A DNA stretch of 33,522 bases from Chitinophagales bacterium (GTDB lineage Bacteria; Bacteroidota; Bacteroidia; Chitinophagales; UBA10324). Under the pieces are notes generated by a model. It worked only from the letters and a program-made list of their open reading frames with translations, had not been told where the DNA came from and searched no databases. The stretch lies in contig JANWXQ010000011.1 in assembly GCA_025057275.1 (NCBI GenBank), positions 1 through 33,522 on the forward strand, in the 5' to 3' direction. This document shows positions 1 through 33,522 of this stretch, piece after piece; the first letter of the stretch is position 1; each line of letters opens with the position of its first letter. The translations under genes were made by a program, and so were the position numbers.

Positions 1-141
1 GTGGAGGTACGCGTCAGCGATTATCTGCCTCAGGCGGTGCTGGTGGAAAGCGGTCAACCTCTTGCCGGATATTTCAGCTATTGGTTCAGCTGGTATGCCG
101 TGCATGCCGGCAACGGCCGGTTCTGGCCGGACAAGCTGTAA
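1..141 (+). CDS. 3' end of an unidentified gene, possibly DUF3179 family
   Basis: An open frame runs from the first base to a TAA at 139-141 and encodes the last 46 residues of a protein whose start lies outside the window. The tail is rich in aromatic residues (Y-W-F-S-W-Y-A-V-H), which resembles the C-terminal Y-W-F-A-W-x-A-F-H segment of DUF3179 proteins. That likeness is by eye only and rests on a short stretch. It converges with rpoD, with 6 bases between the two stop codons. The gene is partial because of the window edge, not because of a visible mutation. Confidence 0.45.
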   Translation: MEVRVSDYLPQAVLVESGQPLAGYFSYWFSWYAVHAGNGRFWPDKL

Positions 142-147
142 AGGAGA

Positions 148-1017
148 TTACTGCCCCAGGTAGTTGCGCAACAGGCGGCTGCGCGAAGCTGTCCGCAGCT
201 TATTGATGGCTTTGTCCTTGATCTGCCGGACCCGTTCGCGCGTTAAGGCAAAGCGTTCGCCAATGTCTTCCAGCGACATGGGATGTTCCACGCCGATGCC
301 AAAGTAAAGTTTGATTACATCGCGCTGGCGTTCGGTTAATGTGTTCAGGGAACGTTCAATTTCACGACGCAGGGAATCGTTGTACGACACATGCTGGTCG
401 GTGGCCGGACAATTGGGATTTTCCAGCACGTCAAGCAACGAATTGTCTTCGCCTTCGGCAAAGGGCGCATCTACGCTGACGTGGCGCGCGGCAATGCCCA
501 GAGTGGTTTCTACTTCTTCGGTGGGAATTTCCAGTACAGAAGCCAGTTCATCGGGCGAGGGCTCCCGCTCAAATTCCTGCTCCAACGCAGAGAAGGCTTT
601 GTTGATTTTGTTCAGCGAACCAACCTTGTTCAATGGCAGGCGCACGATGCGGCTTTGTTCTGCCAGCGCCTGCAAAATGGACTGACGGATCCACCAAACC
701 GCATACGAGATGAATTTGAATCCACGGGTTTCATCGAACCGTTGGGCAGCTTTGATCAGCCCCAGATTGCCTTCATTGATCAGATCGCTGAGCGAAAGTC
801 CCTGATTCTGGTATTGCTTGGCTACAGAAACCACAAAGCGCAAGTTGGCTTTCGTGAGCCGCTCCAGCGCCTGCTGGTCGCCCTGTTTGATTCGCTTGGC
901 TAATTCTACTTCTTCTTCTGGAGTAAGCAGATCTACTTTTCCGATTTCCTGCAGATACTTTTCTAAAGATTGCGATTCGCGATTGGTAATGGATTTGGTG
1001 ATCTTGAGCTGACGCAT
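148..1017 (-). CDS. rpoD: Primary RNA polymerase sigma factor, RpoD/SigA (Bacteroidota short form)
   Basis: This is the housekeeping sigma factor that directs RNA polymerase to most promoters. Its 289 residues contain region 1.2 (about 15-50), region 2 with the N-L-R-F-V-V-S-V-A and W-W-I-R-Q motifs (about 55-130), region 3, and region 4 with a helix-turn-helix (S-L-E-D-I-G-E-R-F then T-R-E-R-V-R-Q-I, about 245-275). Region 1.1, present in proteobacterial RpoD, is absent. That and the length near 290 residues are typical of Bacteroidota primary sigma factors, which recognise TTTG / TAnnTTTG promoters instead of the E. coli consensus. The ATG at 1017 is the natural start, and a good promoter of its own type lies about 50 bases upstream. 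The gene is single, divergent from the START-like gene and convergent with the partial gene at the left edge. Confidence 0.97.
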
Positions 1018-1064
1018 GGTTAAGGAGTGGTTAAAGGGTTAGGGGTGTTTTGGGTTAACGTAAG

Positions 1065-1097
1065 CAAATATATATGCAAGTTAAGATTGCGTACAAA
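1065..1097 (-). promoter_or_regulatory. Putative rpoD promoter, Bacteroidota -33/-7 type
   Basis: Read on the minus strand, TTTG (1097-1094) is followed after 21 bases by TATATTTG (1072-1065). This matches the TTTG-N19-21-TAnnTTTG consensus known for Bacteroidota primary sigma promoters. The expected transcription start near 1058 gives a leader of about 40 bases before the rpoD ATG. Confidence 0.6.
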
Positions 1098-1200
1098 GCC
1101 CTGCCCATGGCCAATAGGCCCCTTCGACAAATTCTTGTTTTGAAAGTGCGGAAACTTGTTTTATTTACGCCCGGTTACGGAATAATCCGACTGCCTATTC

Positions 1201-1593
1201 ATGAAGAAGGCCACCGGCAATCAGAAGTTCTCCTGCGAATACGTGATCAAAACCTCGCCGGTGATCTTATGGGAAATGATCAGCTCGCCCTCCGGACTGG
1301 CCGAATGGTTTGCCAACGATGTGGACCAGCGGGGTAAAGAGTTCATTTTTACGTGGGACAGGGAATCACAGACCGCTCGTTTGGTTGGTCTGGAGGAAGA
1401 ACAGTACATCCGCTTTCAATGGTTGGATAGCCCGGCCGGCGAGTTTTTTGAATTCCGTATTGACGTTACCGACATCACCAACGACACCGTACTTATCATC
1501 ACGGACTTTGCCAAGCCCGGCGAACTGGAAGATGCCCGCATGCTGTGGGATCAGCAGATTCACCAGTTGAAAAAGCGCTTAGGGGTGCTCTGA
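1201..1593 (+). CDS. START-like (SRPBCC fold) domain protein
   Basis: A 130-residue protein of the Bacteroidota START-like family, related to the AHSA1/SRPBCC fold that forms a hydrophobic ligand-binding cavity. Visible family features are the opening Y-V-I-K-T-S-P-V-I-L-W segment, S-P-S-G-L-A-E-W-F around residues 28-38, an F-x-W-D strand, and a C-terminal amphipathic helix (M-L-W-D-Q-Q-I-H). Its ligand and cellular role are not known, and there is no signal peptide or membrane segment, so it should be cytoplasmic. The start is the ATG at 1201. A weak promoter-like pair, TTTG 1139-1142 and TATTTACG 1162-1169, lies upstream. Its last 15 bases overlap the end of the convergent gene at 1579. 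Confidence 0.85.
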   Translation: MKKATGNQKFSCEYVIKTSPVILWEMISSPSGLAEWFANDVDQRGKEFIFTWDRESQTARLVGLEEEQYIRFQWLDSPAGEFFEFRIDVTDITNDTVLIITDFAKPGELEDARMLWDQQIHQLKKRLGVL

Positions 1594-2202
1594 GAGCAGG
1601 TTACGGGCATAGCCTTGCCATGTTTGTGCCGCAGCGTGAGGCAGGTGGTCCACCTGCTTGAGTGGCCAGCGGCGCATCAGTTTCAGAAAGTCGCGTTGCT
1701 GCAGCAAGCGCTTCATGGCTGGCAATGGGTACTGGCGAATCCGTCGCACATTATCCGGCGAAAAATCGTGCTGCCAGGGGTCCGTATGAATGCACAGGTA
1801 ATCGGTTGCTGTCCATGATTTTTGGGCTTCGTTAAGCAGGCGGCGCTGGGCTTTGTCTTTGACCGGTCCTTTCAGCACCAGGGCAAACGAACAATAATGA
1901 CCCCACCAGATCATGGTTCGGAAAGCAAAAATCTGTTCGTGGGAAAACAGGCGCGGAAAGTCCAGCAACAGGTACGGATAGCCGCGATAATTCTCGCCGC
2001 GGGAAATTTTTCCATAGCTGCAATCGGTTCCGGAGGGCAGGTGAAATGTTGTTTCCGCACATACCCGGGCCAGTTCATTGCGGGCAGCCTGCAGCAGCGA
2101 CAACAGCTTTTCCGTAGTCCGGTGTTTTAACCGGAAGAACCGCCGTTCGTGCAAAGCGGCCAACTCCAGTGGCGAAAGGGCTAATTTTGAACGAGGGCTC
2201 AT
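1579..2202 (-). CDS. Conserved-looking hypothetical protein
   Basis: I do not recognise this 207-residue protein. It is basic and rich in Arg, Leu and His, has no signal peptide or clear membrane helix, and carries aromatic stretches such as W-W-G-H-Y-C-S-F and H-T-D-P-W-Q-H-D-F. It is probably a real gene: no other gene fits on the opposite strand, and its reading frame ends neatly against the START-like gene. The likely start is the ATG at 2202-2200, since the only longer option is a TTG at 2214. That ATG shares the four bases CATG with the start of the divergent LptF/LptG gene, so there is no room for a separate promoter between them. No function is proposed. Confidence 0.6.
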   Translation of the reverse strand: MSPRSKLALSPLELAALHERRFFRLKHRTTEKLLSLLQAARNELARVCAETTFHLPSGTDCSYGKISRGENYRGYPYLLLDFPRLFSHEQIFAFRTMIWWGHYCSFALVLKGPVKDKAQRRLLNEAQKSWTATDYLCIHTDPWQHDFSPDNVRRIRQYPLPAMKRLLQQRDFLKLMRRWPLKQVDHLPHAAAQTWQGYARNLLSEHP

Positions 2203-3682
2203 GGCATCGGGCAACGAACCGCACGCTAAAGGTAGTGCGCCGCAGCGCGGGCATTTGCTTCGCCATCTGGATGTCTATCTGCTTCGCCTTTTTGCAGGCC
2301 CCTTCGTCATCACCTTTCTGCTGACCCTATTTGTGCTCATTATGCAGTTTTTGTGGAAGTATGTGGAAGATCTGGCCGGCAAAGGACTGCCCTGGTGGGT
2401 AGTGGGTGAATTTTTGTTGTATGCAACGGCAGCTACCATGGTGCCACTGGCTTTGCCGCTGGCTACCCTGCTGGCATCCATGATGACGGTTGGGACGCTG
2501 GCCGAAAATCAGGAGCTCACCGCGCTGAAAACGTCGGGCATTTCGTTGTGGCGGGTGCTGCGCCCCCTAATGGGCCTGGCCTTGCTGATCAGCGCCGGCG
2601 CCTTGGCCTTTGCCAATTACGTTGTGCCCGTGGCTTTTCTCAGGTTTGGCGCCTTATATTACGACATCTCTCACCAGCGCCCTTCCTTCAACATCAAACC
2701 CGGCGTATTCTATCGTGAAATTGAAGGCTACAGTATTCGTATCGGCAGCAAAGGCTCCGACGGCGAAACCATCAGTGACGTTCTGGTATACGACCATACG
2801 GAAGGCAAGGCCAACGAGTCGGTAGTGAGTGCACGCCATGGCCGAATGCAGGCCACGCCGGACGGCCGCTACCTGGTGCTGGAACTTTACGATGGCTATC
2901 AATATCGAGAGCTTACCGCCAGCACCAGGTCCATGAAAGAAAATGAACACGTCCGCATTCATTTTGAGTCCTGGCGCAAGGTGTTTGACCTTTCCGATTT
3001 TGCGCTAACCCGTACCGATGCCAGTCTGTTCAAGGAAAGTTATCAGATGCAGAATTTGCGGCAGCTCTCTGCATCCATTGACACGATGCGCATGGAACTG
3101 GCCAGCGACCTCAACGAAGCGCGCGTGTTTGCGCGGCCGTATCTGGCGTTCATGCGGACCAACCTGGACAGCCTGTATCGCCATCGGGATGCTTCCCGGT
3201 TACCCGTAGCTCGTCAACCCAACGACACCCTGGCTGTGGTGATGAAGGCCGTAACCACGGCCCGCAACCTCAAGGGCTATCTGGATTACATGGCGCGCGC
3301 TCACGAGGGCAAGGGCGAATTGTTGCGTCGTTATCAGAACGAGCGGCAGCGAAAGTTCACCCTTTCGTTTGCCTGCTTTTTGCTCTTCCTCATCGGTGCT
3401 CCCCTGGGGGCCATCATCCGCAAAGGCGGCTTTGGTCTGCCTTTCGTCGTATCGGTGTTTTTCTTTATTCTCTATTACATCCTTTCGGTTGCCGGCGAAA
3501 AAATGGCTCGTGAGGGGGTGCTCACTCCCATGGCCGGCATGTGGTTTTCTGCCGTCATTGTACTGCCCTTGGCCTTCTTTCTTGTTTACAAAGCCAACAA
3601 CGATTCGGCCGTGTTGCAGCTGGATGCATACCAGCGGTTATGGCGAAGGGTAACGCAGGCTATTCCGGCCTTCAGGGCGTAG
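2201..3682 (+). CDS. LptF/LptG-type permease (YjgP/YjgQ family), lipopolysaccharide export
   Basis: This is an inner-membrane subunit of the Lpt complex, which extracts lipopolysaccharide from the inner membrane and passes it to the periplasmic bridge. The 493 residues show the family layout. Three N-terminal membrane helices (about residues 25-130) include the A-L-K-T-S-G-I-S-L-W coupling-helix motif. A long central periplasmic region (about 130-385) follows, then three C-terminal helices beginning L-S-F-A-C-F-L-L-F-L-I-G-A-P-L-G-A-I-I-R-K-G-G. The sequence does not settle LptF versus LptG. The ATG at 2201 has a GAGGG three bases upstream. A TTG at 2255 would give a protein starting right at the first helix and is an alternative. 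The end overlaps the convergent glycosyltransferase by 11 bases. Confidence 0.9.
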   Translation: MASGNEPHAKGSAPQRGHLLRHLDVYLLRLFAGPFVITFLLTLFVLIMQFLWKYVEDLAGKGLPWWVVGEFLLYATAATMVPLALPLATLLASMMTVGTLAENQELTALKTSGISLWRVLRPLMGLALLISAGALAFANYVVPVAFLRFGALYYDISHQRPSFNIKPGVFYREIEGYSIRIGSKGSDGETISDVLVYDHTEGKANESVVSARHGRMQATPDGRYLVLELYDGYQYRELTASTRSMKENEHVRIHFESWRKVFDLSDFALTRTDASLFKESYQMQNLRQLSASIDTMRMELASDLNEARVFARPYLAFMRTNLDSLYRHRDASRLPVARQPNDTLAVVMKAVTTARNLKGYLDYMARAHEGKGELLRRYQNERQRKFTLSFACFLLFLIGAPLGAIIRKGGFGLPFVVSVFFFILYYILSVAGEKMAREGVLTPMAGMWFSAVIVLPLAFFLVYKANNDSAVLQLDAYQRLWRRVTQAIPAFRA

Positions 3683-4430
3683 CAGCCGGCGGCTGGTAGA
3701 TGTGCCAGCGCAGCAGGCCATGACGGTGCAGGAAATGGCGCAGGCTCACATGCAACACGCCCAAACCGTAAACGATGCTTCTGGTGAAATTGATAGAGGA
3801 AGCCTCTTTGAAGTAGCGCGTGGGGCAGGTGATTTCTGCTATTTCAAAACCGGCCATAAACAATTGGGAGATCACCTGATTGTCGAAGACAAAATCGTCG
3901 CTGTTGGCCTGCCAGCGGATAGCGGTTAGGGCTTTTCGCGAAAAAGCCCTGTATCCCGTATGGTATTCCGATAATTTCTGTTGCAGCAGCACGTTTTGGA
4001 TTAAAGTCAGCAGGCGGTTAAACACGTATTTGTATAGAGGCATGCCGCCCCTGAGCGCGCCAGTGCCCAGAATACGCGACCCCAGCACCACATCGTAAAG
4101 CCCTTCGGCAATTACGGATGCCATGGCCGGAATCAGTTTAGGGGTGTACTGATAATCGGGGTGCAGCATGATGATGATGTCGGCATTTAGCTCCAGTGCC
4201 TTGCGGTAGCAGGTTTTCTGGTTGGCGCCGTAACCCCTGTTCTGGTCATGAGCCAGAATGTGACGAATCCCCAGCTGTTGGGCCAGTGACACGGTGGCAT
4301 CACTGCTGCAATCATCCACCAGTACTACCTCATCCACCAAAGGCATGGGAATCTCGCGGTAGGTAGCTTCGAGAGTGGCTTCGGCATTGTAGGCCGGCAA
4401 GACAACAACCACTTTTTTCCCGTTGATCAT
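3672..4430 (-). CDS. Family 2 glycosyltransferase (dolichyl-phosphate mannose synthase-like)
   Basis: A 252-residue GT-A fold glycosyltransferase of the family that transfers a sugar from a nucleotide donor, often to a polyprenyl phosphate. It opens with the V-V-V-L-P-A-Y-N-A-E strand, followed by V-L-V-D-D-C-S-S-D (about 36-45), N-R-G-Y-G-A-N-Q (about 64-71), and M-L-H-P-D-Y-Q-Y in place of the usual DxD metal motif (about 89-96). This H-P-D-Y-Q form is seen in a recognised subgroup of these enzymes. The C-terminal part carries Y-H-T-G-Y-R-A-F, and no strong membrane helix pair is evident. It begins 2 bases after the mqnD stop codon and is probably co-transcribed with it. The acceptor is unknown. 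Confidence 0.88.
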   Translation of the reverse strand: MINGKKVVVVLPAYNAEATLEATYREIPMPLVDEVVLVDDCSSDATVSLAQQLGIRHILAHDQNRGYGANQKTCYRKALELNADIIIMLHPDYQYTPKLIPAMASVIAEGLYDVVLGSRILGTGALRGGMPLYKYVFNRLLTLIQNVLLQQKLSEYHTGYRAFSRKALTAIRWQANSDDFVFDNQVISQLFMAGFEIAEITCPTRYFKEASSINFTRSIVYGLGVLHVSLRHFLHRHGLLRWHIYQPPAATP

Positions 4431-4432
4431 GA

Positions 4433-5263
4433 TCAGACTACCAGAGTGTCTTCGGGGAAAACCGGAAGGTCCGCCAGAAACGGGTGGCCGTGTTGCAGCA
4501 GGCGAAGCACTGCCTGCCTTCCTTCTGCGCCGAGATCATCAGTGAAATCATTAACAAAAAGCGAAATGTGTTTATGGAGGATGTCATCGCTCAGTTCCCG
4601 GGCATGCTGCCGTACAAAGGGCATCACCTCCTGCTGGTGGGATCGGGCATAAACCAAGCTCTGGCGTATGGCCTGACCGATTTCGGCAAGCAGGGGTTGT
4701 GGCAAGCTGCGCAGGGCCACTATACCTCCCAGCGGCACGGGTAGGCCAAATTCTTTCTCCCATAATGCCCCCAGATCCGCTATCATCGCCAATCCGGCAG
4801 CCTCATAGGTAAAGCGGCTTTCGTGAATGAGCACTCCGGCATCGGCTTTACCGTCCTGCACTGCTTCGGAAATACGGTCGTAGGGTAAAACCAACCTGCG
4901 GCGCCACCAGGGGAAAAACAACGATAGCAACAGGTTGGCCGTGGTGTGCATGCCGGGAATGGCCACTATCGGATCCTGCCAGCCATGGTGTTGTTGGCCC
5001 TGCCGACCAACCAGCAACGGACCACAACCATAACCTAAGGCACTGCCACTGCTGAGCAAATAATAGCCGGAGGCCAGCAGGGGATAAGCGGCCATGCTTA
5101 CCTTACATACGTCGGCTTTGCCGTTCAGCGCCATTTCGTTGAGGGACTCAATATCTGTCAGGACGGGTTCCCAGCTCATGCTGCACGGTATTTTGTTGTG
5201 CAGCAAGGCGTAAAACACGAACGTGTCGTTAGGGCAGGGGGAAAGGGCCAGCCGCAGCTTCAC
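4433..5263 (-). CDS. mqnD: 1,4-dihydroxy-6-naphthoate synthase MqnD (menaquinone, futalosine pathway)
   Basis: MqnD converts cyclic dehypoxanthine futalosine to 1,4-dihydroxy-6-naphthoate in the alternative menaquinone pathway. The diagnostic S-P-C-P-N-D-T-F motif lies at the N-terminus, and K-A-D-V-C-K-V-S, G-Y-G-C-G-P-L, I-P-G-M-H-T-T-A and D-A-G-V-L-I-H-E-S motifs of the periplasmic-binding-protein-like fold follow in order. The frame remains open upstream to an ATG at 5335. I chose the GTG at 5263 because it puts the conserved L-A-L-S-P-C-P-N-D motif a few residues from the start and gives 276 residues, near the family norm. The longer form would add a Cys/Arg-rich extension with no family support and would collide with the maf start. 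The only other mqn-type gene expected nearby is absent, so the rest of the pathway must be elsewhere. Confidence 0.92.
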   Translation of the reverse strand: MKLRLALSPCPNDTFVFYALLHNKIPCSMSWEPVLTDIESLNEMALNGKADVCKVSMAAYPLLASGYYLLSSGSALGYGCGPLLVGRQGQQHHGWQDPIVAIPGMHTTANLLLSLFFPWWRRRLVLPYDRISEAVQDGKADAGVLIHESRFTYEAAGLAMIADLGALWEKEFGLPVPLGGIVALRSLPQPLLAEIGQAIRQSLVYARSHQQEVMPFVRQHARELSDDILHKHISLFVNDFTDDLGAEGRQAVLRLLQHGHPFLADLPVFPEDTLVV

Positions 5264-5297
5264 CAGGTAAAAATAGATGAGCAGACGGTTCAGCTTT

Positions 5298-5327
5298 TTT
5301 GCATACCTGCAAAAGCCCGTACTTTTC
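5298..5327 (+). promoter_or_regulatory. Candidate maf promoter
   Basis: TTTG at 5298-5301 is followed after 18 bases by TACTTTTC at 5320-5327, one mismatch from TAnnTTTG. The spacing is slightly short of the usual 19-21. The ATG of maf begins 6 bases later, so transcription from this site would give an almost leaderless message. Confidence 0.35.
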
Positions 5328-5333
5328 CCGACC

Positions 5334-5918
5334 ATGCAGCTGATTCTTGCATCGGCTTCGCCCAGGCGCCGTGAACTTCTGCAGGCAGTGGGCATCCCCT
5401 TCCGGATACTTCCTGCTCATGTGGAAGAAACTTATCCGAGCCAACTGCCGGTTCGTCAGGTGGCCGTTTATCTGGCTGAAAAAAAAGCACGCTCTTTGAT
5501 GGATCAGGTGTCCGGTCATGAAATCGTCGTAGCTGCCGACACCTGCGTCGTGCTTGGCGATACCCTTTTGGGTAAGCCTGCCGATGAACAGCAGGCCTTT
5601 CGCATGCTGCAATCGCTGTCGGGCACCACGCATGAGGTAATCACCGGTGTGGCCCTGATGCATCAGCAACGGTTACATTCTTTCTCGGAGCACACCCGGG
5701 TTACGTTTCGTTCGCTTGCGGATGAGCTCATCCGGTATTACGTGCGAATGTTTCGCCCGCTGGACAAGGCCGGCGCTTACGGCATCCAGGAGTTTATCGG
5801 CTACGTGGGAGTTGTTAGCGTTCAGGGTTGCTATTACAATGTAATGGGTCTGCCGGTAGCCCGTTTGCTGGCTGAACTGGAGACCTTTGGCATGGATTGG
5901 CGGCAGCAATTTTGTTGA
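5334..5918 (+). CDS. maf: Maf family nucleoside triphosphate pyrophosphatase
   Basis: A cytoplasmic house-cleaning pyrophosphatase that hydrolyses dTTP/UTP or modified nucleotides to the monophosphate. The 194 residues start with the family signature L-I-L-A-S-A-S-P-R-R, then show V-V-A-A-D-T-C-V (catalytic Asp region, about 66-73), L-G-K-P-A-D, and the C-terminal D-K-A-G-A-Y-G-I-Q-E and G-C-Y-Y-N-V-M-G-L-P motifs. The start is the ATG at 5334. A longer frame from 5277 is possible but adds residues that the family does not have. It is divergent from mqnD and followed by the secreted hydrolase pair. The Q-E-F-I-G-Y form of the C-terminal loop suits the dTTP/UTP subfamily, but substrate preference cannot be fixed by eye. 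Confidence 0.95.
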   Translation: MQLILASASPRRRELLQAVGIPFRILPAHVEETYPSQLPVRQVAVYLAEKKARSLMDQVSGHEIVVAADTCVVLGDTLLGKPADEQQAFRMLQSLSGTTHEVITGVALMHQQRLHSFSEHTRVTFRSLADELIRYYVRMFRPLDKAGAYGIQEFIGYVGVVSVQGCYYNVMGLPVARLLAELETFGMDWRQQFC

Positions 5919-5969
5919 GCGTCCTCCAATGTTCAGGAAGATTCACGGATGCTTGTGCATAGCGTGCGC

Positions 5970-6000
5970 TTGGGCTAGTACGTTGAGCATGCTAATTTTC
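5970..6000 (+). promoter_or_regulatory. Candidate promoter for the secreted hydrolase pair
   Basis: TTG at 5970-5972, a 20-base spacer and TAATTTTC at 5993-6000 match the Bacteroidota consensus with one mismatch in the -7 element. The preferred ATG lies 6 bases downstream at 6007, implying a very short or absent leader. Confidence 0.4.
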
Positions 6001-6006
6001 CGGCAC

Positions 6007-8187
6007 ATGAGCAGACTGGGAGTAGCCGCCGTTTGGGGCTTGCTGTATGTTCCCGTTGCGCTTACCGCTCAGGTGGTAACGGGGTTAAAAGCAGAATACC
6101 GGCACGGTCAGATATTCATCATCTGGAATAACATTCCCGGCGTGGATAGCGGTTTTTACTATGTTTATTGTAACCCGTATCCAATTACTGCATCCAACAT
6201 TCAAACCAGCACCTACCTGGGACGGGTGCCGTATAATTTTTCATTCGACTTTCGGCTTACCCAGAGTATAGCGGACAACGTTCCCCGCCGGCTGGTCATT
6301 AACGACAGTCCGCGCCAGCCCGTGCGCTTTGATCAGAACGTTTTTGTGATGACCTGTACCGAAAACAATCAAACCACCTACTTTGCCGTTCGCTGCGATT
6401 ACGGTAACACCTCTCCCAACTGGATGGTTATACCGGGGGCCAATTCACTGGAAGCCGGTTTTGGGGTCAAGCAGGTGGTGGCTCCTGTTCGGGCTTATCT
6501 GCAGGAGGCCAACGTCAACTTTCCGGGCAGCAACAACGGAGAAAAAATGGATGTGTACATCCACTATGGCGGAAACCGGTCTACCATTTACTACCCTGAA
6601 ATGAGCAATGAAGGCTGTCTGGCCTTCCATTTTGGCATCATCAAAAGCGGGCCGGTAAACGGCAAGAATGCCGGCTTTCTGAAGTTTCATGGCGGCAACG
6701 GCAACTTCGTCAATAATGCCATCGGTGTGGTTATTGACAGTTCCTGGAAAATTTCGTTTGACGACTGGATTCCGAACTTCAATTTTTCTTCCAGTGGATA
6801 CCATACCCGTTGGTTCGGACATCACGAAAAATTTGATGTGTACAAAGCTACCGTTTTGGATCCGCCGCCGCTCAGTGGTGTGGTCAAGGCCTACACGCTT
6901 CGCCGGATCCGCTGGGAGCTGGATTGGATTCTGAGCCGCTGGCCCAATGCCATAGACTCCAATCGTCTGTATCTGATCGGAAGTTCGCAGGGAACGGCCG
7001 CCGTTTGGTCGCAGGCTTTGGTGTACCCCCACCGTTATGCCTGCGGCTCTGCCACTGACGGCAAACTGAACATGAATGCTGGCGAAGACAGCAATCCTCA
7101 GTGCAAGTACAACGAGGGGGGTACGGCCCGAACCGAAACGCGGATCTTATGGGGGCATGAAGATCAGAATAACCTCTTCACTGATTTGCCCGACCCGAAT
7201 AATCCAGGTGCCATGCTGCGCATTTACGACGTCACCAATGTGGGATACATGATGGCCTTACATCAAAATCGCGGTATTCCCTACATGCAGGCACTTAACG
7301 GAAAAGAGGATGTCAACACCTGTTGGGAAGAAAAAATTGCCGTTTACGATGCGGCCAATCAAAACCGAACCGGCTCGGTGTTCTTCTGGGATCTCCGAGC
7401 TCATGGCGGCAGCGGCAACAAGGAGTGGAAACCATTGAACATTAAAAACATGCTCCGCTATGCCACCAATAAGAGCATGCCTGCTTTCAGCTTCTGCTCC
7501 TGTAACGGAAACCCCGGTGATACGTATAACCCCACTCCCCCTTACTACGATGGCGACCCTGTCGGGGCCATAAATGGGAATGTGGATTGGAATGACAAAA
7601 CGCTGATTGACACAGACACCATGTGGCAGGTGCAGCTCTTTGCTTTTCAGCAACAACTGCTCTCCGGATCCTACTACCCCGGCGTCATGCCCGATGCCTG
7701 TGTGGCCGACGTAACCATTCGCAGGCCGCAACAGTTCAAAGGCTTTGCTGCAGGAACGGAACTGTGCTGGACCAACGTTTATCCCAACGGATCGCAAAGC
7801 GGAACTGTGATCGTGGAATACAACGGCACAGAAGCCAAGCCCATTACCATACCGGCAGTGCAGATTTCCACCGGCATCAGCACGCTTACTGTCAAATTGT
7901 GTGATGGACAGTTTGAGCGCCAGGCATACAGGCAAGCCGCTCCGATCAGCCTGCAGGCATTTGCTGCCCATGGCGATATCTTGGGAACAACGGTGATTTC
8001 AGATGCTGAAACGGGACATCTGTATCTTCAGGATGCGCTGGGTCGTGTTCTAAAAAAGCAGACCATTGCAGGAACTGCTCAGGCCACGCCGTTTCGCTTC
8101 GCTGCGCACGATTTGCCGGCAGGCATTTATTTTGTTCACCTGAAGGTTAAGGATCAAATGCAGGTAAAACGGGTTGTTATTCCATGA
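6007..8187 (+). CDS. Secreted alpha/beta-hydrolase-like protein with type IX sorting domain (first of tandem pair)
   Basis: The 726-residue protein has a signal peptide ending at T-A-Q (about residue 22). A fibronectin-III-like beta domain follows (about 23-150; A-E-Y-R-H-G-Q-I-F-I-I-W-N-N). The central region reads as an alpha/beta hydrolase. It has G-S-S-Q-G with candidate nucleophile Ser327, N-G-K-E-D with Asp435 and D-L-R-A-H with His466, in the order expected for a catalytic triad. The C-terminus (about 645-726, ending L-P-A-G-I-Y-F-V-H-L) resembles a type A sorting domain for type IX secretion, although the usual P-N-P opening is missing. The hydrolysed substrate is unknown; an esterase or peptidase-like role is only inferred. 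Starts at 5989 or 5929 are possible, but the ATG at 6007 gives the cleanest signal peptide. A paralogue with the same layout follows after 39 bases. Confidence 0.8.
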   Translation: MSRLGVAAVWGLLYVPVALTAQVVTGLKAEYRHGQIFIIWNNIPGVDSGFYYVYCNPYPITASNIQTSTYLGRVPYNFSFDFRLTQSIADNVPRRLVINDSPRQPVRFDQNVFVMTCTENNQTTYFAVRCDYGNTSPNWMVIPGANSLEAGFGVKQVVAPVRAYLQEANVNFPGSNNGEKMDVYIHYGGNRSTIYYPEMSNEGCLAFHFGIIKSGPVNGKNAGFLKFHGGNGNFVNNAIGVVIDSSWKISFDDWIPNFNFSSSGYHTRWFGHHEKFDVYKATVLDPPPLSGVVKAYTLRRIRWELDWILSRWPNAIDSNRLYLIGSSQGTAAVWSQALVYPHRYACGSATDGKLNMNAGEDSNPQCKYNEGGTARTETRILWGHEDQNNLFTDLPDPNNPGAMLRIYDVTNVGYMMALHQNRGIPYMQALNGKEDVNTCWEEKIAVYDAANQNRTGSVFFWDLRAHGGSGNKEWKPLNIKNMLRYATNKSMPAFSFCSCNGNPGDTYNPTPPYYDGDPVGAINGNVDWNDKTLIDTDTMWQVQLFAFQQQLLSGSYYPGVMPDACVADVTIRRPQQFKGFAAGTELCWTNVYPNGSQSGTVIVEYNGTEAKPITIPAVQISTGISTLTVKLCDGQFERQAYRQAAPISLQAFAAHGDILGTTVISDAETGHLYLQDALGRVLKKQTIAGTAQATPFRFAAHDLPAGIYFVHLKVKDQMQVKRVVIP

Positions 8188-8226
8188 ACAGCATCCGTAA
8201 TTCGTATTCATGTATTTCTTAAACAG

Positions 8227-10389
8227 ATGCTTCATCGGTTGTGCGTTTCGCTAATGCTTACAAGCCAATTGCTTGCTGAAGCAACGGCCCAAACGGTTAC
8301 CAACATTTCGGCAGCCTATCGCAACGGTCAGATTTTTATCACGTGGACTAACCAGACCGGGGTGGACAGCGGCTTTTATTACGTTTATACTCATTCGGTA
8401 CCTATTACCGATTCCAACTTGCAGCAATCCACCTACCTGGGTCGTGTGCCGTACAATTCCTCTTTTAATTTCCGGTTAACCTATGCTTTGCGTAACCAAA
8501 GCAACAAAGAGTATTTTGTTATTAATGATGCTCCTAAACAGATTCTGGATTCCACGCAGGGCTTTTTTGTCATGACCTGTACGCAGGCCGGTGCGCCTGC
8601 CTATTTCGCCGTGCGGTGCGACTACGGAAAGAGCGCGCCGAACTGGCAGGTGGTGCCGGGAGCCAATGCCACTATTACGCCAGTAGTGCAGCAGACCGAC
8701 CCGGTGCGGGCCTATTTTGTCAGAAAAATTAAGGCCGGAGGCAAAAACGATTCCATGGAGGTTTATGTTCACTATGGTGGCCGGCAGGGTGCAGGCGATT
8801 ATCCCGAAATGGCCAATGAAGGTTGCCTGGCATTTCATTTCGGTATCATTAAAAAAGGTACCGGGGGCAACCTGCCCATGTATGTGAAATTTCACGGAGG
8901 AAACGGCGATTTTATCAATGCGGCCATTCCCACCAACCTTGGAGATTGCTGGAAGGTGACAGTGGATGACTGGTTGCCGGCGTTCAAGCTAAGTCCTGAA
9001 GGAGGAAACAGTCGTTGGCTTGGTTATCACGAAGGGTTGGACGTTTATAGCCTTTCCTCCGCTTCTTTGCCACCGCAATCTGGCGTGGTCAAGGCTCACA
9101 CCTTCCGTAGAGTGGAATGGACCCTCAACTGGATTATCCGCAACTGGCCCGGTGCCATTGATACGACACGCATGTACTTAAACGGCGTTTCCATGGGTTG
9201 CGGGGGCGCTTTGCTCCATGCCATGGTCCGTCCCGAACGCTACGTAGGAGCCATATTATCTGATGGAAAATTTAATATCAACTCACTGGAAGACAGCAAC
9301 CCCAATTGCAAATTCAATGAAGGTAACAGCGCCCGCACTGAAGTCAGGCGCATCTGGGGTCACGAGGATTCGGTAAACCTGTTTACCGACATCTACAAAC
9401 CAGACCAACCTACCGAACGTTTTCGGATTTATGATATAACCAATACTAATTATATGCTGGAGTACAACCAGTTTAAATCCATGCCCATTATCCATGCCGT
9501 TAATGGAAAAAACGATGAGCTCACGTGCTGGGAAGAAAAAGTGCAGCTTTACGCCACCGCGCAGAATTTGCGTGTAGGGGGTAATTTTTATTGGGATTTG
9601 CGGACGCACGATGGCGGCGATAGCAAATGGCCCAACCTGAAGCCCAACCGACTGGGCGCATTAACCAGCCGGTCATCGTATCCGGCCTTCAGCAACGGCG
9701 ATCTCGATAGCAATCCGGGCAGTGCCTCCAACCCCAATCCGCCTTACTACAGCGGCGACGATGTGGGCAGTATAAATGGGTTCTATCAATGGGATCCGGC
9801 CTCAGTTCGCGATTCGGCTACCAGTTGGCAGGCACGAATCTGGATTGAACAGGATACCCTCAAAGACAACTCCCTGATCCCGGCTACGCTGCCGGCCTTT
9901 TCGAAGGTGGACATCACTCTTCGCCGCACACAGCAGTTTAAGGGGTTTGCTAAAAAGACCACGCTTTACTGGTGCAACATTTACAACGGGGATACCATCA
10001 AGACGGGAACGATCAAGCAGAAATACAGCGGTAAGACACCCCGGCCGTTAACCATTAAAAAAGTTAAAATCTATCCGGAGGGCAACCTAATTCGGGTACA
10101 AACCACTCCTTTCAAACGCCAGCTTTCCCTAACTGACGCGAAACCGGTAGTTGCAGCTCCTTATCCCAATCCATGTACAGAACAATTTACCGTGCTGTTG
10201 CCTCAGGCCCCCCGACTTACCCTTCAGCTCCTGTCGCTCACCGGTGTGGTAATGCTGGAACAACAGTTTTCTGGCACACAAACCGGTATGCCCCAAACGA
10301 TCGAATCAGCCTGGTTGCCAGCAGGCGTTTATGTGCTTGTGCTGACGGCTGATGGATTCCGGTTCACGCAGCGTTTAGTGAAGCAGTGA
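8227..10389 (+). CDS. Secreted alpha/beta-hydrolase-like protein with type IX sorting domain (second of tandem pair)
   Basis: This 720-residue paralogue of the preceding gene appears about half identical over its length by eye. A signal peptide ends at A-T-A-Q (about residue 22). The fibronectin-III-like domain follows (A-A-Y-R-N-G-Q-I-F-I-T-W), then the hydrolase core with G-V-S-M-G (Ser322), N-G-K-N-D (Asp430) and D-L-R-T-H (His461). Blocks such as N-E-G-C-L-A-F-H-F-G-I-I-K and W-G-H-E-D are shared almost exactly with the first copy. The C-terminus is a classical type A sorting domain: it starts P-Y-P-N-P and ends L-P-A-G-V-Y-V-L. The domain order implies export by Sec, then across the outer membrane by the type IX system. 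It has no clear promoter of its own and probably shares a transcript with the first copy. The function is not recognised beyond the hydrolase fold. Confidence 0.82.
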   Translation: MLHRLCVSLMLTSQLLAEATAQTVTNISAAYRNGQIFITWTNQTGVDSGFYYVYTHSVPITDSNLQQSTYLGRVPYNSSFNFRLTYALRNQSNKEYFVINDAPKQILDSTQGFFVMTCTQAGAPAYFAVRCDYGKSAPNWQVVPGANATITPVVQQTDPVRAYFVRKIKAGGKNDSMEVYVHYGGRQGAGDYPEMANEGCLAFHFGIIKKGTGGNLPMYVKFHGGNGDFINAAIPTNLGDCWKVTVDDWLPAFKLSPEGGNSRWLGYHEGLDVYSLSSASLPPQSGVVKAHTFRRVEWTLNWIIRNWPGAIDTTRMYLNGVSMGCGGALLHAMVRPERYVGAILSDGKFNINSLEDSNPNCKFNEGNSARTEVRRIWGHEDSVNLFTDIYKPDQPTERFRIYDITNTNYMLEYNQFKSMPIIHAVNGKNDELTCWEEKVQLYATAQNLRVGGNFYWDLRTHDGGDSKWPNLKPNRLGALTSRSSYPAFSNGDLDSNPGSASNPNPPYYSGDDVGSINGFYQWDPASVRDSATSWQARIWIEQDTLKDNSLIPATLPAFSKVDITLRRTQQFKGFAKKTTLYWCNIYNGDTIKTGTIKQKYSGKTPRPLTIKKVKIYPEGNLIRVQTTPFKRQLSLTDAKPVVAAPYPNPCTEQFTVLLPQAPRLTLQLLSLTGVVMLEQQFSGTQTGMPQTIESAWLPAGVYVLVLTADGFRFTQRLVKQ

Positions 10390-10395
10390 GTTGCC

Positions 10396-11430
10396 TCAGG
10401 CGGCCAGCAGACAGGCCAGGCGATACAACAACCGGGCACCAACAATAGCATCCCAGGTGTCGTCGCTGCGCTTTTTCGCGTTTCCTACCGACACTTCATT
10501 GAGGTCGCAGCCGATAAGAGTACGTCCCGACTGCACCACCATCCAGAGCAGCGTCAAAGCCTGCTCAAACTCCAAGCCGCCGGGCACAGGAGTGCCGGTG
10601 TTGGGGCAGAGCTTTGGGTCCAGCGCATCCACATCGAAGGATACGTACACTTTTTCAGGAAGTGCATCTACCATTTGGGCGCATATGGATAGCCATGAGG
10701 ATCCTCCGTACAGCCGTCTTTTCAGATCGCGGTCGTAAAAGGCGACAATGCGCCCATGGCTTTCCTGAATCCGCAGAACTTCTTCTTCACAGTAATCCCG
10801 GATGCCCACCTGAACCAGGCGGGCAATCTGCGGCAGGTGCAAGGCCTGATACATGATGCTGGCATGGGAATAGATGAACCCTTCATAGTCCTTGCGCAGG
10901 TCGCAGTGCGCATCCAGCTGAAGGATGCCGAAGCGTTCGTGGCGCTGCGCCAGGGCCTGCAGCAAGCCCAGCGGGGTGGAATGATCGCCGCCCAGCAAGA
11001 CAACCTTTTTGCCTGCCTCCAGCCAGCGATCAGCATGTTGCCGGACGGTATCATGCAGCCATGCGCATCCTTCATTAATTTTTTCCAGATGCTTCTTTAG
11101 GGGCTTGCCGGTTTGGTGCAGATGGTTGATGTATTCTTCGGCCATCGGACGCAGGCGCTCGTTGCGACGTCCGATGCGTTGGTCCGGCTTCAGCAGGCAA
11201 AAACCTTTTTTCCAGGCATCGGGGAAGTCGGCATCAAAAAGATCCACCTGCAGAGAAGCACGACGGATGGCATCGGGTGCTCGGGCGGTGCCTGCGCGGT
11301 AGCTAACGGTTACTTCCCAGGGTACGGGCAAAACCACGACCGCAGCCTGTTCGGCGGAATGCGGCAGACCAAAAAGACCATCCCCCGAGGCTGCATCGTT
11401 TGGGTTAAAGGCGGATGCGTCAAGGCTCAT
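10396..11430 (-). CDS. Ureohydrolase family enzyme (arginase/agmatinase/formiminoglutamase)
   Basis: A 344-residue binuclear manganese enzyme of the family that cleaves guanidino or formimino groups from arginine, agmatine or N-formiminoglutamate. The metal ligands are all visible: G-G-D-H-S (about 145-149), D-A-H-C-D-L-R (about 171-177) and S-F-D-V-D-A-L-D-P (about 265). The segment V-S-Y-R-A-G-T-A-R-A-P-D-A-I near residue 50 is also typical. I could not assign the substrate; the extended N-terminal half suggests a Bacteroidota-specific branch. The start is the ATG at 11430, because the longer frame to 11457 begins with TTG. It is convergent with the hydrolase pair (6 bases between stops) and divergent from ccmE. 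The C-x-D in D-A-H-C-D is a normal variant. Confidence 0.88.
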   Translation of the reverse strand: MSLDASAFNPNDAASGDGLFGLPHSAEQAAVVVLPVPWEVTVSYRAGTARAPDAIRRASLQVDLFDADFPDAWKKGFCLLKPDQRIGRRNERLRPMAEEYINHLHQTGKPLKKHLEKINEGCAWLHDTVRQHADRWLEAGKKVVLLGGDHSTPLGLLQALAQRHERFGILQLDAHCDLRKDYEGFIYSHASIMYQALHLPQIARLVQVGIRDYCEEEVLRIQESHGRIVAFYDRDLKRRLYGGSSWLSICAQMVDALPEKVYVSFDVDALDPKLCPNTGTPVPGGLEFEQALTLLWMVVQSGRTLIGCDLNEVSVGNAKKRSDDTWDAIVGARLLYRLACLLAA

Positions 11431-11479
11431 GACAAGTCCAAAGCTACACTGTAGCAATTACCCCATGCGGGTTGTGTTG

Positions 11480-11487
11480 TACCTTTG
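11480..11487 (+). promoter_or_regulatory. Putative -7 element for ccmEF
   Basis: TACCTTTG is an exact match to TAnnTTTG and lies 18 bases before the ccmE ATG, so the leader would be roughly a dozen bases. No convincing TTTG is present at the -33 position. Confidence 0.45.
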
Positions 11488-11505
11488 CCTTGCTCCGTTG
11501 CCTCG

Positions 11506-11910
11506 ATGAAAAAGGTGCATCTGGTCGGGCTGGTCATTATTGCCGTGGCCATCGGCTTCATCATTTCCGTTGCCGGCGATTACAGCAGTTACGAAACGTT
11601 TGAACGGGCAAAAAAAGTTCCTGAAAAAGATGTGCAGATCGTTGGCTACCTGGTAACGGATAAAGAAATGTATTACGACCCGGTAAAAGATCCCAACTAT
11701 TTCACCTTTTACATGCGCGATAAGGACAGCAGCGTGCACAAGGTAATCTTATACAACAGCAAGCCGCGCGATTTTGAGCGCAGCGAGCAACTCGTAGTGA
11801 CCGGCCGGATGCAGGGGGATGAATTTGTTGCCAAAAGCATTTTAATGAAATGCCCCTCCAAGTATACGGATAACGAGCTGGTGCTGAGCAAAGAAGCGCC
11901 CGCAGGCTGA
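11506..11910 (+). CDS. ccmE: Cytochrome c maturation protein CcmE, C-x3-Y variant
   Basis: CcmE is a periplasmic heme chaperone, anchored by one N-terminal helix, that carries heme to the CcmF lyase. This 134-residue protein has the helix (about 5-24; V-G-L-V-I-I-A-V-A-I-G) and a compact beta-barrel (OB fold) with V-Q-I-V-G-Y-L-V and V-V-T-G-R-M-Q-G-D-E-F. In standard CcmE a histidine in H-x3-Y binds heme covalently. Here the position holds cysteine: C-P-S-K-Y, Cys116 and Tyr120. This C-x3-Y form is known from some archaea and sulfate reducers, and I believe it is common in Bacteroidota. The ATG at 11506 is preferred over the TTG at 11485. Its stop overlaps the ccmF start by one base (TGATG), which suggests translational coupling. 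Confidence 0.92.
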   Translation: MKKVHLVGLVIIAVAIGFIISVAGDYSSYETFERAKKVPEKDVQIVGYLVTDKEMYYDPVKDPNYFTFYMRDKDSSVHKVILYNSKPRDFERSEQLVVTGRMQGDEFVAKSILMKCPSKYTDNELVLSKEAPAG

Positions 11911-14324
11911 TGGAGGTGCACTACTTAGGAGAGCATTTGTGGGCAGGCCGCCTGGGACAGATTGCGGTCTATTCTTCCCTGATTTTTTCCTTGGCAGCGG
12001 CTATAGCTTTTTTCCGCAGGGAATACGGGCGAAGTGAGCAGGCCGGTTGGCTTCAAGCCGCCCGGATTGCGTATCTGGTTCATTTTATTGCCGTCATTGC
12101 TATTGCGGCCATCCTGTTTGTGATCATTCAGAATCATTGGTTTGAATATTACTATGCCTGGGCCCATAGCAGTCGGGAATTGCCGAAAGAGTATTTGTTG
12201 TCCTGTTTCTGGGAAGGTCAGGAAGGAAGCTTTCTGCTGTGGATGTTCTGGAATGCCGTGCTGGGCCTGGTTGTACTGTGGCGGCGCCCTCCGGCATTTT
12301 GCGGGGTGCTCGGCGTAGTGGCCCTGGTGCAGTTTTTTCTGTCCTCTATGCTCTTGGGGATTTATGTGTTCGGTTATAAAATCGGAAGCACTCCTTTTGC
12401 TTTGCTGCGCCATGAAATGCAGGATGCCCCGATTTTCCAGCGTGCCGATTACCTGAGCTTCATAGCCGATGGCAACGGTTTGAATCCCCTGCTTCAGAAC
12501 TACTGGATGGTCATTCATCCGCCCGTCCTGTTTCTGGGCTTTGCCGCTTCGCTACTTCCTTTTGCCTGGGCAGCTCACGGTTTGGTGAGCCGCAACTTTA
12601 CGGCCTGGGCAAAGCCGGTGCTGCCCTGGGCGCTGTTTGCTGCAGCGGCTTTGGGCACGGGCATTATGATGGGCGGCGCCTGGGCCTACGAATCGCTGAC
12701 GTTTGGGGGTTATTGGGCCTGGGATCCGGTGGAAAACGCCTCGCTGGTGCCGTGGTTATTGCTCATTGCCGGCATCCATACCAATGTGGTTTTTAACCAC
12801 ACCGGAAGATCCCTTCGGGCAACCTTTCTGTTTTATCTGATGGGTTTCGCTCTGGTTTTGTATTCCACCTTTCTCACCCGCAGTGGAATACTGGGCGACA
12901 CCTCAGTGCATGCCTTCACCGACCTGGGCATGAGTGGTCAGTTGCTCATTTACATGGCCTCTATTTCCCTACCGGCACTGGCCTTGTTGGCCTGGCATTG
13001 GCGACGAATCCCAACGGTGCAGCAGGAAGAAGAAGCCTACAGCCGCGAATTTTGGATTTTCGTCGGCACCTTGATTCTATTGTTGTCTTCCATACAAATC
13101 ACCTTCAGCACTTCCATTCCTGTATGGAACAAAATTTTTGGGACCAACTGGGCCCCGCCGGCCGAGCCTATTGAGCATTACAACAAATGGCAGTTACCCA
13201 TTGCCATTGTCATCCTGCTGCTTTCCGCATCGGGCTTGCTGTTGCGCTACCGCAAATCGGATGTACGGAAATTCTGGCGGCAGATGGCCTGGTTTTCCGG
13301 CATATCCGCTGTACTTGCCGGCTTGCTGGAGTGGTATTTCCGTTTTGCCAATGCTGCAGCCATTCTGTTGCTGTTTGCTTCGTTGTTTGGTGTGGTGGTT
13401 TGTGGTTTTCTGATACTGGATCACTTTAGGCGGCGCCGGACAATCAGCGGGGGATCCGTGGCGCATTTCGGCTTCGCCCTGCTGTTGCTGGGGGTATTGA
13501 TTTCTTCGGCGAAAAAGGAAGTCATTTCCGTAAACCGGGGCCCCATGTCGCTCGGAAGTTCGTTTTCTGAAGAACAAAACCGAACCAACGTATTGTTGAT
13601 TAAAGGCATGCCGGTAACCATGCATCGATATGTAGTTACCTACCTGGGCGACTCGGTAGCGCCTCCGAACTATTACTACAAAGTTTTATGGGAACGCTAC
13701 GACACCGCCAGTGGCGCCGTCCGCGAGCAGTTTGTCTTGCTTCCCAATGCGCAGATCAATCCGCGTATGGGGTTAATTGCCAACCCCGACACCCGGCATT
13801 ACTGGTACAAGGATCTGTACACGCACGTAACCTCCGTGCCCGACAAAACCAAACAGGCACAACGCAAAGAGCCGGTGTTCACCGAACATACCGTTGCCAT
13901 CGGCGATACCATCCGATTGAGCCGCGCTACGCTCACCGTTGAAGGCATTGGTAGTGCCGAAAAGCGGGAAGGGCAGCAGTGGGAGGAGGGCGATCTGCCG
14001 GTGGAAGCCCGCATAACCATAAAAATGGACGACGGGCGCTGGCACAGTGCCCGGCCTGTGCAGTTGATCCGTGACCTGCGCATCTTTTACCTGGACGAAC
14101 ACCTCCCTGAACTGGGGCTGACCATCCGGCTGGCCCGTGTGCTGCCCGACGAACGCAAGCTGATTATCGGCGTGGAAGAACGCGAACCCGAACACGACTT
14201 TATTGTGCTGACGGCCATCCTTTTTCCTTACATTAACCTGGTTTGGCTGGGCACCATCTTTACCATACTGGGCTTTGTCCTGGCCCTGCTGCAGCGGCGT
14301 CGGCAGTATGCCGTGGCTTCCTGA
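11910..14324 (+). CDS. ccmF: Heme lyase CcmF (CcsA/CcmF family)
   Basis: CcmF is the multi-spanning inner-membrane enzyme that attaches heme to the CxxCH motif of apocytochrome c. The 804 residues contain many membrane helices and the tryptophan-rich WWD heme-handling loop G-G-Y-W-A-W-D-P-V-E-N-A-S-L-V-P-W (about residues 264-281). This is followed by F-L-T-R-S-G-I-L and D-T-S-V-H-A-F, both family hallmarks with conserved histidine. A large periplasmic domain spans about 540-770, and a last helix ends in Arg residues. It pairs with ccmE immediately upstream. CcmA, CcmB, CcmC and the thioredoxin-like partners are not in this window. The length is above the usual 650 because of the enlarged periplasmic part. 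Confidence 0.95.
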   Translation: MEVHYLGEHLWAGRLGQIAVYSSLIFSLAAAIAFFRREYGRSEQAGWLQAARIAYLVHFIAVIAIAAILFVIIQNHWFEYYYAWAHSSRELPKEYLLSCFWEGQEGSFLLWMFWNAVLGLVVLWRRPPAFCGVLGVVALVQFFLSSMLLGIYVFGYKIGSTPFALLRHEMQDAPIFQRADYLSFIADGNGLNPLLQNYWMVIHPPVLFLGFAASLLPFAWAAHGLVSRNFTAWAKPVLPWALFAAAALGTGIMMGGAWAYESLTFGGYWAWDPVENASLVPWLLLIAGIHTNVVFNHTGRSLRATFLFYLMGFALVLYSTFLTRSGILGDTSVHAFTDLGMSGQLLIYMASISLPALALLAWHWRRIPTVQQEEEAYSREFWIFVGTLILLLSSIQITFSTSIPVWNKIFGTNWAPPAEPIEHYNKWQLPIAIVILLLSASGLLLRYRKSDVRKFWRQMAWFSGISAVLAGLLEWYFRFANAAAILLLFASLFGVVVCGFLILDHFRRRRTISGGSVAHFGFALLLLGVLISSAKKEVISVNRGPMSLGSSFSEEQNRTNVLLIKGMPVTMHRYVVTYLGDSVAPPNYYYKVLWERYDTASGAVREQFVLLPNAQINPRMGLIANPDTRHYWYKDLYTHVTSVPDKTKQAQRKEPVFTEHTVAIGDTIRLSRATLTVEGIGSAEKREGQQWEEGDLPVEARITIKMDDGRWHSARPVQLIRDLRIFYLDEHLPELGLTIRLARVLPDERKLIIGVEEREPEHDFIVLTAILFPYINLVWLGTIFTILGFVLALLQRRRQYAVAS

Positions 14325-14364
14325 AATCGTTCCGCTCTATTTTCGCCTGGCAAACCACACAAAC

Positions 14365-15156
14365 ATGCAGCCGGTTTCGGTAACGATTGTAGGGGCGGGC
14401 AATGTGGGGTATCATCTGGCCTGGCATCTGCACAATGCCGGTCATCGAGTTGAGCAGGTGTTCAGCCGTCATTTGCCGGCTGCCCGCTGGGTAGGCACTT
14501 TGCTGGATATACCATATACCAACCGTCTGGAGGACATCAAACCGGATTCCGACATTTTTCTGATCAGCGTCAAAGATGACGCCATAGGTGAAGTGGTCAA
14601 CCGGTTGCGGCTTCCGGAAAAAATTGTGGCCCATACCTCAGGAACCGTGCCTATGGACCTGCTGCAGCCCGTCAGTTCGCATTACGGAATCTTTTATCCG
14701 TTGCAAACCTTATCGCGCAACATTTCCGTTGATTTTTCCGCCATACCTTTTTGCATTAACGGATCAGATGACTTTACCTACGAAGCGCTTCGCCAGTTGG
14801 CCTTAAGCCTGACGCGCAAGGTGGTGCGTATTGACGACAGGCAACGCCTGGCCATTCATGTGGCTGCTGTTTTTGCCAACAACTTTACCAATCACCTGTT
14901 TGCCATAGCCCAACGCATTCTGGAACATCACGATCTGTCATTTGAAATCCTGAAGCCCCTGATCGGGGAAACCGTTCGTAAGATTCAAAACCATCCTCCG
15001 GTAAATGTACAGACCGGTCCTGCCGTGCGCGGTGATGTGCAAACCATTGCGCGGCATTTGGAATTTCTGCGCGACCTGGATGGCTTCAGCGACTTGTACC
15101 GGCAATTGACCCAATCCATAGAGCAACTGCATCAGCCTGCTCATGCCGGCCGCTGA
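14365..15156 (+). CDS. Rossmann-fold / DUF2520 dehydrogenase-like protein
   Basis: A 263-residue protein with an N-terminal NAD(P)-binding Rossmann domain (V-T-I-V-G-A-G-N-V-G-Y-H-L at about 5-17, H-T-S-G-T-V-P near 95) joined to a C-terminal helical DUF2520 domain (N-F-T-N-H-L-F and related, about 170-250). This pairing resembles 6-phosphogluconate and F420-dependent NADP oxidoreductases, but the substrate of the family is unknown. The ATG at 14365 is chosen because it places the G-x-G-x-x-G motif at the usual distance from the start; the frame upstream overlaps ccmF. It lies 40 bases after ccmF and is probably in the same transcript. Confidence 0.88.
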   Translation: MQPVSVTIVGAGNVGYHLAWHLHNAGHRVEQVFSRHLPAARWVGTLLDIPYTNRLEDIKPDSDIFLISVKDDAIGEVVNRLRLPEKIVAHTSGTVPMDLLQPVSSHYGIFYPLQTLSRNISVDFSAIPFCINGSDDFTYEALRQLALSLTRKVVRIDDRQRLAIHVAAVFANNFTNHLFAIAQRILEHHDLSFEILKPLIGETVRKIQNHPPVNVQTGPAVRGDVQTIARHLEFLRDLDGFSDLYRQLTQSIEQLHQPAHAGR

Positions 15157-15270
15157 AAGTTTGGCAGCCGGGCTTAATTATTCCGGAAAAAATGGCGATG
15201 ATTTAAGGGTGTTCTGCCGAACTGACTTTTTTATCCGCCGTGGCCGGTAGTTTGCGGCTATTCGACTGTT

Positions 15271-17886
15271 ATGAACCTGAACAAGTTTACCATCAAAAGC
15301 CAGGAGGCCGTACAAAAGGCCCAGGAGCTGGCATTGAGCAATCAACATCAGCAGATCGACACCGCCCATCTGCTGAAAGGCTTGTTGTTGGTTGACGATA
15401 ACGTGATTTCCTATGTGATGAAGAAGGCGGGGATCAATACCGCTCTGGTCGAACGGGAGCTGGAAAAGCAGTTGAACAAGTTGCCACGCGTCAGCAATGC
15501 CATGCAGCAGTACCTGACTCCTGCAGCCCAGCAGGCCTTGATCAAAGCCCAGAACTACCTTCCGGAGTTCAAAGACGAATTTGTTTCGCTGGAGCATTTG
15601 CTGCTGGCGTTAGCTTCCGGAACCGACGATACCGCCCGCCTGCTTAAGGATGCCGGTGCCGGCGAACAAGAGTTGAAGCTGGCCATTGCCGACCTGCGAA
15701 AGGGGCGAAGGGTAACCGACCAGAGCGCTGAAAGCACCTACAACGCCCTGAGTAAGTATGCGCGTAACCTGAATGAAATGGCCCTGGCGGGGAAGCTCGA
15801 TCCCGTTATTGGCAGGGACGAAGAGATCCGCCGTACGCTGCACATCCTGTCGCGGCGCACCAAGAACAATCCCGTTCTGGTAGGCGAACCCGGCGTAGGA
15901 AAGACCGCCATTGCCGAAGGCATTGCCCACCGCATTGTTAACGGCGATGTGCCCGAAAATCTGAAAACCAAGGTCATTTTTGCTTTGGATACCGGTGCCC
16001 TGTTGGCCGGTGCCAAATACCGCGGAGAATTTGAGGAACGATTGAAGGCCGTTATTAAGGAAATTACCGAATCCAATGGCCAGTACATTCTCTTTATTGA
16101 TGAAATCCATACTCTGGTGGGCGCCGGAGCCACGGAAGGCGCCATGGATGCGGCTAACATATTGAAACCGGCACTGGCCCGCGGTGAACTGCGCACCATC
16201 GGTGCTACCACGCTCAATGAGTTTCAGAAGTATTTTGAAAAAGATAAAGCCTTGGAGCGACGCTTTCAGAAGGTGATGATTGACGAGCCCAGTGTGGAAG
16301 ATGCCATCTCCATCCTGCGCGGCCTCAAAGAGCGTTACGAAACCCACCACAAAGTGCGCATCAAGGATGAAGCCATCATCGCCGCCGTAGAGCTGTCGCA
16401 TCGGTACATCAGCGACCGCTTTCTGCCCGATAAAGCCATAGACCTGATTGACGAAGCCGCGGCCAAACTGCGCCTGCAGATGGATTCGGTGCCTGAAGCT
16501 TTGGATGAAATCGAACGGCGCATCCGTCAGCTGGAAATTGAGCGCGAAGCCATCAAGCGGGAACAGGACGCAAAAAAGCTGGAAGAACTCAACCGGCAAA
16601 TTGAGGCTTTGAGTCGCGAGCGCGATGATTTCCGTACCCGCTGGCAAAGCGAAAAAGAGCAGGCCGAACAGGTCCAGGAGGTCAAGCAGCTCATGGAGCA
16701 GTACAAACTGGAAGCCGAACAGGCCGAACGACAGGGCGATTACGGACGCGTAGCCGAACTGCGTTATGGCCGGATCCGTGAGGCAGAACTTAAACTCAAA
16801 GAGCTGGAGCAGCAATTAGCTGCCAGTGGCAACGGCTCCCGCTTGCTGAAAGAAGAAGTGGATGCGGAAGACATTGCCGAAATCGTGGCCAAATGGACTG
16901 GCATTCCGGTGGCCCGTATGTTGCAGAGCGAGCGCGAAAAACTGCTCCATCTGGAAGAAGAGTTGCACCGCCGCGTCATTGGTCAGGAAGAAGCCATTGC
17001 TGCCGTCAGCGATGCCATCCGCCGCAACCGGGCCGGCCTCAGTGACCCGCGGCGCCCCATCGGTTCCTTCATCTTTCTGGGCACTACCGGTGTGGGCAAA
17101 ACCGAACTGGCCAAGGCCCTGGCTCAGGCCATGTTCAATGACGAAAGCCAGATGGTTCGCATTGACATGAGCGAATACCAGGAACGGCACAGCGTTTCGC
17201 GACTCATCGGCGCCCCGCCCGGCTACGTCGGCTACGACGAAGGCGGGCAGCTGACCGAAGCCGTGCGCCGCAAGCCGTATTCCGTTATCCTGCTGGATGA
17301 ATTCGAGAAAGCCCACTCCGATGTGTTCAATATTCTGCTTCAGGTGCTGGATGACGGCCGCCTTACCGACAACAAGGGCCGTACGGTCAATTTCAAGAAC
17401 ACCATCATCATCCTGACGTCGAATGTAGGCTCGCAGATTATTCAGCAAAACTTCGAAGGCGTAACCGAGCGCAACAAAGAAGCCGTCATGGAACGTACCC
17501 GTCAGGAAGTGCTGGAACAACTGAAGCAAATGGTGCGTCCGGAATTTTTAAATCGCATTGACGACATCATCCTGTTCAGCCCGCTGATGCCGGCCGAAAT
17601 CCGGCAGATCGTTCGGCTGCAACTCAATCAGCTGGCAGCTATGTTGGCTCAAAACAACATTACGGTTGAGTTTACTGACGAGCTGGTGGAACAATTGGCT
17701 GAGCGAGGCTTTGACCCGCAGTACGGAGCGCGTCCGCTGAAGCGGGTCATTCAGAAAGAAATTGTCAACGAATTGTCCAAGCGCATTCTTGCCGGTGAAC
17801 TTTCTACTGATCAGAAACTGGTCATCGATGCTGTTGATGAAACCATTGTTTTCTGGAATCCGAAGCAGCAGCCGGTGGATTCGTAA
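15271..17886 (+). CDS. clpB: ATP-dependent disaggregase ClpB
   Basis: ClpB is a hexameric AAA+ chaperone that, together with DnaK, pulls polypeptides out of aggregates after stress. The 871 residues show the full layout. A Clp N domain (about 1-150) contains F-T-I-K-S-Q-E-A-V-Q. The first AAA module has Walker A G-E-P-G-V-G-K-T (about 206) and the L-F-I-D-E-I-H Walker B. The coiled-coil middle domain (about 400-530) is rich in Glu, Gln and Arg, as the family requires. The second AAA module has G-T-T-G-V-G-K-T (about 604) and G-A-P-P-G-Y-V-G-Y. The middle domain separates ClpB from ClpA and ClpC. The ATG at 15271 is supported by the immediate start of the N domain. No CIRCE element was seen upstream. 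It converges with the ABC exporter. Confidence 0.97.
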   Translation: MNLNKFTIKSQEAVQKAQELALSNQHQQIDTAHLLKGLLLVDDNVISYVMKKAGINTALVERELEKQLNKLPRVSNAMQQYLTPAAQQALIKAQNYLPEFKDEFVSLEHLLLALASGTDDTARLLKDAGAGEQELKLAIADLRKGRRVTDQSAESTYNALSKYARNLNEMALAGKLDPVIGRDEEIRRTLHILSRRTKNNPVLVGEPGVGKTAIAEGIAHRIVNGDVPENLKTKVIFALDTGALLAGAKYRGEFEERLKAVIKEITESNGQYILFIDEIHTLVGAGATEGAMDAANILKPALARGELRTIGATTLNEFQKYFEKDKALERRFQKVMIDEPSVEDAISILRGLKERYETHHKVRIKDEAIIAAVELSHRYISDRFLPDKAIDLIDEAAAKLRLQMDSVPEALDEIERRIRQLEIEREAIKREQDAKKLEELNRQIEALSRERDDFRTRWQSEKEQAEQVQEVKQLMEQYKLEAEQAERQGDYGRVAELRYGRIREAELKLKELEQQLAASGNGSRLLKEEVDAEDIAEIVAKWTGIPVARMLQSEREKLLHLEEELHRRVIGQEEAIAAVSDAIRRNRAGLSDPRRPIGSFIFLGTTGVGKTELAKALAQAMFNDESQMVRIDMSEYQERHSVSRLIGAPPGYVGYDEGGQLTEAVRRKPYSVILLDEFEKAHSDVFNILLQVLDDGRLTDNKGRTVNFKNTIIILTSNVGSQIIQQNFEGVTERNKEAVMERTRQEVLEQLKQMVRPEFLNRIDDIILFSPLMPAEIRQIVRLQLNQLAAMLAQNNITVEFTDELVEQLAERGFDPQYGARPLKRVIQKEIVNELSKRILAGELSTDQKLVIDAVDETIVFWNPKQQPVDS

Positions 17887-17968
17887 TTCAAACAGCTTAT
17901 AATCCAGGCAGTTCAGCCAGCGTGCCGCGTGGCTTCATAATTGCTGGGGGTTGATCCCAACGGGATGG

Positions 17969-19816
17969 TCAGCCTACTTCCTCCACCTGCAGTTCCACCA
18001 GCCTGCGATAGAAACCGTTGGGCAGGGCAATCAGTTCGTCGTGGCTGCCGGTTTCCACGATCATCCCTTTATCCAGAACGACGATACGGTCGGCATGGCG
18101 AACGGTGCTCAGGCGGTGGGCAATGATGAGTGAAGTGCGGTTTTTCATCAGGAGCTCCAAAGCCTCCTGAACCAGATGTTCGCTTTCGCTGTCCAGTGAG
18201 CTGGTGGCCTCATCCAGAATGAGGATTACCGGGTCTTTCAGCAAGGCCCTTGCGATGGCAATACGCTGCCGCTGACCGCCGCTAAGCTTTACGCCGCGTT
18301 CGCCCACCACGGTTTGAAAGCCCTGAGGAAATCGTTCGATAAACTCCAGGGCATGGGCGAGCCGGGCAGCCTCTTTCACCTGTTGTTCGGTGGCCTGCGG
18401 ATTGCCCAGAGCAATGTTTTCGTAAATGCTGCCTCCGAACAACATCACATCCTGCGGCACCAGCGCGATCTGCCGGCGAAGCTGGCGCAGCGGAAACGAA
18501 CGGGCATCCCGGCCATCAAACAGGATGGTTCCGCTATCGGGTTCGTAAAACCGCAGCATCAGCGAGGCTATGGTGGTTTTACCGGCACCGCTGGGACCGA
18601 CCAGTGCCACCTGTTCTCCGGGCCTGATGTGCAGCGAAACATTTCGCAGCACCGGAAGTTCGCGTCGCGACGGATAGGCAAAACCCACATCTTGAAACGA
18701 AACCGCTCCGTTCAGCCGCCACTCCGCTTCCACCTGCTCATCGTCAAAATGCGCTACTTCCCCTTCACTGAACAGCAGCTCGCGCACATTATGGGTTGCC
18801 CCCAGCATCTTCTGTACCTGGCTGAACATTTCGGCAAAACCGGCAAAGGTGCCCCCAACAAATACCGAAAAGATGACAAACATGATCAGCAGGCCAACCG
18901 ACAGCTCCCCCTGATGGATGAGGCGGGCGCCGTACCAGATGACCAGAGCAATGGTACCAAAAACACTAAAAATCATAAACGAAACAAAAGCGCCACGAAA
19001 ACGGGCATTGCTGATGGCTGTGGAGGCAGCAGAAAAAATGCTTTTCCGGTAGCGCTGTACGGCCCGCTGCTCACCGGTAAACGATTTTACTGCCGCTATG
19101 CCGCTGAGCGTTTCCTGTACAATGGTGTTGCTGTCGGCCAACTGATCCTGTACGCGCCGTGCCATGCGACGAATGCGAAGCCCAAACACCACGGCCAACA
19201 CGGCTACCAGCGGCACGACCGAAAGCATGACCAAGGCCAGCTTCGTACTAATAATAAAAATGAAGATGAGTCCGATGAGCAGGGTAAACAGGCCGCGAAG
19301 CAATTCAGCCAAAGTAAAGGATACCGTATCCTGAATCAAGGACAGGTCAGCCGCCAATCGGCTGGTCAGTTCGCCCACTCTTCGTTCGGCAAAAAAAGCC
19401 ATAGGCATCCGCAGCAATCGGGCATAAACGTCGCTGCGCAGCGTGGCTACTACTTTTTCCCCCACTTCCGTAAGCAGGTAAATGCGGCCATAGGAAAACA
19501 AGGTTTGCATCGTCAGTTGTGCAAATACCAACAGCAAAATGGTATTCAGGCTCCAGTTGGCGGTACGAATCCAATGGCCCAGCGAGCCGGATGCTGCTGC
19601 AACGGGCAGTGCAGCCGAAGCGCCCGGAACTGTAGCATCAATCATTTTTCCCAAAAGAAACGGAAACAGGCTGGTGGAAAAGGCCGAAAGCAGAATGCAC
19701 AGCAAGGCAAGAAAAAACTGCCAGCGGTAGGGATGCAGGTAACCAAGCAAATAAAGAGCCTGTCGAAGGCTCGATAAGTTCAATGCGGCTTTTCGGTCAT
19801 CAGCTTGGTCGGGCAT
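17969..19816 (-). CDS. ABC exporter, fused permease and ATPase (MsbA/ABCB type)
   Basis: A 615-residue half-transporter that would act as a homodimer in the inner membrane. The N-terminal 330 residues hold six membrane helices. The C-terminal ATPase has Walker A G-P-S-G-A-G-K-T (about 406), a Q-loop, the signature L-S-G-G-Q-R-Q-R (about 508), Walker B V-I-L-I-L-D-E-A and the switch histidine A-H-R-L-S-T. The family includes lipid A flippase MsbA and many drug exporters, and sequence alone does not tell which this is. With lpxB, rfaE1 and an Lpt permease in the window, a lipid or lipopolysaccharide substrate is a fair guess, but the window gives no direct link. The ATG at 19816 is the first in frame, and TACTTTTA (19841-19834) upstream could be a -7 element. 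Confidence 0.93.
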   Translation of the reverse strand: MPDQADDRKAALNLSSLRQALYLLGYLHPYRWQFFLALLCILLSAFSTSLFPFLLGKMIDATVPGASAALPVAAASGSLGHWIRTANWSLNTILLLVFAQLTMQTLFSYGRIYLLTEVGEKVVATLRSDVYARLLRMPMAFFAERRVGELTSRLAADLSLIQDTVSFTLAELLRGLFTLLIGLIFIFIISTKLALVMLSVVPLVAVLAVVFGLRIRRMARRVQDQLADSNTIVQETLSGIAAVKSFTGEQRAVQRYRKSIFSAASTAISNARFRGAFVSFMIFSVFGTIALVIWYGARLIHQGELSVGLLIMFVIFSVFVGGTFAGFAEMFSQVQKMLGATHNVRELLFSEGEVAHFDDEQVEAEWRLNGAVSFQDVGFAYPSRRELPVLRNVSLHIRPGEQVALVGPSGAGKTTIASLMLRFYEPDSGTILFDGRDARSFPLRQLRRQIALVPQDVMLFGGSIYENIALGNPQATEQQVKEAARLAHALEFIERFPQGFQTVVGERGVKLSGGQRQRIAIARALLKDPVILILDEATSSLDSESEHLVQEALELLMKNRTSLIIAHRLSTVRHADRIVVLDKGMIVETGSHDELIALPNGFYRRLVELQVEEVG

Positions 19817-19833
19817 ACGATCGGGCTACGAGC

Positions 19834-19841
19834 TAAAAGTA
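19834..19841 (-). promoter_or_regulatory. Possible -7 element for the ABC exporter
   Basis: On the minus strand the site reads TACTTTTA, one mismatch from TAnnTTTG, 17 bases before the ATG. No -33 element is evident, so this is weak. Confidence 0.22.
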
Positions 19842-20077
19842 CTTTAAGATGGTTTTCCGGCGTAAGAACGTTGCCATAGGGAAAAATCGTTTCAATCCTG
19901 ACAAAGTTGCCGGACGCTGCCAGAAAAGGCAGTGGTAAGATGCTGTTGCATACCATCTAAGGCAGATTTGTCAGCCCTGCATTTTTTTCCTTAAAAAGGT
20001 GAGATTTTTGAGAGTAAAAGCGATTGGCGAAGTCTGCCTGGATCGTGCAGAATCGCTGCGAAAACGATAAGGTGACG

Positions 20078-22504
20078 ATGAATGAAGAAGTAGAATTTCT
20101 GCCGTTTATCACGGTCAATGAACAAGCGAAAGTGAAGGAGGAAGTGCAGGAGCGGGAAGTTCCCATTCTGCCCTTGCGCAATACGGTACTGTTTCCCAAC
20201 ATCATCATTCCGATTACCGTTGGCCGCGACAAATCCATTCAGGCATTAAAAGAGGCACATGCAGGTGATAAAATCATCGGCGTGGTGGCCCAGGTGAGCG
20301 CCGGCGTGGAAGAACCCGGTCCCGATGATCTGTACCGCGTAGGCACTACGGCCAACCTGCTGAAGATTCTGCGGATGCCCGATGGCAGCACCACGGCCAT
20401 TATTCAGGGTCGTTCCCGCTTTTCCATCAAAAATTTTGTTCATACCGAACCCTACCTGCGTGCTGCGGTTCAAACGCTTCCGGACGAGGAACCGCAGAAC
20501 GACAAGCAATACGATGCCATCACGCTCAGCATTCGCGAACTGGCGGCCAAGGCCATTTCGCTGTCGCCGCAACTGCCCTCCGAAGCAGGCATTATGCTGC
20601 GCAACATTGAGTCTGCCGAGTTTCTGATGCACTTTGTGGTCAACAACCTGTCGGCATCGGTGGCCGAAAAACAAAAGGTGCTGGAAATCGGTTCGCTCAA
20701 AGAGCGCGCGCAAAAAATCCTGTCGTTGCTGGAAGCCGAAGTGCAAATGCTGGATCTGAAGCACGAGATTCAGAACAAGGTGCGCAGCGACATCGAAAAG
20801 CAGCAGAAAGATTATTTCCTGCAGCAGCAGCTCAAAACCATTCAGGAGGAACTGGGGCAATCCAATCCGGTTGAAAAAGAAGTGCAGGAATTGCGCGAAC
20901 GGGCTGCAAAGAAGAAATGGAGCCAGCAGGTTAAAGAGCATTTCGAAAAAGAGCTGCAAAAGCTGGAGCGCAGCAATCCCATGTCGCCGGAATATGCCGT
21001 TATTCAAAACTATCTGGAAACATTGCTCAGCTTGCCCTGGGGCGTTTATACCAAAGACAAGTTCGACCTGAAGCGCGTCCGGAAAATTCTGGATCAGGAC
21101 CACTACGGTCTGGAAAAGGTGAAGGAACGCATACTGGAGTATTTGGCCGTACTGAAATTGAAAGGCGATTTGAAATCGCCGATCCTGTGTTTTGTCGGCC
21201 CTCCGGGTGTGGGTAAAACCTCGTTAGGCCAGTCGGTGGCCAAAGCCCTGAAGCGCAAGTACGTGCGCATGTCGCTGGGCGGCCTGCACGACGAAGCGGA
21301 AATCCGCGGCCATCGCAAAACTTATATCGGCGCCATGCCCGGGCGCATCATTCAATCCATCCGTAAAGCACAATCAAGCAATCCGGTTTTTGTTCTGGAT
21401 GAAATCGATAAGGTAGGTGTGGATTTCCGCGGCGACCCTTCATCGGCCTTGCTGGAAGTGCTGGATCCCGAACAAAACAATGCCTTTTTCGATAATTACC
21501 TGGAAGTGGAATACGACCTGAGCAAGGTGTTGTTTATTGCCACAGCCAATACGTTAACCACCATTCAGCCGGCTTTGCGTGACCGTATGGAAATCATTGA
21601 AATCAACGGCTACAGTGTGGAAGAAAAGGTCTATATCGGGCTGAACCATCTGCTGCCCAAGCAGATCAAAGAGCATGGACTTAAGCCCCGCGATGTGGTC
21701 ATCAGCCCGATGCTGATGGAGCGCATCATTGAAGATTACACCCGCGAGTCAGGTGTTCGCGAACTGGATCGCAAGCTGGCTGCCATCATGCGTTACATGG
21801 CCAAGCAGGTAGCCCTTCAGGAAAAGCGCAATCCCGAACTCACTGAAGCGGATCTGAAAACCATTCTGGGGGTCAAGCGCTACGACCGCGAGTTGTATCG
21901 TGCAGCCAATCCGGCCGGCGTCGCCATCGGACTGGCCTGGACTTCCGTGGGCGGGGAAATCCTGTTTGTGGAAACGGTTTTCAGCAAAGGAAAAGGCAAT
22001 CTCAAGCTGACCGGCAATCTGGGCGATGTGATGAAAGAATCGGCCAGCACGGCACTGACCTACATCAAGGCGCATGCGGATCTGATCGGCATAGCCGTAG
22101 ACGATCTGGATAAGAAAGACATTCACGTGCATGTTCCGGAAGGCGCCATTCCCAAGGATGGCCCCTCGGCCGGTATCACCATGCTGGTATCCATGGCTTC
22201 TGCGCTGTCGGGCCGCAGGGTTAAGGAGCTGCTGGCCATGACCGGCGAAATCACCTTGCGCGGTCGCGTGCTTCCCGTAGGCGGCATCAAAGAAAAAGTG
22301 CTGGCAGCCCGTCGTGCCGGAATGAAGGAAGTGATGTTGCCCCGCCTCAACGAAAAAGACATTAGCGAAATCAATCAGGAATTCATCCGGGATCTGCATT
22401 TTGTTTATGTAGACACCATGGATGAAGTCCTTCGCTATGCCTTAATGCCTTTGGATCAAGACAAGAAACCATCCCGCAAGACAGAAAAAGCCCTAAGCTC
22501 ATGA
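20078..22504 (+). CDS. lon: ATP-dependent protease Lon
   Basis: Lon degrades misfolded and regulatory proteins in the cytoplasm as a hexamer. The 808 residues contain the N-terminal substrate-binding domain ([12 protein letters not shown], about 35-46), a coiled-coil region, and the AAA+ module with Walker A G-P-P-G-V-G-K-T (about 374) and V-F-V-L-D-E-I-D-K. The protease domain has a Ser-Lys dyad: Ser697 in D-G-P-S-A-G and Lys740 in G-I-K-E-K, 43 residues apart as in E. coli Lon. I chose the ATG at 20078, which has AAGG five bases upstream. The frame extends to a TTG at 20024 without family support. The stop overlaps the next start by four bases (ATGA), indicating coupling to the DUF4920 gene. 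Confidence 0.97.
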
Positions 22505-22953
22505 ACCTTCGTTTAACCCTGGCAGTTGCCATAGTTGCGCTCGATTTCCTCTCGTGCAAGCGAACGCCATCGCCGGCCTTTTACGGCAAGACTTTTGATA
22601 CGACAACAGCTCTTTCCTTAACGCAGCTACTGGACGACACGGCCCGAAGCGACCGTTCGGCAATGGTGGTAGTGGGTCAGGTCCAATCGGTTTGCCAGTC
22701 CGAAGGCTGCTGGATGCTCATGGAAGATGATAAAGGCCGTAATGTGCATGTGGATTGGGATAAAAAATTTTTCATACCGAAAAACACAGCCGGTCGGCGG
22801 GCCTATGTGTATGGCTATGCTCATTACGACACCACTTCGGTTGACGAACTCCGCCAGAGGGCCCGCGATGCCGGTAAGAGCGAAGAGGACATTCAGGCCA
22901 TCACCACTCCCGAAGTTACGGTTGCCTTAAAGGCTGAAGGAGTAAGGTTATAG
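22501..22953 (+). CDS. DUF4920 protein, probable lipoprotein
   Basis: A 150-residue protein of the DUF4920 family, of unknown function. It has a short hydrophobic N-terminus followed by F-L-S-C-K, so Cys19 could be the lipidated residue and the mature protein would sit at the membrane facing the periplasm. The core has the family's V-C-Q-S-E-G-C-W motif, whose two cysteines could bind a metal or form a disulfide (inference), and a beta-rich segment with H-V-D-W-D. It overlaps the lon stop codon by four bases, a coupling that would tie its expression to lon. I see no functional link between the two. Confidence 0.8.
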   Translation: MNLRLTLAVAIVALDFLSCKRTPSPAFYGKTFDTTTALSLTQLLDDTARSDRSAMVVVGQVQSVCQSEGCWMLMEDDKGRNVHVDWDKKFFIPKNTAGRRAYVYGYAHYDTTSVDELRQRARDAGKSEEDIQAITTPEVTVALKAEGVRL

Positions 22954-22992
22954 CTCCGTTCAGCCTGCTGCCGGCCATCTGCAGCCGCCCGC

Positions 22993-23000
22993 TACCTTTG
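22993..23000 (+). promoter_or_regulatory. Putative surE -7 element
   Basis: TACCTTTG is an exact TAnnTTTG match, and the surE ATG begins only 4 bases after it (23005). The predicted transcription start would fall on or next to the start codon. The -33 region shows no clear TTG. Confidence 0.45.
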
Positions 23001-23004
23001 CCAC

Positions 23005-23829
23005 ATGACCAAGAAAAAAAGCGGAGGGCGTAGCAAGCCGCTTATCCTGGTTACCAACGACGACGGCGTTACCGCTCCCGGCATTCGTGCCCTTACTGAA
23101 GAAATGCAGCAGTTGGGTGACGTGGTCGTGGTGGCCCCCGACAGCCCCCAGTCAGGGATGGGGCATGCCATTACCATTGCCAGTCCTCTGCGGTTGGAGC
23201 CGGTGGATCTGTTTCGGAATGTAGAAGCCTATCAATGCAGCGGCACTCCTGTGGACTGCGTGAAGCTGGCCGTTGATAAGATTCTGCCCCGTATGCCTGA
23301 CCTGTGCGTGTCGGGAATCAATCACGGTACCAATTCTTCCATAAACGTTATTTACTCAGGCACCATTTCAGCGGCTATGGAAGCAGCCATTGAAGGCATA
23401 CCTGCCATTGGTTTTTCGCTGGTGGATTATTCCTTTCAGGCCGATCTGACTCTGGCGCGTCGTGTGTCCAATCTTATTGCCCGCCAGGTACTCAGGCATG
23501 GCCTGCCGGAACACATCTTGCTTAATGTCAATATACCCGATGTATCGCCGGCACAGTTTAAAGGGGTGCGTATCTGCCGCCAGGCCGTGGCCCGTTGGGA
23601 AGAAGAATTTGCCGAGCGCACCGACCCTCGGGGTAAAAAGTATTATTGGCTCACGGGCCGCTTTGTCAACTACGATCCCGGCGATGATTCCGATGAGTGG
23701 GCGCTCAAAAACGGCTATGCTTCGGTAGTACCCGTTCAGTACGACCTTACCGCTCACCACGTCATTGCTTATCTGTCCAGCAATTGGAATCTGGATGGCT
23801 TACCCAAAAAAGCGCGGGCCACGCAATAA
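23005..23829 (+). CDS. surE: 5'/3'-nucleotidase SurE
   Basis: SurE dephosphorylates nucleoside 5'- and 3'-monophosphates and is linked to stationary-phase survival. The 274 residues carry the metal-binding signature V-T-N-D-D-G (Asp19, Asp20), A-P-D-S-P-Q-S-G-M-G-H-A with the family serine, C-S-G-T-P-V-D-C-V, and S-G-I-N-H-G-T-N with the metal-binding Asn. The start is the ATG at 23005. The N-terminal extension (K-K-K-S-G-G-R-S-K) before the first strand is basic and short. It is followed by an overlapping small membrane protein and lpxB, a likely operon. Confidence 0.95.
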   Translation: MTKKKSGGRSKPLILVTNDDGVTAPGIRALTEEMQQLGDVVVVAPDSPQSGMGHAITIASPLRLEPVDLFRNVEAYQCSGTPVDCVKLAVDKILPRMPDLCVSGINHGTNSSINVIYSGTISAAMEAAIEGIPAIGFSLVDYSFQADLTLARRVSNLIARQVLRHGLPEHILLNVNIPDVSPAQFKGVRICRQAVARWEEEFAERTDPRGKKYYWLTGRFVNYDPGDDSDEWALKNGYASVVPVQYDLTAHHVIAYLSSNWNLDGLPKKARATQ

Positions 23830-24102
23830 CCGGTACTTCGGTGCCTTTCTGGGTATCGTGTTTCCGGTAGCCGGATGGCTGTTGTTTTACTTGTTTGCTT
23901 TTTACGATAAACTGACGCTGCGCGAATACTGGGATTTTCTGTTCAGCAGCGGCAACATGGCCGCAGCGTTGAGCCTGGCGCTCATCGCCAACCTGCCGGT
24001 CTTTATCTATTTCATGTCTGAAAACTGTTACGAAACGATGAAAGGGGTGCTCGGCGTTACCCTGTTCTATGGATTGCTCATTGTGTTATTCAAATTCTTC
24101 TG

Positions 24103-24103
<1 letters not shown>
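23795..24103 (+). CDS. Small three-helix membrane protein, unknown function
   Basis: A 102-residue protein with a basic N-terminus (Y-P-K-K-R-G-P-R-N-N-R) and three predicted membrane helices: about 15-36, 55-75 and 80-101. The gene is sandwiched between surE, which it overlaps by 35 bases, and lpxB, whose ATG shares one base with its stop (TGATG). The overlaps on both sides argue that it is a real, coupled gene. The ATG at 23795 is preferred. A start further upstream at 23765 is possible but lies deeper inside surE. I do not recognise a family. A role near lipid A synthesis is suggested only by position. Confidence 0.72.
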
Positions 24104-25321
<1,218 letters not shown>

Positions 25322-25336
25322 GTCGTTGACGGATTC

Positions 25337-25831
25337 GTGCGCGGCTTCTCTCTCCTTTTCTTTGCTGCTTTTGTATTAACAAATGCCTCGGCACAGACCG
25401 TTAATCCGGCGTTTTCGGTTTTGCTCAACAGCCTGCTGAAGAAATCAGTTCCTGTATTGTCGGTACATGAGGCAGCGCAACGCAGGGATGCTTTGTTTGT
25501 GGATGCACGTGAAGCCAGGGAGTTTTCCGTCAGTCACATTGCAGGTGCCCGGTTGGTTGGCTACTCGTCTTTTGATGTTAAATCGCTGAGCGACATCAAC
25601 CCTGATCAGCCGCTGATTGTCTATTGTTCGGTTGGCTACCGCAGCGAGCGGGTGGGGGAACAGCTTATGGCTGCCGGATTTCGCAACGTGTACAACCTGT
25701 ATGGCGGCATATTTGAATGGGTGAATCAGGGATTGCCCGTGGTAGATGCGCAGGGCAAAGCCACGCAACGGGTGCATGCCTACGACCGGATGTGGGGCGT
25801 ATGGCTGCAGCGTGGAGAAAAAGTATTCTGA
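25337..25831 (+). CDS. Secreted rhodanese-like protein
   Basis: A 164-residue protein with a signal peptide (R-G-F-S-L-L-F-F-A-A-F-V-L-T-N-A-S-A, cleavage after A-S-A) and one rhodanese domain. The active-site loop is intact: Y-C-S-V-G-Y-R-S with catalytic Cys97, preceded by D-A-R-E-A-R-E-F and S-H-I-A-G-A. It would act in the periplasm, probably moving sulfur or serving as a thiol redox protein. The open frame reaches back into the tRNA gene, so I place the start at the GTG at 25337, which yields the signal peptide directly. No ATG is available in frame between the tRNA and the signal peptide. The C-terminal R-M-W-G-V-W-L-Q stretch is unusual and basic. Confidence 0.82.
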   Translation: MRGFSLLFFAAFVLTNASAQTVNPAFSVLLNSLLKKSVPVLSVHEAAQRRDALFVDAREAREFSVSHIAGARLVGYSSFDVKSLSDINPDQPLIVYCSVGYRSERVGEQLMAAGFRNVYNLYGGIFEWVNQGLPVVDAQGKATQRVHAYDRMWGVWLQRGEKVF

Positions 25832-25835
25832 ACGT

Positions 25836-27104
25836 TTAGCGCTCTTGCAAGAAAAAATTTCCCCAGGCACATTCCAGACAGCGACGTGGGTTGCAGTACT
25901 GTTGCTTCAGATGAAGCAACGCCTGCGTATCGCCTGCCGTCAGTGCAACGATGCCGTGCTGCTTCCAGCGTCGGATAATGGCATTGTTTTCGGGCGGCAA
26001 TTCTTCCAGAAAGGAAAGGGCCCGGTTGCATATCGCTGGATGGTCGTGCGTTTTTCCATAAAAAAACAACAAGGGGATGATGCTGTTGATGAGCACCAGG
26101 CGGATAGTGTCCTCTCCCAGCGGTTTCGAGCTCTGAGGAGAGGCCGCGCCAAATCGGTAATGGTTTTCCCAATAACCTGCTGCTGATGTTTTAAGGATAT
26201 TTTTAAATTGACTCATCCTTTGTGTTTCCAGTACCTGGGACCACAAGGCCGGCTGTCGCTGCAGCAGGGCGGCCAGTTGGGCAATGCGAATCGTAGGGAA
26301 TGATGCCGGTCGCAGCCGGAAAAAGCGCCACATGGCAGGTTGCAGTGGCGAAATAGCGTATTTCTTTTTCAGGAAGCGGAATTCCTGCTGCAAGGCGCTG
26401 CAATACGGGTCGCTGCAGCGGGCAGGTATGAGTCCGGCCACGCCAAACAGCAGCGCTTCCATCTGCAGGGGCATGCCCTGATGGCGCAACAGCACTTTAA
26501 GAGGTACTGTGCGGGCCAGGTGGCGCATGGGCTCGGTGTTGTGGGGAGCACCAAGGGCACCGGCCAGCATCTGATAAAAAGTTTCCTGCCAGTCGTTGTG
26601 ATTTTCTTTAAGGGAAGCAGCAACTGGTTGCATGCGGCATTCCAGGCGTTCCACCAGCAGGCGCTGTAGCCAGGCGGTGCGCAGCGGTTCTGTTACAGAA
26701 CGCAGCCCGAAAGCGCAGGGTACCCAGGAAGTGCTGCTCTGCAGCTGTCGGTAGCGTTGCCAGAGGCGTTCGGAAACGTGCGGGCGCAGCTCCAGCGTGG
26801 CCACAGGCAGGCGGATGGCCTGCGGTGCATCGTCTTCATAAACGACGTGCAACACCACGTTGCCATAAGCCGGATGGGCATCGTGGCCATGCTGGCGCCA
26901 TTGACTGCTGCGCACATGCACTTCCACATGACCGGCCCATTCCAGTTCGCCGATGCGCAATCGTGCATCCAGAAAGTCAGGGCCTTCATCGTGGTTCCAC
27001 TGACCGCTGTGCAGAATGGTCAACGGACGGCCATCGGTGGTGGTCAGGCGGACAGCACCGGGAATTTTTGTCCGCCACAGGTAGTGAAGAAAGGCTTCAG
27101 TCAT
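25836..27104 (-). CDS. DUF2851 family protein
   Basis: A 422-residue protein of the Bacteroidota DUF2851 family, whose function is unknown. Recognisable parts are the N-terminal L-H-Y-L-W-R and H-S-G-Q-W-N-H-D-E-G-P-D-F-L-D-A (about 32-47), G-H-V-E-V-H-V-R-S-S-Q-W (about 58-69), H-V-V-Y-E-D-D, and a C-terminal cysteine cluster: Y-C-N-P-R-R-C-L-E-C-A-W-G (about 402-416) that could bind a metal. The motif with H, D and E near the N-terminus has the look of a nuclease-type fold, but this is inference. It has no signal peptide. It converges with the rhodanese gene, 4 bases between stops. Confidence 0.85.
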   Translation of the reverse strand: MTEAFLHYLWRTKIPGAVRLTTTDGRPLTILHSGQWNHDEGPDFLDARLRIGELEWAGHVEVHVRSSQWRQHGHDAHPAYGNVVLHVVYEDDAPQAIRLPVATLELRPHVSERLWQRYRQLQSSTSWVPCAFGLRSVTEPLRTAWLQRLLVERLECRMQPVAASLKENHNDWQETFYQMLAGALGAPHNTEPMRHLARTVPLKVLLRHQGMPLQMEALLFGVAGLIPARCSDPYCSALQQEFRFLKKKYAISPLQPAMWRFFRLRPASFPTIRIAQLAALLQRQPALWSQVLETQRMSQFKNILKTSAAGYWENHYRFGAASPQSSKPLGEDTIRLVLINSIIPLLFFYGKTHDHPAICNRALSFLEELPPENNAIIRRWKQHGIVALTAGDTQALLHLKQQYCNPRRCLECAWGNFFLQER

Positions 27105-27365
27105 ATACCGAAATACGAATACGCTATACGGCCTGCAGGGGCAGTAAGCTTGCTGATGGAAAGTTACAAATTACCAGATGGAATCAGGCTTAATGCCGGA
27201 AACCTCCTGGAAATCCTGCACCTGCCCGGATCAGCAGGATCGTTTCATAAACTGGTATTGAGGCAAGGATGATCAGGCAGGCACAATAAGCCCCTTGTTC
27301 TATCGGGTAATCAAAAAATGAGCTGCGCAATTAGCCTTTTCTTCAGCAGGCTTGATGTGGTGAAA
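27105..27365. other. Intergenic stretch, no gene seen
   Basis: Together with the terminator to its right, this fills the 313-base gap between the DUF2851 start and the Hsp20 stop. I find no credible small gene or RNA fold. It should contain the DUF2851 promoter; TATTTCGG on the minus strand (27117-27110) is a poor match to the -7 consensus. Confidence 0.5.
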
Positions 27366-27400
27366 AAAAATGCCGGATGGAGCGACCATCCGGCATTTTT
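27366..27400 (-). terminator. Rho-independent terminator of the Hsp20 gene
   Basis: A perfect 15-bp inverted repeat with arms at 27366-27380 and 27386-27400 surrounds the 5-base loop AGCGA. The core arm TGCCGGATGG is flanked by A and T runs, so on the minus strand a GC-rich hairpin ends in Ts 17 bases after the Hsp20 stop codon. The symmetry means it could also stop transcription from the other side. Confidence 0.92.
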
Positions 27401-27417
27401 CTGCGGCCTGGGATGCA

Positions 27418-27852
27418 TTAGGCGACCTTAATTTCTATGGCTTTCGGCCGGCTTTCTTCGGTTTTTGGCAACGTAACTTTCAGTACACCGTCGGCATATT
27501 CTGCCGAGATTTTGTCGGCCTGAATGGTTTCCGGCAGGGTGAAGCTGCGGGTGAAGCTGGTGCAGGAAAACTCCTTCATGGTGAAGTTTTCGTCTTCCTT
27601 CTTGCTTTCCGCCTTCTTTTCCCCGGAAACGGTCAACACGTTGCCGTCCACCTTCAGGTTGAAATCCCCTTTGCTGAATCCCGGCACGGCAAAATCAATG
27701 CGGAAGTGATTGTCTTTTTCGACCACATTTACCGCAGGAATGCGTGCCGACAGCAAGGGGCGAATGCCAAAGCCGAAGTCGCTGTTAAACAGGTCATTGA
27801 CCCAGGCTTCGAAGGGCGACAGAGCGCTTTCATTGAATCTTTTGAGTAACAT
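27418..27852 (-). CDS. Small heat shock protein, Hsp20/alpha-crystallin family
   Basis: An ATP-independent holdase that binds unfolding proteins and hands them to other chaperones. The 144 residues have a short N-terminal arm (F-E-A-W-V-N-D-L-F), then the alpha-crystallin beta-sandwich from about 40 to 132. That domain includes V-P-G-F-S-K-G-D-F, L-T-V-S-G-E-K-K and the family motif A-x4-G-V-L (A-E-Y-A-D-G-V-L-K-V). The C-terminal I-E-I motif (A-I-E-I-K-V) supports oligomer assembly. The ATG at 27852 is natural. It is the last gene of a leftward run and ends in a strong terminator. ClpB and Lon, its functional partners, are nearby but on other transcripts. Confidence 0.95.
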   Translation of the reverse strand: MLLKRFNESALSPFEAWVNDLFNSDFGFGIRPLLSARIPAVNVVEKDNHFRIDFAVPGFSKGDFNLKVDGNVLTVSGEKKAESKKEDENFTMKEFSCTSFTRSFTLPETIQADKISAEYADGVLKVTLPKTEESRPKAIEIKVA

Positions 27853-27958
27853 GGCTTAACGTTTTTGCCCATGGAGGAACAAACGAAATACCAGTGCGGT
27901 TTTTCTGCCATTTCTTCCGGATTTTCTTTCTGAACGGGAAGGGCTGGCAGAGATGATA

Positions 27959-28654
27959 TTAAGAAAACGAAATTTTGTCGCTGTCGTCTTCCAGCAGAGC
28001 TGCGTTGAGGAATTGAATAAAGGGATACATCGCAGCAAAGACCTGAGTGACGCGACGGGCCAGCTGGGGTGAAGTCACCAGAGATTGAGGCAAAGGGGCG
28101 CTGCACGTAAAGCTTTTCAGCTTCAGCAACTCAATGGCTTCATGGTCAGCAGCGTAGCCTTTGGGCGGGCGCGTTAGTTTGTGGTCGTCATCCAGGCCGG
28201 TAAAAAACGAGCGAAAAGAAGGCGACTGCAAAATCTGTATGAAATCTCTGTAGTTGTAATCTATTTCCTGCCGGATCTGATAAAGCTGATGTGCATCGGG
28301 AAACCAGCAGCCTCCGGCGGCAAAACTGTTACCGGGCTCCAGATGAAGGTAATAGCCGGCACCGGGGAAGTTTTTTCCCTTGGATGAAATAGCCACGCCG
28401 ATGTGGGTCTTGAACGGCGATTTGTCGTTGGTGAAACGTATATCGCGGTGGATGCGGAACAGGCAGCTTTCCGGGCGGGTATGCGTGAGCGAAGGATCAA
28501 ATGTTTTCATGCGTTCCAGCAGCACTGCAGTTAACTGCAGCACCCCTTCGCGGATGCGCAGGTACCGCGAACGGTTGGTTTCAAACCATTTTCGGTTGTT
28601 GTTTTTCTTAAGCTGCGAAAGAAAACGGAACGTGTCGGCCGGCAAAGTAACCAT
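27959..28654 (-). CDS. DUF2461 family protein
   Basis: A 231-residue protein of the DUF2461 (TIGR02453) family, of unknown function. Family motifs are clear: F-L-x-x-L-K-K-N-N-N-R-K-W-F-E-x-N-R near the N-terminus, F-R-I-H-R-D-I-R-F-T-N-D-K-S-P-F-K-T-H (about 66-84), G-A-G-Y-Y-L-H-L-E-P-G, and a C-terminal L-T-R-P-P-K-G-Y. The ATG at 28654 is chosen because the frame above it reaches only a TTG. It sits 13 bases after the cyanophycinase-like gene and may share its transcript. Cytoplasmic, with no signal peptide. Confidence 0.88.
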   Translation of the reverse strand: MVTLPADTFRFLSQLKKNNNRKWFETNRSRYLRIREGVLQLTAVLLERMKTFDPSLTHTRPESCLFRIHRDIRFTNDKSPFKTHIGVAISSKGKNFPGAGYYLHLEPGNSFAAGGCWFPDAHQLYQIRQEIDYNYRDFIQILQSPSFRSFFTGLDDDHKLTRPPKGYAADHEAIELLKLKSFTCSAPLPQSLVTSPQLARRVTQVFAAMYPFIQFLNAALLEDDSDKISFS

Positions 28655-28667
28655 GCTGGCCGGCAAG

Positions 28668-29708
28668 TTAGTTCACCCCAAACGTTCCGTTGTTGACGTA
28701 GTAGTAGGAACTGGTTCCTCCGGAGTAGGTAGTCCAGTTGGTGAGGTCAAAGGAGCCGTTGCCGGCCGCTGATCCGGTGATGAGGTAGGCTTTAACGGCC
28801 TGCTGGCTGCGGTTCCAGGTAAGCTTCACATTGGGATCGCAGGTTTCCGGTCCCAGGTTGGTTTTTTGCAAAAAATGTGCTTTGCCGCTGCCATAAACTT
28901 TGGCGATGCCGTTGCCATCAATGCACACCGCCGTGTGTTCTTCACAACCGATGCCGCGGGCATTCATGTTCCAGTCTTCTACCATGCGGGCCATAAAGGT
29001 TACATGACGACCGCGGCGGTCAGGGTTGTCGTAGTGGGTGTCGGTTATGGTTTGAGTAAGAAAAGGAATGCTGATGAAATCGCTTTTTCCTAAGGTTACT
29101 TCGGTACGGTAAGGATTGTTCATGGCCTGTTGCGAAGTGACGGTGCCGTTCTTGGCTGTAAAGTAGGCTTCGCCCAAAATAGCGCAGCCGGCACTCGTAC
29201 CGCCTACAGGTACCTTCTTTACATTAATCAAATAGTTAATGGCATCTTCGGTTAATGTGTTTCGCCATTTATTGACGTAATCCCATTGGTCGCCCCCTGT
29301 GATGAAAAGGGCCTCGGCGGCAACAATTTTATTGTACACATCCTGTCGTTTGGCTTTGGATTTGGTGTCAATAATTATGGTTTCCACTGAATTGACGCCG
29401 CCCAGGTCGTAATAAATGTAATCGTTGTAGCCGTCGGATCCGGTGGCCCGCAAAACGACAAAATCCCCGCCTCCGCTGCGGCTGATCATCCATTCGAAGG
29501 CTTCATCCACATCGGCACCCCCGCCCATCAGACAGAATCCCGCCTGGGTGGGCGGGGATACGTCAGCTACGTCACCGGTGAGGTAGGTAACCAGTTTGGC
29601 AGAAACTTCAGGGTCGGTAACGGTGCTTTCCGGGATGAATTCATTCTTACTGCACGTGCAAAACAAACACAACAGCGGAGCGCCAAAGAGCAAACGAAAC
29701 ACATTCAT
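28668..29708 (-). CDS. Cyanophycinase-like peptidase (S51 family), probable lipoprotein
   Basis: A 346-residue S51-family protein. Relatives cleave the Asp-Arg polymer cyanophycin or N-terminal aspartyl dipeptides. The N-terminus is a signal peptide with a cysteine cluster (L-L-C-L-F-C-T-C-S), compatible with lipid attachment, although the lipobox is not ideal. The catalytic part shows C-L-M-G-G-G-A-D-V-D (about 57-66), F-I-T-G-G-D-Q (about 136), the nucleophile G-G-T-S-A-G with Ser172, and D-T-H-Y-x-x-P-D-R-R-G-R-H containing the histidine region. The C-terminal 60 residues are Thr/Ser/Gly rich and outside the family core. Cyanophycin itself is not shown to be the substrate. It begins 39 bases after the glycosyltransferase fusion. 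Confidence 0.85.
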   Translation of the reverse strand: MNVFRLLFGAPLLCLFCTCSKNEFIPESTVTDPEVSAKLVTYLTGDVADVSPPTQAGFCLMGGGADVDEAFEWMISRSGGGDFVVLRATGSDGYNDYIYYDLGGVNSVETIIIDTKSKAKRQDVYNKIVAAEALFITGGDQWDYVNKWRNTLTEDAINYLINVKKVPVGGTSAGCAILGEAYFTAKNGTVTSQQAMNNPYRTEVTLGKSDFISIPFLTQTITDTHYDNPDRRGRHVTFMARMVEDWNMNARGIGCEEHTAVCIDGNGIAKVYGSGKAHFLQKTNLGPETCDPNVKLTWNRSQQAVKAYLITGSAAGNGSFDLTNWTTYSGGTSSYYYVNNGTFGVN

Positions 29709-29747
29709 AAAAAGGAAAATGGGTTGGGTAAAAATAAGATAAAGTCA

Positions 29748-32591
29748 CTACCGGCTTAGCTGACGGTACAGATTCATGTAGCGTTGGGCGGCCTGGGCAT
29801 CACCGGCCTGTTCATAAATCAGAGCGAGCAGATAATACGGCTGGGGGTCATACGGATTCAACGATGACGCTTTTTGCAAATACGAAACGGCCTGCTGTAT
29901 GTTGCCGGAAGCCGCAGCGGCTGAGCCGGCTGTGAGAAACCCATAAGATGAATTCGGAAACAGCTGCAGGTAGTGTTGAGCGGCCTTCAGAGCGTCGCCG
30001 TAACGACCCGTTTGCAGATAGGTTTGCGCCAGCCACAGAGCGGCATCTTCGTTTTGCGGATTTTCTTTAATTGCCTGCTCAAGGTAGCTTGCTGCCAGAC
30101 TCCAGTTTTTCTGCTGCATGGCTTCGTAGCCGTGCCAATCGGCTTTGCTGCCGCGTGCCACCACGGCCGATAAGGGAACGCCATCTGCCGCATTGATGAA
30201 GACGGCTTGCCTGGAGGGCCAGGTTCCGGCCTGCAACTGGGAGGCATCTACATCGCGGGAGAAAAAGATGCCCACATCCCAGTTGCGGGCGCCTCGGGTT
30301 TTGGGATTACCCGGAGCATGCCATTTGGTGAAAACGATTTGTACGCGATCGGTATCGTTCCGGAAGTACCAGTTTACCGGATCCACAGCATTGGTGGCAA
30401 TCAGCAGCTTGTTTTGCGGACCGGCTTCTTCAACGTATTGGCTTTGACGTAACCAGTCGCAGGTTTTGCGGATGCTGTTCATGTAGTAATCGGTATCGTA
30501 CCGGCCGTAAGCACCCCGGATGCCTCCGATCAGTTCATTGAAATAGACATACTGATTCGGATGGTTGGCTACAGAAAACCGTAAAGGCAAAAACAAGCCG
30601 GCCAGCAATAGAGCAGTAATTGCAATACGCCAGGCCGGCCTGGGTGATGCCCGCAGCACCATCTGCCACGATAAAGCGGCAAAAACAGCAATCAGTGGTA
30701 GCAGAAAAAGCATCTGGCGCAGCCCGTCGTAAAGGGCAGAGCTTTTGTACACCGTGTAAGCCCAGGGAAAAATCAAGGCAAAGGCCAGCAGCAACAATAG
30801 TGATCGTGAGATGCCTGAGCGGAAAAACAGAAGCGGTGACAGCAGCAAACCTGCAAGAACGACCAGCGGAGTAGTGATGCCGATCCACTTGGGGATGTAA
30901 TACCATGGCACCTGATCGCTCATCAGGTGTTGCCCTTCAAAAAGGATGCGAATGCCCATGCTGAAGTTGGTCATTTCGCGCAGGGCAATGAACGGATGCT
31001 CCAGGGGATCGAGCAGACCATATGGCCAGAACAACAGCCCGCCGAAATAGGCCAGAACCGAAACGATCAGCAACTGAACGGCCAGCGACTGTTTCGCTTT
31101 AAAGGCGTGAAGAGCCCTGCGCACTTCAGGCTGCAGCAGGTAGGCGCCACCGGCAAAGGCGAACATCATGCCGATAAGCATCAGGCCGCCGACGCGGATG
31201 TTGATGGTAAAGGCTATGGCCATCGTGAGCAAGGTCCAGGTACGCAGCGTTACCCGGGGCAGTTCCTGAACCATTTTCACCAGATAATACACAGAGGCCA
31301 CATAGCCCAGGGCAAAAGGGATGTCTTTGGGATTGTTCATGGATTGCCCGAAGAATTGCGGCCAGGTAGCCAACAACACCAGAGCCAGAACGGCAGCCAG
31401 CCAGCCGCCCAGCCGACGGGCCAACAGCCCGGTAACCACCACAGCGGCCCAGCCGGTGAGGGAATTGATCAGATGCCGCATGTCGTATTCGTCCAATCCG
31501 CCGATGTAGCGGTTTGCGGCAGCAGAAATCATATTAAATAAACCTCCATACAAATAGAGGTTGTCTTTATTGCCCACCTTCACGTGCAGGCAGGAGGTAT
31601 CGCGGCCCAGCGAAGTATAAAAGTCAAGTACGGCTTCACCATAGATTTTCTGATCCAGGTCGTCGCCGGTGATGCCGTAATCAAAGCTCAGGGTAGCCAT
31701 GAGTATCAGCAGCAGGAAGCTCAGGGCAAAAAAGATCAGCCGGAAAGGTGCCTGCTGCGGTTGCGCCGATTCCGGCATGGGCTGACCACGGAGCAATCGC
31801 AGGGGGTCAGCTACAAAATACTCCCATCGCATCCGCAGCGTGATGGCCAGCAGGGAGCCGAGCATGGGGAACATGTGGCGCCACACGGAAATTTTACTGC
31901 CCGGAACAGCCTGCCATTGCAGGGGCAGCTCGGTAATGGGGAAGCCGTACTGCCGGGCACGAAGTAGCAACTCGATGTCGTGGGCCCAGCCGCTGTTGCG
32001 CAGCCGGGAAAAAAGGATTTTTCCCCGGGTGGCAGGGTAGAGTTTGAAGCCGCATTGCGTGTCGCGCAGGGGCAGGGCAGTGATCAGGCGGATGAGCAGA
32101 TTGAAGATGCGGCCGGCAAAACGGCGTCCGCTGCTGTCGGTTACGCGCGACTCCTTGTGCTCGCGCGAGCCGATGAGGATTTCTTCCTGCTGAAATCGCT
32201 CCGGAAATTTTTGCAGCCATTCCAATACGGTAAGCGGCGAGGCTGCCATATCGGCATCTAGTGTCAGCAGATGGGTTCCGCTGGCTTTTTCTACGCCCAG
32301 CTTTAGCCCTGCACCTTTTCCTACGTTGTGGTCCAAATGAACGTACACCAGTCGACCCTGCTGCTGTAGCCGTTGCAGCACGGCACTGTCCAATATGCGT
32401 TGATGCGTGCCGTCGGTGCTGCCATCATTGACCAGCACCACCTCAAAATCAAAAGGGGCCCGGGCAGCAAACAGGTCCAGTTCCCGTTCCAGCCGCTCCA
32501 GACGATGCGCTTCGTTGTAGCAGGGAATGATCAGGCTAAGCCTGCCCATCGTGGCCGCAGCGGGCGCAAAGGTTTTCTTTGCCTTAGCCAT
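29748..32591 (-). CDS. GT2 - GT39-like membrane glycosyltransferase - TPR fusion protein
   Basis: A 947-residue protein that joins three parts. Residues about 16-240 are a family 2 GT-A glycosyltransferase (S-L-I-I-P-C-Y-N-E, V-N-D-G-S-T-D-G-T, D-A-D-M as the metal motif near 109, and D-T-Q-C-G-F-K). Residues about 285-700 are a many-helix GT-C region of the family 39 (mannosyltransferase-like) type, with T-G-D-D-L-D near 307 as the likely catalytic acidic motif at the first periplasmic loop. Residues about 820-947 are tetratricopeptide repeats, roughly four. A natural reading is that the first domain makes a polyprenyl-phosphate sugar and the second transfers it to a periplasmic acceptor, perhaps with the TPR part binding it; this is inference. 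Its ATG overlaps the rfaE1 stop by 8 bases. Confidence 0.9.
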   Translation of the reverse strand: MAKAKKTFAPAAATMGRLSLIIPCYNEAHRLERLERELDLFAARAPFDFEVVLVNDGSTDGTHQRILDSAVLQRLQQQGRLVYVHLDHNVGKGAGLKLGVEKASGTHLLTLDADMAASPLTVLEWLQKFPERFQQEEILIGSREHKESRVTDSSGRRFAGRIFNLLIRLITALPLRDTQCGFKLYPATRGKILFSRLRNSGWAHDIELLLRARQYGFPITELPLQWQAVPGSKISVWRHMFPMLGSLLAITLRMRWEYFVADPLRLLRGQPMPESAQPQQAPFRLIFFALSFLLLILMATLSFDYGITGDDLDQKIYGEAVLDFYTSLGRDTSCLHVKVGNKDNLYLYGGLFNMISAAANRYIGGLDEYDMRHLINSLTGWAAVVVTGLLARRLGGWLAAVLALVLLATWPQFFGQSMNNPKDIPFALGYVASVYYLVKMVQELPRVTLRTWTLLTMAIAFTINIRVGGLMLIGMMFAFAGGAYLLQPEVRRALHAFKAKQSLAVQLLIVSVLAYFGGLLFWPYGLLDPLEHPFIALREMTNFSMGIRILFEGQHLMSDQVPWYYIPKWIGITTPLVVLAGLLLSPLLFFRSGISRSLLLLLAFALIFPWAYTVYKSSALYDGLRQMLFLLPLIAVFAALSWQMVLRASPRPAWRIAITALLLAGLFLPLRFSVANHPNQYVYFNELIGGIRGAYGRYDTDYYMNSIRKTCDWLRQSQYVEEAGPQNKLLIATNAVDPVNWYFRNDTDRVQIVFTKWHAPGNPKTRGARNWDVGIFFSRDVDASQLQAGTWPSRQAVFINAADGVPLSAVVARGSKADWHGYEAMQQKNWSLAASYLEQAIKENPQNEDAALWLAQTYLQTGRYGDALKAAQHYLQLFPNSSYGFLTAGSAAAASGNIQQAVSYLQKASSLNPYDPQPYYLLALIYEQAGDAQAAQRYMNLYRQLSR

Positions 32592-33522
32592 TCAACGATT
32601 GGTTACTCAACGCCTGCTCCAACATGTCCCACGTGATGGGCACCACACCGGCATGTTCGCAAACCAGTCCGCCGCACAGGTTGGCCAGTTGAGCGGCCTG
32701 GGGCAACAGCAAGCCTGAGGCCAGAGCCAGCGTGGCTGTGGCGATGACCGTATCGCCGGCACCGGATACATCGGCTACGTCGCGCGGATGAGCGGGAATC
32801 CAATCGGCCTGCCGGCCGTCGGCATAAAAGATGCCGCGTTCCGCAAGAGTGAGCAGGGTTATGCCGTGGTGCAGTCTCCGGCGAAGCAGGCGGTGAATGC
32901 GGAGCAGACCATCGCGGGTCAGGGGCGGTTCATCCAGCGACAAGGCTTCGCGGACTTCGCGCAGATTGGGCTTAAAAACAGATACTTTCTTATAGGTAAA
33001 AAAGTTACTTCGTTTGGGATCAACGGCAGTGAGGATGTTTGCTTTTCTGCAGTAGTCCACCAGATGGTTGATCACGTTGGCGGTAAGCAGGCCTTTGTTG
33101 TAGTCCTGAAAGATCAAAGCCTCCGGCCGGAAGGCCCGCAGGGAGTTGAGGAATTGCCGGATCAGCCGTTTTTCCACTGCTGGAGAAGGGCTTTTGACGG
33201 ATTCCTGATCGCAACGCAGCATCTGATGGTTGCGCGCCATCAGCCGGGTTTTAATGGCTGTGGCGTAAGCAGGGTCACGGAACAAAACCACCTCCCTGAT
33301 GCCATGGTTGCGAAGCAGGTGATGCAGATGATCTGCTGCCTCATCGGCACCCACCCGGCCGCCCAACCAGACGCGGGCGCCCAGCGACTGCAGGTTGACG
33401 GCAACATTGGCGGCTCCGCCGGCATGTTCGGTAATTTGTTCGACCCGCAAAACAGGAACAGGAGCCTCAGGGGAAATGCGGTCCACGCTGCCAATCAGGT
33501 AGCGGTCCAGCATCACGTCGCC
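32584..33522 (-). CDS. rfaE1: D-glycero-beta-D-manno-heptose-7-phosphate kinase (RfaE1/HldE kinase domain), 5' end missing
   Basis: This PfkB-family sugar kinase phosphorylates heptose 7-phosphate at C1 on the way to ADP-heptose, the lipopolysaccharide inner-core sugar. The visible 312 or so residues start inside the signature G-D-V-M-L-D-R-Y at the window edge, so perhaps 15-20 residues are lost. Next come R-I-S-P-E-A-P-V-P-V, G-G-A-A-N-V-A-V-N, D-P-K-R, K-P-N-L-R-E and the catalytic D-V-S-G-A-G-D-T near the C-terminus. It ends without a nucleotidyltransferase domain, so it corresponds to the separate RfaE1 type instead of the fused HldE. Overlap by 8 bases with the next gene suggests co-translation. 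Confidence 0.93.
   Translation of the reverse strand, partial: GDVMLDRYLIGSVDRISPEAPVPVLRVEQITEHAGGAANVAVNLQSLGARVWLGGRVGADEAADHLHHLLRNHGIREVVLFRDPAYATAIKTRLMARNHQMLRCDQESVKSPSPAVEKRLIRQFLNSLRAFRPEALIFQDYNKGLLTANVINHLVDYCRKANILTAVDPKRSNFFTYKKVSVFKPNLREVREALSLDEPPLTRDGLLRIHRLLRRRLHHGITLLTLAERGIFYADGRQADWIPAHPRDVADVSGAGDTVIATATLALASGLLLPQAAQLANLCGGLVCEHAGVVPITWDMLEQALSNQSLNG

Follow-up and report, generated by a model that had tools for sequence, protein, structure and literature searches.

A lineage-expanded family of proteins in Chitinophagales, most likely surface or secreted serine esterases

Esterase D and the S-formylglutathione hydrolases (TIGR02821, PF00756) are intracellular, single-domain enzymes of ~280 residues with a catalytic Ser/Asp/His set and a GxSxG elbow. 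Polyhydroxyalkanoate (PHA) depolymerases of type 1 (NF050058) and the PHB-depolymerase-family esterases (TIGR01840) are secreted and multidomain, and the CE1 feruloyl and acetylxylan esterases, such as Bacteroides thetaiotaomicron BT_4077 (7xrt), belong to the same superfamily and are secreted in Bacteroidota. PET27 and PET30 of the Bacteroidetes are exported, PET-active serine hydrolases of the alpha/beta class that end in a PorC-type sorting tail; they were found with a PETase-specific HMM, comprise ~330 amino acids and have a single catalytic domain (PMC8767016).

The window, i.e., the whole 33,522-nucleotide stretch of Chitinophagales DNA that was analyzed, carries two adjacent genes whose products resemble each of these groups in part. 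Esterase D enzymes give the best fold match and share the order and placing of Ser, Asp and His; however, the window proteins add two beta domains and an insertion ahead of the Asp, carry type IX secretion system (T9SS) export signals and are only 10-15% identical to them. Similarity to the PHA and PHB enzymes lies around the nucleophile, but no recognized polyester-binding domain was seen and scores against NF050058 (cut-off, 150 bits) reach 14.6 bits for gene 1 and at most 36.4 bits in the eight members checked. BT_4077 aligns at Z 19.9, while the extra domains differ from those of CE1 esterases and no substrate-linked or polysaccharide-utilization gene lies beside the pair. The neighbors are housekeeping genes that offer no hint of a substrate: sigma-70, lptG, a glycosyltransferase, a menaquinone-biosynthesis gene, maf and an arginase-family gene, and further ccmE/ccmF, clp, lon, surE and lpxB. 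With PET27 and PET30 the pair shares phylum, fold class and a T9SS sorting tail, but not the size (720 amino acids here) or the number of copies (14 in this genome). The features of the pair are as follows.

6007..8187, + strand: gene 1, putative T9SS-exported hydrolase paralogue, 726 aa, triad Ser327/Asp435/His466 (homology and TIGR04183)
7987..8181, + strand: gene 1, predicted T9SS type A sorting tail (TIGR04183)
8227..10389, + strand: gene 2, putative T9SS-exported hydrolase paralogue, 720 aa, triad Ser322/Asp430/His461 (homology, TIGR04183 and AlphaFold2 model)
8227..8283, + strand: gene 2, signal-peptide-like N-terminus, residues 1-19 (sequence pattern; helix 2-17 in the model)
8284..8721, + strand: gene 2, predicted N-terminal beta domain, residues 20-165, fibronectin-III-like by strand pattern only (model)
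8719..9678, + strand: gene 2, predicted alpha/beta-hydrolase core, residues 165-484 (AlphaFold2 model, fold and profile matches)
9190..9192, + strand: gene 2, codon of the putative nucleophile Ser322 in the GxSxG elbow (invariant alignment column; hhalign)
9514..9516, + strand: gene 2, codon of Asp430 in the GKxD motif (invariant alignment column)
9607..9609, + strand: gene 2, codon of His461 in the WDxRxH motif (invariant alignment column)
9676..10122, + strand: gene 2, predicted family-specific beta-sandwich domain, residues 484-632, with a DITxRRxQxF motif
10162..10386, + strand: gene 2, predicted T9SS type A sorting tail (TIGR04183)
L040:2937-5171: orthologue of gene 1 in the sister species
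L040:724-3117: orthologue of gene 2 in the sister species

The longest open reading frame of gene 1 opens with a TTG at 5887; since this version overlaps maf and the shorter one fits the corresponding start region of the sister species, the ATG at 6007 is most likely the start. Judged from the sequence, both proteins begin with a signal-peptide-like N-terminus. They end in T9SS type A tails of 26.6 and 36.1 bits (TIGR04183; cut-off, 23), and the genome encodes PorU (1352 bits), so that each protein combines a tail above 23 bits with a T9SS in its own genome, as expected of type A cargo. Scans for promoters and terminators returned chance-level hits only. The genome as a whole (2.48 Mb) holds ~130 T9SS type A tails above the cut-off, which is a very large share of its coding capacity.

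The AlphaFold2 model of gene 2 (mean pLDDT, 91.7; pTM, 0.83) places Ser322 after strand 311-321 and before helix 324-334, Asp430 after strand 421-427 and His461 after strand 453-457. The predicted triad thus occupies the usual positions of a serine alpha/beta-hydrolase, in the canonical nucleophile-elbow order that defines the superfamily, as an earlier note based on the sequence alone had anticipated. Residues ~162-483 align on S-formylglutathione hydrolase/esterase D chains at Z 22-23.6, the best match being 3ls2, an S-formylglutathione hydrolase (Z 23.6, 3.0 A over 255 residues; VIA-align); feruloyl esterases and antigen 85 follow at Z ~20 and S9 peptidases at ~19-20. A core insertion spans about residues 346-420, between strand 341-345 and the strand preceding Asp430.

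The domains on either side of the core are less readily assigned. The strand pattern of residues 20-165 in the gene 2 model resembles fibronectin III; Pfam fn3 matched none of 57 members at E 0.01, and the N-domain profile had no significant match among PDB sequences. The layout proposed in the earlier note stands for the core and for the T9SS tails; its fibronectin label is plausible by strand pattern and has no profile support. The C-domain profile likewise found no significant match in the PDB. Folded alone (pLDDT, 89.6), this domain gave no Foldseek match with E < 0.001, and its weak best matches were beta-sandwich domains of glycoside hydrolases (best Z, 6.9) and carbohydrate-binding modules; in the model, the likeness to glycoside-hydrolase beta-sandwiches may reflect only a common arrangement. 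When the C-domain (60 relatives) was sought outside the family, matches came only from family-holding genomes and, in this genome, from the same 14 loci, and thus the domain does not look like a mobile module.

None of the 70 homologues compared, each of at least 640 residues, departs from Ser322, Asp430 or His461 (numbered as in gene 2), and the triad is also present in six far homologues from another taxonomic family, f17. The residues named in the earlier note, Ser327/Asp435/His466 and Ser322/Asp430/His461, occur at those positions and fall in the invariant alignment columns. Conservation elsewhere is sparse: in a 57-sequence alignment with a mean column identity of ~27%, only 14 columns are invariant, among them W435 and D457, with R459 nearly so, and the family signatures are GKxD....W and WDxRxH. 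The near-identical blocks that had been pointed out in the pair are indeed there, but they belong to its subclade and not to the family. Of 79 ORFs, only four, the pair and its two orthologues, contain NEGCLAFHFGIIK and five contain WGHED, which makes both of them subclade marks, while NEGCL occurs in 15. On the oxyanion side, the pair and the far homologues have an HGG motif, in whose place many paralogues have, e.g., FYEG, FEGS or YRDN; substrate handling or activity may therefore differ between copies.

Profile searches place the core among esterases. The core profile matches human esterase D (E 6.7e-9) and, further, LC-Est1C, acetylxylan, feruloyl and PHB-depolymerase-family esterases and PHL7-type polyester hydrolases; hhalign pairs Ser322 with the serine of the GHSMGG elbow of Escherichia coli YeiG. 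A family profile was built from 57 homologues, of which 15 match PF00756 (Esterase) at E 0.01 or better; one paralogue passes the gathering score (23.2 versus 22 bits), and the two window proteins are not listed for this model even at E 5. Neither of them passes any curated esterase cut-off. For the TIGR02821 equivalog (281.7 bits), gene 2 scores 11.4 bits and one far homologue 26.8. Pfam has no Peptidase_S9 match in the window proteins, PHROGs gave no match, and phmmer with gene 2 alone found no hydrolase in the PDB. No Pfam or NCBIfam model covers the whole layout, and we found no description of the family in the literature. As the family has no curated model, databases would name its members only by the sorting tail. 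What is new here is a lineage-expanded family without a curated name, inside an already known superfamily.

Genes 1 and 2 are paralogues, 45% identical over 709 residues, and the earlier note's description of them as a duplicated pair is too narrow. Our genome (2.48 Mb, 99% complete) contains 14 family members, as does a sister species of the same genus; three other genera have 11, about 12 and 6, and a fifth has about ten copies, many broken by contig ends. In total, five of the eight sampled genera of the window's taxonomic family carry 6-14 copies, and the family is absent from the other three. In the tree, each of the 14 copies groups with exactly one counterpart among the 14 sister-species copies, at 67-81% identity, a pattern of vertical inheritance. 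Since each member of the pair has its own orthologue, the pair is not a recent duplicate. dN is low, with dN/dS values of 0.05-0.07 in the 5 of 14 orthologue pairs for which dS could be estimated, dS being mostly saturated between the two species. Between 2309 and 16403 the genes follow the same order as on sister-species contig L031, and the pair is adjacent in that species as well, in full synteny. One-to-one orthologues, low dN/dS and conserved gene order indicate, from sequence comparison, an old duplication kept by selection.

Beyond these genera, matches thin out. Two candidates were scored per genome in each wider survey, and the following numbers are therefore lower bounds: 17 of 396 genomes of the order match at 1e-20 (8 of the window's family and 9 of f17), only the window genome matched among 395 genomes across the phylum, and one further genome of the class was reached with a profile of far homologues. 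Each of the six f17 genomes examined more closely has a single full-length copy. By these searches the family appears in only a few related lineages, with single divergent copies in few genomes elsewhere.

We consider it probable that both genes encode active, exported serine esterases of the esterase D/CE1-type alpha/beta-hydrolase superfamily, acting on extracellular ester substrates. The earlier note's proposal of an exported serine hydrolase whose Ser-Asp-His set is intact is well supported by triad invariance, predicted fold and T9SS tail; esterase chemistry would follow from fold and triad, with some reserve, because peptidases and acyltransferases share this fold and not all paralogues keep the HGG motif. 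The pair could instead belong to extracellular depolymerases of polyhydroxyalkanoate-like polyesters, in which the catalytic machinery would be the same and the beta domains would hold on to insoluble polyester. The NCBIfam model e_dPHAscl_type1 matches 39 of the 57 members (best E, 1.2e-9) and esterase_phb matches 16, PHL7-type enzymes appear among the core-profile matches, and Bacteroidetes are known to have PET-active esterases with T9SS tails (PMC8767016). However, the members that were scored one by one reach 20-36 bits where the cut-off is 150, mostly over ~40-80 residues around the nucleophile; the closest folds are esterase D enzymes, and the known Bacteroidetes PETases, at ~330 amino acids, lack the two extra beta domains. 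Scores so far below the curated cut-off argue against membership in the curated type 1 PHA depolymerases (NF050058), although a similar mode of action is conceivable, and we regard a polyester depolymerase as unlikely.

Still less probable are readings that depart from ester hydrolysis. The core aligns with S9 dipeptidyl and acylaminoacyl peptidases at Z 19-20, and Peptidase_S9 is matched by three members (best, 2e-5), as might be expected if the proteins were secreted S9-like enzymes cutting proteins or peptides; yet esterase D aligns better (Z 22-23.6), the strongest profile matches are esterases and the whole-protein layout has no beta-propeller, so that a peptidase seems quite improbable. 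Surface acyltransferases resembling antigen 85 or mycoloyltransferases, which would move acyl groups between envelope glycolipids without hydrolysis, have in their favor the antigen 85 chains (Z 19.5-20), the multidomain Corynebacterium glutamicum mycoloyltransferase A (19.3) and the weak likeness of the C-domain to glycoside-hydrolase and carbohydrate-binding beta-sandwiches. The higher scores of esterase D enzymes speak against them, and a mycolate-type lipid is not expected in Bacteroidota; we rate this a shade below the peptidase reading. Large lineage-specific expansion, and the Ig-like and MopE-type repeats of long paralogues, are features of surface adhesins as well, but a dead hydrolase fold serving as an adhesin or a structural layer would not keep three catalytic residues invariant across paralogues that are ~27% identical on average, which makes non-enzymatic surface proteins very improbable.

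If the proteins are indeed exported esterases, the signal peptide would carry them across the inner membrane, and they would fold into the N-terminal beta domain, the hydrolase core and the family-specific C-terminal beta-sandwich. The type IX system would pass them through the outer membrane, cut off the tail and anchor or release the protein. Ser322, activated by His461 and Asp430, would then attack an ester bond of an acylated or polyester-type molecule outside the cell, and water would free the acyl-enzyme. The insertion after strand 341-345 and the C-terminal beta domain may set substrate choice, and the 14 paralogues may cover related substrates, in line with the earlier suggestions of an external polymer and of specialized copies. 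Fourteen intact copies in a 2.5-Mb genome, about one-tenth of its number of T9SS tails, suggest a function central to dealing with the surroundings; were the substrate a polyester or an acylated polysaccharide, the family would offer a ready set of exported esterases. We suggest more tentatively that this is a distinct, unnamed, type-IX-exported family, with a fused N-domain, core and beta-sandwich of its own, whose expansion to 6-14 copies in few Chitinophagales lineages serves to attack several related ester polymers outside the cell, a substrate class so far not known for these lineages.

Other members vary in what follows the catalytic part. A third paralogue of the pair's subclade lies on contig C35 of this genome (433-2367, - strand); like its sister-species orthologue (459-2486, - strand), it ends right after the C-terminal beta domain with ..RVQRCD[LV]F and a stop; a tail-less form has therefore been kept in both species. 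Four tandem members of 913-1035 aa lie at ~14.1-25.6 kb of contig C3, with the same four in the sister species; all three that were scanned have MopE-type metal-binding motifs before the T9SS tail, and two have Ig-like domains there. In genome G003, members of 1188-1447 aa contain four to six MopE-type motifs, a sequence pattern that suggests a repeat region of variable length between the catalytic part and the tail.

Follow-up and report, generated by a model that had tools for sequence, protein, structure and literature searches.

The question raised by this locus is whether one gene in a window of 33,522 nucleotides from a Chitinophagales bacterium (the window being the whole stretch of DNA that was analyzed) encodes in a single chain the complete route proposed in the initial annotation. 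In that proposal a cytoplasmic GT2 domain loads a sugar on polyprenyl phosphate, the sugar lipid is flipped, and a GT39-like membrane domain transfers the sugar to an acceptor held by a periplasmic TPR tail.

Domain Organization of the Fusion Protein

The open reading frame starts with an ATG, contains no internal stop, and encodes 947 amino acids. Its features, with the evidence for each, are as follows:

29748..32591 (-), fusion gene, GT2 + GT-C + α/β domain + TPR (ORF, 947 amino acids)
31827..32540 (-), GT2 (GT-A fold) domain, residues 18-255, polyprenyl-phosphate sugar synthase-like (Pfam and fold match)
32250..32258 (-), DAD motif, residues 112-114 (both aspartates kept in intact fused and separate copies)
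31791..31886 (-), juxtamembrane helix 236-267, between GT2 and the membrane domain (hydropathy and AF2 model)
30564..31760 (-), GT-C membrane domain, residues 278-676, 11 assigned TM helices (hydropathy, AF2, fold match, and loop charge)
31659..31664 (-), acidic motif D310-D311, first periplasmic loop, presumed catalytic (conservation)
31323..31337 (-), NNPKD motif, residues 419-423, second periplasmic loop (N420 and D423 in 108/108)
30147..30563 (-), periplasmic α/β domain, residues 677-815 (AF2 secondary structure and conservation)
29754..30143 (-), TPR tail, residues 817-946, predicted periplasmic (Pfam, AF2, and loop charge)

Pfam places GT2 (PF00535) at residues 19-184 (7.6e-20, 72 bits against a cut-off of 23.3) and TPR families at about 820-940 (TPR_19, 3e-17), and the membrane domain gives two weak matches marginally over their curated cut-offs, PMT at residues 348-474 (27.1 bits versus 22.7) and PMT_2 at residues 377-513 (26.8 bits versus 26.1). 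The AF2 model, built with 16 aligned relatives, has a mean pLDDT of 86.8 and a pTM of 0.84, and its secondary structure comprises a GT-A domain, a helical membrane domain, a small α/β domain, and TPR helices. The fusion is composed of four parts rather than three because the α/β domain (about 690-815) sits between the last membrane helix and the TPRs.

The full-length frame is present in 13 of 16 genomes of the same family, with the window's own included (the G005 copy is cut by a contig end), and in three further genomes of the order, 40 genomes having been searched in all; two of the three same-family genomes without the fusion are less than 75% complete. A frame artefact or misjoined genes can be ruled out since the long frame recurs across many genomes. 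The annotated combination of GT2, GT39-like membrane, and TPR regions in one chain is therefore borne out by Pfam, the AF2 model, and the recurring frame; the label GT39-like is clear as a GT-C fold match but marginal by sequence. Eight intact pairs are under purifying selection, with dN/dS values of 0.04-0.14 for GT2 and 0.015-0.10 for GT-C where dS is unsaturated, these being rough values as many dS exceed 1.

The GT2 Domain

The GT2 part is closely matched by dolichyl-phosphate mannose synthase (PDB code 9ep0, Z 24.1, rmsd 2.4 Å over 217 residues) and also folds like ArnC and GtrB, the Z scores for this group being about 19-25. Both the GT-A fold and the DXD motif of the polyprenyl-phosphate sugar synthases are present, the latter as the DAD motif, which presumably functions in metal and nucleotide-sugar binding. 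Both DAD aspartates are kept in 44/44 fused rows (36 distinct loci) and in 13/13 separate GT2 copies, a retention that is partly built in because the intact-GT2 classes were defined by a profile score above 200 bits. The loading of a sugar on polyprenyl phosphate by a cytoplasmic GT2 is plausible by motif and fold.

The GT-C Membrane Domain and Its Topology

The GT-C part is matched by Pmt4 (PDB code 9i5k, Z 22.9, 374 residues, 3.5 Å), ArnT (PDB code 5f15, Z 23.7, 432 residues, 7.2 Å), and OST (PDB code 8age, Z 24.9, 452 residues, 6.8 Å), with ALG12 likewise among the structural matches. For both this part and GT2 such matches give the fold and not the substrate. The GT-C sequence profile searched against the PDB finds no GT-C protein, its single match (E 0.72) being unrelated, so the type of substrate is not readable from homology.

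As in the GT-C/GT39 (PMT) group, the GT-C fold is accompanied by an acidic residue in the first extracytoplasmic loop. Asp-310, His-373, Asn-420, Asp-423, and Arg-625 are invariant in 108/108 GT-C sequences (8 of them the same loci under a second identifier), and residue 311 is an aspartate in 20 and a glutamate in 88. The acidic motif, the loss of which from most relatives would have spoken against the initial annotation, is thus retained in every sequence.

Hydropathy over the family alignment gives twelve candidate segments, the weakest of which (234-252, mean 1.26) overlaps the 236-267 helix and is taken as juxtamembrane, leaving eleven TM helices in agreement with the helices of the AF2 model (278-676). 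Taking the GT2 side as cytoplasmic and the helices as eleven, the tail is predicted to be periplasmic. The K+R fraction is 0.192 in the predicted cytoplasmic loops versus 0.079 in the predicted periplasmic ones, with the same direction in 108/108 sequences independently of the 236-267 helix; a wrong call on this helix would shift the GT2 domain, leaving the placement of the tail unchanged. Hydropathy, model, and charge bias therefore agree on the periplasmic TPR tail of the initial annotation, for which a cytoplasmic placement would have been fatal. In the α/β domain that precedes this tail Asn-685, Asp-701, and Tyr-702 are found in 106 of the 108 sequences (2 gaps), and the tail itself (817-946) is composed of eight helices in the AF2 secondary structure.

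Fused, Adjacent, and Unpaired Forms

Relatives were taken from a profile search of genome contigs as the best 80 of at least 538 confirmed places, and because of this choice the sample leans to near relatives. The initial annotation had called for a survey of how often the parts occur as one gene or as neighbors. Within these best 80 of at least 538, the pairing is upheld by 28 relatives with an intact fused GT2 and by 13 in which the gene immediately upstream encodes a GT2 of the same subfamily, whereas 21 have no GT2 of this kind adjacent and 13 carry a fused but decayed GT2; the remaining 5 are cut at the 5′ end. The classes with a decayed or no adjacent GT2 indicate that GT-C has no strict need of this GT2 partner. 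Of the 13 upstream loci, 11 have a gap of 5-12 nt between the genes and the other 2 an 11-nt overlap, taking the first start codon of the frame as the start.

TPRs (E 0.01, commonest TPR model) are found in 27/27 of the fused relatives (27 of 28, one being cut), in 14/14 of the decayed (the 13 plus L018), and in 30/32 of those with GT2 separate or GT-C alone (32 of 34, two being cut). These tallies use Pfam models; a home-made TPR profile undercounted the repeats. The presence of TPRs in nearly all the proteins scanned, whatever their class, means that the TPR-tailed GT-C is the constant unit and GT2 the variable part. An even draw from the order shows GT-C in 92 of 248 genomes at E 1e-60, and a frame of more than 880 amino acids in 20 of those 92 suggests fusion but not intactness of GT2, as the decayed G026 is among them. 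The corresponding phylum draw gives 7 of 296 genomes at E 1e-40.

The GT-C tree contains 96 proteins (12 of the 108 were omitted as cut or duplicate) and was made by a quick method with SH-aLRT support only and several long branches. Fused and separate rows group together with four decayed rows and one GT-C-alone row (L060) with a support of 89. The decayed L081 groups with the intact L087 and L116 (support 99), so that decay starting from an intact fusion is well placed at least once; deeper decayed rows stand on long branches. The tree also bears on the idea that GT2 feeds a pool of polyprenyl-phosphate sugar to other GT-C enzymes, with the fusion a matter of mere co-inheritance. The window genome does hold two other genes with a match to the TMTC segment DUF1736, one over the cut-off and the other with TPRs, but the pairing recurs as directly adjacent genes in another clade, and we regard this explanation as quite improbable.

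Two records among the loci are unusual in themselves. L127:3-4073 carries two GT-C genes of this family in tandem, each cut by a contig end, and the GT-C of L093, a record named Azovibrio restrictus, is nearly identical to that of the Bacteroidetes record L106, so that the name is probably a binning or labelling error.

Decayed GT2 Domains

The decayed relatives raise the alternative that the fused GT2 serves GT-C chiefly as a structural or regulatory partner, its own catalysis being dispensable. In 14 relatives an N-terminal domain of 221-317 amino acids persists with the motif set absent, as would be expected of such a partner, whereas the window's own clade has the full motif intact under strong purifying selection. 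One or both DAD aspartates are lost in 13 of the 14 copies; L119 keeps both in this alignment with other motif residues missing. The ancestry of the domain is recognizable in 8/14, for which hhalign finds the GT2 profile with E values no higher than 4e-6 and probabilities of 87-99.9%; these add to the structural case. By BLAST, L103 and L120 link to L099 and L122 links to L120, whereas the only link of L115 and L118 is with one another and L119 has none.

For L118, which has no sequence link to GT2, the predicted domain is GT-A-like with middling confidence (pLDDT 70.7, pTM 0.65). Its ten best Foldseek matches are to ArnC, GtrB, and DPMS (E 6.5e-5 to 5.8e-4), and VIA ranks glucosyl-3-phosphoglycerate synthase first (PDB code 7p5l, Z 10.6, 187 residues, 4.6 Å) with GtrB at Z 9.7. 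Nucleotidyltransferases such as IspDF reach Z 9.5, however, and the leading Z of 10.6 is little higher than the 7-8 that the tool describes as common. Because IspDF also matches, the model supports a nucleotide-sugar-type fold and is not proof of descent from GT2; built on 13 very diverged rows, some of recognizable GT2 ancestry, it may lean towards GT-A. L118 thus lends something to the structural explanation, tempered by the middling confidence and by the other nucleotide-binding folds among the matches.

Selection on the decayed domains can likewise be read in both directions. In three pairs their dN/dS is 0.18, 0.46, and 0.17 versus 0.054, 0.075, and 0.041 for GT-C of the same pairs (dS exceeds 2 in the third, and a fourth pair is saturated). 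The values are raised yet below 1, so constraint is weakened and seemingly not absent, which suits a structural role; relative to the GT-C part, however, constraint is 3 to 6 times weaker in the decayed copies, compared with 0.9 to 2.5 times in intact pairs. At two decayed loci, L099 and L124, a further GT2 gene whose DXD is intact lies 25 and 11 nt away, so the change may be no more than a relocation of catalysis. Taking the two sides together, a mainly structural GT2 appears rather unlikely. In 25 genomes with a decayed or no adjacent GT2 the subfamily profile finds no GT2 above 123.2 bits besides the decayed domains (the window's scores 357; several of the assemblies are incomplete). The decayed form is also carried by a named species, Saprospira grandis, whose record is titled a complete sequence, and no description of decayed versions was found in the open-access literature searched.

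Gene Neighborhood and the Nature of the Acceptor

Two kinds of gene neighbor are considered here, the second of them in relatives:

32584..33522 (-), running beyond the window end, rfaE1-like heptose-7-phosphate kinase (full gene 313.8 bits versus a curated cut-off of 345)
L033:11571-12305, and likewise 33 further loci, a family of small methyltransferases accompanying GT2 and GT-C where these are fused or adjacent

The rfaE1 stop (32586-32584) and the fusion ATG (32591-32589) produce an overlap of 8 nt, which is present in the window and in L051. Of 12 loci in the window's family, 11 have rfaE1 no more than about 5 kb away (the twelfth contig is short) and only 5 have it directly beside the fusion, and none is found in the examined flanks of the Saprospiraceae fused loci. 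The association is local, which rules out rfaE1 as a general partner, and although the annotated overlap is real the tie to envelope glycan synthesis drawn from it is weak.

These observations bear on whether GT-C might instead transfer the sugar to a lipid or glycan, such as LPS core or a surface polysaccharide, with the TPR tail binding other envelope machinery. The overlap in the window genus and the proximity of rfaE1 across the family are consistent with such an acceptor, as are the structural matches to ArnT and ALG12, the acceptors of which are glycolipids. That rfaE1 is not found in the examined flanks of the Saprospiraceae fused loci argues against it, and the near-universal TPR tail fits protein binding, making a lipid or glycan acceptor possible but on the unlikely side.

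Just past the window, on contig C74 of the same genome (G000; L031:12739-15615), are hddA-, gmhA-, and hddC-gmhB-like genes for GDP-D-glycero-D-manno-heptose. None reaches its curated NCBI cut-off; for hddA, solved heptose kinases are matched at 1.7e-118. Among the loci examined, GDP-heptose genes lie near the fusion in the window genus only, and GDP-heptose could conceivably serve as the donor.

A class I methyltransferase is located within five genes of GT-C in 34/93 loci, many of which have short flanks. By class it is found in 24/36 fused, 7/13 separate, 2/5 cut, 1/14 decayed, and 0/25 alone loci, and the single decayed case (L081) is by eye a different subfamily, apparently pulled in by clustering. 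It is on the same strand and after most fused genes, and is divergent and two genes ahead of GT-C in the separate class; the link therefore survives rearrangement, although the counts ignore kinship. At E 0.001 a search of 18 genomes finds no match in the window genome, in its sister, or in 6 others, and of the 10 genomes that do match, 8 do so weakly. A different methyltransferase is directly upstream of GT-C-TPR genes with no adjacent GT2 in L076, L078, L083, L085, L094, L101, and L112. On the other side of the fusion, 39 nt downstream, the window encodes a cyanophycinase-like S51 peptidase (28668-29708) with an apparent lipoprotein signal by eye.

Proposed Mechanism

We conclude that the fusion is most likely an envelope glycosyltransferase that carries out two steps within a single chain, a predicted function to which we give a probability of about 0.6; its domains, motifs, predicted topology, conservation, and fusion or gene coupling form the computed basis. 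The cytoplasmic GT2 domain would make a polyprenyl-monophosphate sugar, as its fold and motifs suggest. A separate flippase would then turn the sugar lipid over, no such part being visible in the chain, and GT-C, its presumed catalytic acids being Asp-310 and Asp-311 of the first periplasmic loop, would move the sugar to a periplasmic acceptor recruited by the TPR tail. A protein is the likelier acceptor, ahead of a lipid or glycan, judging by the use of TPRs and by analogy with the TMTC proteins. Either fusion or close coupling of the genes would keep donor supply in step with donor use.

Of the complete route first annotated, motif and fold make the loading and transfer steps plausible, but flipping within the chain is not supported. 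No flippase domain is seen in the fusion, and GtrA (PF04138), the only flippase family searched, has no match in the window genome or its genus sister (G001), although 12/25 genomes searched have one. Relative to the three-component GtrA/GtrB/GtrC arrangement, the coupled GT2 synthase and GT-C transferase are therefore recognized, as sequence signatures only, and the GtrA-type flippase is missing from these two genomes. A bolder and doubtful proposal is that the fusion would glycosylate bacterial proteins as an O-glycosyltransferase, channelling the donor from synthesis to transfer within a single chain and using the TPRs as a substrate arm. In some lineages the fused GT2 would then be a dead GT-A domain that still docks on GT-C and controls donor supply, a bacterial pseudo-glycosyltransferase.

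Comparison with Known Systems

Dolichyl-phosphate mannose synthase, ArnC, and GtrB share the GT-A fold and DXD motif of the GT2 domain, which differs in being carried on a GT-C protein. In Ppm1 of Mycobacterium tuberculosis a GT2 is fused to a membrane acyltransferase, so that a polyprenyl-phosphate-mannose synthase is similarly joined to a large membrane enzyme, but the partner is Lnt and not a GT-C. No GT2-GT-C-TPR fusion was found described in the titles and abstract openings of the open-access literature searched; its parts are familiar, and the joined form is what lacks a description there.

TMTC1-4 are animal O-mannosyltransferases with an 11-TM GT-C and luminal TPRs, and the available portion of the source mentions full-length prokaryotic homologues (PMC7801869). 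The fusion resembles them in its eleven TM helices, the acidic motif in the first luminal loop, and the non-cytoplasmic TPR tail that follows, by prediction here, and differs in having a GT2 domain, none being described for TMTCs in that portion (PMC7801869). It also has no DUF1736 (PF08409) match at E 0.001, which rules out TMTC membership. DUF1736 is found in other genes of 20/25 genomes at E 0.001, 15 of them over the cut-off. About 10.5 kb from the fusion, L031:17071-18930 encodes a TPR protein of 619 amino acids with a sub-threshold DUF1736 (20.4 bits, cut-off 27).

The three- and four-component glycosylation systems (GacI/GacJ/GacK/GacL) combine a GT2 synthase, a flippase, and a GT-C, and natural GacJ-GacI fusions that join the synthase to a small membrane partner are noted in the available part of the source (PMC10821137). 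Common to these systems and the fusion are a cytoplasmic polyprenyl-phosphate sugar synthase and an extracytoplasmic GT-C user (PMC10821137, as far as the available part describes). The fusion differs in linking its synthase directly to the transferase, in carrying a TPR tail, and in having no identified flippase.

The pairing of a polyprenyl-phosphate sugar synthase with its acceptor enzyme is usually guessed from gene neighbors, and the fusion ties a likely synthase to a defined GT-C, offering a bacterial counterpart of the TMTC-type transferases with donor supply attached. The natural series of fused, adjacent, decayed, and non-adjacent forms lets one ask what GT2 does for GT-C. From the available parts of these sources, the nearest described architecture is that of TMTC and the nearest pathway logic that of three- and four-component glycosylation, and by analogy the fusion would combine the work of a dolichyl-phosphate-mannose synthase with that of a TMTC-like transferase, while lacking the TMTC marker domain.
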